Shown here: in pieces, positions 1-64,000 of the stretch
How positions within the stretch are numbered: the first letter of the stretch is position 1
How the letters are laid out: the number at the start of each line of letters is the position of its first letter
Source of the DNA: Chryseolinea sp. H1M3-3
Lineage (GTDB): Bacteria; Bacteroidota; Bacteroidia; Cytophagales; Cyclobacteriaceae
Assembly: GCF_029360725.1 (NCBI RefSeq)
Contig: NZ_JARKMY010000001.1
Location: forward strand, 1,550,001-1,614,000
Length of the DNA: 64,000 nucleotides
Direction: 5' to 3'
The notes under the pieces: model-generated
Seen by the model: the letters and a program-made list of their open reading frames with translations, nothing else
The model's database searches: none
What the model was told of the DNA's origin: nothing
Made by a program: the position numbers and the translations under genes

Positions 1-878
1 CACTTCCCAACGGGATGATATTTTCATTACAGGTACAACTTAATTATGAGTTAGAGCGGGAAATACTTGGTTTCGGAGACCATATTAGAGTACTTTCTCC
101 TGAACGGCTTAAGAGAAGAATAAAAGAATGCCTGACGCATGCCCTTGATCAGTATCAATATGAATTAAGTGAAAACGCCCTGCATGGAGCGATACAGAAA
201 CTTACATACAAAGGGTTCATGATTCTCCACCATGTTTTTTCAAAAAAGGAGATCAATCAGATTAAATCCCGGATCGACTACTATTTTAAGATCAGGAATG
301 AGGAAAACGCTCACGCGATTCGAAATGTCTTGGGCGAAATTCCTGAGTTAAAATCTCTGATTCTAAATGCAAACCTTCTACACATATTGAGAAAAATAGA
401 TCCTAAGCTTTTTTTGACCAAAGCGATCTTTTTTGATAAGACACCGGAGTCCAATTGGTATGTCACCTGGCATCAAGACATAATTATCAATGTGAAGGAA
501 AAAATAGAGACAAACGGTTTTACAGGCTGGACAAAGAAATCAGGGGTGCATGGTGTATGTCCTCCAGAAGAAATTCTGAGAGATACTATCACAATCAGAA
601 TTCATCTCGATGACACCGATGAAACAAATGGTGCCTTAAAAGTCGTTCCCGGCTCGCATAACAAAAAACTGTCTGATGAAGAAATAAATTTGATCACTCA
701 AAATGGGATTCCTTATATATGTGAGGTGGCCGCGTGTGGTATACAGATAATGAAACCTCTGCTACTTCATTCTTCATCAAAAGCCACAAGTCAGAAGCAT
801 CGAAGAGTAATTCACCTTGAATTTAGTACAATGGATTTACCGAATGGATTGAAATGGGCGGAACGCCAGGAATTGTGA
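1..878 (+). CDS. WYL-domain C-terminus fused to phytanoyl-CoA dioxygenase (5' partial)
   Basis: The reading frame is open to the left edge, so the true start lies outside the window. The first ~48 residues match the C-terminal end of WYL regulators: they align almost residue by residue with the end of the WYL protein at 41419-42426 (shared GMI-SLQ, NYEL, VL-P-L and a final YQ). The WYL protein stops there, but this frame continues into a PhyH (Fe(II)/2-oxoglutarate dioxygenase) domain. Visible PhyH signs are the HQD metal motif around residue 154, a GALKVVPGSH segment and a distal LLLHSSS histidine. PhyH enzymes hydroxylate small substrates using iron and 2-oxoglutarate. The fusion is seen; a sequencing or assembly join is the main alternative. 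A regulator controlled by an oxidised small molecule is possible but only inference. Confidence 0.75.
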   Translation, partial: LPNGMIFSLQVQLNYELEREILGFGDHIRVLSPERLKRRIKECLTHALDQYQYELSENALHGAIQKLTYKGFMILHHVFSKKEINQIKSRIDYYFKIRNEENAHAIRNVLGEIPELKSLILNANLLHILRKIDPKLFLTKAIFFDKTPESNWYVTWHQDIIINVKEKIETNGFTGWTKKSGVHGVCPPEEILRDTITIRIHLDDTDETNGALKVVPGSHNKKLSDEEINLITQNGIPYICEVAACGIQIMKPLLLHSSSKATSQKHRRVIHLEFSTMDLPNGLKWAERQEL

Positions 879-898
879 TTTTTTAAAATAAAAGTTAA

Positions 899-1564
899 CT
901 ACGCCTCTCTCAACAGAATAAAATTCCTGCAACTGTAAAACTTCACGTTCGGCATTATTGGAAGTGTGCTAAAAATCAGATCAGCATTTTTTGCTTCATT
1001 GTCCATTAGGAATTCTTTCTCTGTGATGTACACTTCCAACTGAGAATAGTAAGAACGAAACCAATGTAATTTATTTGTCAATGCCTGCGAGCGAATTTCC
1101 TGCTCAATTGATTGGAAGAATTGTGCAGGGGGAACGAAGTGCTCACCAGCACCTATCGACTTCGGAATAAGGTTGCCAATATAAACTTTCCATGTTCTCT
1201 CATTGACAAGCCACTCTTCAATTTCAACCTGTCTTAAGGTTTCCTGGTCGTGGCATCCAAATGCCGCGAGTATTGGATGCAGACTGCTCAAAGAGAAGTT
1301 TTGAAAGTTTTTGTTTATCGCTTCATCTACAGTACCACCAAAATCTCCAAAACATTCGATAATCTTTTCACCGGTGTCAGTCACTGCCATCACATCAAGA
1401 CGCGAACTAATACCACCGTTGATTTCATGATAGACAAGTCGTGTCTTAAACTTTAGATCATCAGCAAGGCTGGTATTAACAAATTCGTTGTCGACATCAA
1501 CATTCACGCCATGGTTTTTGAGTAAGCCAGCAAGTTGTAGGTTGACAATAATTTCGTTTGCCAT
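899..1564 (-). CDS. DUF6348-like protein
   Basis: A 221-aa soluble protein without signal peptide or membrane segment. It has a central glycine/phenylalanine-rich stretch (ECFGDFGGTVDEA) and a WKVYIGNL segment that resemble DUF6348 proteins, which have no known reaction. It faces the preceding dioxygenase gene tail to tail (21 bp apart) and lies upstream of higA on the same strand, 39 bp after it in transcription order, so it could be the last gene of the higBA transcript. The family call is by memory of motif, so only moderate. Confidence 0.6.
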   Translation of the reverse strand: MANEIIVNLQLAGLLKNHGVNVDVDNEFVNTSLADDLKFKTRLVYHEINGGISSRLDVMAVTDTGEKIIECFGDFGGTVDEAINKNFQNFSLSSLHPILAAFGCHDQETLRQVEIEEWLVNERTWKVYIGNLIPKSIGAGEHFVPPAQFFQSIEQEIRSQALTNKLHWFRSYYSQLEVYITEKEFLMDNEAKNADLIFSTLPIMPNVKFYSCRNFILLREA

Positions 1565-1603
1565 GCTCGCATCTATTCATTCGTGAGACTTTGAGGTTTA
1601 ATT

Positions 1604-1894
1604 TTAATCCTTAATCAATCGCTTCACTCTAATCTTAGTTGCCTCTTTATATCCTTTCGCGAGGTCATAGTTCATCTGCGCCTGTAACCAGAATTCAGGG
1701 GTAGTATCGAACGCCTTGCTAAGCTTGAATGCCATTTCTACAGATACGGAATACTCTCCTTTAATAATAGCGTACAGATTTTTTCGTGCAACGCCCAACG
1801 CACTCGCGACCTCGGTGATTGTCAGATTATGTGGCTTGATGTATAATTCTTCAAGAATCTGACCGGGGTGCGCTGGGCTGTGCATTCGTGGCAT
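1604..1894 (-). CDS. higA: HigA-type antitoxin, XRE family
   Basis: A 96-aa protein with the HigA addiction-module layout: HPGQILEELY at the N-terminus, then a helix-turn-helix (ITEVASALGVARKNLYAIIKGE) and the TPEFWLQAQMNYDL signature near residue 70. HigA proteins bind their partner toxin and repress their own promoter. It lies 6 bp downstream of the toxin gene on the same strand, giving the toxin-first order typical of hig loci. A candidate operator lies at 2245-2263. Confidence 0.9.
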   Translation of the reverse strand: MPRMHSPAHPGQILEELYIKPHNLTITEVASALGVARKNLYAIIKGEYSVSVEMAFKLSKAFDTTPEFWLQAQMNYDLAKGYKEATKIRVKRLIKD

Positions 1895-1900
1895 AGATAC

Positions 1901-2173
1901 TTAGTTTAATTCCTGTTTATAATCCAACTGTCGTATCTCTCCATCTATAAAGCGGAACGAAAATGTTCCTACTCCGTGAACTCTTAGGCGATAACTGTTC
2001 GCGCCCTCTTCGAGAATACTAATATTCTTAATAGATAGGTCACGCAAATCTTTCGCTGCATGTATTACGGAAAGCCATAGCAATAAAAAGCCCTTCAACT
2101 CCCGTGATATCCCGGCAGCTGTTCCTTTTTCGAAAAGGCTTTTTAATACGCTATGACGAATTGATACGATCAT
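1901..2173 (-). CDS. higB: HigB-type toxin, RelE/ParE superfamily
   Basis: A 90-aa basic protein matching the HigB fold: MIVSIRHSVLKSLFEKG at the start, an AAKDLRDLSI segment, and the terminal strands with YRLRVHGVGTFSFRF and IRQLDYKQ. HigB toxins are ribosome-dependent mRNA nucleases that cut within codons of translating ribosomes. Here the toxin is the first gene of a two-gene unit with higA. The unit is divergent from the tRNA array whose promoter lies about 150 bp away, so toxin-induced translation stress and tRNA supply could be linked; that link is inference. Confidence 0.85.
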   Translation of the reverse strand: MIVSIRHSVLKSLFEKGTAAGISRELKGFLLLWLSVIHAAKDLRDLSIKNISILEEGANSYRLRVHGVGTFSFRFIDGEIRQLDYKQELN

Positions 2174-2203
2174 ACTTTGTGCGCCGAAGCTTTTCTTCGA
2201 TCG

Positions 2204-2221
2204 CCATAGCCTTGGCGAAGG
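2204..2221. repeat. Dispersed repeat CCATAGC-family, copy 1
   Basis: CCATAGCCTTGGCGAAGG lies upstream of higB. Related copies lie at 4132-4149 and, split by a 31-nt insert, at 4261-4309. It is probably a small intergenic palindromic unit. Confidence 0.5.
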
Positions 2222-2244
2222 AGATAGCGTAGGCGTAAAACCTG

Positions 2245-2278
2245 TAACGTATATTTTACGTTAGGGATGGCAAAGGTA
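2245..2278 (-). promoter_or_regulatory. higBA promoter and candidate HigA operator
   Basis: Read on the minus strand, TACCTTTG at 2278-2271 fits the Bacteroidota -7 box TAnnTTTG. Just downstream lies a palindrome with 7-bp arms, TAACGTA-N5-TACGTTA (2245-2263), in the position expected for autorepression by HigA. The tRNA-array operator (2290-2306) lies 11 bp upstream of the -7 box, so one regulator could touch both divergent promoters. Confidence 0.5.
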
Positions 2279-2289
2279 AAAAAATCTTT

Positions 2290-2330
2290 GTTACCTGTTG
2301 GGTAACAAACAAAAAGTTGTTTTATCTTTG
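2290..2330 (+). promoter_or_regulatory. Operator 1 and promoter of tRNA array 1
   Basis: The perfect-arm palindrome GTTACCTGTTGGGTAAC (2290-2306) is followed after 16 nt by TATCTTTG (2323-2330), a TAnnTTTG -7 box. The usual -33 TTTG is absent; the right half of the palindrome lies where it should be. The second array repeats the same palindrome and the same 16-nt spacing, so this is a genuine regulatory module. Replacing the -33 element suggests activator dependence, but repression fits too. Confidence 0.75.
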
Positions 2331-2348
2331 TATCACAATAAGACAAAA

Positions 2349-2453
2349 ATGAAACCGAGTATCAACTATATCAATCTGAATTCACGCCAGCATATATGCT
2401 TTATGGCGAAGAATGATTATTGGGAATACCCGGGAAGATATTTGCATCTATAA
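2349..2453 (+). CDS. Leader peptide 1 of tRNA array
   Basis: A 34-codon ORF from ATG at 2349 to TAA at 2451-2453, starting about 18 nt after the promoter box and ending 22 nt before an intrinsic terminator. Its composition is odd: it contains 18 of the 20 amino acids (no Thr or Val) and is rich in Asn (4), Tyr (4), Ile (3) and Leu (3), with 2 Lys, 2 Met and 1 Phe. The readable tRNAs of the array behind it are Asn, Lys, Ile, Met and Phe. It resembles the leader peptide of an attenuated operon in which a ribosome samples codons before the terminator. A CCCGGG in its codons (2429-2434) can pair with CCCGGG in the terminator 3' side (2493-2498). No protein function is suggested. Confidence 0.6.
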   Translation: MKPSINYINLNSRQHICFMAKNDYWEYPGRYLHL

Positions 2454-2475
2454 AAATAGATTTTATTATAAATAG

Positions 2476-2510
2476 AAGCCCCGTGTAAATAGCCCGGGGC
2501 TTTTGTTTTT
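2476..2510 (+). terminator. Intrinsic terminator/attenuator before tRNA array 1
   Basis: Stem AAGCCCCG (2476-2483) pairs with CGGGGCTT (2495-2502), closing an 11-nt loop, followed by T-rich sequence to 2510. It lies between the leader ORF and the first tRNA gene, so transcription must read through it for tRNA expression. This position is the main reason to suspect attenuation. Confidence 0.8.
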
Positions 2511-2522
2511 TATAAATATTAC

Positions 2523-2595
2523 GGACACATAGCTCAGTCGGTAGAGCAGGGCTTTGTTAAAGCTCAGGTCGGTGGATCATGCCCATCTGTGTCCG
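2523..2595 (+). tRNA. tRNA-Asn(GTT)
   Basis: Acceptor GGACACA/TGTGTCC with discriminator G, D stem GCTC/GAGC with a normal AGTCGGTA loop, anticodon stem GGGCT/AGCTC with loop TTGTTAA. The T stem GGTGG/CCATC is intact but its loop is ATCATGC instead of TTCRANN. No CCA is encoded. Confidence 0.85.
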
Positions 2596-2606
2596 CTATT
2601 GTACTT

Positions 2607-2698
2607 GGATACTGAGGCTGCTAGGTGTGGCCGCTGGTCCCGATAGTTATCGGGAGTCGCTCCAGAGAATTAGACGGGTTCGATGCCCGTAGTATCCG
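2607..2698 (+). tRNA. tRNA with palindromic insert, identity unclear
   Basis: Acceptor GGATACT/AGTATCC, discriminator G, and a canonical T arm ACGGG-TTCGATG-CCCGT. The gene is 92 nt long; removing the 16-bp palindrome at 2639-2654 leaves 76 nt, a normal tRNA size. The palindrome sits in the loop closed by CTGG/CCAG, the likely anticodon stem. The remaining loop does not give a safe anticodon. Confidence 0.55.
2639..2654. repeat. 16-bp palindrome inside tRNA loop, copy 1
   Basis: CCCGATAGTTATCGGG lies in the putative anticodon loop of the tRNA at 2607-2698. Other copies are at 3081-3096, 3139-3154 and, extended, at 14298-14315. Confidence 0.85.
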
Positions 2699-2704
2699 CA
2701 ATGA

Positions 2705-2758
2705 ATCCAGTCTACGAGTTTACCTCAAGGTTACACAGGTAGTGTAACTAGACTGGAT
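2705..2758 (+). ncRNA. Small three-way-junction RNA element of unknown role
   Basis: A perfect 10-bp closing stem, ATCCAGTCTA (2705-2714) with TAGACTGGAT (2749-2758), encloses a small GAG/CTC hairpin and a 7-bp hairpin GTTACAC-AGGTA-GTGTAAC (2730-2748). It occupies the place of a tRNA in the array but lacks a T arm. It may be a highly reduced tRNA, a processing spacer, or, since its hairpin resembles the GTTACC operator, another binding site. Confidence 0.35.
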
Positions 2759-2769
2759 CAAGTAATTAA

Positions 2770-2844
2770 CACCCGAATGTTCCGCGGTGGCGAATCCTAT
2801 TCAACTTGAATTGGATTGCGGCAGGTTCAACTCCTGCTGGGTGA
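2770..2844 (+). tRNA. tRNA-like gene, anticodon not readable (unit 4)
   Basis: Acceptor CACCCG/TGGGTG (6 bp), T arm GCAGG-TTCAACT-CCTGC and possible D stem GTTC/GAAT. The anticodon region folds either with a weak CTATT/AATTG stem (loop CAACTTG, no U33) or as AATCC/GGATT around a self-complementary 15-nt loop. Total length is a normal 75 nt. Identity is left open. Confidence 0.45.
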
Positions 2845-2857
2845 GTTATTATTTTAT

Positions 2858-2934
2858 CGAGGTGTATCGGCTCACGCTTATACCGTGTTGAAACCGTAGT
2901 TGGTTACACGTTGGTTCAACTCCAGCCACCTCGA
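2858..2934 (+). tRNA. tRNA-like gene, anticodon not readable (unit 5)
   Basis: Strong acceptor CGAGGTG/CACCTCG with discriminator A and T arm GTTGG-TTCAACT-CCAGC. The middle has competing folds: CACG/CGTG around CTTATAC, AACC/GGTT around GTAGTT, and CGTGT/ACACG around a 17-nt loop. I cannot choose an anticodon. Confidence 0.45.
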
Positions 2935-2988
2935 CAAGAAAGTTTAGTTACAATATATATGGACATAGACAAGAAGGCCGGAGAATTT

Positions 2989-3059
2989 CCGGCCAAAGCA
3001 TTAAGGTGATGCTCCTGCCTTTTAAGCAGGAGAACACGGATCGTTACCGTGTGGCCGGA
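2989..3059 (+). tRNA. tRNA-Lys(TTT)
   Basis: Acceptor CCGGCCA/TGGCCGG, D stem GCAT/ATGC, anticodon stem CCTGC/GCAGG with loop CTTTTAA, T stem CACGG/CCGTG with the unusual loop ATCGTTA, discriminator A. Just upstream, GGCCGGA at 2976-2982 could pair with the 5' acceptor strand, an alternative fold that might affect processing. Confidence 0.85.
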
Positions 3060-3080
3060 CATACTGTGTGATATAGCTCT

Positions 3081-3096
3081 CCCGATAGCTATCGGG
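3081..3096. repeat. 16-bp palindrome in tRNA-Ile D loop
   Basis: CCCGATAGCTATCGGG, a perfect palindrome, lies between the D-stem strands of tRNA-Ile. It belongs to the same family as 2639-2654. Confidence 0.9.
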
Positions 3097-3138
3097 AGGT
3101 AGAGCACCATGCTGATACCATGGAGGTTGATGGTTCGT

Positions 3139-3154
3139 CCCGATAACTATCGGG
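3139..3154. repeat. 16-bp palindrome in tRNA-Ile T loop
   Basis: CCCGATAACTATCGGG lies in the T loop of tRNA-Ile, directly after TTCGT. It is a third family member inside tRNA genes. Confidence 0.9.
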
Positions 3155-3173
3155 ACCATCTATCACAACGCAT

Positions 3174-3246
3174 TGCACATTGGCGTAGTTGGTAGCGCAC
3201 AGGGCTCATAACTCTGGGGTCGCAGGTTCGAATCCTGCATGTGCAA
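3174..3246 (+). tRNA. tRNA-Met(CAT)
   Basis: Acceptor TGCACAT/ATGTGCA, D stem GCGT/GCGC, anticodon stem CAGGG/CTCTG with loop CTCATAA, canonical T arm GCAGG-TTCGAAT-CCTGC, discriminator A. It is the best-formed gene of array 1. An Ile tRNA with lysidine-modified CAT cannot be excluded. Confidence 0.9.
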
Positions 3247-3251
3247 CATTT

Positions 3252-3323
3252 GGAGATTAAGCTAACTAAGTAGAAGCGTCCCGCTGAAGCCGGGAAGGAC
3301 TGGAGCGTTACCAGTAGTCTCCA
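3252..3323 (+). tRNA. tRNA-Phe(GAA)
   Basis: Acceptor GGAGATT/AGTCTCC, short D stem GCT/AGC, anticodon stem TCCCG/CGGGA with loop CTGAAGC, T stem ACTGG/CCAGT with unusual loop AGCGTTA, discriminator A. The variable region is only about 3 nt. Confidence 0.8.
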
Positions 3324-3365
3324 CAAGGGCAAGTCTTTATTAAATAAGAATGAATTTTCTTTTTG

Positions 3366-3452
3366 GTGGACCGTGCCGGTGGCGTGATAGCATAGTCGCA
3401 GATAAATGCGTGGCGCAAAGCGCGCCAAGATCGAGGTTAAAGCCCTTCCACG
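3366..3452 (+). tRNA. Degenerate type II tRNA-like gene (possibly Leu)
   Basis: A long variable arm TGGCGC/GCGCCA and a T arm GAGG-TTAAAGC-CCTT mark a class II tRNA. The acceptor pairs only as GTGG(A)/(T)CCAC, and the anticodon loop around GATAAA is short and lacks a clear U33; TAA (Leu) is the best guess. It may be a decaying gene. Confidence 0.4.
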
Positions 3453-3487
3453 CTACAGACATTAAATAAAAAAGTCAGATAACAATT

Positions 3488-3838
3488 ATGAAGTACATTC
3501 AGCATCATATCAATGGCCAGTCTATTGCAGAACTCAGCGCCGAAGGTGTTATGCTCAGCACTGCACAACAATTTCTCCAGATGATCATGGACTCTTCTGC
3601 CGAAGGAATTATTGTTCATCAAGAGAGTATTGATCAAAAATTCTTTGACTTACGAAGTGGTCTTGCCGGAGAGATGCTGCAAAAAGTGGTGAACTATAGG
3701 TTGCGGCTGGCGATTGTTGGCGACTTCTCCATTTATGAAAGCAAAAGCTTGAAGGCTTTTATTTCGGAAAACAATAGGTCAAACGCAATTGTCTTTGTTA
3801 ATACAATTGAGGACGCACTAGTTAGATTAAGTAAATAA
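3488..3838 (+). CDS. DUF4180 protein embedded in tRNA array
   Basis: A 116-aa protein matching DUF4180 along its length. Family signs are a STAQQFLQMIMD stretch in the position of the usual ITDaQ segment, then FFDLRSGLAGEMLQKVVNYRLRLAIVGDF and SKSLKAFISENN. The family has no established biochemical function. It lies between array 1 and the second operator, with no promoter or terminator seen in front of it, so it is probably co-transcribed with array 1; its stop is 7 bp before operator 2. A role as RNA- or tRNA-related accessory protein, or as regulator of the arrays, is suggested only by position. Confidence 0.8.
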   Translation: MKYIQHHINGQSIAELSAEGVMLSTAQQFLQMIMDSSAEGIIVHQESIDQKFFDLRSGLAGEMLQKVVNYRLRLAIVGDFSIYESKSLKAFISENNRSNAIVFVNTIEDALVRLSK

Positions 3839-3844
3839 AAAAGT

Positions 3845-3885
3845 GTTACCTAATAGGTAACAAATAAAAATCATTTATATATTTG
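3845..3885 (+). promoter_or_regulatory. Operator 2 and promoter of tRNA array 2
   Basis: Palindrome GTTACCTAATAGGTAAC (3845-3861), then 16 nt, then TATATTTG (3878-3885). Arms and spacing equal those of operator 1. The -33 TTTG is again missing. The leader ATG begins 5 nt after the box, so the transcript is probably leaderless. Confidence 0.75.
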
Positions 3886-3889
3886 AGCC

Positions 3890-3976
3890 ATGAACAAAAG
3901 ACATTCACATAGCTCGTATCGCCAACCCCAGCCGTCACAACAGGACCGGGAGGACGAACTATGTATGCCTGAATGA
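3890..3976 (+). CDS. Leader peptide 2 of tRNA array
   Basis: A 28-codon ORF from ATG at 3890 to TGA at 3974-3976. It contains Gln 4, Ser 4, Arg 3, Pro 3 and His 2, that is 16 of 28 residues, exactly the amino acids of the tRNAs that follow (Pro, Gln, His, Arg, Ser); Asp (3) and Glu (3) are also frequent. Leader 1 has only 9 of 34 in that set. A GGGAGG in its codons (3948-3953) is complementary to CCTCCC in the terminator 5' arm (4011-4016), which gives a candidate antiterminator. The function is read from context; no homology is known to me. Confidence 0.6.
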   Translation: MNKRHSHSSYRQPQPSQQDREDELCMPE

Positions 3977-4008
3977 TGATCTAGAATACTGTCATTACAA
4001 CTCATACT

Positions 4009-4037
4009 AGCCTCCCTTACCAGGAGGCTTTTTGTTT
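4009..4037 (+). terminator. Intrinsic terminator/attenuator before tRNA array 2
   Basis: Stem AGCCTCC (4009-4015) with GGAGGCT (4023-4029), a 7-nt loop, then TTTTGTTT. It separates leader 2 from tRNA-Pro, the same layout as array 1. Confidence 0.85.
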
Positions 4038-4047
4038 ATATGCACAT

Positions 4048-4122
4048 AGGGAAATGGAGGAGCTTGGTCGTCCTCGCCTGCTTTGGACGCAGGAGACCCT
4101 GGTTCGAATCCAGGTTACCCTA
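4048..4122 (+). tRNA. tRNA-Pro(TGG)
   Basis: Acceptor AGGGAAA/TTACCCT with one A-A mismatch, D stem GAGG/CCTC, anticodon stem CCTGC/GCAGG with loop TTTGGAC, T arm CCTGG-TTCGAAT-CCAGG, discriminator A. Confidence 0.88.
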
Positions 4123-4131
4123 CTTCGTTCC

Positions 4132-4149
4132 CCATAGCTTTAGCGAAGG
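4132..4149. repeat. Dispersed repeat CCATAGC-family, copy 2
   Basis: CCATAGCTTTAGCGAAGG lies between tRNA-Pro and the next tRNA, with imperfect inverted flanks (TTCG/CGAA). Confidence 0.5.
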
Positions 4150-4162
4150 CGAACAAATATTT

Positions 4163-4251
4163 CGGAGAGTAGTCCGTAAGTAGATCCGTCAGCTGACGGA
4201 CTGTAAAAGCGGTGCTTAATCGCCTTGGGTGTTCGATTCGCCCCTCTCCGA
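4163..4251 (+). tRNA. tRNA-Tyr-like gene (GTA) with palindromic insert
   Basis: Acceptor CGGAGAG/CTCTCCG, T arm GGGTG-TTCGATT-CGCCC, a class II variable arm GCGGT/ATCGC and discriminator A. ACGGA followed by loop CTGTAAA matches the 5' half of a tRNA-Tyr anticodon arm, but the 3' strand TCCGT is missing after the loop and instead occurs before it, inside the palindrome at 4185-4200. D-stem pairing GTCC/GGAC uses the same bases. CTTAAT in the variable region gives a rival Leu reading. Confidence 0.5.
4185..4200. repeat. 16-bp palindrome inside tRNA-Tyr-like gene
   Basis: TCCGTCAGCTGACGGA is a perfect palindrome of a different sequence family from CCCGATAGYTATCGGG but of the same length and in the same type of position. 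Confidence 0.85.
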
Positions 4252-4254
4252 CAG

Positions 4255-4315
4255 TGTCCGCCATAGCTTTCACAACGCTGGGCATATTTGCTCTAGTGGC
4301 AAGCGAAGGCGGACA
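4255..4315. repeat. Dispersed repeat CCATAGC-family, copy 3, with 31-nt insert
   Basis: Outer arms TGTCCGCC (4255-4262) and GGCGGACA (4308-4315) enclose CCATAGCTTT and AGCGAAGG, split by a 31-nt insert (about 4271-4301). It lies between the Tyr-like and Gln tRNA genes. No tRNA fold is apparent. Confidence 0.5.
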
Positions 4316-4320
4316 AAAAT

Positions 4321-4392
4321 TCCGGGATCGTCTAAAGGCAGGACGATTGACTTTGGCTCAGTAGATGCGTGGTTCGAATCCCGCTCCCGGAA
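4321..4392 (+). tRNA. tRNA-Gln(TTG)
   Basis: Acceptor TCCGGGA/TCCCGGA, D stem GTC/GAC, anticodon stem ATTGA/TCAGT with loop CTTTGGC, T loop TTCGAAT. The 5' T-stem strand GCGTGG pairs with CCCGC only if one T is bulged. Confidence 0.85.
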
Positions 4393-4398
4393 CATATG

Positions 4399-4472
4399 GT
4401 GATGTAACGCAAACTGGCTTCGCGGCAAGATTGTGGATCTTGTGTTTATGAGTTCGAGCCTCATGCATCACC
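4399..4472 (+). tRNA. tRNA-His(GTG)
   Basis: Acceptor GTGATGT/GCATCAC, with G at 4398 (position -1) facing C at 4472 (position 73), the identity pair of tRNA-His. Anticodon stem CAAGA/TCTTG with loop TTGTGGA; T arm ATGAG-TTCGAGC-CTCAT. Confidence 0.9.
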
Positions 4473-4480
4473 CTTGTTAT

Positions 4481-4553
4481 TGCTCTGTCGTCTAATGGAT
4501 GAGGATACAAGGCTACGGACCTTGGGATGCGAGTTCGAATCTTGCCAGGGCAG
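4481..4553 (+). tRNA. tRNA-Arg(ACG)
   Basis: Acceptor TGCTCTG/CAGGGCA, anticodon stem CAAGG/CCTTG with loop CTACGGA, T arm GCGAG-TTCGAAT-CTTGC, discriminator G. A34 would need deamination to inosine to read CGU/CGC/CGA. Confidence 0.9.
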
Positions 4554-4558
4554 CAAAT

Positions 4559-4642
4559 AGAGGGTATCCGGCCGGATGAGGAGCTTGTCTTGAAAACAAG
4601 TAACGGGTAACGCCGTTGTGAGTTCGAGTCTCACACCCTCTA
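4559..4642 (+). tRNA. tRNA-Ser(TGA)
   Basis: Acceptor AGAGGGT/ACCCTCT, anticodon stem CTTGT/ACAAG with loop CTTGAAA, class II variable arm with ACGG/CCGT, T arm GTGAG-TTCGAGT-CTCAC. The discriminator is A rather than the usual G for Ser. It is the last gene of array 2; an A/T-rich inverted repeat at about 4670-4690 might end the transcript. Confidence 0.88.
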
Positions 4643-4768
4643 CAATTTTCTTAAATCAACCTCCAATAAAGATTTTTCCAAAAAATCTCTCCCACCTTGG
4701 TACCAACTATGTAGTTTCCCTCTTTTTCATCGTGCACTTTTGAATCATAACAAATCAACGAGTGCATT

Positions 4769-5047
4769 ATGATGACGAACGAATTATTAACGCGTGACGA
4801 TTTGCAGCAATTTCGAACGCAACTGTTAGGCGATCTGAAGGAAGTTCTGGCGCAAGCGAAACCATCACCAAAGCAATGGCTCAAAAGCTCTGAAGTGCGG
4901 AAGATGCTGGGGATCTCTCACGGTACTTTACAAAATCTAAGGATCACTCGAAGCCTACCGTACACCAAACTCGGTGGTATCATGTTCTATAAATATGAGG
5001 ACATCGAAAAAATTCTTGAAGCTGGGTTCGTTCCCAAAAAATATTGA
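4769..5047 (+). CDS. Helix-turn-helix protein, MerR/excisionase-like
   Basis: A 92-aa protein. The second half (WLKSSEVRKMLGISHGTLQNLRITRSLPYTKLGGIMFYKYEDIEKIL) is the winged-helix DNA-binding pattern shared by MerR-like and excisionase proteins that stand at the start of Bacteroidota mobile-element backbones. It lies 127 bp after the tRNA arrays and 3 bp before the next gene. It may regulate the element backbone or, as the nearest DNA-binding protein, the GTTACC operators; the second idea is untested. Confidence 0.8.
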   Translation: MMTNELLTRDDLQQFRTQLLGDLKEVLAQAKPSPKQWLKSSEVRKMLGISHGTLQNLRITRSLPYTKLGGIMFYKYEDIEKILEAGFVPKKY

Positions 5048-5050
5048 GAA

Positions 5051-5338
5051 ATGGAAATGCCACATCAACTCGGCAGATTAATCAGTAGCGTTGCTTCCGA
5101 CGAACGTCTGAAGCCTACTCATGTTTCACTATACGTTGCGTTGTGTCATGCCTGGATCGCGAGCAGGTTTCAGCGATGCTATAATGTTTCCAGACGCCAG
5201 CTGATGATGCTGTCTCGTATTCGGTCTAAGACGACTTATCATAAAACAATTTCAGAACTAATAGAAATGGGCTACATCAGTTACCGGCCATCCTACCATC
5301 CGGTGAAAGGGAGCAGCGTGACCTTATTAGTGAGATAA
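5051..5338 (+). CDS. Small element-backbone protein, helix-turn-helix-like
   Basis: A 95-aa protein with the pattern YVALCHAWI, RRQLMMLSRI-SKTTYHKTISELIEMGYISYRPS, which reads like a winged-helix domain. Similar short proteins follow the HTH gene in mobilizable elements of this phylum, and a role in replication or its control is often assumed. It is 3 bp after the HTH gene and 25 bp before the ParA-like gene, so likely in one operon. Confidence 0.6.
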   Translation: MEMPHQLGRLISSVASDERLKPTHVSLYVALCHAWIASRFQRCYNVSRRQLMMLSRIRSKTTYHKTISELIEMGYISYRPSYHPVKGSSVTLLVR

Positions 5339-5363
5339 TTCTAGACTTATTAAAGACAAATTC

Positions 5364-6050
5364 ATGAACAAGAAAATATATTTCATTACGCAAGCTAAGG
5401 GCGGAGCAGGCAAATCAGTGTTGGCATTCATGCTTGCGGAAAAATACAAGGAAGCTGTCATACTTGATCTAGATGACGCCACGACAACTACGATCAAACA
5501 ACTCGCTTATCGGAAACCCATTCAGGTTTCATTTCTTGATCCAACCACTAAGCGAATCGACAGAGGTGCTTTCAACGGGCTCTTTGAAAGTGTGACAGGA
5601 GCGAACAAAGAATTATTCATTGCAGACCTGGGCGCGAGCGTCGCGGAACAATTGCCAAAATACTTCTCCATAAATGGCGTGGACGTGATCATGGAAGTGC
5701 TTCACGCCAGTAACATTCAGGTACAAATTGTTTGCGTGGTTGGTGGTGGGAATATCTTCAAAGCAACTATGGAACATTTGGATGAACTGGTTCAATCAAC
5801 AAGTGGACACCTCGATATCACTGTCGCGCATAATGGTTTTTATCCTTGCTCCGAGGAACAGCATGCCACGCTTCTTGATTACATCGATGAGCATGACCTG
5901 ACGTTAATAAATTTCGATTTGGTTAAGGACAAGGGTGAAATAGCAATGAGGACGATAGAGAATGTATTGAAGAACGGTAGAGGAGTAGCGGGGTTAAGTC
6001 CATTCACAGCAATCTACTTTAAGAAGCCGATTGAAGAATTAAATCTATGA
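5364..6050 (+). CDS. ParA/MinD-like ATPase
   Basis: A 228-aa P-loop protein with a deviant Walker A motif KGGAGKS at residues 12-18 and a Walker B-like DLGAS near residue 89. ParA proteins move or position plasmid DNA using ATP and a DNA-bound partner. No ParB is evident; the two small genes downstream might fill that role. Element context: between the HTH genes and the mobilization genes. The next ORF starts 3 bp after its stop. Confidence 0.85.
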   Translation: MNKKIYFITQAKGGAGKSVLAFMLAEKYKEAVILDLDDATTTTIKQLAYRKPIQVSFLDPTTKRIDRGAFNGLFESVTGANKELFIADLGASVAEQLPKYFSINGVDVIMEVLHASNIQVQIVCVVGGGNIFKATMEHLDELVQSTSGHLDITVAHNGFYPCSEEQHATLLDYIDEHDLTLINFDLVKDKGEIAMRTIENVLKNGRGVAGLSPFTAIYFKKPIEELNL

Positions 6051-6053
6051 GGC

Positions 6054-6581
6054 ATGACAATGACGGAAAAGGAGCAAAGAAGTATACGCTCTTATTGCGC
6101 TTTCCTTCTTACAGAATATGGAATTCATTTTTCCCCGGACGATCCAGTTATTCCCGCTCTGTATGTTATTCATAAAGAGATGCAGCTAAGTAACGCTAGC
6201 AACAAAGCAATTGCTTCGGAGATCAAAGAGGCAGCTGCGAAAATAAATCCTACAGTTTTCCATTTCAACAACGGAGATGCCGCCTACAAGTTCCATGTAG
6301 GTATAGCCATCAAATATATCTTGATCGGTTTTTTGGTTTTGTTGTTCACCGTAGTGGGCATTTGGTATTGGTCAATGGCAAATAATGTTCATGAGGCTAA
6401 GACCATCATTGAAACATCCGGAAGCATAGGAGAGCTGATGAAGCGTGTGAGAAGGGACGACGAGGGTTTTTTCGTTATTGATTTCACCGCAGCCAAAGGT
6501 GATTCGATTCAACGCTTCACGGAATTTCAAAAACTTGATGCGAAGACGGTCCGGATAGTTGTCGGTAAAGCGTCCGAGTAA
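6054..6581 (+). CDS. Single-pass membrane protein of the mobile element
   Basis: A 175-aa protein with one strong membrane segment near residues 84-106 (ILIGFLVLLFTVVGIWYW). A 30-residue N-terminal part is predicted outside the helix region, and the rest is hydrophilic. I do not recognise a family. Close linkage to the ParA-like gene suggests work in partition or transfer. The start could be M1 or M3 (MTMTEK). Confidence 0.65.
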   Translation: MTMTEKEQRSIRSYCAFLLTEYGIHFSPDDPVIPALYVIHKEMQLSNASNKAIASEIKEAAAKINPTVFHFNNGDAAYKFHVGIAIKYILIGFLVLLFTVVGIWYWSMANNVHEAKTIIETSGSIGELMKRVRRDDEGFFVIDFTAAKGDSIQRFTEFQKLDAKTVRIVVGKASE

Positions 6582-6596
6582 TTTCTATTTCACCAG

Positions 6597-6911
6597 TTGC
6601 CAATGGAAAAGAAACACATCGTCAAATTCCTGAATACAAAGAAAAGAGGGGTTTACACCTTACTGGTCGAAATGTATGCTGATGTCATTACTTCGATGGC
6701 AACAACGATGGCGCTGGAGATAATCCGTACGGATCTGGAAAAAGATTCTGAAGAGAAAGTTAACATCAACTATTACAGCTTGGTGCAAGCCGTTGCTAAG
6801 TTCAAAAAGAAAGCGAAGGCAAAACCGGAATCACGAAAGCCGGCATTCAAAGATGCCCATGAGCTAGATGATAAGCAAAGATCTCCAGGAACGTTCACAT
6901 TAAATCAATGA
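6597..6911 (+). CDS. Small basic protein of the mobile element
   Basis: A 104-aa, lysine-rich soluble protein (start MPMEKKHIVKFLNTKKRGVY). Its tail is rich in Lys and Pro (FKKKAKAKPESRKP). It starts 15 bp after the membrane protein gene and probably belongs to the same operon. No family is recognised; DNA binding is possible from charge only. Confidence 0.55.
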   Translation: MPMEKKHIVKFLNTKKRGVYTLLVEMYADVITSMATTMALEIIRTDLEKDSEEKVNINYYSLVQAVAKFKKKAKAKPESRKPAFKDAHELDDKQRSPGTFTLNQ

Positions 6912-7128
6912 AAATCAGCCAGCTTAAATCAAGCTAAATCAACATCAATTAAGATCACATGACCACAATTAAACACAGCTAAATGCAAAAGAACCACCGT
7001 ACGGGTTAGGTACGGAGCAAGATGTACGTTTGTTAACACAAACGTTGCTGCTCCTGCATTCCTATCGTCATTCGGAGAAGAAAAGCACTCGGAACTCGCG
7101 CTTTTTGAGGACCTAAAAATATTTTAAC
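6912..7128. other. Candidate origin of transfer (oriT)
   Basis: This 217-bp gap directly precedes mobC and the relaxase gene, the usual oriT position. It holds iteron-like AGCTAAATCA repeats (6923-6990), a GTACGG direct repeat (around 7000-7017) and a perfect inverted repeat ACGTTTGT-TAAC-ACAAACGT (7026-7045). No nick site can be assigned from sequence alone. Confidence 0.45.
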
Positions 7129-7536
7129 ATGCCGAAGAGAAAATCATCAGACCGAGAATCACTCTTAACTCATTTGGTTGGTGTGCGACTGAATACAGCA
7201 TTATATACCAAACTCGAAAAGATCCAAAAGGAAAGCTATAGTCAATCCATTGGTGAAGTGATCAGAAATATTTTACTCAATAAGAAGATTACATGCTATT
7301 ATAAAGACAGGACAATGGATGAACCTACAAAGGAACTTATCAAAGTAAAAAATGAGCTTAATGCCATTGGTGTGAATATCAACCAGATCACTAATTTCTT
7401 TCACACGGCGGATGTTCCCACTCAGAAAGTTTTTTTTGCTTTAAAAGTGGCGGAACAATATAACCTGGTGAAGGAAAAAATTGAGGACCTCAAGAGACTC
7501 CTAATTGAAATGCATAACAAATGGTCTGCAGAGTAA
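7129..7536 (+). CDS. mobC: Relaxosome accessory protein, MobC family
   Basis: A 135-aa protein with a ribbon-helix-helix-like N-terminus (VGVRLNTALYTKLEKIQ, SQSIGEVIRNILL) and the MobC helix KELIKVKNELNAIGVNINQITNFFH. MobC proteins bind oriT and help the relaxase open the strand. Its end overlaps the relaxase start by 16 bp, which indicates translational coupling. Confidence 0.88.
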   Translation: MPKRKSSDRESLLTHLVGVRLNTALYTKLEKIQKESYSQSIGEVIRNILLNKKITCYYKDRTMDEPTKELIKVKNELNAIGVNINQITNFFHTADVPTQKVFFALKVAEQYNLVKEKIEDLKRLLIEMHNKWSAE

Positions 7537-8771
7537 TCAGTGGAAAAAGTATAAAGGGTGCGCTGAATTACAATGAAAGTAAAGTGCGTGAGGGCTTAGC
7601 CGAATGTATTGGTGCGGCGAACTTTATTGCGGAACCTGAGCAGCTAAATTTTTACAACAAGCTTTCGAGGTTTGAAAACCTTATTGAAAAGAATGGTCGG
7701 GCGAAAACAAATGCCGTTCACATTTCGCTAAACTTTGATGTAGGTGAGAAACTAAGCCAAACCAAGCTAAATGAAATAGCAACGACCTACATGAACAAGA
7801 TTGGTTTTGGTGACCAGCCTTATTTAGTATACGAGCACCGGGATGCTGCCCATCCTCACTTGCATATCGTGACTACGAATATCCAGGAAGATGGAAAGCG
7901 AATTTCAATTCATAACCTTGGCAAGAACCACTCCGAGCAAGCGAGAAAAGAAATCGAGGAAAAGTATGGACTTGTAAAAGCTGGATCAAAACAGAAACAA
8001 GGTTTTGAGCCAACGCTTAGCAAGGCTATTTACGGTAAATCTGAGACCAAGCGGACCATCAACAATATTGTAGCAGAGGTGATGAAACGCTATAAGTTTG
8101 CTTCATTGACAGAACTCAATGCTGTTCTTCGCCAATACAACGTGATGGCTGACCGTGGCAAGGAAGGCATGACCATGTTCGACAAGAACGGCTTGATTTA
8201 TACGATGCTTGATTCAAAGGGCAACAAGGTTGGTGTTCCAATTAAGGCAAGCGCGCTTTACTGTAAGCCAACCATGAAAAATCTCGATGGCCATTTTAAG
8301 CTCGGTGGCGCACTCAAGGAAGTTCAAAAGGGGCGGCTAATCAAGATCATCGACTCTTTCTTTCATGCCACAGACCGACATACACGCGTGAACTTTTGTG
8401 ACTACATGAATTTCTATGGCGTCAACACAATGTTTCGCGAAAACAAAGATGGAAGAATATACGGCTTGACTTTCATTGACAACAGAAAGGGAGCGGTCTT
8501 TAATGGAAGTGATCTTGGAAAACAGTACAGTGGGCAGGCGGTGATAAAACGGTTCGGCATCGGGCTAGTTGCTGGTGAAAAGGAAAGTCAGGAACGGATT
8601 GACAGAGAATTTGAACGGCAGTTTGAAAGGTTTGATCATACTCAGGCCAATTGGACACTCGACATTCCTAAGGGATTTTTGGATTTGATGAAAGCGGAGA
8701 AATTTTATCCGGGGCCAACGAATCCACTGCCGAGAAGGAAAAAGAAGCCAAGAAGAAAGAAGTCGATTTGA
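7521..8771 (+). CDS. Relaxase/mobilization nuclease, MobA type
   Basis: A 416-aa protein. The N-terminal relaxase domain shows a likely catalytic tyrosine at Y17 (ALNYNESKV) and the metal-binding three-histidine motif HPHLH at H111, H113 and H115. It would nick oriT, bind the 5' end and lead the strand into a recipient with the help of another element's transfer machinery. No transfer (tra) genes are seen, so the element is mobilizable rather than conjugative. The lysine/arginine-rich C-terminus (RRKKKPRRKK) may bind DNA. Confidence 0.92.
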   Translation: MVCRVISGKSIKGALNYNESKVREGLAECIGAANFIAEPEQLNFYNKLSRFENLIEKNGRAKTNAVHISLNFDVGEKLSQTKLNEIATTYMNKIGFGDQPYLVYEHRDAAHPHLHIVTTNIQEDGKRISIHNLGKNHSEQARKEIEEKYGLVKAGSKQKQGFEPTLSKAIYGKSETKRTINNIVAEVMKRYKFASLTELNAVLRQYNVMADRGKEGMTMFDKNGLIYTMLDSKGNKVGVPIKASALYCKPTMKNLDGHFKLGGALKEVQKGRLIKIIDSFFHATDRHTRVNFCDYMNFYGVNTMFRENKDGRIYGLTFIDNRKGAVFNGSDLGKQYSGQAVIKRFGIGLVAGEKESQERIDREFERQFERFDHTQANWTLDIPKGFLDLMKAEKFYPGPTNPLPRRKKKPRRKKSI

Positions 8772-8814
8772 AGCGTTAATAATTAATAATATTAGGTTCA
8801 GTGATGAGAGAGGT

Positions 8815-8995
8815 TCATTGGAATTCAGTAAAGTGCTTCGTCAGTACAACGTAATGGCTGATCGCGGGAATCAAGGAATGACCATGTTTAACACGAATGG
8901 ATTAGTTTATTGACTTTTGAATGACTTCCGCCGTAAGGTTAGAGTTCCCATAAGAGCCAGTGCATCGCCGGCACAGCAAGCCATCCATGGTAATT
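8815..8995 (+). pseudogene. Relic of a second relaxase gene
   Basis: In frame, this stretch reads VLRQYNVMADRG-QGMTMF-NGL-Y, then a stop, then VRVPI-AS, which matches the middle of the intact relaxase (nucleotides about 8116-8260). No start is present and an internal TGA is. It is the fragment of a diverged paralogue, so another related element once stood here or the gene was partly duplicated. Confidence 0.75.
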
Positions 8996-9014
8996 CTCCG
9001 CCCGTCAATAAACT

Positions 9015-9479
9015 TCATTGTTCACGAAATAATTCTTTTGGAATATCTCTTTCGTTAATTACAAGATTGGGGCTTATTTGTTGAGATGCCGGGTCAGCAT
9101 TAATATAGAAATAATAACGGATAACATTATAGCCTTCTTTTTTTGGCTGATGTGTTTTATTCAGAATGGATTTTGAAACAGCAAAATCTTCGTGGGCACC
9201 GTCTGCAAAATGACATCGGAAAGTATGCACATTTGGAATGTTGAATGAAAATGTGTCACCATTTTCAAAATTACCTTTAAGAACAAAGCAGTTGTTATCA
9301 ATAGTGGAAACGGACTGAACATCCTTGAGCCCATAACTAACAGCCCAGTTATATTTCCAATTCGATTCGCTCTCTTTTCCACCATTGTATTCATCTGCAT
9401 ATTCCTGACTGTATTCAGGATTGATAACTTTGAAATTCACTTGCACTTCCATTACTTGAATTTTTTTAAGCTTGAACAT
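9015..9479 (-). CDS. Hypothetical protein downstream of HEPN gene
   Basis: A 154-aa soluble protein; M10 (start at 9452) is an equally good start. It has a beta-rich middle (NCFVLKGNFENGDTFSFNIPNVHTFRCHF) but no motif I recognise. It lies 85 bp downstream of the HEPN gene on the same strand, so it may be part of the same defence unit. Confidence 0.55.
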   Translation of the reverse strand: MFKLKKIQVMEVQVNFKVINPEYSQEYADEYNGGKESESNWKYNWAVSYGLKDVQSVSTIDNNCFVLKGNFENGDTFSFNIPNVHTFRCHFADGAHEDFAVSKSILNKTHQPKKEGYNVIRYYFYINADPASQQISPNLVINERDIPKELFREQ

Positions 9480-9564
9480 TATTTAACCAAACTGTTGTCC
9501 GCAAATTACTAAAATGGTTGTCAATTAGTTGATTATGGAAAGAGGCATAAGCCGGAAATCCTTT

Positions 9565-10995
9565 TTATGGCTTCACTTTTTCAATTTTATCTACGGATTC
9601 TATTCCAAAGAATTTCAGCAACAGTATGCCGGTAAATCGGGGCAGGTGTTCAAACCAGACCGCTTTTTTCAGCGTATCAAGAGAATCATCTAACTTTCTT
9701 CCGTGAAATATTTTATCTCTAAGTGATTTCAATTTCGAGAAATCAAGACCAAAGGTATCAGGATTAACCTTGATGAATTCAAAATAGCTACGAAATTGAT
9801 TAGTCATCGACATGACGCGTATGCCCAATACCTTATGTTTAATGTCCTGCCTGAACATTGCTTGCTGACGTGGGTCCACGACAGAAACCAGGAGTTCAAG
9901 TGCTTTTTCAATTTCAGCATCCACGTCTTTTCGTCTTAAGACAAAGTCATATTCTTCTTTTGCCCGATTGGGATTACCATTTGAATCTTTCTCTATAAGT
10001 TGGTTCTGGATATATTGATTTCTCAATTCCTCCAGTAAGCCATAGAGGATCATAAACTTGGACTCATCTGGTACTTTGAAAGAATAGTTAAAACGGCGAA
10101 TCATCTTTCCGACAAGGGATGCTTCTTTGAACATGAACGCTGTATCAACCTTGCGTATAAGATTCAAGGGATTTTGAATGAAGTCCCAGATAAAGATCCC
10201 GTGTGGCATCTTATTATCCTCGCTGGGAGCCCTCTTGACTTCGTAGTATAATTTGTCCGCCGAATAGATTTTAGATTCTGTCCACGTAATTTCTTTATGA
10301 CAATAAAACGAATATAGGTCGCAGAGCAAGTTCACGTGGGTTTTAATTTCACTTTCAGACAGGTCGTTATTATTCTTAATGCGTAGTCTTGGAAGTTTTT
10401 CAAGCGAAACCTTCGTATCGGTAGACTTTGTACTGGTTATAAATCGATGCTCAGGTATAAAAGATATGTCATTGAATTTTATCCAATCCTTCACTTTGTT
10501 CGTCGGCTCCCACTTGAACTGATCATTTTTCCAGGGAAGGTTATAATGGTAACGATAATGTAATTCAATGAGATTGAATGCAGTACCATTGAGGTATATT
10601 TCGCTGTCGGATTGGATGTCAGATTTATAAATTAGTTTAATCCCCGTCAGTTGGATTGTAAAGTACTCAAATCCTGATTCATGAAATTCTGTGCTGTTTT
10701 GCATGCCTGAATACTCATATTCAGTAAAGTCGATCATTAAAAGGTTTTGATAGGATGATTTTACTTCCGAGACTATGAATTTGGAGAGAAGCCGGTAAGA
10801 GTAATCCGTTTGCCACCCCATTATTTTCCGGTCGAGACGCTCCAATGGGAGATAGAAAATTTTAAGTGTAATATTGGTAGGGTCTTTAAACAATAGCTCC
10901 CCGTGATGCTCACATACGGAGGTTTGTGAATCCGGTTCAGATTTGTCGATGTCCGGAATGTCTATGGTAAATTTGAAGAATATCCTTTCGTCCAT
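9565..10995 (-). CDS. HEPN-domain protein, ApeA-like
   Basis: A 476-aa protein. The N-terminal half is beta-rich (HGELLFKDPTNITLKIFYLP near residue 30) and the C-terminal half is helical with RDKIFHG, an RX4H motif with R426 and H431, the active-site pattern of HEPN ribonucleases. This layout, a beta N-domain plus an Apea-like HEPN, is that of ApeA abortive-infection proteins. HEPN nucleases often cut tRNA or other RNA on infection. It faces the PIN-domain gene divergently across 202 bp. The ApeA name rests on architecture rather than on a search. Confidence 0.6.
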   Translation of the reverse strand: MDERIFFKFTIDIPDIDKSEPDSQTSVCEHHGELLFKDPTNITLKIFYLPLERLDRKIMGWQTDYSYRLLSKFIVSEVKSSYQNLLMIDFTEYEYSGMQNSTEFHESGFEYFTIQLTGIKLIYKSDIQSDSEIYLNGTAFNLIELHYRYHYNLPWKNDQFKWEPTNKVKDWIKFNDISFIPEHRFITSTKSTDTKVSLEKLPRLRIKNNNDLSESEIKTHVNLLCDLYSFYCHKEITWTESKIYSADKLYYEVKRAPSEDNKMPHGIFIWDFIQNPLNLIRKVDTAFMFKEASLVGKMIRRFNYSFKVPDESKFMILYGLLEELRNQYIQNQLIEKDSNGNPNRAKEEYDFVLRRKDVDAEIEKALELLVSVVDPRQQAMFRQDIKHKVLGIRVMSMTNQFRSYFEFIKVNPDTFGLDFSKLKSLRDKIFHGRKLDDSLDTLKKAVWFEHLPRFTGILLLKFFGIESVDKIEKVKP

Positions 10996-11197
10996 GGTGA
11001 TATAAAGTATTAAATAACATTAAGCAATTTCGTCACTGGCGGTGACTTTGAAAGACAAATGGATAAAATATCGCCGCAGGTCTTGGGAAACTGGTTCGAC
11101 AAATACTTATTTTATCATTACGATGAAATTCAGTGCGAAACCAATACGCGCTGCTTGAAAAAATCAAACAAGGTAGGGAACAAGATTAACCAGACAC

Positions 11198-14122
11198 ATG
11201 GAACAAGGGGGCGGTGAAATCATGGTCGTTGGCCAGAGCAACGTTGTATCAAGCGACATCCAAGTATCGCAGCCGGCTAGCGTATACATTGACACGTGTA
11301 GTCTGATCAACTTACTGACCGGACCAAAGGCTAATTTTCTAATTGCGAACCTGGAATTTTGGATTCTCAACAATAAGATTCAATTGTTTACCTGCAAAGT
11401 CATCGTGGAAGAATGGAACATTCAAAAAGAAAAACATCGCGATGCTTTCAGGCAGAGCCTGCAGGCAAAATATAGTCACACACACGAGGTCGCCAAAATT
11501 GAAAATCTCACAGTTCCCAAAAACCTACAGCCAAATACAGAGGTTTATGACAAACTAATAGGCAGGATAGATGACCTCCTGAAGGGTGCAGTGTTGTTAG
11601 AGGTCACCAAGGATGCAAAGGCCAGAGGCGCGGAGCGATTCGTTGTACCGAGGAAAGCTCCATTCCACAACAAGGCGGACAGCATGAACGATGCTTTCAT
11701 TATTTTCACTGCCCTAGAATATTTTCATCGGCTCAATCAATCTTTCATTTTCATTTCAGATAACAAAGGCGAGTTTGCATCTGTCGACGATAAAGAGCGG
11801 CGGATTCATCCGGAACTGATTGAAGACTTTCCAGGTGTTGAAGTCGAATACTACCGCGATATTGGGTGGGCAATTTCCGATTTACGAAAACGACTTGGCA
11901 TCTCGTTAACTCAAGAAGAAAGCGCCGTCACGATTGAAGTAAAGGAGCCGTTGATAAAAATATCGTTAGACAGAAGTCAACACTTGCTTGATCAGCTGGC
12001 TCAGTACATGCACATTATGCATCAGGATATTGTCTATGTACCACCGATGTTCATTGTTAATCAATATCCGTTTCGAATCGGCAACCAACACAGCTCTGGT
12101 TACGGCCATTTTAATGCCGAGACAAGTAATGAGAAATTGCTCGACTTATTCGTCCAACTCAGCGTCGACCAGGATGGTGCTCCGTTGCCTCATGCGCTGC
12201 AAGACGTTTTCCCTGAAGTTGTTGACGCCGTGGGGAAATCCAAAGAAGTGCTTCGGCTTTTGACGCGGGATCTAATTTTTTCAATATCCAACAACAGAGG
12301 CGGTAAGCGCATTTCAACGCGGTTTACCGGAGACCGAAATACTTGCCATTGTCCGATATGTGAGTTTCGAAGATTTAACTTTGTTGATGCATTGAAACAA
12401 TTGGCCGATGAGCCAGTAAATGAGCAGCAATACTTACAACTTGCTTACGCAAACTATCTTTGCGGAAACTATATGGCAGCGACTCGAATTCTCCAAAGGG
12501 CGCTTCCATTGCTAAAAGATAAAAATCTAAATACTTCGGCTTTCATTTCAGAATTCAACTTATCGAAGCTTGGAATATTTCTATTCAACAGTTATTTCAA
12601 AGACAAGGACATAGAGCAACTGGCAAATTTGTTAATGGCTATAAATCCAGCCGAGCGAATGCCCAACTATGCTGCACCTCACAATCGCGAGGTATTGGAA
12701 TATTTGTCCGAAGACAATTTCTTGAAATCAACTAAAGAGAAGGCACATGAACTTCACTACAAGCTTCTTGATAATTACTTTCATAGTTTGTCCGGTGGAT
12801 TTAGTTCAAACACCTATGTGTGGTCGCTGATAAATCAACTTGCGCAGATCGATTCATTTTTGACAGACAATCGCATTATCTTCAACAAATTCAACGAATT
12901 TTCGAATCTAGCTGATCGGATTTTTGAAGCGATGTTTGCATCACATGCCGTGAAAGCAGAGTCGGGAAGTCGCCTGGTAAGTTTCGACGATTGGATACTT
13001 CAGCGAATGATGCTGTACGGTACAGCGGAAAACCTTAATAAGTACTATTTACGATACAAGATTAAGAAACTTGCCTACGAAAGAGAAGATGATCAAGAGG
13101 GAACATTTGTTGACAGCTTGAATAACTTTTTCTCTGGCGTGAGAGAACTCTCCAAAGCAGTAAGGAAATATTGTGAGTTGGACGGTGACAGCTTTTGGGA
13201 CTATTACAACCGGTTGTTTTCGAATGCGATCGTGCTAATTTCCATAACACAGATATCACCGCCTACCCTCATGGCGTTGATCGGGAAAGTCATTGATTTT
13301 CTTGAGAGCGAAGATTGCATCGATGCGGAAAACTTGAAGCGTGTCCGATCCCTAATCGTCCGGGTCGGAATGGACTTGGATATAGAGCTCCTAAATAGAG
13401 CGATGTGGGTGTTCGTTCAAAACAGAAAGTATTTAAAAACTGGATGTGTTGAGTCTATATGTGAAATCTATTCGACTCGCAAGCTCAAGCTTTCGGTAAG
13501 AGATGCTCAACTGGATTTTATAAAGCATGCCTATACCAAGGTAGATGCCGGCGGTATTCTACAGCTGCATAGTCCGTTGATCCAGATTTGTAGGATCGTG
13601 CAGGAGGAGAGCGTTGCGCAGGAGTTGAAAGCAATTATTCGCAATAATCTTCACGCAAATTTCAGATTTGAGATTTACTACGAGTCCGTCATTTTCGGAA
13701 TAATACCGTATGATGATTCTGATTTTGAGAAATTGCTTGCCAGCGTGTTACCAAGTGCAGGCCGACAGGAAATTAAGGGATTCTTGTTGGGAAGGCCCAG
13801 TGATCGATATGATGGAGTGAACCATCTACTGAATTTGGTATTCAAGATTGGTCTTGACACAAATGCGGCGAGATTCGATGTTATTCGAAAACTAAGTCCA
13901 TATTACGAATGGCTGCTGAACATGGAGGAATTCGACTATGGAAATTTTGATCCGGCGTGGATTTCTGAATATAAAACGAGATACTATTTTCGAAGAATTG
14001 CAAGTTGCACCAAAGTTCGTGAGTATTTAGAATCTCAATTGAAGGACGAGGTAATATCTGATTTAGAAAAGCAATACTATTCGATCTATATTCGAAAGCC
14101 GTGGGACGTGCGGGAAGAATAG
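11198..14122 (+). CDS. Large PIN-nuclease protein with helical repeats
   Basis: A 974-aa protein. Residues 28-200 form a PIN domain: YIDTCSLINLL with D32, E71/E72 in IVEEWN, ADSMNDAF with D161 and D165, and FIFISDN with D188. These acidic residues bind the metal ions used for RNA cleavage. Near residue 383 is a CHCPIC cluster that could bind zinc. The rest is alpha-helical with TPR-like repeats (QLAYANYLCGNYMAATRILQ). M9 is an alternative start. With the divergent HEPN gene it forms a likely defence or toxin locus; the RNA target is unknown. Confidence 0.65.
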   Translation: MEQGGGEIMVVGQSNVVSSDIQVSQPASVYIDTCSLINLLTGPKANFLIANLEFWILNNKIQLFTCKVIVEEWNIQKEKHRDAFRQSLQAKYSHTHEVAKIENLTVPKNLQPNTEVYDKLIGRIDDLLKGAVLLEVTKDAKARGAERFVVPRKAPFHNKADSMNDAFIIFTALEYFHRLNQSFIFISDNKGEFASVDDKERRIHPELIEDFPGVEVEYYRDIGWAISDLRKRLGISLTQEESAVTIEVKEPLIKISLDRSQHLLDQLAQYMHIMHQDIVYVPPMFIVNQYPFRIGNQHSSGYGHFNAETSNEKLLDLFVQLSVDQDGAPLPHALQDVFPEVVDAVGKSKEVLRLLTRDLIFSISNNRGGKRISTRFTGDRNTCHCPICEFRRFNFVDALKQLADEPVNEQQYLQLAYANYLCGNYMAATRILQRALPLLKDKNLNTSAFISEFNLSKLGIFLFNSYFKDKDIEQLANLLMAINPAERMPNYAAPHNREVLEYLSEDNFLKSTKEKAHELHYKLLDNYFHSLSGGFSSNTYVWSLINQLAQIDSFLTDNRIIFNKFNEFSNLADRIFEAMFASHAVKAESGSRLVSFDDWILQRMMLYGTAENLNKYYLRYKIKKLAYEREDDQEGTFVDSLNNFFSGVRELSKAVRKYCELDGDSFWDYYNRLFSNAIVLISITQISPPTLMALIGKVIDFLESEDCIDAENLKRVRSLIVRVGMDLDIELLNRAMWVFVQNRKYLKTGCVESICEIYSTRKLKLSVRDAQLDFIKHAYTKVDAGGILQLHSPLIQICRIVQEESVAQELKAIIRNNLHANFRFEIYYESVIFGIIPYDDSDFEKLLASVLPSAGRQEIKGFLLGRPSDRYDGVNHLLNLVFKIGLDTNAARFDVIRKLSPYYEWLLNMEEFDYGNFDPAWISEYKTRYYFRRIASCTKVREYLESQLKDEVISDLEKQYYSIYIRKPWDVREE

Positions 14123-14297
14123 ACTTTTGTGCAAGCCAATAGTTTCGATTTTTTGTATATTTACTCCCAATTACGAATTGAACTAAACGACTCTTTTTGT
14201 AAAGGTGGAAATTCGGGATAAAGAATATTCATTCCTTACAAAAATTTGACATACAACGCATAGGCTGGAGTTAAAAACTCCCTCCTCCTCTGCTGAG

Positions 14298-14315
14298 CCC
14301 CGATAGCCATCGGGG
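14298..14315. repeat. Palindrome of the CCCGATAGYTATCGGG family, copy 4
   Basis: CCCCGATAGCCATCGGGG, outside a complete tRNA gene. It follows a T-arm-like sequence GGAG-TTAAAAA-CTCC, so it may also sit beside a tRNA remnant. Confidence 0.6.
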
Positions 14316-14330
14316 TCAAAGAGAATCAAA

Positions 14331-14366
14331 ACCTCGAATTCGTAATGGATTCGAGGTTTTTTGTTT
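14331..14366. terminator. Bidirectional intrinsic terminator
   Basis: Inverted repeat ACCTCGAAT / ATTCGAGGT, with A-rich sequence before and T-rich sequence after. It separates the convergent PIN gene and the methyltransferase gene. Confidence 0.75.
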
Positions 14367-14401
14367 TTCAACGCCTTTCACACGGTATAATATCTCCCTT
14401 A

Positions 14402-15211
14402 TTATTTTGCCTTCTTAGAGACAACAAAAATTTTGCCCGTGGGGGCGTAATCACCAAATGGTTCTGATTCAAACTGAGGATTCTCTTTCAGGAATTCTTC
14501 AAAGGCCTTGTATTCACCAAAATCCTTGTCATCCTTCCAGTCGTCAAAAAATACAATAGCAAGATCTTTAATAAGGGGAACACAAAAAGTAAGCGCAGCC
14601 TTGGAGGAAGAGTAAATATCACAATCTATCATGATGACACTGGCTTTGGTAATCGAATGTTTTTTCACTGTTTCTGGGGTTAACGTCTCATTGAACCAGC
14701 CTTTGATGAGGAACGTTCTAGACCAATCTACCCCTCGGTCAGTTAAAAGTTTTCTGGTAAATTCAATGGGGCTGGCAAATTGTCCAGGCTTCCACACACC
14801 GCCATCTTCGTTCGCAGCACTTTCTGGCATACCTTCAAAAGAGTCGAAGCCAAAAAGGCGAACATCGTTCAACTTTAATTCTTTTAATACACGATGCATA
14901 CAACTCAACGAACTCCCGTGGGAAACGCCAAATTCGAGATAATCACCTTTCGCATCATGACCAATCCTTTCAATGATGTATTTCCATGCCCTGTTATACT
15001 TAGGTTCAATTTCGGCTGAACTGACCAACGGGATAAAAACATTATCCATCGTAAGCTTTTCAATTTTTTTATTGGCTGACTCCGGTAAAAGCCCCCGTAC
15101 CATTCGGTAAAGTTTATTAAGACGGAAAAATCTAGCAATAATTATTAGAGCACTGTCAGAAGTTCTCATAAGTAAAAAATATAGTTGGAAAAATTTTAAA
15201 ATATAAATCAC
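14402..15211 (-). CDS. TylF/MycF-type O-methyltransferase
   Basis: A 269-aa protein. It shows the SAM-dependent TylF fold: GDYLEFGVSHGSSLSCM (SAM-binding glycine motif), LFGFDSFEGMP, and the metal-ligand motif VIMIDCDIYSSSKAAL followed by FFDDW. Members methylate sugar hydroxyls, for example in macrolides or surface glycans. The N-terminal 30 residues are hydrophobic. It is a single-gene unit, with no biosynthetic cluster around it, so the substrate is unknown; polysaccharide modification is likely. Confidence 0.85.
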   Translation of the reverse strand: MIYILKFFQLYFLLMRTSDSALIIIARFFRLNKLYRMVRGLLPESANKKIEKLTMDNVFIPLVSSAEIEPKYNRAWKYIIERIGHDAKGDYLEFGVSHGSSLSCMHRVLKELKLNDVRLFGFDSFEGMPESAANEDGGVWKPGQFASPIEFTRKLLTDRGVDWSRTFLIKGWFNETLTPETVKKHSITKASVIMIDCDIYSSSKAALTFCVPLIKDLAIVFFDDWKDDKDFGEYKAFEEFLKENPQFESEPFGDYAPTGKIFVVSKKAK

Positions 15212-15644
15212 TCACTGCCTAGACGAAGCAGCATCATTAGAGGGGAATCCTGTGGTTAATACTCAGTCCTTGACTAAGGGATTCATAGTGATTATTTTAT
15301 TTCAACGTTTATTGGAGTGATGAATGTAACAAAAAGATTTGAATAATTAAGCGTCAAAATTATAAACCAAGGTACCTGGTGGGGGCATGTGATGCACTTC
15401 AATGTGGATGGCGACGATCTTTTTATCTGATTCATAAATAATCACAACTATGGACAAACAAAAAGTAAATGTTGTAGGACTCAGGAAGGGAGATAGTCTC
15501 TATCGTCGGTGATACGACTAAAGTATTGCTCTCAGGAAGGGCGAATTGTTACTAAGAAACGCAAAGATATCGAATCGGCAAATTACGGAATACGGGTTGA
15601 CCTTTAAAGCAAAAGTTTGGTGTAAACGTCAGTTTTGATCTTAG
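15212..15644. other. Intergenic region without recognised gene
   Basis: This 433-bp stretch has no ORF I would support and no RNA fold that stands out. A repeated CTCAGGAAGGG (around 15479 and 15532) is the only structure seen. Confidence 0.5.
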
Positions 15645-16913
15645 TTAAAGCAGTGGTCTGTCGGGTGTCGATATCTCGTACTGCAGCTTATGAGAAATTA
15701 AAAGGCTCAACACCGAAAAAGATGTAAACGCGAAGAATCCGGCTTGCAGGGCAGATTTGTTCGTTGTCAGAATATCAATGTTCTGAGCTAAGGTTTCTAA
15801 TTGTTTTAGCTGTTCGGTAATAATTCCTGCAAAGCCAATGTAAGCCATAAAAATCGCCACAACCATGACGTCGGCCATAGACCACTTGCCGGTTTTAAAC
15901 ACCATGAATTGTATAAATTTACTTGACTTTAAATTCGGCAAATAAACATACAGTATAGATGAGATTGATTTTGCAACAGGAAATAGGATGCTGAATGTCA
16001 GCACCAATATCCCAACACAAATCAAATCAACGCGACCTTGTGTTATCATCAGCCTGACTACCTCTAATATGCTTTTGCTTTTATAATATAACACTTGATC
16101 CTGAAAGCTCACGGACTCGCCTAAAAGACTAAAGGTCATGTTAGCAATCCGCGCATCGATTTCGATCATGGGTAATAAAAGTCCGATGATGAGAAGGACA
16201 AAACAGCTGATCGTGATAACGAGAAATTCATTTTTCGACAATCGTGTTGAAAGGATGATATATAATCCGGTTAACCCCGCCACGATCAATAAGCTATTCT
16301 CATAAGCTTTGCTCTCATCGTCCAGCGTTTTAATTTTATCTGTGAGGCCTGTTATCGCTTCGCCTCTATCCTTGTAGTTGTACTTCGTTAATATTTCGTT
16401 GTGAGTTGAGTAGTCAATCTTAGAAAAAGTATTGTCTGCATAAGCATTCATTTTTTGAATGATAAATTCTCTGACAGCTTTTCTGTTTTTCGGATTATTC
16501 ATGAAATCGATAATGTCTTCGGTGATTTTGGGAATATCTCTTTTTATGTCGCTGAATCCACCGGCCAGGGAAAGTATACTTGTTTTAAAGAATCCTGTGA
16601 GGGTTCCGGAATTTTGTTCCCGGAACCGCTGCTCGAACTGATCTATCTGTTTGTAAAGAAACGCGGAAATTTCTTTTCGCATATTATCGCGATTAGCGCC
16701 GTCGAAATTGAATTCTCCTACTTTCTTTGTGATTATCGAAGCAAGGATCTGCTTCCATTCATCAACGCTAAAAAGACCGTATTTAATTTTTGATAATTCG
16801 ATCAGGTCTTCCTTCACCATTCTTTTCTTATTCGCCGTCTTGTATACATTGAATGATAAAAAGACAATGGCACCGAAGAGAATGATAAGAATAAAGATTT
16901 TGGGTTCTTTCAT
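15645..16913 (-). CDS. Paraquat-inducible protein A-like membrane protein
   Basis: The start at 16913 (MKEPKIFILI) is preferred over an upstream one because it begins the first membrane helix. The C-terminal part shows the PqiA pattern: a helix ending in LLLPMIEI, then a FPVAKS turn and FKTGKWSMADVMVVAIFMAYIGF. In between are a coiled-coil-like soluble stretch (about residues 60-200) and several membrane helices. PqiA proteins work with MCE proteins in lipid transport between membranes; no MCE gene is near. Confidence 0.75.
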   Translation of the reverse strand: MKEPKIFILIILFGAIVFLSFNVYKTANKKRMVKEDLIELSKIKYGLFSVDEWKQILASIITKKVGEFNFDGANRDNMRKEISAFLYKQIDQFEQRFREQNSGTLTGFFKTSILSLAGGFSDIKRDIPKITEDIIDFMNNPKNRKAVREFIIQKMNAYADNTFSKIDYSTHNEILTKYNYKDRGEAITGLTDKIKTLDDESKAYENSLLIVAGLTGLYIILSTRLSKNEFLVITISCFVLLIIGLLLPMIEIDARIANMTFSLLGESVSFQDQVLYYKSKSILEVVRLMITQGRVDLICVGILVLTFSILFPVAKSISSILYVYLPNLKSSKFIQFMVFKTGKWSMADVMVVAIFMAYIGFAGIITEQLKQLETLAQNIDILTTNKSALQAGFFAFTSFSVLSLLISHKLQYEISTPDRPLL

Positions 16914-17174
16914 TGTGATGCGTTTAAATGATGCGATTAATGGTTTACGTTGTGATTGAATCGCGTCAGAATTAAAACACAAGTTAACAACAACGCGTTG
17001 GTTTCGGTTCGAACACAATATTTGCCAAGCACATAATCAGATATATCAATAGTCGTAATGCGCTTAATTGCTCAATTAGGTTGCAGATAAATCACGACAA
17101 TGGTGAAAAAATTAAAGACGCAAGGAGATTTGTAGCAAGACGAGTCACAAATGCTAAGCGTAGCCCGGTGGGCA
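16914..17174. other. Intergenic region
   Basis: Nothing recognisable except the 5' flank of the PqiA-like gene. A short relic follows at 17175. Confidence 0.4.
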
Positions 17175-17318
17175 ATGTCAAATACTGAAGAGATTCAGTC
17201 AATAATGCAAAACGATTTAACGACGATTGATATCACCCGTGTTTTAGTAGGGCAGGGAATATGGAGCATCACAGAACCAGAATTTATTTTTGCTGAGAAC
17301 GAAGTGCGATCCAGCTGA
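17175..17318 (+). pseudogene. Possible relic of ABC transporter ATPase C-terminus
   Basis: A 47-codon frame contains MQNDLTTIDITRVLVGQGIW, which resembles the C-terminal tail of Bacteroidota ABC ATPases (ITRxLVxxGI). The ATPase core is absent and the frame runs into the DUF6223 gene on the other strand. A weak call. Confidence 0.3.
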
Positions 17319-17721
17319 TGCTTGCACCAATGAGTCCAAGGAAGAGCGCTACAATAGCTCCTGCCTTTCCTCCACCCGAGCCGAAACCTCCAGTGACATT
17401 CGCCAGATGCGTTACACCGAGGAACAGCGCTACCAGCCCGAGTGCCAAGGCCGTGATGGCCCAGTGTCGCTGCGTACGCGTTCCAACTGCAGACCTTTTT
17501 TTAGCACGCCATCCAATAATCAAGCTGCTCAATCCGACTGCAACGCCTATAAGTGACTTGGCTCGCGCAGTGGTGATGCCCGTGACGTACGAATGTTTTT
17601 CACTACCGGTAGCTGCTACGTTAGACTTTTGTTCTGTTTGCGAAAACACGGTGTACGTTGCTAAAAGCGAAACGGCGATGGTGAGTATGGCTGGAAAGAT
17701 GAATGGAATAAAGCTTCTCAT
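17284..17721 (-). CDS. DUF6223-like membrane protein
   Basis: A 145-aa protein with an N-terminal hydrophobic signal/anchor and three further helices. The pattern ITTARAKSLIGVAVGLSSLIIGWRA, then ALALGLVALFLGVTHL and GGKAGAIVALFLGLIGASIS, matches the small glycine-rich DUF6223 family. No function is known. It lies 29 bp downstream of the VOC gene on the same strand and is probably co-transcribed. Confidence 0.7.
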   Translation of the reverse strand: MRSFIPFIFPAILTIAVSLLATYTVFSQTEQKSNVAATGSEKHSYVTGITTARAKSLIGVAVGLSSLIIGWRAKKRSAVGTRTQRHWAITALALGLVALFLGVTHLANVTGGFGSGGGKAGAIVALFLGLIGASISWIALRSQQK

Positions 17722-17749
17722 ATGACCATTTTTTTTGAGAATTAAGAGA

Positions 17750-18157
17750 CTATGAAATTTTTCGTTGAGGCTCGATGAGTTCGATCAAATTATCTGACGG
17801 ATCAATCATTAAAATTTGCTTTCCGCCATTACCCATTACAAGTTCGTTTCTAAACCTGGCCTTCTGGTTTTTCAGTTCTTTAATCGCAGCGTCAAGATTT
17901 TGTGTTTGTAATTGAATTCTATTCCATCCCCCTGGCTCCGGCACGGTTCCATCGGGCATTGCTTGACCAGCACCACCTGCGCCCGGTTGATTGAGTAAAA
18001 GACGCAAATTGCCTTTTGATAACATTGCAAAGCCACCTGGCGGATTCATCACCACATCAAAGCCTAATAGCTCTGTATAAAATTTCACACAAGTGTCTAT
18101 ATCATTAACAATATATCGAACACTTACGGTTTCGGAATTTAAAAAAGTGCTGCCCAT
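17750..18157 (-). CDS. VOC-family (glyoxalase-like) protein
   Basis: A 135-aa protein with two beta-alpha-beta units of the VOC fold: VRYIVNDIDTCVKFYTELLGFDVV and MLIDPSDNLIELIEP, the latter carrying the C-terminal E of the metal site. Members include glyoxalases, dioxygenases and resistance proteins; the substrate cannot be named. It stands between a DUF6223 gene and an AraC regulator on the same strand. Confidence 0.85.
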   Translation of the reverse strand: MGSTFLNSETVSVRYIVNDIDTCVKFYTELLGFDVVMNPPGGFAMLSKGNLRLLLNQPGAGGAGQAMPDGTVPEPGGWNRIQLQTQNLDAAIKELKNQKARFRNELVMGNGGKQILMIDPSDNLIELIEPQRKIS

Positions 18158-18345
18158 AATTTTAGTGTTTTGAATGTGCGATCGTTACGTGAAAAAATTA
18201 ACCTCATTGTGGTAAACATCAGGCAAGGATACTTGAGACAAGATTGCATTCAAGTCCTGCTCATTGTTTAACCTCGGCCTTACGGGATGTTTTTGTTGCA
18301 AAGAAGAAAACCTACAAAGAAATATTCTTGGAAAATTGCGACATT

Positions 18346-19173
18346 CTAATACTTGAAATCGCGTGTAGCCCGGGTGTCGATTTCCTCAGGATAGTTGATG
18401 GCATATTCTTTGGGGCTGTAGCCGGAATATTTTTTGAATTCGTTTGTAAAGTGTGACTGATCATAATAACCTGCTTCGATGGCGATTTGCGCAAGAGGTT
18501 TCCGTTGTTGGTCCATTGCCTTTAAGACATTCTTAAAACGGACGACGTTGAAAAAATCTTTTGGACTAAACCCAGAAAACTCTTTAAATTTTCTTTCGAA
18601 TTGTCTTCGTGAAAGATTACAGTCGTGCGCAAATGAAGGAATAGAAAGAATGCTGTCATTATCAACGACCGACTTAATTTTCCGCACAAAGGCTTTATCA
18701 TGATTCGGGATCATTTTAATCCTATCGAGCAAAAATTGAGAAGCCAGCTGCACGCGTTGATGATCAGTATCGGCTAACATAATTTGCTCTTCGAGCATCT
18801 TTCCCCTAAGCCCCCAAAGCGTTTCAGTGTCAATCTTCTCATTGTGCAAATGATGTGCTGGCAAATTGAAAAGCAGTTTGAATGAATAGGGATACAGGTA
18901 GACACCAAAAAGGTGAAAGCTATGCTTTGTCGAAAACTGTCTGAACTTTTGAGCCTGTCCGAAAACTCCTGAGGCAAACGTGGTCCCTTCGTCTCCGGCT
19001 AACGAGCTTATCGCCAACTTTCCTTTACAATAAAATATAAGTTCTACACAGTTGTCGGGTAGTGCACGGTGAACAAAAGTATCCATCGCGTCAACGAGCA
19101 CGTCCAAACTCCAAAAGAAGCGCACGTATTCACCAAGAATTCCTTGTGGCGTGTGCATACTATATTGCATCAT
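18346..19173 (-). CDS. AraC-family regulator with DUF6597-type sensor domain
   Basis: A 275-aa protein. The N-terminal half (GILGEYVRFFWSLDV, LPDNCVELIFYCKG) is of the DUF6597 type. The C-terminal half has two helix-turn-helix units (SIPSFAHDCNLSRRQFERKFKEFSGFSPKDFFNVVRF and PLAQIAIEAGYYDQSHFTNEFKKYSGYSP). It likely controls the VOC/DUF6223 genes downstream on the same strand, 188 bp away, or itself. Confidence 0.88.
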   Translation of the reverse strand: MMQYSMHTPQGILGEYVRFFWSLDVLVDAMDTFVHRALPDNCVELIFYCKGKLAISSLAGDEGTTFASGVFGQAQKFRQFSTKHSFHLFGVYLYPYSFKLLFNLPAHHLHNEKIDTETLWGLRGKMLEEQIMLADTDHQRVQLASQFLLDRIKMIPNHDKAFVRKIKSVVDNDSILSIPSFAHDCNLSRRQFERKFKEFSGFSPKDFFNVVRFKNVLKAMDQQRKPLAQIAIEAGYYDQSHFTNEFKKYSGYSPKEYAINYPEEIDTRATRDFKY

Positions 19174-19369
19174 TACTTAAGCCTCGTTTGTAGTTGCCAT
19201 AATCAGTTCAAAGCGCCGACCGATGTTGATGATCTTAACTATTTACTTAAGTGTCGAAATCTTTAGAATCATTTTTCAAATCTTAACATGCGCATCATTG
19301 ACTAAATTAATAATGTTATCAATTTCTGCATAAAAAAGATTCGCGTTGCATGTTGATTTCCTATCCAAG

Positions 19370-20776
19370 TTAATCCACCTCCTGGAACTTCTCATCACCA
19401 CACATCCTTACAATCTTAGGCATAAAGGTACCAAGCACTTCCACCAAATCTTTTTGATATTCCATAACCTGATGAATATCTTTATAAGCCATGGGCGCTT
19501 CATCAAGGCCTGAGCCTATCAATTCCACGCCCGCTGCTTTCAATACTTTATTTACATGACCGGGCACGATGGTCTGTTTTGCTTTTGTACGTGACATTAA
19601 TCGTCCTGCTCCGTGGGATGCTGAATTGATCGACGCGGCCAATCCTTTTCCCCGGACAATAAAACCTGAGGATGCCATTGAGCCAGGAATGATACCCAGC
19701 ACATCTTTTCCTGCTGGTGTCGCACCTTTACGATGAACGATGATGTCGTTACCAAAAGTATCTTTTGCTTTCCATGCAAAATTGTGATGGTTCTCTATCA
19801 TAGCCAACGGGGTCTCACGCAACCCTATAGCCATGCGTTCATGAATTTGGTGATGGCAGGCAGACGCGTAATCCCCGGCAAGATTCATGGCAAGCCAGTA
19901 TTCTTGTCCGGCTTCTGTGTGGAGATCAAGCCATGCTAAATGTTTTGCTTCTTGTGGTAGTCTGCAAACTCCCATAGCAATATTGGTATAATGGCGTGCG
20001 ATATTGGCGCCTAGTCCACGAGAGCCTGAATGCGAAAGCACAGCTATATATTTTCCGGGTGCTACATGAAACTCATTGATCGGATTCAATATTTCTACAA
20101 CTCCAAATTCAACAAAGTGATTCCCGCCGCCAGATGATCCAATTTGTTGCCACGCGCGATCTTTCATTGCGCGCGCAATGCTTAACTCGCTGAATTCCTT
20201 TCGATCCAGGATCTCGTGATCCTTTGGCTTTTTGAAAGTAGCTTGTCCAAACTTGGTGTTGTTAATCAATATCTTTTTAAGATCTTCTTTCTTATCCACC
20301 AAAATAGTTGATGGAAGGTCATAAAGGGTCATACACATTCTGCAACCGATATCGACTCCAACACCGTAGGGTATTACCGCATTCTTTGTAGCCAATACGC
20401 CTCCAATGGGGAGACCGTAGCCCTGATGTGCATCAGGCATCAACGCGCCGGCTACTGTTACGGGTAATTTCATCGCAGTCTCCATCTGCTGAAGGGCACC
20501 TTGCTCAATTGCTTCGGCACCATAAATCTGATAAGATTTGCCCTCCATGTTAAGCGCAACTGTTTCGTTAGCTGGTTTTAATAATTCAGCTGCAACCGGG
20601 GCCAATATGTCATCGCTGATAAAAGACGAAGGATTGCGTAATATTTGTTGTAGCAAGGCAAGCTTGTCGTCGAAGCTTAAGTGTGCGTATTGATTTTCAA
20701 CAAGATCAAGTGCAACGCCAAGTGCTTTGCCTTCTATAAAACCAATTTGCTTTAAGTCATTTCCTGTTAACTTCAT
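19370..20776 (-). CDS. rtcB: RtcB-family RNA ligase
   Basis: A 468-aa protein with the RtcB signatures: VPYGVGVDIGCRMCM (metal Cys/Asp), GSSGGGNHFVEFG, SHSGSRGLG, the HH pair in IENHHNFAW, and the guanylylation-site context SINSASHGAGRLMSR. RtcB joins RNA ends bearing 2',3'-cyclic or 3'-phosphate to 5'-OH, the ends left by tRNA anticodon nucleases and toxins. It is monocistronic here; no archease or RtcR is adjacent. It lies about 15 kb from the tRNA arrays, so a joint role is only a possibility. Confidence 0.93.
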   Translation of the reverse strand: MKLTGNDLKQIGFIEGKALGVALDLVENQYAHLSFDDKLALLQQILRNPSSFISDDILAPVAAELLKPANETVALNMEGKSYQIYGAEAIEQGALQQMETAMKLPVTVAGALMPDAHQGYGLPIGGVLATKNAVIPYGVGVDIGCRMCMTLYDLPSTILVDKKEDLKKILINNTKFGQATFKKPKDHEILDRKEFSELSIARAMKDRAWQQIGSSGGGNHFVEFGVVEILNPINEFHVAPGKYIAVLSHSGSRGLGANIARHYTNIAMGVCRLPQEAKHLAWLDLHTEAGQEYWLAMNLAGDYASACHHQIHERMAIGLRETPLAMIENHHNFAWKAKDTFGNDIIVHRKGATPAGKDVLGIIPGSMASSGFIVRGKGLAASINSASHGAGRLMSRTKAKQTIVPGHVNKVLKAAGVELIGSGLDEAPMAYKDIHQVMEYQKDLVEVLGTFMPKIVRMCGDEKFQEVD

Positions 20777-20965
20777 AGTCTTCTCTTAACGATTCAAACG
20801 ACCGGAAGGTAATGCGCAACCTTTCCGCGTGGATAAAAGTTATTTTTTTAACTATGTCGTCTGTTGATATGTTTATTAAAACGGCAAAAAAATAAGAGTG
20901 ATCTGTCGTTGGTGATGCTGCTGTCGTTAATTAGAAGCTGAAGATTTAAAGGGAGCAAACCCCTA

Positions 20966-21529
20966 TCATGCGGCTCCACCCTTCACATAACGTAGGGCAA
21001 CACATCCCGATGTAAAAACCTTCGTCTCGACGAGTTGCAGCTTTTCTTGCAATGCAGCGTGGTCAAATAATCGTCTTCCTGCTCCTACAACGAGGGGTTG
21101 AAAGACAAAATAATACTCATCTACAAGACCAAGTCCGATAAGCTGCGAGGGGATATCCACACCGCCTGTTAAGATGTTTTTACCTTCCTGCTTTTTTAGT
21201 TTCAGAATTTCATCTTTGAGGTTCGTACGAACAATAGTTGTTTTTTTATCGTCGACGTTTTCTAAGGACCTGGAGAACACAACAATCTTTTTGACAGCAT
21301 TAAATGCCTGAGCAAAATTGTTCATCGACTTGGTGGGACCAGCATTAGTTTTGGCAATGTCAGGCCAAAACGGAACCATCAGGTCGTAAGTTTTTCGCCC
21401 ATAAACAAAGGTATCGCCATCACGTAAGAGCTGCGCATAAAAGTCATGCAGTTCTTCATCAGCAATACCTTTAGTATGATCGCAGCACCCATCCAGCGTA
21501 AGATTGATTGCAAAGATTAGCTTTCTCAT
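20966..21529 (-). CDS. Dihydrofolate reductase-like (RibD C-terminal domain) protein
   Basis: A 187-aa protein: MRKLIFAINLTLDGCCDH at the start, FVYGRKTYDLMVPFWP, KIVVFSRSL and LTGGVDIPSQLIGLGLVDEYYFVFQPLVVGAGRRLF are the RibD-C fold's NADPH-binding and dimer motifs. Proteins of this group are thought to reduce small molecules, but most are uncharacterised. It is a monocistronic gene. Confidence 0.9.
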   Translation of the reverse strand: MRKLIFAINLTLDGCCDHTKGIADEELHDFYAQLLRDGDTFVYGRKTYDLMVPFWPDIAKTNAGPTKSMNNFAQAFNAVKKIVVFSRSLENVDDKKTTIVRTNLKDEILKLKKQEGKNILTGGVDIPSQLIGLGLVDEYYFVFQPLVVGAGRRLFDHAALQEKLQLVETKVFTSGCVALRYVKGGAA

Positions 21530-21868
21530 CGTAGTTTTTTGTTTGAAGTCTTCATTTATTCAGTTTCTCATGAAGCATATATTTCCCTCACAAAAAATCT
21601 CTCGTCACAAATATCATCAACCCTTTTGTATCAAAGCGGGTGTAAAAGCGGCATCGTGGGGGTGTTTTATCCGAAATGGCTACCAAAAGGATTACTTTTA
21701 GTTATCGTCTTACCAGGGTCCATCAGCATGCTAGCGACCTGATCCAGGGACGGCAAGTGCATCAAATGAAAATAGTGCTCGTGATTGACTCACCCAATTC
21801 ATGCGAGAAAAGGGGCGCAATACATTACAACCTATAGCCTGGTGCTTTGAAATATCTGTGAAGTGGCC
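21530..21868. other. Intergenic region without recognised gene
   Basis: This 339-bp stretch separates two minus-strand genes. I see no RNA fold, repeat or supported ORF. Confidence 0.45.
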
Positions 21869-22771
21869 TCACGACTTGATCAGGTGTTTACCTTTACGCC
21901 CGAATTCTTCTCCAATAAGCTGTTCGTAAAATTTTTTCACAGCTTTCTTTTCGTAGGCTTCTTTGAGAGAAACAATCATGATAGTCCGTTTCATGTTTTT
22001 TCCTTCAATGGGGATACCCACTACATGGGGGTCGTTTACGCTAGTCTCACTCAAGATAGTATGCCAATGACCTGTCTTTACAATTTCAAATAGCGTAGGA
22101 ATATCATTTATTTCCATGCAGATATTCGGCCTAAGGTTTTTTTGACGAAAGGATTCCACAAAAAATTGAATCGTACTATAACCACTGAAAGGTAAAGCCA
22201 ATGGAAGGTCGGCAACTTCGGTAAGTGAAATACTGCGTTTGTTAGCCAGGGATGATTTTTTAGCAGTCACCAATACCATATTGGAGTTTAAAAGTGCTTG
22301 ATATTTTAAATTCGGTTGTTTAACATTTTCGTAAAAGGTCAAAATAAAATCAAAATGATGTGTATTAAGTTTTTCGAGAAGATCTTTGGTAGTGCCAAAG
22401 ACTACTTGAATTTTGATATTGGGGTATTGCTTTGCAAACTGTATCAATGCCTTTGCAAAAAGGATTCGCATGGAGTAGATCACACCGATGGTTATTTTCC
22501 CGGTATTGATATTATTCAAATCCTTTAAAAGCAATAGTCCTTCGTTCGCTCTATTGATGCTTTGCAAAGCATACTCACTAAACATTTCACCCGCCTCTGT
22601 AAGCATTATTCGTTTGCCAATCCGGTCGAACAATAACACATTCAATTCGTCTTCCAACTGCTTGATTTGTTGAGACAATGTGCTTTGGCTGATATTCAAA
22701 ACCTTTGCGGCTTCAGTAAAGTTTAAAAGTTCCTTTGCTTTCAGGAAGTATTTCAGTTGTCTTAGTTCCAT
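21869..22771 (-). CDS. LysR-family transcriptional regulator
   Basis: A 300-aa protein. The N-terminal winged helix is classic (MELRQLKYFLKAKELLNFTEAAKVLNISQSTLSQQIKQLEDELNVLLFDRIGKRIMLTEAG), followed by a periplasmic-binding-like effector domain. It is divergent from the EthD-like gene with 132 bp between starts, so that gene is the likely target. Confidence 0.95.
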   Translation of the reverse strand: MELRQLKYFLKAKELLNFTEAAKVLNISQSTLSQQIKQLEDELNVLLFDRIGKRIMLTEAGEMFSEYALQSINRANEGLLLLKDLNNINTGKITIGVIYSMRILFAKALIQFAKQYPNIKIQVVFGTTKDLLEKLNTHHFDFILTFYENVKQPNLKYQALLNSNMVLVTAKKSSLANKRSISLTEVADLPLALPFSGYSTIQFFVESFRQKNLRPNICMEINDIPTLFEIVKTGHWHTILSETSVNDPHVVGIPIEGKNMKRTIMIVSLKEAYEKKAVKKFYEQLIGEEFGRKGKHLIKS

Positions 22772-22903
22772 GTTTCTAAATCGGTTTTATCGATTGTTTC
22801 AATCGAAAAATAGAGTTTTGCGAATATAAGCTTTTTGCTGACCTTGGGGCCTCAGGTTTCGAATAGAATATGTCACTACTTCAATAACTAAAAAAATTAA
22901 ATT

Positions 22904-23332
22904 ATGAATGCTAAGCTCATTATCTCGTTTTTACTTTTGATCACTTGTTTTGCCGCTTTCAGTCAGGAAAAGCAATCGCGAAAAGAAAAAAAGCACAGTT
23001 CTACCGTTGTGGAGAAAGGATTAATTAAAGTGTCTGTGATGTACCCATTTGCAGAAGGCAAGACCTTCGATATGGCGTATTATGAAACCAAACACATGCC
23101 GATGGTAGCAGGGTTTTTAGGATCAAATCTGGTAAAGTACACCATTGAAAAAGGTGTTGCCAGTGGAATCCCTAACACGCCATTGCCATTTATGGCTATT
23201 GGGACTTTTTATGTAAAAAGCCTGAGCGATTATCAGGCAGCCATCGGACCCAATAGAGACGCCATCAGAGCAGATTTTCCTAATTACACGAATATTAGTC
23301 CTGTCATATTGGTGAGTGAAGTTGTCCGGTAA
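22904..23332 (+). CDS. Secreted EthD-domain protein
   Basis: A 142-aa protein with a signal peptide (MNAKLIISFLLLITCFAAFS) and an EthD ferredoxin-like fold: IKVSVMYPFAEGKTFDMAYYETKHMPMVAGFLG and FPNYTNISPVILVSEVV. The EthD group includes small alpha-beta barrel enzymes and uncharacterised proteins. The LysR gene is divergent. Confidence 0.85.
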   Translation: MNAKLIISFLLLITCFAAFSQEKQSRKEKKHSSTVVEKGLIKVSVMYPFAEGKTFDMAYYETKHMPMVAGFLGSNLVKYTIEKGVASGIPNTPLPFMAIGTFYVKSLSDYQAAIGPNRDAIRADFPNYTNISPVILVSEVVR

Positions 23333-23527
23333 TATTAGAAATCATGGTTACTGCGGTTCATTATAAAAAATTGAGATTCATTATTGTTTTAATAAATTAA
23401 GTTGCGTCATGCCCAACCCGACGATTGACTGCTAGCGATTTGGTGGATTTCGTTTTACGCTAGCCCATAGAGAAGATTGCTATCTTTCGTTGTTTATGTT
23501 ACGAAATGCCTTTATCGGTGTTCAGGG

Positions 23528-24433
23528 ATGATAATGGAATCAAAGAAAATATATGGATTATTTAGGAATGCTTTTGTTCAGCTGAAAAGTAATGAGCCGC
23601 TTATTCTCGCGAGTGCTACCGCCTTTTTCACGTTGTTTTCACTCACACCAATCCTTGTTGTCCTTGTTAATATCTTAAGCATCCTTTTTAGAAACAGTAA
23701 AATTGCTGGAAAGCTCTTTCAGCCAATAGAAAAAGTATTTGGAGCCGAAACCTCCGAACAAATAAAATCTATTGTTGAAAATGTTAAATCGTTTGGAGGA
23801 GATTGGTATATCACCGTAGGTGGGTTCATCTTTCTGCTGTTCGTTGCGACTAATCTTCTCAACATCATTAAGAAGTCTATAAATCAATTATGGCGCATCC
23901 GTAAAAGTACGTCCAAAAAAATAAGATATAATTTGAGAGAGCGATCAATCGCCATTTTACTGATCCTGTCGATAGGTTTTTTATTTATCATATCACTCTT
24001 ATTGGATACATCTGTGGCTTTCCTTCAAGGGTACGTAACGGAACTAATTCCTAGCGTTGACGCCATTCTTATACGAACAGTCAATATTATTTTTTCCGTA
24101 CTTGTTGTCACCGCATGGTTCACGATACTCTATAAAATTCTGCCCGATGCCATTGTGCATTGGAAAGTTGCTCTTGTTGGCGGGCTACTTACGGCAGTGC
24201 TATTCACGATAGGAAAATGGATTCTGGGCCATCTTCTTGATTACAGCAACATGGTGTCCATCTTCGGCGCATTCGCCTCCGTATTTTTCATCCTTTTGTT
24301 CATCTTCTACTCGTCGCTAATCTTATATTATGGCGCTTCGTTTACATACGGCTATGCCAGCGAAACGGATAGACCTATAAAGCCACGGAAGCATAGCGAC
24401 AGCTATGAAGTGAAAATCGTATCATCGAAGTAG
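23528..24433 (+). CDS. YihY/BrkB-family inner-membrane protein
   Basis: About 301 aa from the ATG at 23528 (ATGATAATGG; 23534 also possible); an upstream ATG at 23477 would add residues not usual for the family. Six membrane helices and the family pattern ASATAFFTLFSLTPILVVLVNIL, VATNLLNIIKKSINQLWRI and YGASFTYGYA are seen. The family is often mis-named as ribonuclease BN; its role is unclear. Confidence 0.88.
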   Translation: MIMESKKIYGLFRNAFVQLKSNEPLILASATAFFTLFSLTPILVVLVNILSILFRNSKIAGKLFQPIEKVFGAETSEQIKSIVENVKSFGGDWYITVGGFIFLLFVATNLLNIIKKSINQLWRIRKSTSKKIRYNLRERSIAILLILSIGFLFIISLLLDTSVAFLQGYVTELIPSVDAILIRTVNIIFSVLVVTAWFTILYKILPDAIVHWKVALVGGLLTAVLFTIGKWILGHLLDYSNMVSIFGAFASVFFILLFIFYSSLILYYGASFTYGYASETDRPIKPRKHSDSYEVKIVSSK

Positions 24434-24740
24434 CGAGACGCTGGCTTGACAACGAGGTTACATGCGCTAAGCCCGTCAGAACTCGAGTTAATATGTTCTG
24501 CTTGGTTTGAAGCGTTCATCCAGCTTCTTTGCTATTCAAGTGTTAACACTAGGCCAAGAGTTGTACCTTAACTTACTGCCCGTGAAAAAACCGGTATCAT
24601 AAACTGAAGGTCGAGTTAGATGTTCTGGCGACCGTAGGCTCAGATTCGTGCACTATCAGTTTGAAAGTCTACCGCACTGATTTACTAACCCTTCGTTGAA
24701 CATTTCCGCAGATTGTTTGCAAAGGGATGATCCAAATTTG
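24434..24740. other. Intergenic region
   Basis: Between convergent genes, 307 bp. No convincing ORF or clear strong terminator was found. Confidence 0.4.
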
Positions 24741-27428
24741 TTACTCGTATTTCAACGTTTCCGCCGGTTTTGTCAACGCTGCTTTCAGTACTTGAAAGAA
24801 GATGGTTACTGCGGCAATGAGTACCACGATAATTACGGGTAACGCAAAAAGCAGCCATCCCAGATTTATTCTGTAAGCATAACCCTGCAGCCATTCATTC
24901 ATAAAATAGTATGCGATGGGAAGAGAAAACAATGCCGCAATTAAAACCAGTTTGATAAAACCAAAACTAAGGATCGAAACAATGTTTGAAACAGAGGCAC
25001 CTAATACCTTGCGGATACCAATTTCTTTCGTTCGTTGTAATGCTGTGTAAGATGATAAACCGATCATACCCAGTGATGCTACAATCATGGCGAGAACAGT
25101 AAAAATCGTAATCACTTTTCCAAATCTATTGTCGTCTTGATATTGTCTTTTGTATTGGCTCTCAAGAAAGAAATATTCAAACGAATTGCCTGGGAAAAAT
25201 TTCTTGTAGATTCCTTCAATGCCTGCAAGTGTCTGGTCGATATTTGCTCCTTGTACCTTGATGGAAATCGGCGAACCTGGGCTATACGCCGGACGGAATA
25301 GCATCGGCTCCATAGGCTTTTGAAGTCCTTCCTGGTGATAATCGTTCACCACACCGATTATTTTCCACTTGCGCGTTCCGTCATTTCCCCACAGCACATC
25401 GCGTCCCAACGCGTCATCAGGATTGGCAAAGCCAAAAAGGTGCATGGCGTTTTTGTTGATGATGATTGTGTTGAGCTTTTCAAAATTCGCATGGTGGTCG
25501 CTGGGCAAGAAGGGTCTGCCAGCAATAACACGAACGCCCATCGTTTTGAAATAATCGTAGTCTACACCCACGTGGCTAACCGTATAATGTGTTTCCGCAG
25601 GTTGGCCATCAATTCTGATGTTAAAGGCACGGCCAAGCCGATCGCCCGGAATACGCCATGAGGTGGTGGCATTAGTAACGCTGGAGAACTGTTTTAACGC
25701 TTCTTTAAAATCCTCCACGCGTGTGATAAACGTTGAATCATACGCAAGCAATTCAGGCGATCGTACAACAACAATGTTGTTTAAGCCGAAGCCCAACTCG
25801 GCTTTGTTCATGAATTCAATTTGCCGCGTTACGATTAGTGTTCCGGTAATCAAAGCCGCAGATGCGGTAAACTGAAAAATCACAAGCGACTTCCGGAAGA
25901 AGTTGCCAGTTGCGCTTCGCGCGAATTTTCCTTTGAGCACCATGACCGGTTGATACCGGGAAAGGATGAATGCGGGATACATGCCTGCGATCAAGGCGCC
26001 GCCAACAAGCCCTGCAATAATTATTGCGACTTGTTGGGTCGTGAGGTTTTCCACCAGGAGATTCCATGTTAGTCCGGTACCCACGAGTTGGTTGAACGAA
26101 GGCTGCAAGGATGTAACAAGTATGATGGCAATCAGAGCCGCCGCTCCGGTGATCAGCAGCGATTCAAGGATGAACTGGGAAACTAGCTGCGATTTAAAGG
26201 CGCCCATCACTTTACGAAGTCCTACTTCTTTCGCGCGTTCCATCGCGCGCGACGTTGTCAGATTGACATAGTTGATCCATGCGATCACCAAAATAAAAAC
26301 TGCAACGATTACCATAGCCCAAACCGCTTTGCCACTGGCCGTAACAGCAAAATCGTATTCATAGTCAGAATACAAATGTGTTTTACGCATAGGCTGCAGG
26401 TAAAATTTTTCAATACTGCCCGTAACCTTGTCGCCTTTAAAATAACGTTCACTGAAGTCCTCGAATTTTTTTTCCAGGGATTTCGGATCAGTACCAGGTT
26501 TTAAGACGAGATAATGATACATGTCTGACCAGGTCCAGCTGATATCCGCGTCTTTATCAGTGGTGGTCACTGTCGAGTAGGAAATAAGCGCAGCAAATTG
26601 AAAATGGCTGTTAGCCGGTGGGTTGGATACGATCCCTTTAACTTCGTAGGGTTGTGGATCAAGTCCCCAATAAAATGTTTTGCCGATTAACGTCGAGAGG
26701 TTATTGCTATCGGGACTAAAATATTTTCGGGCGGTGCTTTCCGTCAGGACAGCCGTGTAAGGATCTTTTAGTAATGTTTTTCTGTCGCCGGCAAGTAGTT
26801 TGAAATCAAATACGGTAAAAAAATTCTGATCGGTAAAGTAGCTGTCATCACCTCTGAAGTTTTTGTCGTCAATCCTGACGTTGAGTGTTCCTCCTGGCAT
26901 GATGCGTACATAATCTTCAATCTCCGGATAATCTCTTGCCATTACCGGTCCGATGGTGGGATAAGTAATCGTTCCATGTTGAATGAGTTTCCCGTTTTGA
27001 AAACGATCATTGGTAACGCGATAAGTACGATCAAGTTTGGAATGAAAAGTGTCGAAGCTCAGTTCGAAAATCACAAACTGAAGGATGAGAAGACAAGCCG
27101 CCAGCCCGATGGCGAGACCGAAAACATTGATTGCTGCAAAACCCTTGTTCTTGGTAATGGTTCTCCAACTGGTGATGAAATAACTTTTTAACATACCGTA
27201 GTGATTAAGGTTGACGTCAGATTTTATTGGCCCGATAATGCCAGGGCGAAAGAGCAGCATCACGTCAATGGCAAAACGGATATCCGCCTTTCGTTTGCCA
27301 GCGCGTACACGTTGCAGGTGATATAATTCCACGAGGTCTCCTTCAATGTGCCTGCGCAGTTCCGGATGACAGAACCACCGGAAAAAACGCAGAAACAATT
27401 GGGGAGGATGATTGCTATGGGTTGCCAC
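24741..27428 (-). CDS. FtsX/MacB-type ABC transporter permease
   Basis: 895 aa from a GTG start at 27428 (MATHSNHPPQLFLRFFRWFCHPEL), placed 25 bp after the PadR stop; the longer ATG frame runs into padR. It has the N-terminal permease-prefix domain (HIEGDLVELY), two MacB-type periplasmic domains and two sets of FtsX helices (NYVNLTTSRAMERAKEVGLRKVMGA, ALQRTKEIGIRKVLGASVSNIVSILS). These permeases pair with an ATPase encoded elsewhere and drive efflux or lipoprotein-related work. The PadR gene upstream is the likely regulator. Confidence 0.9.
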   Translation of the reverse strand: MATHSNHPPQLFLRFFRWFCHPELRRHIEGDLVELYHLQRVRAGKRKADIRFAIDVMLLFRPGIIGPIKSDVNLNHYGMLKSYFITSWRTITKNKGFAAINVFGLAIGLAACLLILQFVIFELSFDTFHSKLDRTYRVTNDRFQNGKLIQHGTITYPTIGPVMARDYPEIEDYVRIMPGGTLNVRIDDKNFRGDDSYFTDQNFFTVFDFKLLAGDRKTLLKDPYTAVLTESTARKYFSPDSNNLSTLIGKTFYWGLDPQPYEVKGIVSNPPANSHFQFAALISYSTVTTTDKDADISWTWSDMYHYLVLKPGTDPKSLEKKFEDFSERYFKGDKVTGSIEKFYLQPMRKTHLYSDYEYDFAVTASGKAVWAMVIVAVFILVIAWINYVNLTTSRAMERAKEVGLRKVMGAFKSQLVSQFILESLLITGAAALIAIILVTSLQPSFNQLVGTGLTWNLLVENLTTQQVAIIIAGLVGGALIAGMYPAFILSRYQPVMVLKGKFARSATGNFFRKSLVIFQFTASAALITGTLIVTRQIEFMNKAELGFGLNNIVVVRSPELLAYDSTFITRVEDFKEALKQFSSVTNATTSWRIPGDRLGRAFNIRIDGQPAETHYTVSHVGVDYDYFKTMGVRVIAGRPFLPSDHHANFEKLNTIIINKNAMHLFGFANPDDALGRDVLWGNDGTRKWKIIGVVNDYHQEGLQKPMEPMLFRPAYSPGSPISIKVQGANIDQTLAGIEGIYKKFFPGNSFEYFFLESQYKRQYQDDNRFGKVITIFTVLAMIVASLGMIGLSSYTALQRTKEIGIRKVLGASVSNIVSILSFGFIKLVLIAALFSLPIAYYFMNEWLQGYAYRINLGWLLFALPVIIVVLIAAVTIFFQVLKAALTKPAETLKYE

Positions 27429-27453
27429 AATATAGGGTAAGGTGTTATGCCTG

Positions 27454-27798
27454 TTATCTTCCGACAATTTTTGGGTGCAAGGCTGCTTTAGGGATTGCCT
27501 TCCACAGTGCTTCGCGTTGTGCCCTGCTGTGCTCGATGGCACGTTTGCCGAGCGCTGTAATCTGAAAATATTTCTTGGGTCTGCCAGCCCGTTCTTCTGT
27601 CCCTTCTCCTTCGCGTGATTTAAGATAACCTTTATCTTCGAGTCGCTTCAGGGCTATTTGCAAAGCGCCCACACTGACGGTGCGATTGAGACGCTGTTCA
27701 ATTTCCATTTTGATGGATACGCCGTAGGCACTATCATACAAAACCCCCACGGTTAGCATGACGACTTCTTCGAACTCTCCTAAAGTAAAATTCTTCAT
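27454..27798 (-). CDS. PadR-family transcriptional regulator
   Basis: A 114-aa winged-helix protein: MKNFTLGEFEEVVMLTVGVL, AYGVSIKMEIEQRLNRTVSVGALQIALKRLEDKGYLKSRE and GRPKKYFQITALGKRAI. It is directly upstream of the FtsX-type permease in the typical order of Bacteroidota PadR-permease pairs and likely represses the operon. Confidence 0.93.
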   Translation of the reverse strand: MKNFTLGEFEEVVMLTVGVLYDSAYGVSIKMEIEQRLNRTVSVGALQIALKRLEDKGYLKSREGEGTEERAGRPKKYFQITALGKRAIEHSRAQREALWKAIPKAALHPKIVGR

Positions 27799-28104
27799 GG
27801 CAAGGAATAAATTCTCAAATGTAGTATTAATAATGATGCCAGGTATGAATATCGGGTTTACACTATAAAAACAAGTGACTGGCTGATGGGCCGATGATCG
27901 ATAGCGAACAACAACGTTCGACTTTGATGCAACGGGTAAGCCTTCAATACTACTTCCAGGTTTGTTGGTAAATCGTTTCCTAAAAAACTGGAGTAGCAGG
28001 GCAGCTTCTCAGGTAAATCCATTTAACAACGGCAAGGTCCAATATGAGGTTGAATTGTGGCTGTATCTTTTTCCGGACCTGGCGTTATGGAGTAAACAGA
28101 AAGT
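27799..28104. other. Divergent promoter region of padR and the NHL-repeat gene
   Basis: 306 bp with no supported ORF in this gap; both neighbouring genes start at its edges. No clear promoter box was assigned. Confidence 0.4.
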
Positions 28105-29241
28105 ATGACACGTTTGAAGTTTCTTATTGCGCTGTTTGCAGTAGCGCTACTGGCATCGCGTTGCACGGAGGAGGAAGGTCCTTCTTCACCCGAGGTTGAA
28201 TCAGGCGACATTATTACTATTGCAGGCATACCACAAGAGGTTGGTTTTTCGGGAGATGGCGGAAGTCCTGCCGGCGCGAAGCTGGGTTGGGTCGTAGGCC
28301 TTTCCATTGACGGAGCCGGAGACTTGTATCTCGCCGATGGAGCAGCCAATGTTATTCGGAAAATCTCGAATGGCCAGATCACCACCGTTGCAGGCAAGTT
28401 CCGTGGATTTAACCAGCCATACGCTGATCCCGCGCCCGAAGGTACAGATGCGTTGGATGCTGTGCTCGACGCGAGCTTCGATGTCGCTATTTCAAGTACA
28501 GGTGATATCTTTTTTAGTGAGACAAGTCGCGCGCTGCTGCGACAGGTCAAAAAATCAAACGGGCAATTGTATACGTTCGCCGGCAAGGCTGGAATCAGAA
28601 ACTATCCCGGCGATGGTCAGTTGGCCTTGGATGTCGGCATATATGCGCCACAGGGAATTGCTGTTGATCATGCGACCGGTGATATCTATTATTCGGACAC
28701 ACAGAACAACGCCGTCAGAAAGATTTCAAATGGAAAAGTCACCACCGTTGCCGGCCTTGGTCCGGATGAGCCAGGATATAGTGGAGACAACGGCCCGGCT
28801 ACTGACGCAAGACTTAACGTTCCCATAGGGCTCGCCGTTGATGAAGAAGGCAGCCTGTACATCAACGATTCAGGCAACAACAGGATTCGAAAGGTGACCA
28901 ATGGTATCATTACAACAATCGCGGGCACAGGGCAACCAGGTTATAGCGGCGACGGTGGACCTGCTACCGAAGCAACATTTTTCGGCGGGCATGGCATCGC
29001 GGTCGACAAGGAAGGGAACGTATATCTTGCCGACAATAACAACGCTGCTATCCGAAAAATCACTGTAGCGACAGGCATCATCACCACAATTGCAGGCACC
29101 GGTGTTCACGGTTTTGCCGGCGACAACGGACCGGCTACATCAGCGCTTCTGTCCAATCCCTGGGCCGTTGCCGTAGATAACGCCGGAAACGTCTACATCG
29201 CTGACACTGACAATGCGGTGATACGAATGGTGGTGAAGTAG
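28105..29241 (+). CDS. Secreted NHL-repeat beta-propeller protein
   Basis: A 378-aa protein with a hydrophobic signal ending near a cysteine (LLASRC; a poor lipobox). Six repeats of the form DAxGNLYxADxxNNxIRKIxxGxITTVAGxGxxGYSGDGGPATxA form an NHL propeller. Such proteins are cell-surface or periplasmic binding scaffolds with unknown ligand. It is a monocistronic gene. Confidence 0.88.
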   Translation: MTRLKFLIALFAVALLASRCTEEEGPSSPEVESGDIITIAGIPQEVGFSGDGGSPAGAKLGWVVGLSIDGAGDLYLADGAANVIRKISNGQITTVAGKFRGFNQPYADPAPEGTDALDAVLDASFDVAISSTGDIFFSETSRALLRQVKKSNGQLYTFAGKAGIRNYPGDGQLALDVGIYAPQGIAVDHATGDIYYSDTQNNAVRKISNGKVTTVAGLGPDEPGYSGDNGPATDARLNVPIGLAVDEEGSLYINDSGNNRIRKVTNGIITTIAGTGQPGYSGDGGPATEATFFGGHGIAVDKEGNVYLADNNNAAIRKITVATGIITTIAGTGVHGFAGDNGPATSALLSNPWAVAVDNAGNVYIADTDNAVIRMVVK

Positions 29242-29529
29242 GGATGGGTGCAATATTTTGCTGCGTGTTTGTGTCAATAAAAGTTGATTTACGCCAATGA
29301 CTTTTCCAGCTTCATCTTCCACTTCTCCCAATCAGGCATTGCCTTAAATATTTCATGAGGGCATTTTATCACTATTTTTGACCTTGTAAATACAATAAGG
29401 GCGTGCAATGCCCTTGACCAAGGAAACTCGATTACTGTTAAAAAGTAGCAATTGTGTTTTGTTGACCGAAGTAATTGCAGAATCATTTTCAATAACATTT
29501 CAATACCTTTGCCCCTATCACAATGAAGC

Positions 29530-30408
29530 ATGGCCTTCAAACACTACACAATCGGTCACTTTATCAATCAGCCAAAAAATTCTACGGAATTTGAAATTCT
29601 CCTGTTTAATGAAATGGAGGAACCAGATGTTGATGACTTCCATAAACATACCTTCTACGAAATCTTATGGACAGAAGCCGGCATCAGTAAACAGATCATT
29701 GACTATAAAGAATACACCGTTCGGCCTAATTCGTTATTTTTTATTTCACCGAACCAGGTACATCATTTCGAAGAGTGGAAGCCTTTAACCGGCGGCACAA
29801 TTTTATTTACCGAAGATTTTTTTCTCTCTAATCAAAACAACAAGGAAAAGCTTTTTGAATTGAGTTTTCTGGATAATTTTTATGCAAATCCCTGCATTCA
29901 CCTGAACAAGAAAAACTTCAAGGAAATTAAAGACACCATCGATCAGATTCTTCTGGAGCAGAAGCGAAAGGACAGGAGCAAAACAATTATTCAATCCCTC
30001 CTTCATATTTTAATGGTGCGCGTTCAACGCAGTGTCGATAGCCGGGAAGAAAGGACTATCCCCAAAAAAAGCATTGTGTTATTTAAAGAATTCAAGCGTC
30101 TGCTTGATATTCACTTTACAGAAAACAATACCGCCTCTTTCTTTGCTGATAAACTGCATATCACAACGCACCATCTGAATCTGATTACTAAAGAAGTCAC
30201 GGGAAGAACAGCCAGCGAGATTATTCGGGCAAGAAGCATCCTGGAAGCAAAGCGACTTTTAACTTTTACCGACCTTACCGTTTCTGAAATCGCCTTTGAA
30301 CTTAATTACACGGATAGCTCTTACCTGGCAAAAATTTTCAAAGCCGAAACCAGCCAGTCACCACTTGTATTCAAAAACAAAATGTCCGAAAAATACCGAA
30401 TAAGGTAG
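29530..30408 (+). CDS. AraC-family transcriptional regulator
   Basis: A 292-aa protein. N-terminal cupin-like sensor (HTFYEILWTEAGISKQIIDYKEY) and C-terminal AraC domain (LHITTHHLNLITKEVTGRTASEIIRARSILEAKRLL and TVSEIAFELNYTDSSYLAKIFKAETSQSPLVF). It lies 80 bp upstream of the YceI gene on the same strand, which it may control. Confidence 0.93.
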   Translation: MAFKHYTIGHFINQPKNSTEFEILLFNEMEEPDVDDFHKHTFYEILWTEAGISKQIIDYKEYTVRPNSLFFISPNQVHHFEEWKPLTGGTILFTEDFFLSNQNNKEKLFELSFLDNFYANPCIHLNKKNFKEIKDTIDQILLEQKRKDRSKTIIQSLLHILMVRVQRSVDSREERTIPKKSIVLFKEFKRLLDIHFTENNTASFFADKLHITTHHLNLITKEVTGRTASEIIRARSILEAKRLLTFTDLTVSEIAFELNYTDSSYLAKIFKAETSQSPLVFKNKMSEKYRIR

Positions 30409-30488
30409 GACTTGTTTGGATACGAAGCTTGCCTTTCATTGCACTTTTGCATTGTTAATGAAGTGATAAACATTTAGAATATTTAGCA

Positions 30489-31028
30489 ATGCAACAGACA
30501 GAAAAATGGGTATTTGATTTTAGCCATTCCAGGATTGGATTTAGTGTAAAGCATTTTGGCATCACGGAAACGGAAGGACTTTTCAAGAAGTTTCAGGGAA
30601 AGGTTTTTAGTGACAAAGAAGATTTTTCCGATGTTCAGGTAGAACTCGCCATTGAAACAAACAGCATCGACACCAACGACCTCCAGCGTGACACGCACCT
30701 CAAATCAATTGACTTCTTCAATACCGAAACGTTTCCGGTCATGACGTTTAAAAGTTCAACAGTAGAATTCGTCAGTCAAGGACGCTACAAAATGAGGGGT
30801 GACTTAACGATCAAAGACATTTCAAAATCTGCAATCTTTGATTTGGAGTTTGCAGGGATTGTGCCGAAAGATCCGTTTGGAAACACAAAGGCCGGTTTCT
30901 TGCTGACAGGAAAAATAAACCGAAAGGACTGGGGTATTAATTGGAATGCAGCACTTGATCATGGCGGTGTTGCTGTAAGCGAAACGGTGGCAATTTCATG
31001 CCCGGTTCAATTGCTAAAAGTAACCTGA
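30489..31028 (+). CDS. YceI-family lipid-binding protein
   Basis: A 179-aa lipocalin-like barrel: WVFDFSHSRIGFSVKHFGITETEGLFKKF, SIDTNDLQRDTHLKSIDFFNTETFPVMTFKS, RYKMRGDLTIKDISKSAIFDLEF. No signal peptide is visible, so it seems cytoplasmic. YceI proteins bind isoprenoids or lipids. It lies downstream of an AraC gene on the same strand. Confidence 0.93.
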   Translation: MQQTEKWVFDFSHSRIGFSVKHFGITETEGLFKKFQGKVFSDKEDFSDVQVELAIETNSIDTNDLQRDTHLKSIDFFNTETFPVMTFKSSTVEFVSQGRYKMRGDLTIKDISKSAIFDLEFAGIVPKDPFGNTKAGFLLTGKINRKDWGINWNAALDHGGVAVSETVAISCPVQLLKVT

Positions 31029-31570
31029 TAAAATATCTTGCTGAACATCGCCTTCTGGGTCAACATCCGGAGGGATCGAATCCACAAACACAACGTCACG
31101 GATCAGTCGTGCGTCAGTGTAGCTTCAGTCTGGCGTTAGATGTTCATCAGATGTTCTCCGTTGTTGTCCAGATGCGCATTAGTCTTACTAGGCATTTCTT
31201 CGTCGGCGCGTCGTTTCCGCATCAGACAAGCACCAGTCATGGATCGTAGGTGTTCGTTAAAAAAACGACTTCTATAGAACGATTACTGGTGCTACACTGG
31301 TGCAAGACTAATGCAATACTGATGTAAAGCCAATCGCTAGGATTTTTGTGGCCAATATTTTCGTGTAGCATGGGGGTTCTGAATGGATGAAATATCGGGC
31401 GGTCAAACCAAGGTACAATTTCGTCGCATTATTTGCGCGATGATGCTGTCCTTTTTTTAGTTAAATACATTAGGGTAGCCGTTGGATTAAAAATTTCCCT
31501 CGTCGTTGGTTGTCGATTGAATTGACCCGGCGTTATTTACTGTTAATTATCGCGCGCAAAAATTATTCAT
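31029..31570. other. 540-bp gap with a dispersed repeat
   Basis: No convincing ORF. It contains the repeat copy at 31102-31142 and a GCATTAGTCTT / AAGACTAATGC inverted pair (around 31168 and 31302). Confidence 0.4.
31102..31142. repeat. 41-bp dispersed repeat, copy 1
   Basis: This stretch matches 38182-38222 with few changes (common core GCGTCAGTG-AGCTTCAGTCTGGC). Both copies lie just past genes near AraC regulators. Confidence 0.7.
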
Positions 31571-32005
31571 TTATAATTCTATTACCTTTCTTCCAAAATG
31601 CAATGACTCAACATGAAGCCCTTTATTTAAATAAAACTTATATGCATCGTGTCGATGGAATCCGGAATCTAAATGAATATGATCGCAGTTTTCCTTTTTA
31701 GCGTAGTTCTTAATCCATTGAAATAACCTCCCTGCATATCCTTTATTTCGCTGACTGGCCAAGGTTGCCAGGTCATCAATTTTTAATGTTTTTCCTGAGA
31801 ATATAAAGGTGATGATTCTGAATCCCAAAATAGAAAATGCCAATTCAGAATCACCTATATAAGCAACCCGATATCCTTCTTGGAATGCGGCCAAGAGCAA
31901 TTGCCGAAGTTCATGTTCATTTCTATGGGGTCTTAATTCTTTAAATGCAGGAATAAGTTTTTCAATCTCATTACTTGTGGCAATTTTAATTTCCTGAGTG
32001 TTCAT
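31571..32005 (-). CDS. GNAT-family N-acetyltransferase
   Basis: 144 aa from the start at 32005 (MNTQEIKIATS); the longer frame adds an unusual 23-residue head. It has the GNAT acetyl-CoA binding stretch DDLATLASQRNKGYAGRLFQWIKNYAKKENCDHIHLDSGFHRHDAYKFYLNKG. The substrate is unknown. Confidence 0.88.
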   Translation of the reverse strand: MNTQEIKIATSNEIEKLIPAFKELRPHRNEHELRQLLLAAFQEGYRVAYIGDSELAFSILGFRIITFIFSGKTLKIDDLATLASQRNKGYAGRLFQWIKNYAKKENCDHIHLDSGFHRHDAYKFYLNKGLHVESLHFGRKVIEL

Positions 32006-32198
32006 GACGATGTATTCATAAAGGATTGAAAAATTTGAAACGATTCGTAATACTTTAATTTTTATCGGGGACATTTTTCCGTATGCTTGCTGTCATACTG
32101 CTTGTTTATTTTGCAACTTGAATAAAGACTGTGTGCATTTTAAGCAAGACGGTCACTGTCGCATATTAAATTCCATAACACAACGAAACAGCGATGGA

Positions 32199-33671
32199 CT
32201 AATCTTTGAAAATCTTTACTTCGTACAGGGAGTATCCCCATTTCTGATTTGCCCGCTCCGTACCCAGAATTTTAATGTAGCGTGCTGAAGCAGGCTGAAA
32301 CGTTAACTCGTCAGTATCGCCATCACCGGCGGAAGCTTCGTGCAATGTTTTCCAATCGCGGCCATTCCTGGATGTTAAGACAAGATATCGGCTGGCAAAT
32401 GAAGCTTCCCATTCCAAAACTATTCTGCCAATCTTATAGGCCTTCTGAAGATCAATAACGACCCAGGCAGTATCAGCCGGTGCGCTCGACCAACGCGTAG
32501 AAAGATCTCCGTCTACTAAATTGCCTGCATCAAAAACATCACTGTTATTTTCATAAGAGGAGCATTTCACAGTATTGCCAAAGTATGATGCAATGTTCCC
32601 TGACCCATCGTCCAATATGGTAATATCGAAGTTTTTTGTCGAACTAAATCCCGCTTTAGTTTTTGCTCCAACAGAAATTTTTCCTTTACCCTGCCTTCCT
32701 AAAAACATGATATCCACTCCTCCTTTGTCTGTGGTACTTACCTTGAACAATTCAGGATTGGCATTTTTTTCTATCCAAAAGGTCAAAGGATCAGTGCTGT
32801 CGGATTGAGTTACCGCGTTTAGCGATATCGAATTCTTATACGCCAGTTGCCGGTTAGAAAATGGTTTAGGACTTACAGCCTGAATCAGCGGGATACCGGT
32901 TAACCACCGAACGCCATTAAGTAACAGATGCTGATATCCCGGACTATTTTTCGCCGCTTCATCATGACCGAGCGTCAAACTCATTACTTTCCCTTTGCCG
33001 ACGGGATGCCACCACATTACCGGAAGATTTTCTGCACGGGCCAGTACATGGAAGTCTGGTGTACTCGGTTGAAAATGGTATAGTTCATCGGTAGTCGTAA
33101 AATCGTCAACCACCCTTGATACCGGATGCACGGAAGATTTGCGAAATTGGTATTCGTATCCCCAGAATTCGATATTGTCGGTAACAACCTTGAAACTTTG
33201 GGGAACTGACGAAGGTCCGCCGATAAAAATTCCGCCGATAAATCGTTCGTACTGATCCCAATTCAACAAACTCAGGATGCCACAGTGGAGTGTTAAATAA
33301 GATTTCCCCGCCGACACAAAGTTATAGAGAGCGTTTAGTTGATCTTTACTTGGTGTCAGAAAGATTGAGTTACTAATAATCACGTCATACTGCGCAAGGT
33401 GGTCTGGCTGAAGGACGTCTAGATCTTCCGTTACATCTACAATGAAGTCCTTTCCCAGGATCTTAACGACAATGTCATTTTGAAATTCGTGAACCCACGG
33501 TGGGTACTCCCTTTTATGTTGAGGCACGTTTCCATTGCCTGTGAGAATCAGTACTTTGGGCATCGCCTGACCAAGACTTACCGTGGAGGGTGTGAATGAT
33601 AATATTGTCACCAGCAATACGATGCCTGAGACAATCGATGATTCTTTAAACTTATTCATTTCAATTTTCAT
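32199..33671 (-). CDS. ThuA-domain protein with discoidin domain
   Basis: A 490-aa secreted protein (signal peptide in the first ~35 residues; M5 at 33659 is a second possible start). Residues ~38-255 form a ThuA glutamine-amidotransferase-like domain (VLILTGNGNVPQHK, YDVIISNSIFLTP, LTLHCGILSLLNWDQYERFIGG). The C-terminal ~130 residues are an F5/8-type discoidin domain (LVDGDLSTRWSS). The pair suggests action on carbohydrates or trehalose-type sugars. Confidence 0.88.
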   Translation of the reverse strand: MKIEMNKFKESSIVSGIVLLVTILSFTPSTVSLGQAMPKVLILTGNGNVPQHKREYPPWVHEFQNDIVVKILGKDFIVDVTEDLDVLQPDHLAQYDVIISNSIFLTPSKDQLNALYNFVSAGKSYLTLHCGILSLLNWDQYERFIGGIFIGGPSSVPQSFKVVTDNIEFWGYEYQFRKSSVHPVSRVVDDFTTTDELYHFQPSTPDFHVLARAENLPVMWWHPVGKGKVMSLTLGHDEAAKNSPGYQHLLLNGVRWLTGIPLIQAVSPKPFSNRQLAYKNSISLNAVTQSDSTDPLTFWIEKNANPELFKVSTTDKGGVDIMFLGRQGKGKISVGAKTKAGFSSTKNFDITILDDGSGNIASYFGNTVKCSSYENNSDVFDAGNLVDGDLSTRWSSAPADTAWVVIDLQKAYKIGRIVLEWEASFASRYLVLTSRNGRDWKTLHEASAGDGDTDELTFQPASARYIKILGTERANQKWGYSLYEVKIFKD

Positions 33672-33898
33672 AGGATCACAAAGCAGTTGAATCTATGCAA
33701 TCAAATCAGTTGCTAGTAATGTTAATTTTTCAATGTTTCATTGTATAAAAAAGACATTGCCTCGAACAGTTGCTACTGAATCCTTGGTTACGGATGAAGT
33801 CATAAACTAATATTTAAGCAACGCCGGGGTACAACGCCTTACCACTATTACGAAAATCGAGGCGATCCGTTTCTGTTTTAATACAGATGCGCAGCACG

Positions 33899-34390
33899 TC
33901 AGTCTAATATTTTTTCCATGAATATGGCATCAACAATAAAATTGTCGTTGTAAGGCGCAATCTCATAGAACCCCATGGATTGATAAAGTGAAATTCCGGC
34001 GGCCATTGCAGATCGACTTGTGTCAAGACGCATTTTCGTGTACCCAAGATCTTTGGCCTCTGCCATTACACGTTCGGCCAATTGTCTCCCTAATCCCATC
34101 CCTTGAAATTTTGGTTTAACAAAAAGTCTTTTCATTTCACAGGTATTCGCATCAATGCGTCTTACGGCTACAGTCCCCGCTGATTCATTATTCACGTATG
34201 CAAGTAAGCAGATCCCATTCGGACGTTCGAAGCCTGATGGCATTTTATCGATCTCCAGCTGAAAATTTTGACTTTCGAAATACTCCCTTGTAATCATGTT
34301 TTTACTTAATGTCGCCAGATACTCATATCCCAAATTACGGAGCGCTTCTACATCCGATTCACTTGACGGAACAAGGATTTTGATTTCCAT
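33899..34390 (-). CDS. GNAT-family N-acetyltransferase
   Basis: 163 aa from the start at 34390 (MEIKILVPSSESD); the longer frame begins with an unrelated 33-residue head. GNAT motif A is clear: MKRLFVKPKFQGMGLGRQLAERVMAEAKDLGYTKMRLDTSRSAMAAGISLYQSMGF. The substrate is unknown. Confidence 0.92.
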   Translation of the reverse strand: MEIKILVPSSESDVEALRNLGYEYLATLSKNMITREYFESQNFQLEIDKMPSGFERPNGICLLAYVNNESAGTVAVRRIDANTCEMKRLFVKPKFQGMGLGRQLAERVMAEAKDLGYTKMRLDTSRSAMAAGISLYQSMGFYEIAPYNDNFIVDAIFMEKILD

Positions 34391-34657
34391 ACAATGTATT
34401 TTACCAGATTTTATTTGTTGGTAAGAAAACACCGTATGCGTCCGGAGTATTGTAAAAAAAGGAAGACCCTTTGTGGCAAACCCGGGCATTCTGGGCGCGT
34501 TAAATAAGTAATATTGTAAAGAATGGAAGTCAGTGACCTTTGGAAGTTGCTGTGTCAGCGTAGCTTGGCTATGGGTAAATCTCGTTATGAAGGTTTTGGC
34601 GAGAGACGTGCACTTCGTTCATGAAGCGCAACTTCCGACGATTATAAACTTAAGGCT

Positions 34658-35803
34658 GTGAATGCTGGATTAGGTGAATATTTGAGGACGCTAAGAAACA
34701 GGGCCAATTTGTCAGTGGACGATCTGGCCAATGTATTGGAATTGCCTGCTTCAGTCTGGGCAAGGATTGAACGAAATGAAATCAATCCGGAGAACCGGGT
34801 GCTCTTAAAGGCTGCTGGTTATTTCGGGCTTTCCGAAAAGAAATTGCTGGCTGAATGTTTCAAGGAGAAGGTTTTTAGTGAAACGACGAACAAATATAAC
34901 CGGATAGAAAAGTCTATGTTGCTTAAAAGCAACGGACTTGGTATGCGCCGTATCGATAACATACGGAATAGCTCCTCGGCCCTTGAACGTGTTCCCTATG
35001 CAGCAAAATTTTTTAGGCCACCCGTAGATCTTGATCATGCTTTAGAATGCGTTGTATATTGCAAACATCATAACCTGGATCGCCCGTTTGAGCGCATCCT
35101 TCCCGACGGTGGAACCCAACTTATTATAACGTTCGGCGAAACGGGTCGCGAGTTTATTTGGAAAAGGGATCGCAGCCGGATCATCCATACGGCATTGATC
35201 GGACTCCGGCAGATCCCGATAACAAGTCGGTTATTAAAAACAGGCGTTACCATTTACGTGCGGTTTAAACCTGGCGGTCTCTTCACGGTTACCGGTTTGG
35301 ATTACAGTAAGGTTTCGTGGCCAGCCGTTTATGCTGAGGAAGTATTTAATGCATCGTTTGGATCGCTATTACGCCGGCTCATCGCGCATGAAACGCCGAA
35401 TGAAGCAGCAGAAAGTGTGTTTCAATACTTCAAAAATGAGGCACGACATGGAAGTCAGACGGGTCCGCTCGTGCGATTTTTCCTAGAGCATTCGCATCTT
35501 TCATTGGATGAAATCAACAAACGGACCGGCTACTCGTCGAAGTATCTTACAATTTTGTTTAAACGGCATACCGGCATGACGCCAAAGCTTTTTCAACGGG
35601 TTATCAGATTTAACAAGGTCATTGAAGATATGAATTCGTTCAAACGGGAAATTGATTGGGCAACGCTCGTGTACAATCACCGGTATCATGACCAGGCACA
35701 CTTCATAAAGGATTTTAAAGAATTTTCCGGCTGGACTCCTCAGGAATTCCTTTCCATGGGGGCTGGGTGCAGCAAGTATGTCCACTTTTCGGAAATGGAG
35801 TAA
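34658..35803 (+). CDS. XRE-AraC fusion regulator
   Basis: 381 aa from a GTG start at 34658. Residues 1-65 form an XRE helix-turn-helix (GEYLRTLRNRANLSVDDLANVLELPASVWARIERNEINP). A DUF6597-type middle follows (LDHALECVVYCKHHNLDRPFERILPDGGTQLIITFG). The C-terminus is an AraC domain (LDEINKRTGYSSKYLTILFKRHTGMTPKLFQRVIRF, ATLVYNHRYHDQAHFIKDFKEFSGWTPQEF). Two DNA-binding domains in one protein is unusual. It may regulate the downstream methyltransferase. Confidence 0.85.
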   Translation: MNAGLGEYLRTLRNRANLSVDDLANVLELPASVWARIERNEINPENRVLLKAAGYFGLSEKKLLAECFKEKVFSETTNKYNRIEKSMLLKSNGLGMRRIDNIRNSSSALERVPYAAKFFRPPVDLDHALECVVYCKHHNLDRPFERILPDGGTQLIITFGETGREFIWKRDRSRIIHTALIGLRQIPITSRLLKTGVTIYVRFKPGGLFTVTGLDYSKVSWPAVYAEEVFNASFGSLLRRLIAHETPNEAAESVFQYFKNEARHGSQTGPLVRFFLEHSHLSLDEINKRTGYSSKYLTILFKRHTGMTPKLFQRVIRFNKVIEDMNSFKREIDWATLVYNHRYHDQAHFIKDFKEFSGWTPQEFLSMGAGCSKYVHFSEME

Positions 35804-35937
35804 CGGAGCTGAGGCCAGTACGACTGCAAATGGATTTTTGCGGAAATGACTTTCCTTTCCGCTGTTAACACTACAATTCTTTCTTTTACAATACCATCTG
35901 GAATGGACTTGCTCTCTTTGCAGCAAATCATTTTGTA

Positions 35938-36567
35938 ATGGAAAAAGAATTAAGTCACCAAGAAAAAATTAGTTATCTGCCGCCGGCAGGGAAGCATTGG
36001 CTTTTGCCATTGTATGATCCGTTGTCACGGTTGTTTGGAATTGACGCCTACAGAGATCGATGCCTTAAACAAGCGAACCTTGCTTCGCATCATTATGTGC
36101 TGGACGTGGGTTGTGGGACTGGTTCCCTCATGGAAGCGATCGTGCAGGGTTATCCTTTTGAATGTTTATTTGGTGTCGATCCAGATGATAACGCTCTCCG
36201 GTTTGCAGTAAGAAAATTACGAAGAACATCCAACGTTCAAATCAAATCAGGATTTGCTGATCAACTTGATTTTCCCGACCATTTCTTTCATCGGGTTTTC
36301 TCCACTTTCGTTTTTCATCATTTAACGCGGCAGGAACAGGTGCGTACATTAACCGAGATTTGTAGGGTCTTGAAGCCTGGTGGTCTGTTCAACCTCCTCG
36401 ATTTTGATCATTGGAACCCGCATAAGCATGGGAGATCCAACAGGAGTGCTCATCCTTCACCTGCCTATGCGCAACTACTTAAACAATGCGGATTTACACT
36501 CCTCCGCGAAAGAAAAGAAAGGCATCTTTTCCTTGGAAGAATTTCATTTTTTGTTGCTTCAATTTAG
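35938..36567 (+). CDS. Class I SAM-dependent methyltransferase
   Basis: A 209-aa protein with a methyltransferase-type fold: VLDVGCGTGSLMEAIVQGYP (SAM motif I), LFGVDPDDNALRFA and FHRVFSTFVFHHLTRQEQVRTLTEICRVLKPGGLFNLLDFD. The substrate is not clear; ubiquinone/menaquinone-type or antibiotic methylation are possible. The next gene starts 5 bp later. Confidence 0.92.
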   Translation: MEKELSHQEKISYLPPAGKHWLLPLYDPLSRLFGIDAYRDRCLKQANLASHHYVLDVGCGTGSLMEAIVQGYPFECLFGVDPDDNALRFAVRKLRRTSNVQIKSGFADQLDFPDHFFHRVFSTFVFHHLTRQEQVRTLTEICRVLKPGGLFNLLDFDHWNPHKHGRSNRSAHPSPAYAQLLKQCGFTLLRERKERHLFLGRISFFVASI

Positions 36568-36571
36568 TCGT

Positions 36572-37042
36572 ATGAATAACCTTAGAAAATTACTATTGCA
36601 TTTGGTGTTAACATTAATAATGACCATCATTCATCATGTGTATGGCGCAAACATTTACAAAGATGCTTTTCGCCTCCATGTTGTTTTTGCAGCAGTGCCG
36701 GTCTTAGCCATCCTAATCTTAAGTTATCGGACAATGCTCGCGTCACGCAATAGCTTGTTGCGCAAGACCAGCTCGGTATGTTTTATTTTATCGGCTGGGC
36801 TGAGCGCAATAGCGATCGGAGTCTATGAAGGAGGGTACAATCACCTGGTGAAAAATATTCTTTACTTCGGGGGTGTTCCCGTGCAAATTCTAAATCGCCT
36901 GTATCCTTCCATCTATGAATTGCCGAATGATTTCTTTTTTGAGTTTACCGGCATATTGCAATTCGCCACCGGGGTGTTATCTATTGTATATGCCCGCAGA
37001 ACTGACTTTAGAAAATTGATATCAGTACCCGACAAGAAATGA
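36572..37042 (+). CDS. Hypothetical four-helix membrane protein
   Basis: 156 aa from the ATG at 36572, 5 bp after the methyltransferase stop; the longer upstream frame overlaps that gene. Four membrane helices are evident (LLLHLVLTLIMTIIHHVYG, LHVVFAAVPVLAILILSYRT, SVCFILSAGLSAIAIGVYEGG, FTGILQFATGVLSIVYA). I do not recognise the family. It is probably co-transcribed with the methyltransferase. Confidence 0.7.
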   Translation: MNNLRKLLLHLVLTLIMTIIHHVYGANIYKDAFRLHVVFAAVPVLAILILSYRTMLASRNSLLRKTSSVCFILSAGLSAIAIGVYEGGYNHLVKNILYFGGVPVQILNRLYPSIYELPNDFFFEFTGILQFATGVLSIVYARRTDFRKLISVPDKK

Positions 37043-37160
37043 AGCGGTTCTTGTACGCTGATGGTACGGCCAGCTCGCCAAATTTTTGGTGCACCGACCT
37101 GTAGAAAGAGGCCTGCTGCAATTCCATCACCCGGTAACAAAAAGCGTCGTATCGCATCGA

Positions 37161-37982
37161 TTACTTTTTGCCCCCGAATACCCGTTTGTAGCTGAGAACT
37201 TCAGGCTTCTGACGTAACAGGCCGGCCACCATGAAGGCAATGCCGCTAAATCCGAGTGCGTGAAAAGTGCTTGTGAGCGCGTGGCTACTCCCGGTTTCCG
37301 GTTCTGCAAGTGCACCGGGAAGATGCAAAACGAAAACCCAGATCAATATCATGATACCCGCAAGGATTGCTATCAATTGCGGTCTTATGCGAAACAGTAT
37401 TGCCGTGCCCGATCCTATTAGTGCCACGGCTGAGAAATATGTCCAGAATACTTTGAATGGTATCCATTCCGGTACGAGGCGTGATACACCTGTTGTATAT
37501 AAAAAGTGATCTGTTCCAAAAGCAATCAGCATCAGTGAAAACAATAATGCTCCAACAGGTGTCAAAGTGTCTGAAAAAGAAACCCAGGCTGAATTGACAT
37601 TTTCCGCTTGAGCGCTGGACATGCACCCCGCTGCAACGAATGCCCCACCCGCAAATGTCAGGCATTTGATAGCGATTGTCCATACACCCAGGTTATTCAG
37701 ATCCTGACTCAACCTGTAAGGCACATGTGCTATTAAGAAAAGGATAATAAAAACCAGGCCTAATATCAGTGGAACGTTTTTGTTTTTGCCAAATAGAATC
37801 ATGACAGACGAACCAATGAGGAACAGGCTAAAGAGGTATACCCATATTTCGGGATTTGCAAGCCATGATGGGGTCTCAGGAACAAAAAGATTCCGAAACA
37901 CCGGGTAAAAAAGTTGCTGCGTTGCCATGCCGATAATTGAAAATGAAAAAAATGTCCGGCCTACTGTTGTTAAATTTATCAT
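37161..37982 (-). CDS. DoxX-like multi-pass membrane protein
   Basis: A 273-aa protein with about eight helices in two repeats, each resembling DoxX/DoxD (FFSFSIIGMATQQLFYPVF, and again LLFSLMLIAFGTDHFLYTTGV). The repeat points to an internal duplication. Function is unknown; redox or stress roles are guessed for the group. Confidence 0.7.
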   Translation of the reverse strand: MINLTTVGRTFFSFSIIGMATQQLFYPVFRNLFVPETPSWLANPEIWVYLFSLFLIGSSVMILFGKNKNVPLILGLVFIILFLIAHVPYRLSQDLNNLGVWTIAIKCLTFAGGAFVAAGCMSSAQAENVNSAWVSFSDTLTPVGALLFSLMLIAFGTDHFLYTTGVSRLVPEWIPFKVFWTYFSAVALIGSGTAILFRIRPQLIAILAGIMILIWVFVLHLPGALAEPETGSSHALTSTFHALGFSGIAFMVAGLLRQKPEVLSYKRVFGGKK

Positions 37983-38181
37983 TGCTTTTTATTCTTTTGA
38001 GAAAAAGAATCCGGTAGTCTTAAACGTCAATCAGGCTCTTCAGGGGAGACTAATCCGAATCTTCCGTTTCGAAATTAAGCGCGACTTGTTTTATATGATT
38101 GTAAAAAAAGGAACAGGCATGAAAGTAAATCGTACACCGTATTGACCAGCCTGGACCCTCAGGGCTCATCAAGACAAGATC

Positions 38182-38222
38182 ATCAGTCTTGCGTCAGTGC
38201 AGCTTCAGTCTGGCAGCAGATG
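38182..38222. repeat. 41-bp dispersed repeat, copy 2
   Basis: Matches 31102-31142; lies just beyond the end of the AraC gene at 38234-39148. Confidence 0.7.
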
Positions 38223-38233
38223 CCGGCACGAAG

Positions 38234-39148
38234 TCAATTGGTAGAAAACGACTGCCGGAATTCCAGTGGCGAAACATTCGTTTTTGTTTTAAACAACTTA
38301 CTGAACGACTGCGGATGTTCGAAACCTAATTCATAAGCGATCTCACTTACGGATAGGACAGTGGTGGATAATCTTTCTTTCGCTTTTACAATAAGCTTGT
38401 CATGGATATGTTGCTGCGTACTCTGTCCTGTTAAGTGCCGCAGCAGTCCGCTTAAATAGCTTGGCGATACATTCAATGCATCTGCAACGTATTGGACCGT
38501 TGGCAACCCTTTTTGTACGATAGCCTCACCGTTAAAATAGTCTGACAAAATATTTTCAAGGCGATCCAGTATCTTATGGTTCGTTATCTTCCTGGTAATG
38601 AACTGACGATGGTAGAATCTTTCGGAATAGGCCAAGAGTAGTTCGAGCTGCGCAATGATCACATTTTGTGTGAACTTGTCGATGTTGGCGCGATACTCCT
38701 GGTGAATGTTTTGCATGATTCCCGTAATCGTTATTTCTTCTTTCTCGGAAAGGAACAGCGCCTCGTTGACGGAGTAATCGAAGTATTCATATTGCCGGAT
38801 GGTTTTGGCGAGTGGCGTGTTCCATAAAAAATCGGGATGGATCAGCAGCATCCAGCCCGAGTGTTGTAACGATATATTTTCTGCCGCCTCAATCCTGAAA
38901 ACCTGACCTGGCGAAATAAAGAACATGATACCTTCATTGAAGTCATATTCCTGCTGACCGTATTTAAGTATGGCGTTATAATTTCTTTTCAGTGCAATGG
39001 AATAAAAATCCAACACCAGGCTTGTTTCACCAGGTGATAACCGTTTGACCTCCTCCAGGTTAATCACGCTGACCAGTGGATGTTCTGGTTTTGGTAAATT
39101 TCTGAACTGGTGAAATTCGCTTATCGTCTTAAACCGGCGCGGCTTCAT
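38234..39148 (-). CDS. AraC-family transcriptional regulator
   Basis: A 304-aa protein: cupin-like N-terminus with an FSLKxNYNAILKYGQQEY-type strand pattern, and the C-terminal AraC domain (VQYVADALNVSPSYLSGLLRHLTGQSTQQHIHDKLIVKAKERLSTTVLSVSEIAYELGFEHPQSFSKLFKTKTNVSPLEFR). It lies 19 bp beyond the stop of the NmrA-like gene on the same strand and may be co-transcribed with it. Confidence 0.93.
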   Translation of the reverse strand: MKPRRFKTISEFHQFRNLPKPEHPLVSVINLEEVKRLSPGETSLVLDFYSIALKRNYNAILKYGQQEYDFNEGIMFFISPGQVFRIEAAENISLQHSGWMLLIHPDFLWNTPLAKTIRQYEYFDYSVNEALFLSEKEEITITGIMQNIHQEYRANIDKFTQNVIIAQLELLLAYSERFYHRQFITRKITNHKILDRLENILSDYFNGEAIVQKGLPTVQYVADALNVSPSYLSGLLRHLTGQSTQQHIHDKLIVKAKERLSTTVLSVSEIAYELGFEHPQSFSKLFKTKTNVSPLEFRQSFSTN

Positions 39149-39167
39149 GATGTGAAGGTAGAATGGA

Positions 39168-40064
39168 TTATATATTTTGTTTTATTATCGCGGCAAATTC
39201 TTTGGCGAAATCCGCCATCTTAACCTTCCCCATGATGGTGGGTCTGTGGCGGAAATAGTCTGCCGACAATTCTCCATTTTGCAAGCTGGCGTACATCTCC
39301 ACCAGACCTGCCGCCGATGTTGGGTTCATGCCGACAGCCTCCAGGCCATGCTGCATTTCATCATCGGTGATGATTACCCATCGAAGATCCGGCTTTCCAA
39401 TGGCCTTTCCTAAAATGCTAGCTACCTCGGCACCGGTAAGTTCTTCGCTTGCCACGTAGCGTACTTTTTGCGCGGCGACGGGTCGGGTCAGTTCTTCAGC
39501 AACCGCTGCTGCGATGTCGAGCGGTGAAACCCAGGGCACTAGCTTTGTCCCATAATTTGTGGCGATAATGCCATCCTTTTTTATGGTGCCTGCATAGGCA
39601 TACAAGTTATAATAGAAAGCGGTGGGTCGCATTTGTGTTACGATGACATCCGGAAGTGCGTCCAGTATTTTCTCTACCTGGTGCGCGCCAAGTAAAAGGC
39701 CTGAGCCTTTTTCCATCTCGCCACCAATGGTGCTGAGGTTCACCACGCGCTTTACGCCAGACCGTTGAATCGCCGCTGCATAATGTTGACCAAGCCTATG
39801 AAAATACGGTATGACATCGACGCTATGGTCGAAGTAATTTGCCGGAGGCACCATGGTATACACGGCGTCGGTACCTGCAAAAGCGGCTGCCAGGAAATCA
39901 ACGTCTTCCAGTGTGCCGACGGCTGGCACGGCGCCGAGTGCTTCAATGTCTTTTTGTCTTTCAGACTTGCTGGTGATCACGGTCACGGCATGTCCTTCTT
40001 TTACCAACGTCTGGGTTAGTGGTTTTCCGATGTGTCCTAATGATCCTGTTATTGTAATTTTCAT
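39168..40064 (-). CDS. NmrA/SDR-type NAD(P)-binding oxidoreductase
   Basis: 298 aa from the start at 40064 (MKITITGSLGHIGKPLTQ), which places the Rossmann motif GxxGxxG (GSLGHIG) at the N-terminus; the longer frame adds a Thr-rich head. Further signs are DAVYTMVPPANYF and KRVVNLSTIGGEMEKG. NmrA proteins sense or reduce quinones and other small molecules. The AraC gene follows. Confidence 0.9.
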   Translation of the reverse strand: MKITITGSLGHIGKPLTQTLVKEGHAVTVITSKSERQKDIEALGAVPAVGTLEDVDFLAAAFAGTDAVYTMVPPANYFDHSVDVIPYFHRLGQHYAAAIQRSGVKRVVNLSTIGGEMEKGSGLLLGAHQVEKILDALPDVIVTQMRPTAFYYNLYAYAGTIKKDGIIATNYGTKLVPWVSPLDIAAAVAEELTRPVAAQKVRYVASEELTGAEVASILGKAIGKPDLRWVIITDDEMQHGLEAVGMNPTSAAGLVEMYASLQNGELSADYFRHRPTIMGKVKMADFAKEFAAIIKQNI

Positions 40065-40332
40065 ATTCGTGTTTTTTGATACCACAAAGGTGGAACGCGC
40101 CCAGGACACCGATGTAGTCGAATCTGTGGTTGTTGTAGTCAAAGCTGCGCATCACAAGCAATGAGTTTGGAAGCCTAAAGATGGTGGAGGAAACGGACCA
40201 TCTAAAAAAGCCCTGGCAATGAGAGACTGAGCTAGTTAAAAAGTTAACATGCATGGAAAAAATTTCCCTCGTAAAAAAAATCATATCAACGATGAAAGTC
40301 TTATTTTCAGGACACAGTGTAACGCTAAAGCT

Positions 40333-41361
40333 ATGTTCCTTTCTTGTTTCTTGCGCATGATGTTCCCGCTATTGTTATGCATGGCGTTAGGGAGCACAAT
40401 GGCCCAACAAATAGAAATCCTTCACGACAATCGACCTGTTAGTCTGCGGGGATTGAGCGTTGTGAATGACAACATCGTGTGGGTCAGCGGGAGCAAAGGG
40501 ACCGTTGGGAAAAGTATTGATGGTGGCAAAACATGGTCGTGGATGACAGTGCCGGGATACGAAAGTCGCGACTTCAGGGACATCGAAGCCTTTGATCAGA
40601 ACACCGCAGTGATTATTGCCATAGCAGCACCGGCCCACATTCTCCGCACTACAGATGGGGGAAAGCATTGGATTTTAGTATATGAAAATAAATTAGACGG
40701 AATGTTTCTGGATGCGATGGACTTTGTCGATGACATTCATGGAACTGTGATAGGCGACGCAGTGAATAAAAAGTTTTTTATCGCGCATACTGCTGATGGC
40801 GGGAAGAGCTGGAAAGAAGCTGACAATAGGTATGCTGCATCAGACAGCACCGAAGGCTGCTTTGCTTCAAGCGGGACCAATGTGAGGTTAGTAGCTGCGG
40901 GAAAATACTTTTTTGTTTCAGGTGGAAAAACTTCACGCCTGGTATCTGACCATGGATCGTATGAAATGCCATTCGACAAGAGCAAGTCTTCAACCGGAGC
41001 AAACTCCATCGCCATACGCAGATCACGCATCACCAACAAGCCTGATCTTTGGATTGCTGTCGGTGGAGATTTTACCGTGGATTCATTGCGTGACAGAAAT
41101 TGTTTCATTAGCAAGGATGAAGGAAAGTCGTGGACTAAGCCCCGCACCTCGCCAGGTGGATATCGTTCATGTGTTGAATTCGCATCTGACAAAATGTTGG
41201 TCACGTGTGGTTTGAATGGTGTTGATCTTTCCGATGACGAAGGTATTAACTGGAGGAGGATTTCTTCCGATAGCTTCCATGCCTGTCGAAAAGCAAAGAA
41301 CGGTAATGCTGTGTTCTTCAGTGGAAACAACGGAAAGATCGGGAAGCTGAAAATAGACTAA
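40333..41361 (+). CDS. Secreted YCF48-like beta-propeller protein
   Basis: 342 aa from 40333 (MFLSCFLRMMFPLLLCMALG), because that start puts a signal peptide at the N-terminus. BNR/YCF48-type repeats with S-DGGKTW (KSIDGGKTWSW, RTTDGGKHW, TADGGKSW, SKDEGKSWT, SDDEGINW) make a propeller. In photosynthetic cells YCF48 aids photosystem assembly; in this phylum these are surface proteins of unknown role. Confidence 0.85.
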   Translation: MFLSCFLRMMFPLLLCMALGSTMAQQIEILHDNRPVSLRGLSVVNDNIVWVSGSKGTVGKSIDGGKTWSWMTVPGYESRDFRDIEAFDQNTAVIIAIAAPAHILRTTDGGKHWILVYENKLDGMFLDAMDFVDDIHGTVIGDAVNKKFFIAHTADGGKSWKEADNRYAASDSTEGCFASSGTNVRLVAAGKYFFVSGGKTSRLVSDHGSYEMPFDKSKSSTGANSIAIRRSRITNKPDLWIAVGGDFTVDSLRDRNCFISKDEGKSWTKPRTSPGGYRSCVEFASDKMLVTCGLNGVDLSDDEGINWRRISSDSFHACRKAKNGNAVFFSGNNGKIGKLKID

Positions 41362-41418
41362 AGTATTAACGGGGGATTTTTTAGTCGTGTTCTGATTTTG
41401 TTTGGAGGATCGATCAGA

Positions 41419-42426
41419 CTATTGGTACAGGCGCATCGTTTTACTGACCATCTCTTTCATCTGTTCTTTTAGCGATGAAGGCTCTAACACCTTTACTTCA
41501 GGGCCGTATGCGAGCAGCGTTTGTAATAGTTCATAGTTTGGAATGAGCTGCAGGGAGAGGATCATTCCACTGTTGTCATCGGAAATGATTTGTTGTGTAG
41601 CATGGAGATGTTGCGTTTTCAGATAATTGCTTTGAGACGGTGAAACCCATAAGCGTATTTCTTTTACTCCCGTGGTATTTATCGTGACGCCTATGGTATG
41701 ATCGAAATACTTTTGCACATCTATACCTTTATAGGGCTTGAAAGGAATTTTCTTATTTGTGATATTTTCAATCCGGTCGAGTGCCAGGATCAATTTACCG
41801 CGGCGGCGTTCGCTATACCCAAGTACATACCACCTGAATTTATATTCCTTCAGTAAGTAGGGATGGAATACATGTTCATTGACGGTAAGTTCATCAAATT
41901 TTTTATACGCAATCACGATAGGTTGTTGCTTGATGATCGCCTGGTAAAGTTTGTCAAAGTGTTCAATGCCTTTTGAGTATGGCATCTTTTCAAAATCCAC
42001 AACGGGATAATCGATGGAAGACTTTTTCGGCTTGACCTGTTGCATGACTACTTTATCAAGCTTGTCGAACATGCCCTCTACCTGGTTCAATACCTCCGCT
42101 CCCCGAAAGCGTTTAAAGGACTCCACTATGAGTTCAAAAGCTTCCAATTCATCTTCAGTCAGGGGAAGCTTGTCGATCGTGTAGTCAGGGTCGGTATAAT
42201 GATATCCTTTAAACTTTTTGGAATAAGCAATGGGGGCATGATAACCCAGGCTTTTATCGTAGCGCATGGCTTCGAGATCGTTCTCGATCGCCCGTTGTCC
42301 GACAGTAATGTCATGCTTTGCCAGTGCCGTTTTAAAATCATCGATTGTGGGATAGGGCTTTTTCTTATTGGTGATGCATGCGTTTATGATTTTATAACGC
42401 AGAAATGGATTTCTTCCGGCGGGCAT
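41419..42426 (-). CDS. WYL-domain transcriptional regulator
   Basis: A 335-aa protein: N-terminal winged helix (RNPFLRYKIINACITNKKKPYPTIDDFKTALAKHDITVGQRAIENDLEAMR), then a WYL domain (IVIAYKKF, FHPYLLKEYKFRWYVLGYSE) and a WCX C-terminus. WYL domains bind ligands, often single-stranded DNA or nucleotides, and control defence or stress genes. Its C-terminus is the clear homologue of the head of the fusion protein at 1-878. It is divergent from the uncharacterised gene pair at 42698-43567 across a promoter region. Confidence 0.93.
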   Translation of the reverse strand: MPAGRNPFLRYKIINACITNKKKPYPTIDDFKTALAKHDITVGQRAIENDLEAMRYDKSLGYHAPIAYSKKFKGYHYTDPDYTIDKLPLTEDELEAFELIVESFKRFRGAEVLNQVEGMFDKLDKVVMQQVKPKKSSIDYPVVDFEKMPYSKGIEHFDKLYQAIIKQQPIVIAYKKFDELTVNEHVFHPYLLKEYKFRWYVLGYSERRRGKLILALDRIENITNKKIPFKPYKGIDVQKYFDHTIGVTINTTGVKEIRLWVSPSQSNYLKTQHLHATQQIISDDNSGMILSLQLIPNYELLQTLLAYGPEVKVLEPSSLKEQMKEMVSKTMRLYQ

Positions 42427-42697
42427 AACTGGTAAATTTTATGTAAGATAGTTTCAAGCAATCATTTTTTTGACATATTTTTTTAGGGATGGCTTATTCC
42501 ACGCTGTTTTTTATTCGCCAATAGCGCCTAAAAAAATCTTTTCGCTGAGGATCAGGCAGTTGTAAAAAAAGAAGAAAAAATCTTTCATTATTTTTTACTC
42601 CGCAGATGCCATGCGGTGTGCCGACATACATTTGTAACATCATCCTGCAGGTGATAAAAATTTAAAACTATTTATTTAACATTTAAAAAAAATTACA
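42427..42697. promoter_or_regulatory. Divergent promoter region WYL gene / 42698 gene pair
   Basis: TACATTTG at 42627-42634 fits a TAnnTTTG -7 box for the rightward gene, about 64 bp before its ATG. A long A-rich stretch just before the ATG would suit strong translation. No clean -33 box or operator was assigned. Confidence 0.5.
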
Positions 42698-43258
42698 ATG
42701 GGTAAAATTAAAAACAACGTTGTCACTAAGGGATTTAGTGGCAAGTTCGGCGAGGACATTACGTTCCGCCAAGTAGACGGCAAAACTGTTTTTGCCAAAC
42801 GTACGCTTACTTCCGTAGCACCGTCTGAACGACAAACGCAGGTGCGAAATAAGTTTGCAGAAGCTTCGCAGTACGCAGCTGCGGCGATTGCAAATCCACA
42901 AGTGGGGCAGGACTATAAAATTATGGCCGCGCTTCAGGGTTTGAAAAGCGCTTATGTTGCGGCACTGACTGATTTTCTCAGTCAACCTGAGATAGGCGGT
43001 GTACACACCAGGGCCTACACTGGTAAAGTCGGCGACATGTTTACGATGACGTCTAAGATCCTTTACAAGATCACAGAAATCAAGGTCACTGTTTTACGCG
43101 CTGATGGCACTGTATTGGAGTCAGGTAAGGCAGAAGCCATTGAGCTCAAGTGGCGTTACGTCGCAACGGTGGCTAATCCCCAGGTTGCAGGAACGAAACT
43201 CGTGCTGGTGGCGCGTGACAGAGAAGGTAAAGAATCGACATTGGAACGGGTGCTGTAA
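42698..43258 (+). CDS. Uncharacterised Bacteroidota protein, first of a pair
   Basis: A 186-aa soluble basic protein. It starts with a conserved-looking block (GFSGKFGEDITFRQVDGKTVFAKR) and continues with alpha-helix-rich and beta-rich parts. No signal peptide or catalytic motif is seen. I recall such proteins as common but unnamed in this phylum, always near a small hydrophobic partner, as here. The partner gene starts 78 bp downstream. Confidence 0.65.
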   Translation: MGKIKNNVVTKGFSGKFGEDITFRQVDGKTVFAKRTLTSVAPSERQTQVRNKFAEASQYAAAAIANPQVGQDYKIMAALQGLKSAYVAALTDFLSQPEIGGVHTRAYTGKVGDMFTMTSKILYKITEIKVTVLRADGTVLESGKAEAIELKWRYVATVANPQVAGTKLVLVARDREGKESTLERVL

Positions 43259-43336
43259 AATCAGCGACTTCAAGGTCTTCAACCTTTGGCATCCTTGCGT
43301 CAAAATTAAAACTATGTTAAACTTAAATTTCAATTT

Positions 43337-43567
43337 ATGAGTATCATTAAAAGAATGAAGGCACCAACGCCTAAATTTTTCAGGGTCTTAAGAACAGTAG
43401 GCATTGCGTTAGCTGCAGCCGGCGGCACGTTGCTTACTGCACCGGTAGCACTCCCTGCAGTTGTTCTTTCCATCGCTGGCTATGTTTCAGTAGCAGGCGC
43501 TGTAATGACAGCAGTAAGTCAAACTGCGGTAGAATCTGAAAATTTACCTGAAAACGAGGTAGAGTAA
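43337..43567 (+). CDS. Small hydrophobic protein, second of a pair
   Basis: A 76-aa protein: a short basic head (RMKAPTPKFFRVLRTVG) followed by two hydrophobic helices (IALAAAGGTLLTAPVALPAVV, SIAGYVSVAGAVMTAVSQ) and an acidic tail. Size and shape resemble holins or pore-forming peptides, but no homologue is named. It ends 52 bp before a strong terminator, closing a two-gene unit. Confidence 0.7.
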   Translation: MSIIKRMKAPTPKFFRVLRTVGIALAAAGGTLLTAPVALPAVVLSIAGYVSVAGAVMTAVSQTAVESENLPENEVE

Positions 43568-43618
43568 CATACGGAAAAATCACTAATTTCTTTAAGAAAA
43601 TGAGTCAATATGACATCT

Positions 43619-43650
43619 GCGTCACGCCAGAGAGCGTGACGCTTCTTTTT
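43619..43650 (+). terminator. Intrinsic terminator after the 42698-43567 unit
   Basis: Stem GCGTCACGC (43619-43627) with GCGTGACGC (43634-43642), then a T-run. It also serves as a boundary to the convergent ThuA gene. Confidence 0.9.
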
Positions 43651-43706
43651 ACTGGGATTTATGGATTGGCGGGTTTTCTTGATTGATTTCTTCGATAATC
43701 CCCGTC

Positions 43707-44534
43707 CTATTTTTTCTCCGCCAACCAGCGTAAGCCATTCATGATCAACTTATTTTGCGCCTCGCTGGAGAATGATGATGACAGTGCCTTGTTAGTTCCA
43801 CCATAATCCATGTCGTTATGTCCCATGTTAAAATACAACATGTTAAATTTCTTGTTGGTCCATACTACCGGATAATAACCTTCGTGCCAGATCTCGTGAG
43901 CTTTCGGACCGGTGCCCAGTGGAAAACTGGATGAATCGATGGATAGCAATATCCGTATGTCTTTGTTTTTCGCGAGATCATTCTGCCAACTATACCACTC
44001 ATTGGGGGCTGCCTGAAATATTTTAGGTAGTCCATCCGTTGCCTGATGTTTTAATTCCACCTTGAGTTTAGCCCTGGTTGGTCTCCAAGTATTTCCCTTG
44101 TATTGTCCGGAACCGAGGAGTTTTTCGTGATACCAATCCCAATTCTGCGGATAAATTGATGGCGTTAAGGCGAATGCCGCAAAGTGAAATCCCATCCATG
44201 CCCCCCCTTGCTCCATGTATGTTTGAAAAGCTGCCCGCTGTACGGAATCTTCCGGTCGCGTATCCAGGAATAACACGACATCATATTTTTTCAAAACATC
44301 CGCTTTTAAATTGCTCCAGTCATTGGTAGAGTCATACTGGAAATTATTTTTTTGCCCTTGTTCCCAAAACCATTTGTTTGCTTCATGAACGAAGCTAATG
44401 TGCGCAGGATCATGTTGCGCAGTGAAGAACCCAATCACCCGAAACGACTTCTCAGGTGTAGTTTGCCCATGTAGGTCGATGACCAGCGAAAGGAAGAAAA
44501 GTATTTGAAGTATTGGAAGGTTTTTGATCCGCAT
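43707..44534 (-). CDS. ThuA-domain protein, secreted
   Basis: A 275-aa protein with a signal peptide (IKNLPILQILFFLSLVIDLHG). The ThuA fold is clear: FRVIGFFTAQHDPAHISFVHEANKWF, KYDVVLFLDTRP, GGAWMGFHFAAF and MLYFNMGHNDMDYGG. These proteins are thought to act on trehalose or related sugars; the active site is not firmly known. Confidence 0.9.
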   Translation of the reverse strand: MRIKNLPILQILFFLSLVIDLHGQTTPEKSFRVIGFFTAQHDPAHISFVHEANKWFWEQGQKNNFQYDSTNDWSNLKADVLKKYDVVLFLDTRPEDSVQRAAFQTYMEQGGAWMGFHFAAFALTPSIYPQNWDWYHEKLLGSGQYKGNTWRPTRAKLKVELKHQATDGLPKIFQAAPNEWYSWQNDLAKNKDIRILLSIDSSSFPLGTGPKAHEIWHEGYYPVVWTNKKFNMLYFNMGHNDMDYGGTNKALSSSFSSEAQNKLIMNGLRWLAEKK

Positions 44535-44547
44535 AATAGTCTGAACT

Positions 44548-44741
44548 GGGATTTATTGATGAAAGGATTTGACGGGGATTTATTGATTGAAGGGATTTCT
44601 TTGATTGGCTGTTCTTGGTTTTGAGGCGACTCTCAATATTCACCGCGACCCGTCTTGATTCTCCCAACCATCCTACCACCCAGTCCAAGTCAATCTCAAA
44701 AGTTCATTAATCCCAGCGACCAATCAAAGTCAATCTCAAAA
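44548..44741. repeat. Short direct repeats left of GxxExxY gene
   Basis: GGGATTTATTGAT occurs at 44548-44560 and 44575-44587; AAGTCAATCTCAAAA at 44687-44701 and 44727-44741. They lie next to the GxxExxY gene, with further repeats on its other side. Confidence 0.6.
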
Positions 44742-44759
44742 ATCCCTATAATACCAGTC

Positions 44760-45215
44760 TTATTTTGGTACCCTATACTTATTCTGAAGCCTTCGATATT
44801 GCAAAGATGTAGCCCCGAAGTTGATAAGCAAGGCTACTTCAAGTTCGAAAGCTTCTAGGTAATTAATAGCTTGAGCGAGGTGAACATTTTCAAGTTGCGT
44901 AGTCGCCTTTAATTCAACCAAAAACTTTTCTTCAACGGGAAAGTCAACTCTTTTGGTACCCACCAGGACCTCTTCATAGAAAACGGTCTGTTCTTTTTCT
45001 CTTTCAAAATTGAATCCGAGTTTTTTCAATTCGATTTCAAGACATCTTTGGTAAATAACTTCATGAAATCCATTTCCCAGATAACGATGAATCTTCATAG
45101 AAGCCCCGATAATTTTTTCGGTGACATCCGCATACAGGTATACATAAAACACGATAACTAAGGCCAATCCCCCACAATTTTCCGGAGTTTTCAATACTGC
45201 ACCCCTCTTAATCAT
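44760..45215 (-). CDS. GxxExxY protein
   Basis: A 151-aa protein named for its motif, seen here as GFHEVIY near residue 50, in YADVTEKIIGASMKIHRYLGNGFHEVIYQRCLEIELKK. A second segment (RVDFPVEEKFLVELKATTQLENVHLAQAINYLEA) has the D-E-K spacing of PD-(D/E)XK nucleases. The family is widespread, often in repeated or mobile settings. The N-terminal 25 residues are unusual, so a later start is possible. Confidence 0.88.
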   Translation of the reverse strand: MIKRGAVLKTPENCGGLALVIVFYVYLYADVTEKIIGASMKIHRYLGNGFHEVIYQRCLEIELKKLGFNFEREKEQTVFYEEVLVGTKRVDFPVEEKFLVELKATTQLENVHLAQAINYLEAFELEVALLINFGATSLQYRRLQNKYRVPK

Positions 45216-45383
45216 CCGAGCGCATCATCAAAATCATCAATCAAACTTTATTTCCCAAATGCCCCATTCCCAGTACTTTGACAAGGAATGCAGATATTTT
45301 TAAGTAGCTCAAACAACACATTATTTATCAAAAATACATACTCAGCGCTGACACGCCTCTTAATCATCCCAACACATTATCAA
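45205..45383. repeat. Short direct repeats right of GxxExxY gene
   Basis: Two related blocks of the form CCTCTTAATCATCC, at 45205-45232 and 45356-45383. They are C/T- and A-rich and of unknown origin. Confidence 0.5.
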
Positions 45384-45486
45384 TGCATCAATCAAAGTTC
45401 AATCCCCCAAATCCCCTCAATCCCCGTCAGAATTACCCACCACCACGGATACCCCACTCACCGTTCTTTCCCTTTATTTGTACGTT

Positions 45487-46155
45487 ATGGAAAACGCAGG
45501 TATTTTTAAATTCTTCAAACCAAAGCGATTGAACCTGACACGGATCATTCTCGTTGACGACCACGCCATTTTACTCGACGGCATCAAAAGCCTCCTGGAA
45601 AAAGAACAGCATCTTCGCGTTGACCGATCTTTTTTGTCAGCGGAAGAAACCTTGAAATATCTGGAGACTCAGGACGCCGATTTACTCATCACGGATTTTA
45701 ACCTGCCTGGAATGGACGGGTTGTCACTTATCCATACAGTTAAACGGATAAGGCCAGATATGCGCATCGTTGTACTGAGTATGCACAATGAAATTCACCT
45801 CGTCAAGGAAATTCTGAAGGCGGGGGTCAATGCCTTTATACTGAAGAACGATTCTCACCAGGACTTGCTTCTGGCCATCGACGACGTTATGAACGGAAAG
45901 GTGTTTCTGAGCAGTGAGGTGAATCGCATGCTAATACAAAATCTCCAGAATCCTGATGAAGGAAAGTTGCTCACAGATCGTGAACGTGAGATCGTTAAAC
46001 TGATTGCAAAGGAATATTCCAACAAGAACATCGCGGAAGAACTATTCATCAGCGAAAGGACCGTCGAGACGCACAGAAAAAATATTTTCCGGAAGACAGG
46101 AACGAACTCACTGGTCGGTTTGATCAAGTTCGCTTATGCCAATAACCTTATATGA
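45487..46155 (+). CDS. NarL/FixJ-type response regulator
   Basis: 222 aa from 45487 (MENAGIFKFF). Receiver domain with phospho-acceptor D in LLITDFNLPGMDGLSLIH and the switch lysine in FILKND; LuxR-type HTH at the C-terminus (LTDREREIVKLIAKEYSNKNIAEELFISERTVETHRKNIFRKT). The cognate kinase is the gene directly downstream. A TTTATTTG-like box lies just before the ATG. Confidence 0.93.
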   Translation: MENAGIFKFFKPKRLNLTRIILVDDHAILLDGIKSLLEKEQHLRVDRSFLSAEETLKYLETQDADLLITDFNLPGMDGLSLIHTVKRIRPDMRIVVLSMHNEIHLVKEILKAGVNAFILKNDSHQDLLLAIDDVMNGKVFLSSEVNRMLIQNLQNPDEGKLLTDREREIVKLIAKEYSNKNIAEELFISERTVETHRKNIFRKTGTNSLVGLIKFAYANNLI

Positions 46156-46236
46156 CACTAACCAATTTTCTTCGTGACGTTTCTTTTCCATACGGAGATT
46201 CTCCATATTCATGGTAAAGTATTTACCTACCTGACG

Positions 46237-48255
46237 ATGGCGCAAGTTAAATCCCTCTCTTCGTTCCTCCTGTTATCGATCACCTTTAGTTTATCGGTCG
46301 CGCAGACATCAGCACCGCGGCTGGATAGTCTCGCGCGGGTAGCCAGCCTTCACAAAAGCGACACGTTAGGCGTCCTTGCCTATGCAGACCTTTGTTATGA
46401 ATATCGTTTTATCAACCAGGATTCTGCGTTACGATTTGGTGAAGAAGGAATAACGCTGGGGAAAAAACTTGGATTTAAAACAGGACTCGCACAGGTCTAT
46501 AGTGATGCTGCATTTATTTATTATGACCGCAGCGATTTCCAAGCTGCGTTGTCGTATTGGTCGTCAGCGCTTAGCCTTCGCATGGAATTAAAGGATAGTC
46601 CGCGGGTGGCCAGTTTACAGCTGAAACTCGGCGGTGCTCATTTCAGGGCAGGAAACTATAATGAAGCCTTGCGCTTTCAGCTAGACGCCTTAAGGTCTTA
46701 CGAAGCACTGAACATGCCACAAGGCATAGCCCAGGCGTTGAATAATGTCGCCGCTGTGTATGAACAGCAACTGCACATCGATAAGGCACTGGAATATTAT
46801 CAGCGGGCATTTGATATCCATCAGCGAACCAATAATGCGCATCAGATGGGTATTACCCTGATCAATATTGGAAACGTTAACTTCAGGAAGCATGACTATC
46901 GTCCCGCCAAAGTGAATTATCAACGGGCCATTGGGCTCTTGCCAGAGAATGCTGACCCAGGGAGCAAAGCTATTGCACTGAATAACCTTTCAGAGATCTA
47001 TACACTTGAAAATAGAAATGACAGTGCGCTTTATTATTCAGAAAAAGCGCTGGCCCTGCGTAAAAAGACTGGCGATTTTTCGGGGATGATTTCCAGCTTG
47101 AACATGATGGGCCGCATCCATACCCGGATGGGAAACTATAGGATGGGAGAAAAGTATTTGCTTGAAGGTCTTGATTCTGCGAATAAGAAAAGCATCCTGC
47201 CTGAAAAAGGAAAGATTTACCTGAATCTTTATGAGCACTACAAGCAGCAGGGCAATTGGAAAAAAAGTCTCGAATCGCATGTGAACTATGCCATGATCCA
47301 GGATTCACTGTTGAATGAATCCGGTCGCAAGGAGATCGCTGCCTTGCAGGTGCAATATGAGACAGCCAAGAAGGAGCAACAAATAGCGGCGCAGGCCGCG
47401 GCTCTGTCGGAAAAGGAGTTGCGGATTGAAAGGGACTTCATCGTTATCGCCGCACTGGTTGTAACGCTGGCGCTATCGGCCGTTGTTTTTATGCTCCTGC
47501 GCAGCCGTCAGCGCCGAAAAGAGGAAGTGGTAAGGAAGGAAGGTGAGATCGCATTGCGGGAGGCATATATCAGAGCTTCTATAGAATCGCAGGAAAACGA
47601 ACGTAAACGATTCGCGCGTGATCTTCATGATGGAATGGGTCAATGGATATCCTCCCTGAAGCTCGCCTTGTCAGAGATACACGAGGCTAGAACGGATGCG
47701 CAAAAGGTTGAAGTCCTGGAGCGAAGTGATCGCATCATGAAGGATATCAATCATGAATTCCGGAGTATTGCTTTCAATCTGATGCCCTACACGCTGATTC
47801 ATTATGGATTGAAACCAGCGGTGGAGGAAATGGTAACCAGACTCAATGCGTCGGGCAAAACATTTTTTTCGGTGACAGCTTTTGATTTCCCTGGCAGGCT
47901 TAGGGAACTGGAGGAGATCTCGCTTTACCGCGTAATTCAGGAATGGACCAATAACATTTTAAAGTATGCCCACGCTTCCAAAGTAGAGATACAACTCACA
48001 GGCCATGACGATGAACTGGTTATCATGATTGAAGACGATGGCAAAGGTTTCAATGTTCAGACGCTCTATACTGGCATGGGAAATGGCTGGAAAAATATTC
48101 AGTCGCGAATGAACCTTATCAAAGGAAGTGTTCATATTGACTCTGATCCCCAACGTCATGGCACGAGCTTCACGATCAGAGCGATTGGCGTTAAAGCGAC
48201 CTCAAGAGAGCAGTCCGTTGAAAATGAAAACAGTCATACAAAACATCTGGCCTGA
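46237..48255 (+). CDS. TPR sensor histidine kinase, HisKA_3 type
   Basis: 672 aa from 46237 (signal peptide MAQVKSLSSFLLLSITFSLS). Periplasmic-type TPR repeats up to ~residue 400, one membrane helix (FIVIAALVVTLALSAVVFMLL), then FARDLHDGMGQW with phospho-accepting H464 and a GHKL ATPase (DDGKGFNVQTLYTGMGNGWKNIQSR). It pairs with the response regulator just upstream to form a two-component system; the signal is unknown. Confidence 0.92.
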   Translation: MAQVKSLSSFLLLSITFSLSVAQTSAPRLDSLARVASLHKSDTLGVLAYADLCYEYRFINQDSALRFGEEGITLGKKLGFKTGLAQVYSDAAFIYYDRSDFQAALSYWSSALSLRMELKDSPRVASLQLKLGGAHFRAGNYNEALRFQLDALRSYEALNMPQGIAQALNNVAAVYEQQLHIDKALEYYQRAFDIHQRTNNAHQMGITLINIGNVNFRKHDYRPAKVNYQRAIGLLPENADPGSKAIALNNLSEIYTLENRNDSALYYSEKALALRKKTGDFSGMISSLNMMGRIHTRMGNYRMGEKYLLEGLDSANKKSILPEKGKIYLNLYEHYKQQGNWKKSLESHVNYAMIQDSLLNESGRKEIAALQVQYETAKKEQQIAAQAAALSEKELRIERDFIVIAALVVTLALSAVVFMLLRSRQRRKEEVVRKEGEIALREAYIRASIESQENERKRFARDLHDGMGQWISSLKLALSEIHEARTDAQKVEVLERSDRIMKDINHEFRSIAFNLMPYTLIHYGLKPAVEEMVTRLNASGKTFFSVTAFDFPGRLRELEEISLYRVIQEWTNNILKYAHASKVEIQLTGHDDELVIMIEDDGKGFNVQTLYTGMGNGWKNIQSRMNLIKGSVHIDSDPQRHGTSFTIRAIGVKATSREQSVENENSHTKHLA

Positions 48256-48400
48256 CAAACTCCGTCTCGGCTGACATCCTGATAAGCCTATATCCGTGTT
48301 GGTGGGTATATCAAAATCCAGGCGGGGCGGTATTTCGTCTACCCCACATTAGCGGGACCTTTACTTACCAAACAGTAAAGTGAAACCTTAAACCAATTGT

Positions 48401-49456
48401 ATGACAAACAGATTTTTTGCTGCGATCATGCTTAGCATGATGGTCGTGAGCGTATGGGCACAATCATTAGGGGAATTTAAACCTACCGACACTTCGTATG
48501 GACTCAATAAGATCGCGAAGTCTAAGACCAACCGTATCTACATTGCGGGCTTTGACGTCAATTTCCAGGTGTACAATGAGAAACAAGACTATCGGCAAGG
48601 TGGCGCGATGATGGGGGGCGGCATGCGTGGGGATGCATTGGCAGAAGTTTCTGTCGGGCTAGAAGGATTGGATGAGAAGACCGTTCAGGAAATAACGGAT
48701 AAGCTATACAAAGATTATATCGCCAAACTGGAAGCAAAAGGGCTTAACATTATCACCGCGGACGAAGCCGCTAAAACGGACAGCTATGATGGCTTCATGC
48801 GTATAAAAGGTGGGGCCGTCACCATGGCTGAGATCCCGGGGGTGATGAGTTGTTCACCGACAGGTTATGAATTTTTTGTTAAAGATGTGAACAAGGATGG
48901 CAAGTCTAAGAAAGGCGGATTTCTGGGCAATCAGGCGATGATGTACCCCAAGCTTTCCAAAGAATTAGGCGATGCCATTGTTGGTACGGTTGACCTTACC
49001 GTACTTTTTATCTCAGAACAAGATGGTTTTAAAGGCAATGGTGCCAAAGTAAAAGTGAAGACTTCCCTTCGCCTGATTGGTCGTGAGGCCGTGACCATGA
49101 CATCTGATGCGAAGATCAAAATGAAAGGCCAGAACACCATTACAATGGTAGTGAGTGACGTCTCTTTCTACCATGGTAAAGCTGGAGCAGGTGCGACATC
49201 GGTGTACCAGGGGACGCTCTCAAGACCACTTGCTATTCTCGGCGTGCTGGATGATGAAAAGGTTACAAGCTATGCGCGTGGCGGAACGTCGGCAGGGACA
49301 GCGACGATCTACGGAACATTCTATAGCGTACGGAACGATAAAACAAAAAATGCCAAGATTGTAAATGTAGATCCTGTGAAATACAGTGAGGGCGTCTATG
49401 CCGCTGCCAATAAATTCATGACGTACCATACCGATGAATTTCTGAAATCACTTTAA
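48401..49456 (+). CDS. Secreted hypothetical protein
   Basis: A 351-aa protein with a signal peptide (NRFFAAIMLSMMVVSVWA). Glycine/methionine run GGAMMGGGMRGD near residue 67, then a beta-rich body. No family recognised. It lies downstream of the two-component pair, 145 bp after its stop, and is followed by a strong terminator, so it is the last gene before the strand change and a possible target of the system. Confidence 0.75.
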   Translation: MTNRFFAAIMLSMMVVSVWAQSLGEFKPTDTSYGLNKIAKSKTNRIYIAGFDVNFQVYNEKQDYRQGGAMMGGGMRGDALAEVSVGLEGLDEKTVQEITDKLYKDYIAKLEAKGLNIITADEAAKTDSYDGFMRIKGGAVTMAEIPGVMSCSPTGYEFFVKDVNKDGKSKKGGFLGNQAMMYPKLSKELGDAIVGTVDLTVLFISEQDGFKGNGAKVKVKTSLRLIGREAVTMTSDAKIKMKGQNTITMVVSDVSFYHGKAGAGATSVYQGTLSRPLAILGVLDDEKVTSYARGGTSAGTATIYGTFYSVRNDKTKNAKIVNVDPVKYSEGVYAAANKFMTYHTDEFLKSL

Positions 49457-49504
49457 GATCGCACGAGGAATTTTCTGATCGTTGTCTGTAAAGTTGGAAT
49501 ATAG

Positions 49505-49535
49505 ACACCGGAGGGTTACGGCTCCGGTGTTTCTT
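49505..49535 (+). terminator. Intrinsic terminator
   Basis: Stem ACACCGGAG (49505-49513) with CTCCGGTGT (49522-49530), then TTCTTT. It ends the transcript of the secreted protein gene. Confidence 0.88.
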
Positions 49536-49585
49536 TAGAAATCGGGCCGCGGGATTGATTGAAGAACTTGTCCTTCTTTAGCTAG

Positions 49586-50149
49586 CTAGTTTTTGTGAGT
49601 TTCTCCTACTGTTAGTACTGTCGCTACAGTTTTGGCCAGGAGTTGAACTCCTTTTATTTCGTTGTCGGAGGGGACACGCCTTTCTATAAAATAGGTTCCG
49701 AAGGTGCCAAGGACCTTACCGCTTGTATCTAATATAGGCATACTCCACGCTCCTTTAAATCCAAGGGCGAGTGGAAGATGCCGCAGTTCCGCCCATTTAT
49801 TGTCGTCAATAAAATTTTCAGTGATTACCATCTGGCCGGTTGCAGCAGCTGCGGCGCAGGTTCCAACTTTAGCGTGTGGCTTTAAACCATCAATAGCTTT
49901 TAAATAGTCGGAAGGAAGTCTGGGCGAAGCGCCATTTCGAAGCAAGCCGTCTTTGTCCAATAGCAGAATGGATGACACAGTACCACTGCCAGCGGCCATC
50001 TCTGCAGCAGATGTGAGATAGGCAAGGATTACTTCTGTTTCTATCCCCTCGTCAATCATCTTCGTTGCCCGGTCACTGGCGTGTTCGTACATGCTCATAC
50101 TACGAATGTAAAAAAATTCGGCTTCACTGATGACGATATCTAAAACCAT
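49586..50149 (-). CDS. GAF-domain protein
   Basis: A 187-aa protein with a GAF fold: SGTVSSILLLDKDGLLRNGASPRLPSDYLKAIDGL, KVGTCAAAAATGQMVITENFIDDNKWAEL and SMPILDTSGKVLGTFGTYF. It has no output domain, so it is a stand-alone ligand- or redox-sensing unit. The 12 residues after the N-terminal block are acidic. A single gene with 120 bp upstream to DUF4268. Confidence 0.9.
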   Translation of the reverse strand: MVLDIVISEAEFFYIRSMSMYEHASDRATKMIDEGIETEVILAYLTSAAEMAAGSGTVSSILLLDKDGLLRNGASPRLPSDYLKAIDGLKPHAKVGTCAAAAATGQMVITENFIDDNKWAELRHLPLALGFKGAWSMPILDTSGKVLGTFGTYFIERRVPSDNEIKGVQLLAKTVATVLTVGETHKN

Positions 50150-50269
50150 TTTTTGTATGCGGAGGCTGTTCGTTACACAGTCCGTACATTGGCTGAATAA
50201 GGTAACTTGTTATAGTCCAACGCTCCAATGAACTATTAGCGTAAAATATTGAGATCAGACCAGTCGTCT

Positions 50270-50731
50270 CTAATGCAACGCATGAAAAGTATGTTTTGCG
50301 TTTTCCCAGAAGCTGTCCAACGCAATAATTCTTTGCTTAAAAAATGAAATCAGTTCGGGCCACTGATCTTTATTAAAAACCGAGACGTCTGAAATTTCTT
50401 TGTAGATTCTGGTGGTCACATTTCCATCCGCAGTGGGTGTATGCAACTGCCATTCCCATTCTTCCTGCAACGTAGCATGAAGAAGTTCTTTCAATTCCAG
50501 GAATTGCTCAAAATACAATTCCTGAATTCCGGGATCAGCATGTTGAATGGCAATGTAAATCATAGCCGACTTTGCACCAGCGTCCATACGGAAATAAACA
50601 TTCTTGACCCGCGTATGATAGTTTACCCAATTAATCCTATTACCCTCTGCCGACGGTATTGGACTCATGTATTTTCCAAAGGTGGTCCAGAATTCCTGCT
50701 TGATAAGCGATGCTTGCTCCCGGGTAAACAT
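50270..50731 (-). CDS. DUF4268 protein
   Basis: A 153-aa protein matching DUF4268: FTREQASLIKQEFWTTFGKYMSPIPSAEGNRINWVNYHTRVKNVYFRMDAG and a C-terminal segment DQWPELISFFKQRIIALDSFWENAK. The family is uncharacterised and often near nuclease or defence genes; here it stands alone. Confidence 0.85.
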   Translation of the reverse strand: MFTREQASLIKQEFWTTFGKYMSPIPSAEGNRINWVNYHTRVKNVYFRMDAGAKSAMIYIAIQHADPGIQELYFEQFLELKELLHATLQEEWEWQLHTPTADGNVTTRIYKEISDVSVFNKDQWPELISFFKQRIIALDSFWENAKHTFHALH

Positions 50732-50750
50732 GGTGCCAAGATAGCGATCA

Positions 50751-50819
50751 ATATCACATCCTTACGGGACTTCGGCTTTCTTTAGGATTGATGCTACCGA
50801 TATCATATCCCTACGGGAC
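50751..50819. repeat. Two-copy 20-bp repeat
   Basis: ATATCACATCCTTACGGGAC at 50751-50770 and ATATCATATCCCTACGGGAC at 50800-50819, 49 bp apart. Two copies only, no leader. Confidence 0.6.
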
Positions 50820-50853
50820 CTTCTGTCCTTTCCCCTGACCTGGGAATCGGTAG

Positions 50854-51162
50854 CTAATCGTCATCCAATTCACAAAAGATGTGTACCATGTCTTTATCAC
50901 CTTTATGATAATTTGGACCGGGACGTACAAAGTGTTCGTTTTGGATTTTGAAGTCAAGGGCATCATCCAATAAAAACATCTGCTCCGGCCGGCTACCGCC
51001 TTCAACCAGATGGACGCGTAATGCTTCTTTACCCTTTTTGTTGATACCATAACACTGCGGATTTCCCTTTCTTAGTTTCCCGTGATAAAGGAACGCTATC
51101 TGCTGCTTGTTTCTAATGGCATCGCATATTTCTGGTCGCTGCGGGTGAAATTTCATATTCAT
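50854..51162 (-). CDS. Small WYL-like protein
   Basis: A 102-aa protein starting MNMKFHPQRPEICDAIRNKQQIAFLYHGKLRKGNPQCYGINKKGKEALRVHL, which resembles the ligand-binding core of WYL domains (F-Y-G--R---P---G---K). It lacks a DNA-binding part, so it would be a free ligand-binding module. Confidence 0.55.
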   Translation of the reverse strand: MNMKFHPQRPEICDAIRNKQQIAFLYHGKLRKGNPQCYGINKKGKEALRVHLVEGGSRPEQMFLLDDALDFKIQNEHFVRPGPNYHKGDKDMVHIFCELDDD

Positions 51163-51438
51163 AAAGTCATTATGGAAAAGTCAAATAGCGGCATCCACCC
51201 GACATGTACCTGCATCCCGGAATAACGGAAGTATTTAAGATGCTCCACACGCAACGATAATAGGGTCCGGAAAGGGTTACTGCCGCTCTAACTATGGCAA
51301 CAGGAAATAATGAGTACTTGTTGCATTGCAAAGACGGCCTTTTCCGACATTTCAAGCGTTCGCTAGCCGAACATTTGTTTTCTGAAGGTAAAAAGAACCA
51401 GAATCAAGTTATTTTTGTTGAAATTCTCACCCTGCAGG

Positions 51439-54153
51439 ATGTGTACCCGTAAAACATGCATTGTTTTATTGATTTCAGGTTTTATTTCCTGTAGTATTTT
51501 TGCGCAAATAAAGTCTGCCGATAGCCTTGAACAACGGCTTGATAAAGTCACTGGAAAGCAGAAAGTAGATCTTCTCAATGCCCTTACTTATAAACTCATC
51601 ACCCATGATAACGAAAAAGTTATCGCCTACAACAAACAAGCCCTGGCGCTCAGTAAAAGTATCGATTATCTTTCCGGTGAAGCCCGCGCCTATACATACC
51701 GTGGTGTCTTTGAATATTTAACGGGTCAACTCCAGGAAGGGCATCGTGATCTTAATCATGGATTACAATTAGCCACGCGGGCGGGGGACAAACCTCTCCG
51801 TGGATATATTTTCCTCCAACTTGGCAACTGCAGTCTTGAAGAGGTACAGATGGATTCTGCACTCATTTTCTTTAAACAAAGCCGGGAAATTTTTAAAGAT
51901 AGTACCGATCCGGCAACACTTTCCAAACTTTACCGAAATATCAGTGCTTTATATGGTCAACGTTATCAACCCGACTCACAACAAATCTATTTGGATCGGG
52001 CAATCCGAATCCGCAGATTGTTACCCGATAAAGCACTGCTTATCGAAGCACTTGTAGTGAAAGCCAATACGATGCTGATGTTGGGGGAATTTTCCCCAGC
52101 CCAGGCGTTGGTTATCGAAGCAAAGAAGATTTTAAGCAGCCGGCCGGAAGACGATGAGAACAGAAATGACATTCGCCGTATTGAGGCGCTGATTTTATTT
52201 CAAAAAGGTGCGTTTGATCAAGCATCGGTTTTATTCGACTCGGCGCGAAACTACTTTATGCAGAAAAGCCTGTTTCGTAAGTATGTTACATTACTGATCG
52301 ATCTAGGTACAATCTTTTCTGAAAGAGGTGACTATGAACTTGCTTTGAATAATCTTTATGATGCATTGAAACTAAGTCAGCTTCATCACTTCGATGCTGA
52401 ATCTACCATCATTCGTATTCAAATCGGGTGGGTTAATCATTATTTGGGTAACCCGGAGCAGGCGCTGTTGATGGTAAACGAAGCCATGCGTTTGAGTCCG
52501 AAAAAACTGCTCAGGGGCGATCTGGCAAACGGTCTTACTTTGAAAGGCGTAACCCTTACTGATTTAAAAAAATATTCGCAGTCACGGGCATGCCTGGATT
52601 CCGTGGTCCAGATATATCACGAGTTTGGGAGTGTTCAGGGCAAAAGCGAAACGTTGATGCATATTGGTTATCTGGAATTGCAGCGTGAAAAATATGCGGA
52701 AGCCCTTAAGCTTTATACAGAAAGTATTCAGTTGGCAGAGGGGAATCCCAACAACTATGTTCTTGCATGGGCTTACTGGGGCAGGGGACATGCGTGTTTT
52801 AAATTGGGTGATTTAAAAAATGCGGTATCGTTTTTAAACAAATCGGAAGAATATGCGAAACGAATAGGATCGAACGAAGTGATGGTAGCTAATTATAATA
52901 CCCGCAGAGATCTGTTGGCTACTCAGAATCGTTTCGAAGAGGCGCTGCATTTTTCGATGCTGGCAAATCAACTGAAAGATTCCCTGCGTGGAAGTGATGT
53001 CGCCCGAAGATTTGTGAATCTCGAAAAAATACAAGAGATCGAACAACGAAATCGGGACATCCGGATATTGCAGCAGGATAAATTACTTGCAGAAAATAAG
53101 ATCCAGCTTCAGGACGATAAACTGAAACAACAATCAATCTTACTCATCGGAGGTTTGATTGGTCTTTTAATGCTAGGCTTTCTCGCACTGGTTTATTACC
53201 GTTTCTATTACCGGATTAAAACGTTGAACGTTTCTATTGTCGAAAAAAACACGAGAATACAGGCACAGGCAGACAAACTCCAGGAGGTTAACAATGAACT
53301 GAATCGTCTGTATAATGAAGTGTCTGAACAGAAAAAAGAAATTCAGCTACAGACCGATAAATTATCTGAAAGCAATCAGAGCATATTGGAGATGAACCGC
53401 GGTCTCGAGAAAATTGTAGCGGATAAAACGGTCGAGCTGAGAAAAATCAATGCGGAATTGATTAAGAAAAACAATGAGCTGTTTCAGTTTTCCTATACTG
53501 TTTCACATAACCTTCGCGGGCCCGTGGCAAGGTTGTTAGGTCTTGCAGATTTGGCTGAGAAAGAAAACATCCCAGACCAAGCAAAGCAATTAACAGATTT
53601 TATCGGTGAGACGGCGCTTGAACTCGATCAGATTGTCAATGATTTGATCAGGATACTCGAGCTCCGGAACGAACCTCAGCATCATCGGGAAATCGTTAGC
53701 CTTGAAGATGAATGGTATCAGACCGTCGGCCTTCTAAAGGACAACCTTACCGGCAATGAAGAGATCTCCATAAACTTTGAAGCACTACCTGAAATTACGA
53801 CTGTACGAAGTTTGCTGAAGAATATTTTGTACAACTTATTAAGCAATGCCATCAAATTCAGATCGCCGGAAAGAAAATTGAAAGTGAAAGCTACCAGTCG
53901 TACCCAGGATGGAAGAGCGATTTTAGAAATTGCCGACAATGGTCTTGGGTTTAATATTGAACTGAACCACGAAAAAGTCTTTAAACTTTACAGACGCTTC
54001 CATGCGCATGTTGGAGGTCGTGGTGTGGGCCTATACCTGATCAAGACGCAGGTTGAAGTGCTCCATGGCTCTGTGGAAGCAATTTCTCAACCGAATAAGG
54101 GTTCTATGTTCAGGGTTATTTTGCCTCTAAGTTCTGAAGAAAATCTTGTCTGA
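51439..54153 (+). CDS. TPR histidine kinase, HisKA type
   Basis: 904 aa from 51439 (signal peptide MCTRKTCIVLLISGFISCSIFA). Long TPR region up to ~residue 560, a membrane helix (ILLIGGLIGLLMLGFLALVYY), a coiled coil, and a HisKA domain with H near residue 690 (FSYTVSHNLRGPVARLLGL), then a GHKL ATPase (IADNGLGFNIEL, GGRGVGLYLIKTQ). No response regulator is beside it, so it is an orphan. Confidence 0.9.
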   Translation: MCTRKTCIVLLISGFISCSIFAQIKSADSLEQRLDKVTGKQKVDLLNALTYKLITHDNEKVIAYNKQALALSKSIDYLSGEARAYTYRGVFEYLTGQLQEGHRDLNHGLQLATRAGDKPLRGYIFLQLGNCSLEEVQMDSALIFFKQSREIFKDSTDPATLSKLYRNISALYGQRYQPDSQQIYLDRAIRIRRLLPDKALLIEALVVKANTMLMLGEFSPAQALVIEAKKILSSRPEDDENRNDIRRIEALILFQKGAFDQASVLFDSARNYFMQKSLFRKYVTLLIDLGTIFSERGDYELALNNLYDALKLSQLHHFDAESTIIRIQIGWVNHYLGNPEQALLMVNEAMRLSPKKLLRGDLANGLTLKGVTLTDLKKYSQSRACLDSVVQIYHEFGSVQGKSETLMHIGYLELQREKYAEALKLYTESIQLAEGNPNNYVLAWAYWGRGHACFKLGDLKNAVSFLNKSEEYAKRIGSNEVMVANYNTRRDLLATQNRFEEALHFSMLANQLKDSLRGSDVARRFVNLEKIQEIEQRNRDIRILQQDKLLAENKIQLQDDKLKQQSILLIGGLIGLLMLGFLALVYYRFYYRIKTLNVSIVEKNTRIQAQADKLQEVNNELNRLYNEVSEQKKEIQLQTDKLSESNQSILEMNRGLEKIVADKTVELRKINAELIKKNNELFQFSYTVSHNLRGPVARLLGLADLAEKENIPDQAKQLTDFIGETALELDQIVNDLIRILELRNEPQHHREIVSLEDEWYQTVGLLKDNLTGNEEISINFEALPEITTVRSLLKNILYNLLSNAIKFRSPERKLKVKATSRTQDGRAILEIADNGLGFNIELNHEKVFKLYRRFHAHVGGRGVGLYLIKTQVEVLHGSVEAISQPNKGSMFRVILPLSSEENLV

Positions 54154-54351
54154 CCCGTTCAGAACTCCATGTTGATCATCAAGCCTCACGGAGCAACGTG
54201 TTATTTTGTCTGTTAACAATTGCCACGGAGATTGCCTATTCCATTGGGTTTGTTTATCAACAAAAGCACCTGTAACCAATTATACTTCTAAATTAGACAC
54301 TGCTGTAATCTTTCAAAAAAGATTCTAAGACATTCTTAATATTAGAATACC

Positions 54352-55242
54352 ATGAACAGAAGAAACTTTCAAAAAACGCTAGGACTAATGGCCGCCGGTT
54401 TAATGGTGCGCCCGGCCTTTGGCATTTCATTACATAATAAGGTCGCCGATCGTCTTACAATGTCGACGGTTAATTTCAGAGAACGGTTTGTTCAAACAAA
54501 ATCCAGCGACGTCTCTTATAAATCTGCTCCGTTAACCCTTGATCAAATTCCTGAATATTTTAGGGACAGGTTTAAACTTAGCCAAGTAGAATTCTGGAGT
54601 AAACATTTTGAATCACTCGATCAAAATTATCTGAAAGATCTTAAAGCTGCGCTTTCAAAAAGTAAAAGCAAGCTTGTCAATATTCAGTTCGATGAAGATT
54701 ATCAAATAGGTTCTCCCGATGAATCAGTCAGAAAAAAAAGTCTTGACCTTGCACTAAGGTGGCTTGACGCAGCACATTTTTTAGGGTCTGGTGCTTTTAG
54801 AGTTAACCCGGGAAATGGAGAAGTTGGTCATGCCATAAACTCGCTGAAGACTATCAATCAGGCATGTCAATCCAAAGGACTTATACTGATGGTGGAAAAT
54901 CATTTTGGTATGGAGATGGATCCTGACATCCATCTACAGATTGTGCGCGAGGTAGGAAAAAACATTTATACGTTGCCGGATTTCGGAAACTATGATAAGG
55001 CCGTGCGATATGATGCACTTAAAAAAATAATGCCGTTCGCCTATCAGGTGTCTGCTAAGACGATGGCATTCGATGAAAAGTTGAACCACGTTTCATTTGA
55101 TTTCGATCATTGTATGAAAATATGCGTGGACAGTGGATTCAAAGGAATTTATTCTGTTGAGCAATGGAGCAGGGAACCCATCAAGGAAAATGAAGAGGCC
55201 ATCGCCGATTGGATGATTTCCAAAATAAAAACTTATCTCTAG
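54352..55242 (+). CDS. Sugar-phosphate isomerase/epimerase, Tat-type export
   Basis: A 296-aa protein with an N-terminal twin-arginine-like signal (MNRRNFQKTLGLMAAGLM). The TIM-barrel isomerase fold is suggested by LILMVENHFGMEMDPDIHL, YTLPDFGNYD and FKGIYSVEQWSRE. It likely converts a sugar in the periplasm. It is the first gene of a probable sugar-oxidation cluster; the next gene starts 67 bp later. Confidence 0.85.
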   Translation: MNRRNFQKTLGLMAAGLMVRPAFGISLHNKVADRLTMSTVNFRERFVQTKSSDVSYKSAPLTLDQIPEYFRDRFKLSQVEFWSKHFESLDQNYLKDLKAALSKSKSKLVNIQFDEDYQIGSPDESVRKKSLDLALRWLDAAHFLGSGAFRVNPGNGEVGHAINSLKTINQACQSKGLILMVENHFGMEMDPDIHLQIVREVGKNIYTLPDFGNYDKAVRYDALKKIMPFAYQVSAKTMAFDEKLNHVSFDFDHCMKICVDSGFKGIYSVEQWSREPIKENEEAIADWMISKIKTYL

Positions 55243-55309
55243 GCCTCCGGCTCTAGAGTAATCTGTACCAACCAACTTTTAATTTAATTCACGGATGACC
55301 TTTATTCTA

Positions 55310-57616
55310 ATGAAAAGAAGCGATGGGCTTAACCGGTTTCGTCTGCTTTTTCTAACGGCACTATCTGCGATCCTGCTGCCAGCTTGCAAAAATGTGGATG
55401 ATAAAGCATACCGCACCTGGCAAGGGTATGGCAGTGGCCCCGACCAATCCAAATATTTTATCCAGGATCAGATTACAAAGGAGAACGTCAACCAACTTGA
55501 AGTAGCGTGGTCTTACGCCACCGGAGATGAACGCGATTATCAATGCAATCCAATTATCGTTGACAGTGTGATGTACGTGATGGCAAAAGACAATTCGCTC
55601 GTGGCGCTAAATGCTGTTACCGGTAAGGAAATTTGGATTCACGCCAACCTCAATGGTATCAGTCGACGAGGTATTACCTACTGGGAAAATGCGGACCGTT
55701 CAGATCGAAGATTGTTGTTTACATTGCGGAACAGTCTGCAGGCAATTGATGCCGTTACCGGTAAGGCTATACTTAACTTTGGCAAAGATGGCGCCGTAGA
55801 TCTGCGGCAGAATCTCGGCATCGACCCTGAACAAATCGGCAGAATTGCTTCTCACACTCCCGGCACAGTTTACAAAGACATCATTATCCTTGGGTCATCG
55901 CCAGGTGAGTCTTACTTGTCGACACCTGGGCATGTGAGAGCATACAATGTAATTACCGGCAAACTGGAATGGAAATTCAATACAATTCCTCAACCTGGCG
56001 AATATGGCTACGACACCTGGCCACCAGATGCTTACAAATATATCGGAGGTGTGAATTGTTGGGGTGAAATTACAGTCGATGAAAAAAGTGGCATCGCTTA
56101 TGTACCCCTTGGCTCGCCAACGTATGATTATTATGGCGCCGACAGGCATGGCGCAAATTTATTTGGCAACTGTCTGCTGGCATTGGATGCAAAAACAGGA
56201 AAACGCATTTGGCATTACCAGACCGTTCATCACGACTTGTGGGACTACGACCTTACGGCTGCGCCCCAACTCATCCGCGTGAATCACGATGGAAAAAATA
56301 TCGATGCTGTGGCTATTGCCACCAAACAGGGATTCATGTTTGCTTTCGACAGAACTAATGGAAATCCGCTATGGCCAATCGAAGAACGACCTGTACCTCC
56401 CAGCGACATGCCAGACGAAAAAGCCTGGCCTACACAGCCCTTCCCCACGGTGTTAAAACCGTTCAATAGGCAGACCGTTACAGAAGATGACATTAGCCCG
56501 ATATTTTTAAGCGACCAGGAATTAAAGGAATGGAAAGAGAGGGTAGCAAAAGCAAGAAAAGGTTTGTTTACGCCGCCGTCGGCCATCGAAACCATTGCAA
56601 TGCCAGGGGCAGTGGGCGGTGCTAACTGGGGAAACACGGCATCGAATCCTGAAAAAGGTCTTGTCTATGTACTCACGCAGGATTATCCATCATTCTATAA
56701 ATTAGCACTCAAGCCCCCACCAATACCAGCTCGTTTTTTGGCAAGGTTTGAATCGCAGCAGGCTATTGTAAAAGGGAAAGTTGCATACGAAGCCTTTTGC
56801 CAGACATGTCATGGTAAAGATTTGTCGGGTACTGGCGCTGCGCCATCGTTACTTGGACTCGGTCCAAAATTGAACGAAACAACAATTCACGAAGTTGTCA
56901 TGCAAGGTATAGGAAGGATGCCACCAGTCCAGCACATCAGTGACGCAGACGTTTCCAATATAACGGCGTATCTGAAGGAAAAATCTACCGGGGTAGCAAC
57001 CACACAAAAATTAGAAGAAGTGAAGATCTCGGGCCCAGTGGTAGCTGCCGGAGGAGCGCCGGGAGAAGTAGCAACTCGATCTACTGTCGCTTTCAGTATG
57101 GGCGGTAATGCATACCCCGCAGGCGTTAAGGTTCCAGCGGAACGATATTATACTGATTATGGATTAGGAAGACCTTTTATTTTAAATCCGCCGTGGTCCA
57201 GTATAACTGCGTATGATATGAATACGGGCAACATACAATGGACGAAACCTTTAGGAGAAGAGCCGCAGGCTGTGGCCAAAGGTTTTAACAATACCGGTGT
57301 GCCTACCGGGTCACAACGAAACGGGATCATCGTTACGTCAAATGGTTTACTCTTTGCGACCGTTACTAACGGTAAGATATATGCTTACGATGCATCCAAT
57401 GGTGAAATATTATGGACAGGACAAACACCTTTGGGTATTGCTACCATGCCTTCCATGTATGAAGTTGATGGCCGTATATTTATTGTCGTGAATGCCACAA
57501 CACCACAAGTTGAAGGCTGGAATCTAACCGAAGAACAAAAAGAGGCTATGGCAAAAAACGCAAAAAAAGGTGGCGCATATTATGTGTATACTTTACCTAA
57601 TAACGATAATAAGTAA
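55310..57616 (+). CDS. PQQ-dependent dehydrogenase with cytochrome c domain (lipoprotein)
   Basis: 768 aa from 55310 (MKRSDGLNRFRLL; 55295 also possible). Lipobox LLPAC near residue 22. Beta-propeller repeats typical of quinoprotein dehydrogenases (WGEITVDEKSGIAYVPLGSP, FAFDRTNGNPLWP, GSQRNGIIVTSNGLLFATVTNG) flank a c-type haem site CQTCHGKDLSG. It would oxidise an alcohol or sugar and pass electrons to its own haem and the respiratory chain. It works with the isomerase upstream. Confidence 0.9.
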   Translation: MKRSDGLNRFRLLFLTALSAILLPACKNVDDKAYRTWQGYGSGPDQSKYFIQDQITKENVNQLEVAWSYATGDERDYQCNPIIVDSVMYVMAKDNSLVALNAVTGKEIWIHANLNGISRRGITYWENADRSDRRLLFTLRNSLQAIDAVTGKAILNFGKDGAVDLRQNLGIDPEQIGRIASHTPGTVYKDIIILGSSPGESYLSTPGHVRAYNVITGKLEWKFNTIPQPGEYGYDTWPPDAYKYIGGVNCWGEITVDEKSGIAYVPLGSPTYDYYGADRHGANLFGNCLLALDAKTGKRIWHYQTVHHDLWDYDLTAAPQLIRVNHDGKNIDAVAIATKQGFMFAFDRTNGNPLWPIEERPVPPSDMPDEKAWPTQPFPTVLKPFNRQTVTEDDISPIFLSDQELKEWKERVAKARKGLFTPPSAIETIAMPGAVGGANWGNTASNPEKGLVYVLTQDYPSFYKLALKPPPIPARFLARFESQQAIVKGKVAYEAFCQTCHGKDLSGTGAAPSLLGLGPKLNETTIHEVVMQGIGRMPPVQHISDADVSNITAYLKEKSTGVATTQKLEEVKISGPVVAAGGAPGEVATRSTVAFSMGGNAYPAGVKVPAERYYTDYGLGRPFILNPPWSSITAYDMNTGNIQWTKPLGEEPQAVAKGFNNTGVPTGSQRNGIIVTSNGLLFATVTNGKIYAYDASNGEILWTGQTPLGIATMPSMYEVDGRIFIVVNATTPQVEGWNLTEEQKEAMAKNAKKGGAYYVYTLPNNDNK

Positions 57617-57695
57617 CATGAGACTATCATTTCATTTATACCGCTATAAATTCGGTTTAGTAACTCCAACACTTCGAACCTCAACACTCGAGTCT

Positions 57696-58961
57696 ATGAA
57701 AATATTCCTTTCCAGTATTTATCTGTTGGTTAGCCTGAACACGGCGTACAGCCAAACCAAAAAAATTTCATTCGATAAAGTTGTCATCGATTCCACCTAT
57801 GTGTCGGAGGGAGTTACCACCGGTGACATTGACCGCGACGGATTAATGGATATCATTGCCGGGGACGTTTGGTATAAGGCACCTGATTGGAAACGATATG
57901 AAATAAGACCCCTTGGCCTTTACTATGGCATGATGCCGGATCCAACCAGACCGAGAGGTTCTGGTGCGAGTTATTATGCAAGATCCATTGCCAACTTTGT
58001 GAAAGACATTGATAGAGACGGATGGCTTGATGTAATCACGATGAATACACAAGGCGGTCCATGTTATTGGTATCGTAATCCAGCAGGGAAGTTTAATAAT
58101 TTATGGCAAGAATATTTAGCAATCGAATTATTTCATAATGAAAGTCCGCAGATGGTTGATATTTTCAGTGACGGAAAACCCGTAATACTTGCTGGTAACC
58201 AAATCGGAAATAATAAATACACCTTAAGCTGGTTTTCAATTCCTGATGACCCCACACAATTGTGGAAGGCGAATGTAATTGGCCACCCTGATACGCTTAC
58301 CTACTCCGTTAAATATCGCGAGACGATTTATTTTGCGCCAGGGGGTATGGGGCACGGACTGGGCATTGGCGATGTTAATAAAGACGGAAAGCAAGATATT
58401 CTAACGGCAAAAGGTTGGTATGAAAACCTATCAGCAAATCGGGACAACACGAAATGGAGATTCCATGCAGTTCCGCTCGATTCGCTGGCGGACGTAGAAG
58501 GACGCGGGTTAACTTTTTCGCACATGCACGTGAATGATTTTGACGGTGATGGCGACAATGATATTATCGGCTCATCTGCTCACCGTTACGGCCTGTGGTG
58601 GTTTGAAAATCAGAAAAAAGGAAAGGAAATTAATTTTATAAAGCGTGAAATATCGATGGCATATTCTCAGCTTCATTCAATTGCTGCTACCGATCTTGAC
58701 AAAGACGGTGTGTTAGAATATGTGACTGGCAAACGATACCTCGCGCATCTCGGCAAAGATCCAGGCGAATTCGATGCTGCCGTGATCTTATATGTTCGTC
58801 CGGAAAAAATTGGAAAAGGGAAAGTTCAAATGCAGACGCATGTAATTGATGAAGACTCCGCATCTGGAACCCAGATATGGTTTGAAGATTTTAACAAAGA
58901 TGGCAAAACAGATATCGTTACCTCGAATAAAAAAGGGACACGAATTTTTACGCAGAAATAA
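57696..58961 (+). CDS. FG-GAP/VCBS-repeat secreted protein
   Basis: 421 aa from 57696 (signal MKIFLSSIYLLVSLNTAYS). Ca-binding FG-GAP/VCBS repeats: GDIDRDGLMDIIAGDVWY, DIDRDGWLDVITMN, GDVNKDGKQDILTAKGWY, DFDGDGDNDIIGSS, DLDKDGVLEYVTG. It makes an extracellular propeller for sugar or protein binding. It follows the PQQ dehydrogenase by 79 bp, so likely the same operon. Confidence 0.88.
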   Translation: MKIFLSSIYLLVSLNTAYSQTKKISFDKVVIDSTYVSEGVTTGDIDRDGLMDIIAGDVWYKAPDWKRYEIRPLGLYYGMMPDPTRPRGSGASYYARSIANFVKDIDRDGWLDVITMNTQGGPCYWYRNPAGKFNNLWQEYLAIELFHNESPQMVDIFSDGKPVILAGNQIGNNKYTLSWFSIPDDPTQLWKANVIGHPDTLTYSVKYRETIYFAPGGMGHGLGIGDVNKDGKQDILTAKGWYENLSANRDNTKWRFHAVPLDSLADVEGRGLTFSHMHVNDFDGDGDNDIIGSSAHRYGLWWFENQKKGKEINFIKREISMAYSQLHSIAATDLDKDGVLEYVTGKRYLAHLGKDPGEFDAAVILYVRPEKIGKGKVQMQTHVIDEDSASGTQIWFEDFNKDGKTDIVTSNKKGTRIFTQK

Positions 58962-59218
58962 AATGTGCTTTGCTGAATAGTGTGGCAACGGCTTCGTGGT
59001 TGAGGATTTCAGTTACACCTGGCAATTGTCTCGCAGGGCCTCAGATCGTATGAAATTCTTTTGATATTGTTTTCTTCATGAAATTGGTATTCAGTCATGC
59101 CACGTAGGTCAAGCGCTCGGTCTAACGAATAGGTTGGGTTGTAATATTATGATCACTTAGTACTGCGATTTTCCTTCGGATTTTATAACGTTTCTATTTA
59201 TCTTGAAAGAAAAAGTGC

Positions 59219-60625
59219 TTGAATAAAACCAGTCAAGAATCTCCAGGGTTCACACTGTTTGCTTTTACATGGGCAGTTGCTGGGTTGTTCCATCAATTGT
59301 CGTTTGAGAGTTGGCGATGGTACGATATTAAGGGTATAGTACTCACTGGTGTAATACTGTTGGTATTATTAAAGCCTTCCTCCTGGAAGCGTTTTGCGTT
59401 TTATTTAATAGTCGATTGGATTGTTGTAGCGTGGACATTTCCCTATCATCCGAATCATATTGTTTTTTCATGGATCGTCAACAGCACACTTCTGACTGCA
59501 CTTTTTATTGCTGTCCTCAGAGATCGCTCTGAACTAAATTTAGGTTCCCGATGGTACAGTATTTTTGCTCCCTGGCTTCGCATCGAGCTTTGTCTGCTAT
59601 ACTTCTTTACCGTCTTTCATAAATTGAACACCAGCTATTTCAACCTGGACTGGAGTTGCGCAGCCCAGATGCACAGGGAAATAAATGAATGGATGCCATT
59701 GTTGCCAGGAGCCAGATGGGCTCAATCTTGGGCGATCTATGGTACGTTGATCATTGAAACAGCCATTCCATTACTTTTGTTGAAAGGGCGAACACGTTTA
59801 GCCGGTGTTATCCTGGGTATGTTGTTTCATGGACTGTTGGCGCTTCATCATCATCCCGGTTTATATAGTTTTTCTTCTACCATGACAGCGCTCTTCATGG
59901 TGTTTCTGCCGTTGAATGCTTCTGAAACATTGCTTCCACCCCGTCGTTTTCGACAAGTGCTGCAATGGGGATTGATAGTATTTGGTGTCGGTGTGTTCCT
60001 CTGGATTATCCGCCGGTGGCTGCCTTTTGAACTGCGCGTAGAGGATACGTTAGAATATAAAGTAAAAAGCGGATTTGTTGCGTACTTTGCATATCTCGGC
60101 CTGGGCCTTTATTGGATCTGGCGAAATTTCAAGTCACTGCGAATTCAGTCTAAGGTCTCCAGCGAGGGACGTTGGCGGGCATCTCCCTTATTAATTATTT
60201 TTCCATTGTTGTTGATTGTCAATGGATTTGGGCCCTATATCGGATTGAGAACGCAGACATCCTTTTCGATGTTCAGTAACCTTCATACCGAGAACGGTGT
60301 AAGTAATCATTTGATTGTGCCGGATGGAATTCAGATTACTGACTGGCAATATGATCTTGTTGAAATCGTAGACGCGAGTGATCCTGACCTTACCGCAGCG
60401 CGCGATAGTAATTTAATGGTAGTTTATTTAGATTTACGAAGAAGGCGTTCCGGGGGAAGTTCTGACTTCTGGGTAAAATTCCATCGAAAGGGAAGGACTG
60501 AAATCTTCGATTCGGCACGACCGGAAACACACAGCTCCATACCATCGATTGGGCTACTGGCCCGACGTTATTTTTATTTCCGTCCCGTAGAAAAGGATCC
60601 ATTGAACGTACGTTGTAAACATTAA
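59219..60625 (+). CDS. HTTM-like multi-pass membrane protein
   Basis: 468 aa from a TTG start at 59219 (MNKTSQESPGF), because no ATG fits the first helix. Several membrane helices and a histidine-rich stretch (LHHHPGLYSFSS) resemble HTTM / vitamin K-dependent carboxylase-like proteins. The C-terminal ~130 residues are soluble and unassigned. Function unknown; carboxylation or sulfation of a small substrate is possible. Confidence 0.65.
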   Translation: MNKTSQESPGFTLFAFTWAVAGLFHQLSFESWRWYDIKGIVLTGVILLVLLKPSSWKRFAFYLIVDWIVVAWTFPYHPNHIVFSWIVNSTLLTALFIAVLRDRSELNLGSRWYSIFAPWLRIELCLLYFFTVFHKLNTSYFNLDWSCAAQMHREINEWMPLLPGARWAQSWAIYGTLIIETAIPLLLLKGRTRLAGVILGMLFHGLLALHHHPGLYSFSSTMTALFMVFLPLNASETLLPPRRFRQVLQWGLIVFGVGVFLWIIRRWLPFELRVEDTLEYKVKSGFVAYFAYLGLGLYWIWRNFKSLRIQSKVSSEGRWRASPLLIIFPLLLIVNGFGPYIGLRTQTSFSMFSNLHTENGVSNHLIVPDGIQITDWQYDLVEIVDASDPDLTAARDSNLMVVYLDLRRRRSGGSSDFWVKFHRKGRTEIFDSARPETHSSIPSIGLLARRYFYFRPVEKDPLNVRCKH

Positions 60626-60749
60626 ATATTATAATATGAGTCATCTTTCACCTGAAGATCCAGTCATTTCTTATTTCTGTCCACATGATGGCATGAACAA
60701 AAGTCGGTATTTTTTATTTGTTGTCGCTGGTGGTTGTTTATAAGCCAGG

Positions 60750-61874
60750 ATGGATCAAGGATCAAATTTGAGCAGAAGATATGAACTGGATTGGCTACGT
60801 GTATTTGCGATCCTGATTCTCTTGCTATTCCATACCGGCAGGATTTTCGATATGAAGGAATGGCATATCAAAAATAATGAGCTAAGCGATAATTTTATTT
60901 ACTGGATGCCTTTCCTCCAGTCGTGGCGAATGCCTTTGCTACTTTTTATCTCGGGTGCAGGATCCTACTTTGCTTTGGGAAAGCTAACGGCACTTCAGTT
61001 TTTTTTCCAACGCTTCAAGCGCCTTGTAATACCATTTCTGTTTGCCCTCGTGGTCATCATTCCGCCTCAACCCTATTACGAACACATCACAGCGTTCGCC
61101 AACTATTGGGATTTCTATAAATCGGTGCTCGATTTTATTCCGATTTATGAAGGAAGGATTCACCTGTATCATATATGGTTTATCGCGTACTTGTTTGTTT
61201 ACACGCTGATGGCATTCCCCGTACTGCTTTTTTTGCGTTCACCAACATCTGATGTGTTTAAGGATGGAATATTGAGATATTTTTACAATCCTGTGCTGCT
61301 TCTTTTAATCCCGCCCGCATGTATTTTGATCACCCAGCTGATACTGCTTCCTGAATATGTGGGCCGAGCCTTTTTTGTTTATTATTTGTGTTTTTTTCTC
61401 CTTGGTATTATTTTTTACAGCAACCGCCGCCATACCGAAAGAATAGGAAAAAACAGGAAATATTTGTTGGCCGGCGCTGTCCTGGTCCTTATCCCATATG
61501 TAGTCAATTATATTACTGACGATACCATATACATATCAGATACGCTGACGTTAGCGTCAATATTGGAACGCGGCGTCGTGTTCGTTGGTTGGTTTTGGGT
61601 AATTACATTAATTGCATTCGGACAACATTATTTAAATCGTCCCCATCCCTGGTTAGCAACCATGACAGAAGGCATATATGCTTTGTTCATTTTGCATCAA
61701 ACGGCGATTGTTGTGATTGGATACTATATATGCAAGCTTCCCTGGGGGATTACCACAAAATTCTGGACCATCAACATTCTAACATTATCATTTTGTGTAG
61801 CTTTTTATCTACTGGGTATACTACCATTTAACACAATGAGGCTTGTTTTCGGCATGAAACCAAAGCCAAGGTAA
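60750..61874 (+). CDS. Acyltransferase-3 family membrane protein
   Basis: A 374-aa protein with about ten membrane helices and the family N-terminus RRYELDWLRVFAILILLLFHTGRIF (the LDWLR...H active-site pattern) and a PLLLFISGAGSYFALGK loop. Such proteins acetylate or succinylate surface sugars or glucans. A single gene, followed by a terminator. Confidence 0.88.
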   Translation: MDQGSNLSRRYELDWLRVFAILILLLFHTGRIFDMKEWHIKNNELSDNFIYWMPFLQSWRMPLLLFISGAGSYFALGKLTALQFFFQRFKRLVIPFLFALVVIIPPQPYYEHITAFANYWDFYKSVLDFIPIYEGRIHLYHIWFIAYLFVYTLMAFPVLLFLRSPTSDVFKDGILRYFYNPVLLLLIPPACILITQLILLPEYVGRAFFVYYLCFFLLGIIFYSNRRHTERIGKNRKYLLAGAVLVLIPYVVNYITDDTIYISDTLTLASILERGVVFVGWFWVITLIAFGQHYLNRPHPWLATMTEGIYALFILHQTAIVVIGYYICKLPWGITTKFWTINILTLSFCVAFYLLGILPFNTMRLVFGMKPKPR

Positions 61875-61904
61875 AAGGATCAGACTGATAGAGAATGATC
61901 CTTT
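61874..61904. terminator. Bidirectional terminator between acyltransferase and GH3 genes
   Basis: Inverted repeat AAAGGATCA (61874-61882) / TGATCCTTT (61896-61904), between convergent genes. Confidence 0.75.
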
Positions 61905-61956
61905 CTCCAGGGTAGAAAAGTTTACAGATAGTCACCACGTTGAATGCATGCAAAAT

Positions 61957-64000
61957 CTATTTTGATTTTCTTTTATACTTCGCCACACGTTTGTCGTTGA
62001 TAACACCCTTCCAATTTAATCCAAAACTGAAATCATAAGCATTCCCTTCGCTGTCGATATGAGCACGCATGTCATGAGGAACATCTTCTAATTGTTGTTC
62101 CACTGTTTCCATGTCTGCCGGCATCTGAACAGGCAACAGTCCCGAGGGCTCAACGCCGGTAAGCACATCCATCACCGCCTGATCCATCACACCAAAGCCG
62201 AACAGTATTCCATCAACTTCCCTTTCAAATTCCGAAAACACCATCGGTCTGTTTCCATTGATTACTACAATGACGGGCTTTCCTTTCATGGTTGCTTTAG
62301 TCTCTAATATAGATTTAAGATCAGTGATGTTTGATGCTGTCACTTGTTTTCCTTTGTAAGACCTGTTTGTTATTGTAGGATCTATAACAGGATCACCAGC
62401 GGCTATACTTTTATCGCGGGCAGAGGATGCAGTATAGGGTCCGTACTGTAATGAAATGGGTACATAACCGTTGCCGCCTTTGTCTCGGTCATCCTTGCTG
62501 TAACCCACACCACCGTCGGGAGTTTTAACAAACACAATAGCAAAATCTGCTTTAGACGGATCGTCGGTGACATTTAAATACTTTTTTACGATTTCCATGT
62601 TAACCGGATTTTCGATACGCTCAGGCGTGACATTTCCAAACCAATCTCTTCCAGCGGGAACAACACGCTTTGGGATATATACGGTTTTGTTTTTCTGAAG
62701 AGGAAGGGTTTTGTTTTTATTCTTCAGCAAAACCAATGATTTCAATTGCGCTTCATATCCGGCAGCCATATATTCAGAATGACCAACAGTCTGTTTGGAT
62801 AGCTGTGGATCCAGGTATGGATTATCAAAAAGACCTACACGAAAAATATTTTTTAACAGTCGCACAGCCGATTCCTCAAATCGTTTTCTTATCGACACTT
62901 CGCCGAATTCTTTAACTCCCATCTGATAAGCCTCGATGACCGGCCCAGCATCATTGTTACCACCGAACTGATCTACGCCTGCTATGATAGCTTTATAATG
63001 ACGCTCCGCCACGGTCAATGTTTCAACGCCCCATGACTTGCCAGCAAAGACATCCGGGGTTTTACCTTCATCGGCCGTGATGACCCAATCCGTGCAGACG
63101 ACGCCGTCATAACCATACTTTTTTCTGAGAAGATCCGTGACAATATATTTGGAAAAGCTGTTGCCAACGTTCTCTCTATTTGTTTTATCCTGATTGAATG
63201 AGATAGTATAGTAAGGCATCACGGCAGAAGCCTTTTTTGTAGGCCCGGCCAAATTAAAAGCACCTTTTAAGAAAGGTATCAGGTGCGTTTCAAAGTTATT
63301 ACCAGGATATACAGCAAATTTTCCATAAGCAAAGTGACCGTCTCGTCCACCCTCTTCTGCCCCGCCACTGGGCCAATGTTTCACCATGGCGTTGACACTG
63401 TTGTAACCCCAACCGTCTTTGATTTCAGCAGCGCCCGATGAAGTTTGAAAACCGTCGATGTAAGCTCTCGCCATTTCTGCGGATAAAATCGGGTCTTCCC
63501 CAAACGTGCCGTTAATTCTATTCCAACGAGGTTCGGTTCCCAAGTCAATCTGTGGAGACAGTGCGGTAGCAATCCCTAGTGCACGATATTCTTTGGCGGC
63601 GATCGAACCAAATTTTTGCACGCGCTCGGGATCGAACGTTGCTGCAAGACCCAGTGCTTCTGGCCACATGGAGATCCTGCCACCACTTCCCAAATTATAC
63701 TCGGCGTTGGCAACTGCATTGTGACGTGGATCAGAGCTGATGTTAACCGGAATGCCCAGCCCTAACCCTTCGGCTAGAGTTTGTGCATTGTTGTTCCAGC
63801 GTGCTGCAATCTCGGGACTTTCTACTGTTGTAATTAAGACATGTCGCAGATTGTCGTTTGTCAAAAAGTCGCGCTGCTGATCACTGAGGTCGGAAGGCTG
63901 CGCACCGCTTTCTGCCAGGGGCTTTCCATTATAGGTGCCGCTTCCAAATCCGCGTGCTCTGGCAGGAATAGACTGATGACCACTATACAGCATGAGGCCG
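61957..64000 (-). CDS. Glycoside hydrolase family 3 (5' partial)
   Basis: At least 678 aa; the N-terminus runs off the right edge. GH3 features: nucleophile context GYDGVVCTDWVITADEG (VVxSDW-like), KHWPSGGAEEGGRD, PEALGLAATFD and the C-terminal domain (PVIVVINGNRPMVFSEFEREVDGILFGFGV). GH3 enzymes remove glucose or xylose from beta-linked glycans. It is the last gene of the window. Confidence 0.9.
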   Translation of the reverse strand, partial: GLMLYSGHQSIPARARGFGSGTYNGKPLAESGAQPSDLSDQQRDFLTNDNLRHVLITTVESPEIAARWNNNAQTLAEGLGLGIPVNISSDPRHNAVANAEYNLGSGGRISMWPEALGLAATFDPERVQKFGSIAAKEYRALGIATALSPQIDLGTEPRWNRINGTFGEDPILSAEMARAYIDGFQTSSGAAEIKDGWGYNSVNAMVKHWPSGGAEEGGRDGHFAYGKFAVYPGNNFETHLIPFLKGAFNLAGPTKKASAVMPYYTISFNQDKTNRENVGNSFSKYIVTDLLRKKYGYDGVVCTDWVITADEGKTPDVFAGKSWGVETLTVAERHYKAIIAGVDQFGGNNDAGPVIEAYQMGVKEFGEVSIRKRFEESAVRLLKNIFRVGLFDNPYLDPQLSKQTVGHSEYMAAGYEAQLKSLVLLKNKNKTLPLQKNKTVYIPKRVVPAGRDWFGNVTPERIENPVNMEIVKKYLNVTDDPSKADFAIVFVKTPDGGVGYSKDDRDKGGNGYVPISLQYGPYTASSARDKSIAAGDPVIDPTITNRSYKGKQVTASNITDLKSILETKATMKGKPVIVVINGNRPMVFSEFEREVDGILFGFGVMDQAVMDVLTGVEPSGLLPVQMPADMETVEQQLEDVPHDMRAHIDSEGNAYDFSFGLNWKGVINDKRVAKYKRKSK

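Follow-up and report, generated by a model that had tools for sequence, protein, structure and literature searches.

Two tRNA arrays of Chryseolinea sp. H1M3-3 preceded by predicted leader-peptide attenuators that may release reserve tRNAs on tRNA shortage

We analyzed a 64,000-nucleotide stretch of the Chryseolinea sp. H1M3-3 genome (the window), in which a first-pass annotation had described two tRNA arrays, each preceded by a palindrome, a TAnnTTTG box, a short ORF and an intrinsic terminator. ARAGORN and Rfam confirmed the arrays, with 10 ARAGORN tRNA genes between 2523 and 4643, and each part of the shared order could be located in both. The features are as follows, with positions counted from the first letter of the window:

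15..878, + strand: C-terminal part of a WYL-PhyH fusion protein, gene start upstream of the window (homologue in L133)
1604..1894, - strand: HigA-like antitoxin (HTH_3), proposed palindrome binder
1901..2173, - strand: HigB-like toxin (20.2 bits, under the Pfam cut-off of 27)
2290..2306, no strand: operator-like palindrome 1 (exact match; comparison with relatives)
2323..2330, + strand: TAnnTTTG promoter box 1 (predicted by consensus)
2349..2453, + strand: leader ORF 1, 34 codons (18 of 20 amino acids after the start codon)
2475..2501, + strand: intrinsic terminator 1, starting 21 nt past the leader 1 stop codon
2523..2596, + strand: tRNA-Asn(GTT) (ARAGORN, Rfam)
2607..2699, + strand: Asp-type tRNA gene split by a 16-bp palindromic element (by-eye comparison with L013)
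2705..2758, + strand: X1, three-helix RNA (four sequences)
2770..2846, + strand: X2, tRNA-like RNA with a variable hairpin replacing the anticodon arm (alignment)
2858..2935, + strand: X3, tRNA-like RNA (Rfam tRNA 27.4 bits, below the cut-off of 29)
2959..3009, + strand: conserved mini-ORF MDIDKKAGEFPAKALR, ending within the tRNA-Lys gene (sequence, alignment)
2989..3060, + strand: tRNA-Lys(TTT) with an unusual T loop (ARAGORN, Rfam, alignment)
about 3067..3168, + strand: Ile-type tRNA gene with palindromic inserts in the D and T loops (by eye)
3174..3247, + strand: tRNA-Met(CAT) (ARAGORN, Rfam)
3252..3324, + strand: X4, Phe-like (GAA) tRNA gene with an unusual T loop (sequence; alignment of relatives)
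3375..3458, + strand: X5, tRNA-like RNA with a long variable hairpin (alignment)
3488..3838, + strand: DUF4180 protein (domain match)
3845..3861, no strand: operator-like palindrome 2 (exact match; comparison with relatives)
3878..3885, + strand: TAnnTTTG promoter box 2 (predicted by consensus)
3890..3976, + strand: leader ORF 2, 28 codons, MNKRHSHSSYRQPQPSQQDREDELCMPE
3948..3953, + strand: GGGAGG inside leader 2, complementary to the terminator 2 5' arm
4009..4029, + strand: intrinsic terminator 2, starting 32 nt past the leader 2 stop codon
4048..4123, + strand: tRNA-Pro(TGG) (ARAGORN, Rfam)
4163..4252, + strand: Tyr-type tRNA gene changed by a palindromic element (by-eye comparison with L085)
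4320..4393, + strand: tRNA-Gln(TTG) (ARAGORN, Rfam)
4399..4473, + strand: tRNA-His(GTG) (ARAGORN, Rfam)
4481..4554, + strand: tRNA-Arg(ACG) (ARAGORN, Rfam)
4559..4643, + strand: tRNA-Ser(TGA) (ARAGORN; Rfam scan at E up to 2)

The two exact window copies of the palindrome, GTTACC-N5-GGTAAC, both lie 16 nt from TAnnTTTG, which we take to be the Bacteroidota promoter consensus. The architecture had been called an exact repetition: its order is kept in the window and in relatives, but the spacing varies among the latter (15–18 nt), and the module-2 copies of L133 and L134 lack the TAnnTTTG box at the expected position. The 6.88-Mb genome holds a third exact copy and no more, in comparison with five exact matches of a reversed control motif. 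In the window, there were 4 matches with up to two mismatches against 1.26 expected, a number reached by 6 of 100 shuffles. The palindrome by itself is no rarer than chance; its weight comes from its conservation at the same place in relatives.

The palindrome was found at all nine loci with HigBA and at none of the three without; in a locus set not found via the palindrome, the counts were 5/5 and 0/3. The palindromes are probably bound by HigA. The WYL protein appears a less likely operator binder, as L149 has WYL and no palindrome while L130 and L150 show the reverse. Like other HigBA toxin–antitoxin operons, the locus has HigA and HigB genes, here upstream of array 1 and divergent from it; unlike in those, the palindrome stands at both array promoters, and HigA would therefore regulate tRNA genes. 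A mobile-element setting for the arrays received no clear support: a region with relaxase and MobC-like genes begins ~2.5 kb to the right, while relatives share the left flank that carries HigBA and the WYL gene.

ARAGORN gives 10 genes in 2.1 kb in the window and 17 genes in L013, and the array anticodons are also present elsewhere in the genome. Seven window tRNAs pass the Rfam tRNA cut-off, and array 1 additionally carries one Phe-like gene and tRNA-like RNAs without an ARAGORN call. The alignment of X5 has 21 pairs, of which 8 changed on both sides, with 0 of 229 cells unpaired; that of X4 took in relatives only, without the window row. ARAGORN called 2607–2699 as "Gly(ccc)" and 4163–4252 as "???"; by eye, the former, set against L013, resembles an Asp gene into which a palindromic element has been inserted, and the latter a Tyr gene in which such an element has replaced part of the sequence. 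The Ile gene has an uninterrupted counterpart in L085. Palindromic inserts or deletions affect the window Asp, Ile and Tyr genes, Pro and His in L063 and His in L130.

The first-pass annotation had made its proposal depend on the module being present in related genomes, and there we found it. The order of leader, terminator and RNA is kept in 11 related loci, 10 of them with ARAGORN-called tRNA genes (L152 has none), and a flavobacterial family of 12 arrays follows the same logic, with two leader/terminator units ahead of each array and no recognizable sequence similarity to the window-type family. Sequence comparison establishes both the anatomy of the module and its conservation. All 24 leaders first examined and the 22 added flavobacterial leaders are followed by a terminator-like hairpin and T run, a universality partly due to selection because leaders were sought beside terminators. 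Automatic stop-to-terminator gaps were too short in some rows, where a second hairpin had been joined, and later terminators were chosen by eye; the leader-finding rule also picked up a false candidate in L240 and surplus candidates in other regions. Three of the 14 flavobacterial regions (L235, L237 and L240, with one tRNA-Tyr each) and the short contigs of G1608 were left out.

We compared leader codons with array content. Across both families the codons cover 178 of 182 pairs of module and array amino acid, the four uncovered being Trp in L236, L238 and L241 and Arg in L238. Strict (ARAGORN) sets gave full coverage of the 21 modules (70 of 70 pairs), as reached by 18 of 100,000 permutations of the sets among modules, although this and the following permutation values are not true probabilities because loci within a family are related. 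Adding by-eye tRNAs gave 88/88 pairs (0 of 100,000), and one representative per clade (14 modules) gave 49/49 strict and 61/61 with by-eye tRNAs (33 and 2 of 100,000). The coverage tests excluded leader 1 of L151 and of L152, which have no array tRNA, and the tests on the 21 modules and the clade representatives also L138 A. The share of own-array residues under strict sets was matched by 0 of 200,000 permutations for the 21 modules and by 338 of 40,320 for the 8 module-2-type representatives. Within the 12 flavobacterial arrays, 114 of 118 pairs were covered, a level reached by 3,959 of 100,000 permutations inside that set.

The agreement differs between leaders. In window leader 2, 17 of 27 residues belong to the array-2 set with Tyr counted (6.8 expected), whereas leader 1, with 12 of 33 in the extended array-1 set (10.7 expected), has no preferential match to array 1. 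The content of the L151 leader follows its array (Pro and Arg), and 11 of the 20 residues of L131 leader 3 are Leu or Ser, with three Leu and two Ser genes downstream. Amino acid enrichment in the leaders rose with the supply of the matching tRNA in three of the four sets of leaders (rho 0.66, 0.61 and 0.48), and rho was 0.25 in the leader 1 set (683 of 5,000 permutations). Ala and Val are underrepresented in leaders whose arrays supply neither tRNA; Cys is enriched in leaders of arrays that lack tRNA-Cys, and Gln is still present in leaders of arrays that lost tRNA-Gln. Leader B of L242 contains all 20 amino acids and six further leaders contain 19. Leader 1 shows no purifying selection between the window and L132 (0.5 synonymous and 6.5 nonsynonymous differences), and leader 2 has 7 synonymous and 5 nonsynonymous differences in two close pairs; 2 of 7 pairs, which had been aligned without gaps, were discarded from this count.

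Cognate codons in module-2-type leaders precede the strand that can pair with the 5' arm of the terminator. In 11 leaders, own-array residues occupied 88 of 202 positions before the complementary segment and 18 of 98 positions after it; the representatives had 63 of 153 versus 13 of 69 (Fisher P = 0.0007). The computed ribosome-position switch exceeded the average of the shuffles for 43 of 46 leaders and was individually at or below 5% for 21, namely 12 of 24 in the window-type set and 9 of 22 flavobacterial leaders. The modeled means were 0.48 for the 24 leaders against 0.24 shuffled, and 0.52 and 0.49 for the 22 flavobacterial leaders against 0.27 and 0.23. Window leader 2 reached 0.96 against 0.35, with none of 100 shuffles as high. 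The switch was no better than shuffles in window leader 1 (67/100), L151 leader 1 (53/100) and L152 leader 1 (83/100). Leader–terminator complementarity, likewise, does not reach significance in every leader, 302 of 500 shuffles being as good in window leader 1; the terminator 1 5' arm reads CCCCGTG in the window and CCCCGGG in relatives. The proposal of an attenuator at both arrays is supported for leader 2 and by the relatives, but window leader 1 performs like shuffled sequence. In an Rfam scan no leader family reached its gathering cut-off (His_leader, 22.6 bits against 49), and no T-box riboswitch matched at that cut-off or at E up to 2.

The trp and his leaders are ribosome-mediated transcription attenuators of amino-acid operons. 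The modules share with them a short leader ORF with control codons, an intrinsic terminator, a competing upstream pairing and ribosome position as the signal; they differ in that the output is tRNA genes rather than biosynthesis genes and that many amino acids, at most the full 20, are represented in a leader. In the proposed mechanism, RNA polymerase would start at the TAnnTTTG promoter, beside the palindrome probably bound by HigA, and a ribosome would translate the leader ORF. At the stop codon, the ribosome would cover the segment complementary to the terminator 5' arm, so that the terminator hairpin could fold and the tRNA genes would remain silent; stalled upstream for want of charged tRNA, it would leave the segment to pair with the terminator arm, and the tRNA genes would be transcribed. 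Leader 2 and the C. histidini third leader would mainly sample own-array tRNAs, and leader 1 and the flavobacterial leaders most amino acids. Since the leaders would sample array tRNAs and read-through would depend on stalling, the arrays would be a reserve released on tRNA shortage. We consider it very probable that ribosome-mediated attenuators of this kind sense tRNA shortage and release reserve tRNAs. The agreement of leader codons, antiterminator position and array content in two sequence-unrelated families supports the earlier suggestion of a selected leader-peptide attenuator before each array.

The same switches might instead respond to ribosome stalling or slowed translation in general, such as under antibiotics, without selectivity for the encoded tRNAs. 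The near-complete amino acid sets of several leaders, such as L242 B, the absence of a preference for array 1 in leader 1, and the model itself, in which the switch is released wherever upstream the ribosome stalls, fit such a sensor; the module-2 and module-3 leaders nevertheless track their arrays (L151, L131 leader 3), with cognate codons upstream of the switch and Ala and Val scarce where arrays supply none, and we regard it as unlikely. That the short ORFs are functional micropeptides, the terminators belonging to separate small transcripts and the tRNA genes being expressed independently, is hardly credible: although leader 2 changes between close pairs are mostly synonymous and some leaders have conserved stretches (FRP, KGGYVY), the peptides vary with the arrays and share no sequence from one family to the other, the nucleotides conserved in the leaders are those complementary to the terminator, and L131 leader 3 sits within an array without a promoter box. 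Decay of the islands into mostly pseudogene arrays with left-over terminators would agree with the palindromic inserts or deletions in several array genes and with the lack of ARAGORN tRNAs in L152, but it is very improbable given that the remaining tRNA genes are intact, the tRNA-like RNAs keep their paired changes and the leaders keep pace with array content.

For the reserve of tRNAs released on shortage, the trigger would most likely be tRNA cleavage. The mycobacterial tRNA array units (PMC5966550, PMC12803027) and phage tRNA clusters (PMC10264068, PMC11555353) form dense clusters of extra tRNA genes, which the arrays here resemble, and for which a role against tRNA depletion has been proposed in the phage case (PMC10264068, PMC11555353); in the parts of PMC12803027 consulted, leader–terminator control is not mentioned. 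RNA-ligase, HD-Pnk or cREC genes occur near 10 of 24 loci and not near the window's own locus. In the parts of PMC7790460 consulted, the RtcR-controlled operon also places RNA repair genes beside tRNA-like RNAs and is induced by tRNA damage, and its authors propose nuclease inhibition as a possible role of a tRNA-like Y RNA; that operon is switched by a protein that senses RNA ends, in contrast to a ribosome on a leader ORF here, where the enzymes are a PF09414 ligase with HD-Pnk, or RLIG1 with cREC. HD-Pnk alone is no predictor of arrays because, outside the family, its homologues occur in 6 of 295 genomes and none of them adjoins an array; one has three ordinary-looking tRNA genes nearby and five have none. 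Tentatively, the arrays may belong to a Bacteroidota RNA-damage response with the ribosome as sensor, in which leaders with codons for most or all amino acids would read the tRNA pool and any gap in it would free divergent tRNAs and tRNA-like RNAs as possible anticodon-nuclease decoys, beside RNA ligases, kinases and an RNase H-like protein, and which would have arisen or been exchanged in two or more forms that show no detectable similarity in sequence.

If true, tRNA genes would be governed by shortage of those same tRNAs through a simple RNA switch, which would explain the silence of costly spare arrays until needed and make it possible to test directly whether such arrays, as proposed, counter tRNA-cleaving attack. 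Leaders with 19 or 20 amino acids would then be well suited to sense the tRNA pool as a whole. Attenuators and tRNA arrays are each known kinds and, as the first-pass annotation had supposed, we found no published report of their combination in the literature.

The class-wide search gave 1 of 395 genomes and the order-wide search 1 of 194, the home or query genome alone, and the palindrome–promoter pattern occurred in 4 of 390 order genomes, the three besides the home genome being without tRNA. In viral contigs, none of 22 palindrome stretches had a tRNA, and an exact 23-mer of X4 had no match. The window array had no match in plasmids, and its matches in phages were confined to single tRNA-size stretches; these comparisons also covered the L091-type array. 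Genome contigs contained 90 stretches with the palindrome pattern, of which 7 represent this system and one, L091, adjoins the second family by chance.

The first-pass annotation had described two modules with the same order of elements, and both modules of the window indeed run from a palindrome through a TAnnTTTG box, a short ORF and an intrinsic terminator to tRNA genes; the spacing of 16 nt claimed between palindrome and box is exact in both window copies but ranges from 15 to 18 nt in relatives. ARAGORN, one of the proposed checks, called 10 tRNA genes in the window. Judged by comparison, its "Gly" is an Asp gene and its "???" a Tyr gene, each altered by a palindromic element, and the Ile gene carries two palindromic inserts. 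Every array anticodon, altered genes included, also has tRNA genes elsewhere in the home genome, and the arrays are thus supplementary. Further features of the arrays are as follows.

2639-2654, 3081-3096, 3139-3154 and 4185-4200: perfect short palindromes, CCCGATANNTATCGGG and TCCGTCAGCTGACGGA, within tRNA genes
2705-2935 and 3252-3458: X1–X5, family-conserved structured RNAs with paired changes
2959-3009: conserved Lys-codon-rich ORF of 16 codons, ending within the tRNA-Lys gene

The palindromes lie in anticodon, D and T loops, resemble elements within the array genes at three related loci (L013, L063 and L151), and look like small mobile repeats that disrupt tRNA genes. Several of X1–X5 are tRNA-like yet have no normal anticodon or D arm, making them possible decoys. 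Around the Lys-rich ORF, a hairpin ahead of the tRNA-Lys gene could form in competition with the acceptor stem of the tRNA.

Absence from relatives, named beforehand as grounds for abandoning the reading, was not what we observed, as the module occurs at related loci. The combination of palindrome and box was found in 90 stretches of genome contigs, seven of which (L013, L018, L035, L063, L064, L085 and L089) represent the same locus. A search with X4, the Phe-like gene of array 1, matched 8 of 195 Chryseolinea-family genomes, four of them new (L149–L152), and the first family totals 12 loci with the window counted. One of these, L152, has no ARAGORN tRNA and retains the leader, the terminator and two tRNA-like RNAs. 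The family is rare, since an X4 19-mer is present in only 1 of 395 class genomes. L013 contains a degenerate second copy of its Leu/Ser leader region 3' of the array (4490-4600), and L139 has tRNA-gene-like minus-strand fragments upstream of the WYL gene (8440-8900), one of which (G000:C1:1548447-1548505) attains the Rfam tRNA cut-off.

A second family came from a chance find, the Flavobacteriaceae contig L091, on which seven tRNA genes called by ARAGORN accompany two leader/terminator units. Its Tyr–Asp stretch matched 16 of 175 relatives; besides the query genome, already in the set, and G1608, 14 regions were taken in. Eleven are arrays with two leader/terminator units (A and B) before 5 to 17 tRNA genes and three are lone tRNA-Tyr genes, giving 12 arrays with L091. 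As leaders, we took the homologous ORF among those ending close to a terminator. The interval between units A and B carries the motif GAGAGACAG in both L242 (2770-3100) and L138 (9560-9820), with a short hairpin after it, and may hold a further RNA.

The codons of the leaders mirror the content of the arrays. Leader 2 of the window reads MNKRHSHSSYRQPQPSQQDREDELCMPE and precedes genes for Pro, Gln, His, Arg, Ser and the altered Tyr; in L151, leader 2 includes VRQPRRPFLP and array 2 consists of Pro and Arg. The single remaining leader of L149, before a merged array, has codons for Pro, His, Arg, Asn, Lys and Phe, and in L131 a third leader, MITTTLLTLSESSSLLQLDSG, which has no promoter box, separates tRNA-Arg from the run Leu, Leu, Leu, Ser, Ser. 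Coverage across the 21 modules was 70 of 70 pairs of module and amino acid with the ARAGORN sets and 88 of 88 once tRNAs identified by eye were added. Flavobacterial B leaders covered 114 of 118 pairs, the exceptions being Trp in three cases and Arg in one; L138 B falls in both counts, and the combined total without double counting is 178 of 182. Amino-acid frequency confounds the Fisher value for flavobacterial coverage (1.4e-8). Background composition for these leader counts was taken from long ORFs of the window alone. The two weakest parts of the case are leader 1, showing no preference for array 1, and the permutation within the flavobacterial family (3959/100000).

For the pairing switch, we folded, for each codon position, the RNA freed downstream of a stalled ribosome up to the terminator loop. 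For the window's leader 2, upstream pairing of the terminator 5' arm is computed at 90–98% with the A site at codons 2–16, and at only 0–37% over most codons beyond 16. The switch exceeded the mean of shuffled ORFs in 21 of 24 leaders of the first set (individually at ≤5% in 12) and in 22 of 22 flavobacterial leaders (in 9); the three below were leader 1 of the window, L151 and L152. Residues of a leader's own array cluster upstream of the segment complementary to the terminator 5' arm. For leaders 2 and 3 and for the flavobacterial leaders, the attenuator reading is well supported; for leader 1, it is plausible. Our literature search, including parts of PMC7790460, PMC12803027, PMC10264068 and PMC11555353, found no report uniting tRNA arrays with leader-peptide attenuation.

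L242 B has all 20 amino acids within 40 post-start residues (P 0.002 against windows of 161 real proteins drawn from many of the loci), and L232 A, L242 A and both leaders of L243 and L244 have 19; the breadth of the remainder is mostly unremarkable. Over 46 leaders, Ala, Val and Thr are low and Cys accounts for 58 of 1584 residues (3.7%, background 0.6%). Cys is elevated also where the array supplies no tRNA-Cys, which a simple attenuation model leaves unexplained.

The palindrome is present in 9/9 loci with HigBA and 0/3 without, most of the nine having been found via this motif itself; when the count is confined to the eight loci from the X4 search, it is 5/5 and 0/3 (one-sided Fisher, 1 in 56). 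Because the palindrome follows HigBA and the presence of the WYL gene does not follow the palindrome, we infer HigA as its putative binder. A chance palindrome match was traced to one of the small peptide genes with GG-type leaders upstream of the flavobacterial leaders in L138 (locus coordinates 10360-11080), whose products by eye resemble bacteriocin precursors.

A PF09414 RNA ligase adjoins 6 of 12 first-family loci, with HD-Pnk in four of them (L133, L134, L149 and L153), and one of six loci examined (L130, L131, L133, L139, L149, L151), L131, has a cREC-like match nearby. Among second-family arrays, 11 of 12 have an RNaseH_like gene (PF04308) on their 3' side, three have cREC nearby, one an RLIG1-type ligase and two weak ligase matches. 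The stretches searched at the window's locus contained none of these repair genes; such absences are not firm, because stretches vary in length. None of the HD-Pnk homologues outside the family, present in 6 of 295 genomes, adjoins an array. Such neighbourhoods may feature in a review of RNA repair systems from 2016. tRNA damage is the proposed physiological cue, on the strength of gene neighbours and analogy. To the right of the relaxase region, at 11198-14122, the window encodes a protein of 974 aa that contains a PIN domain (PF16289).
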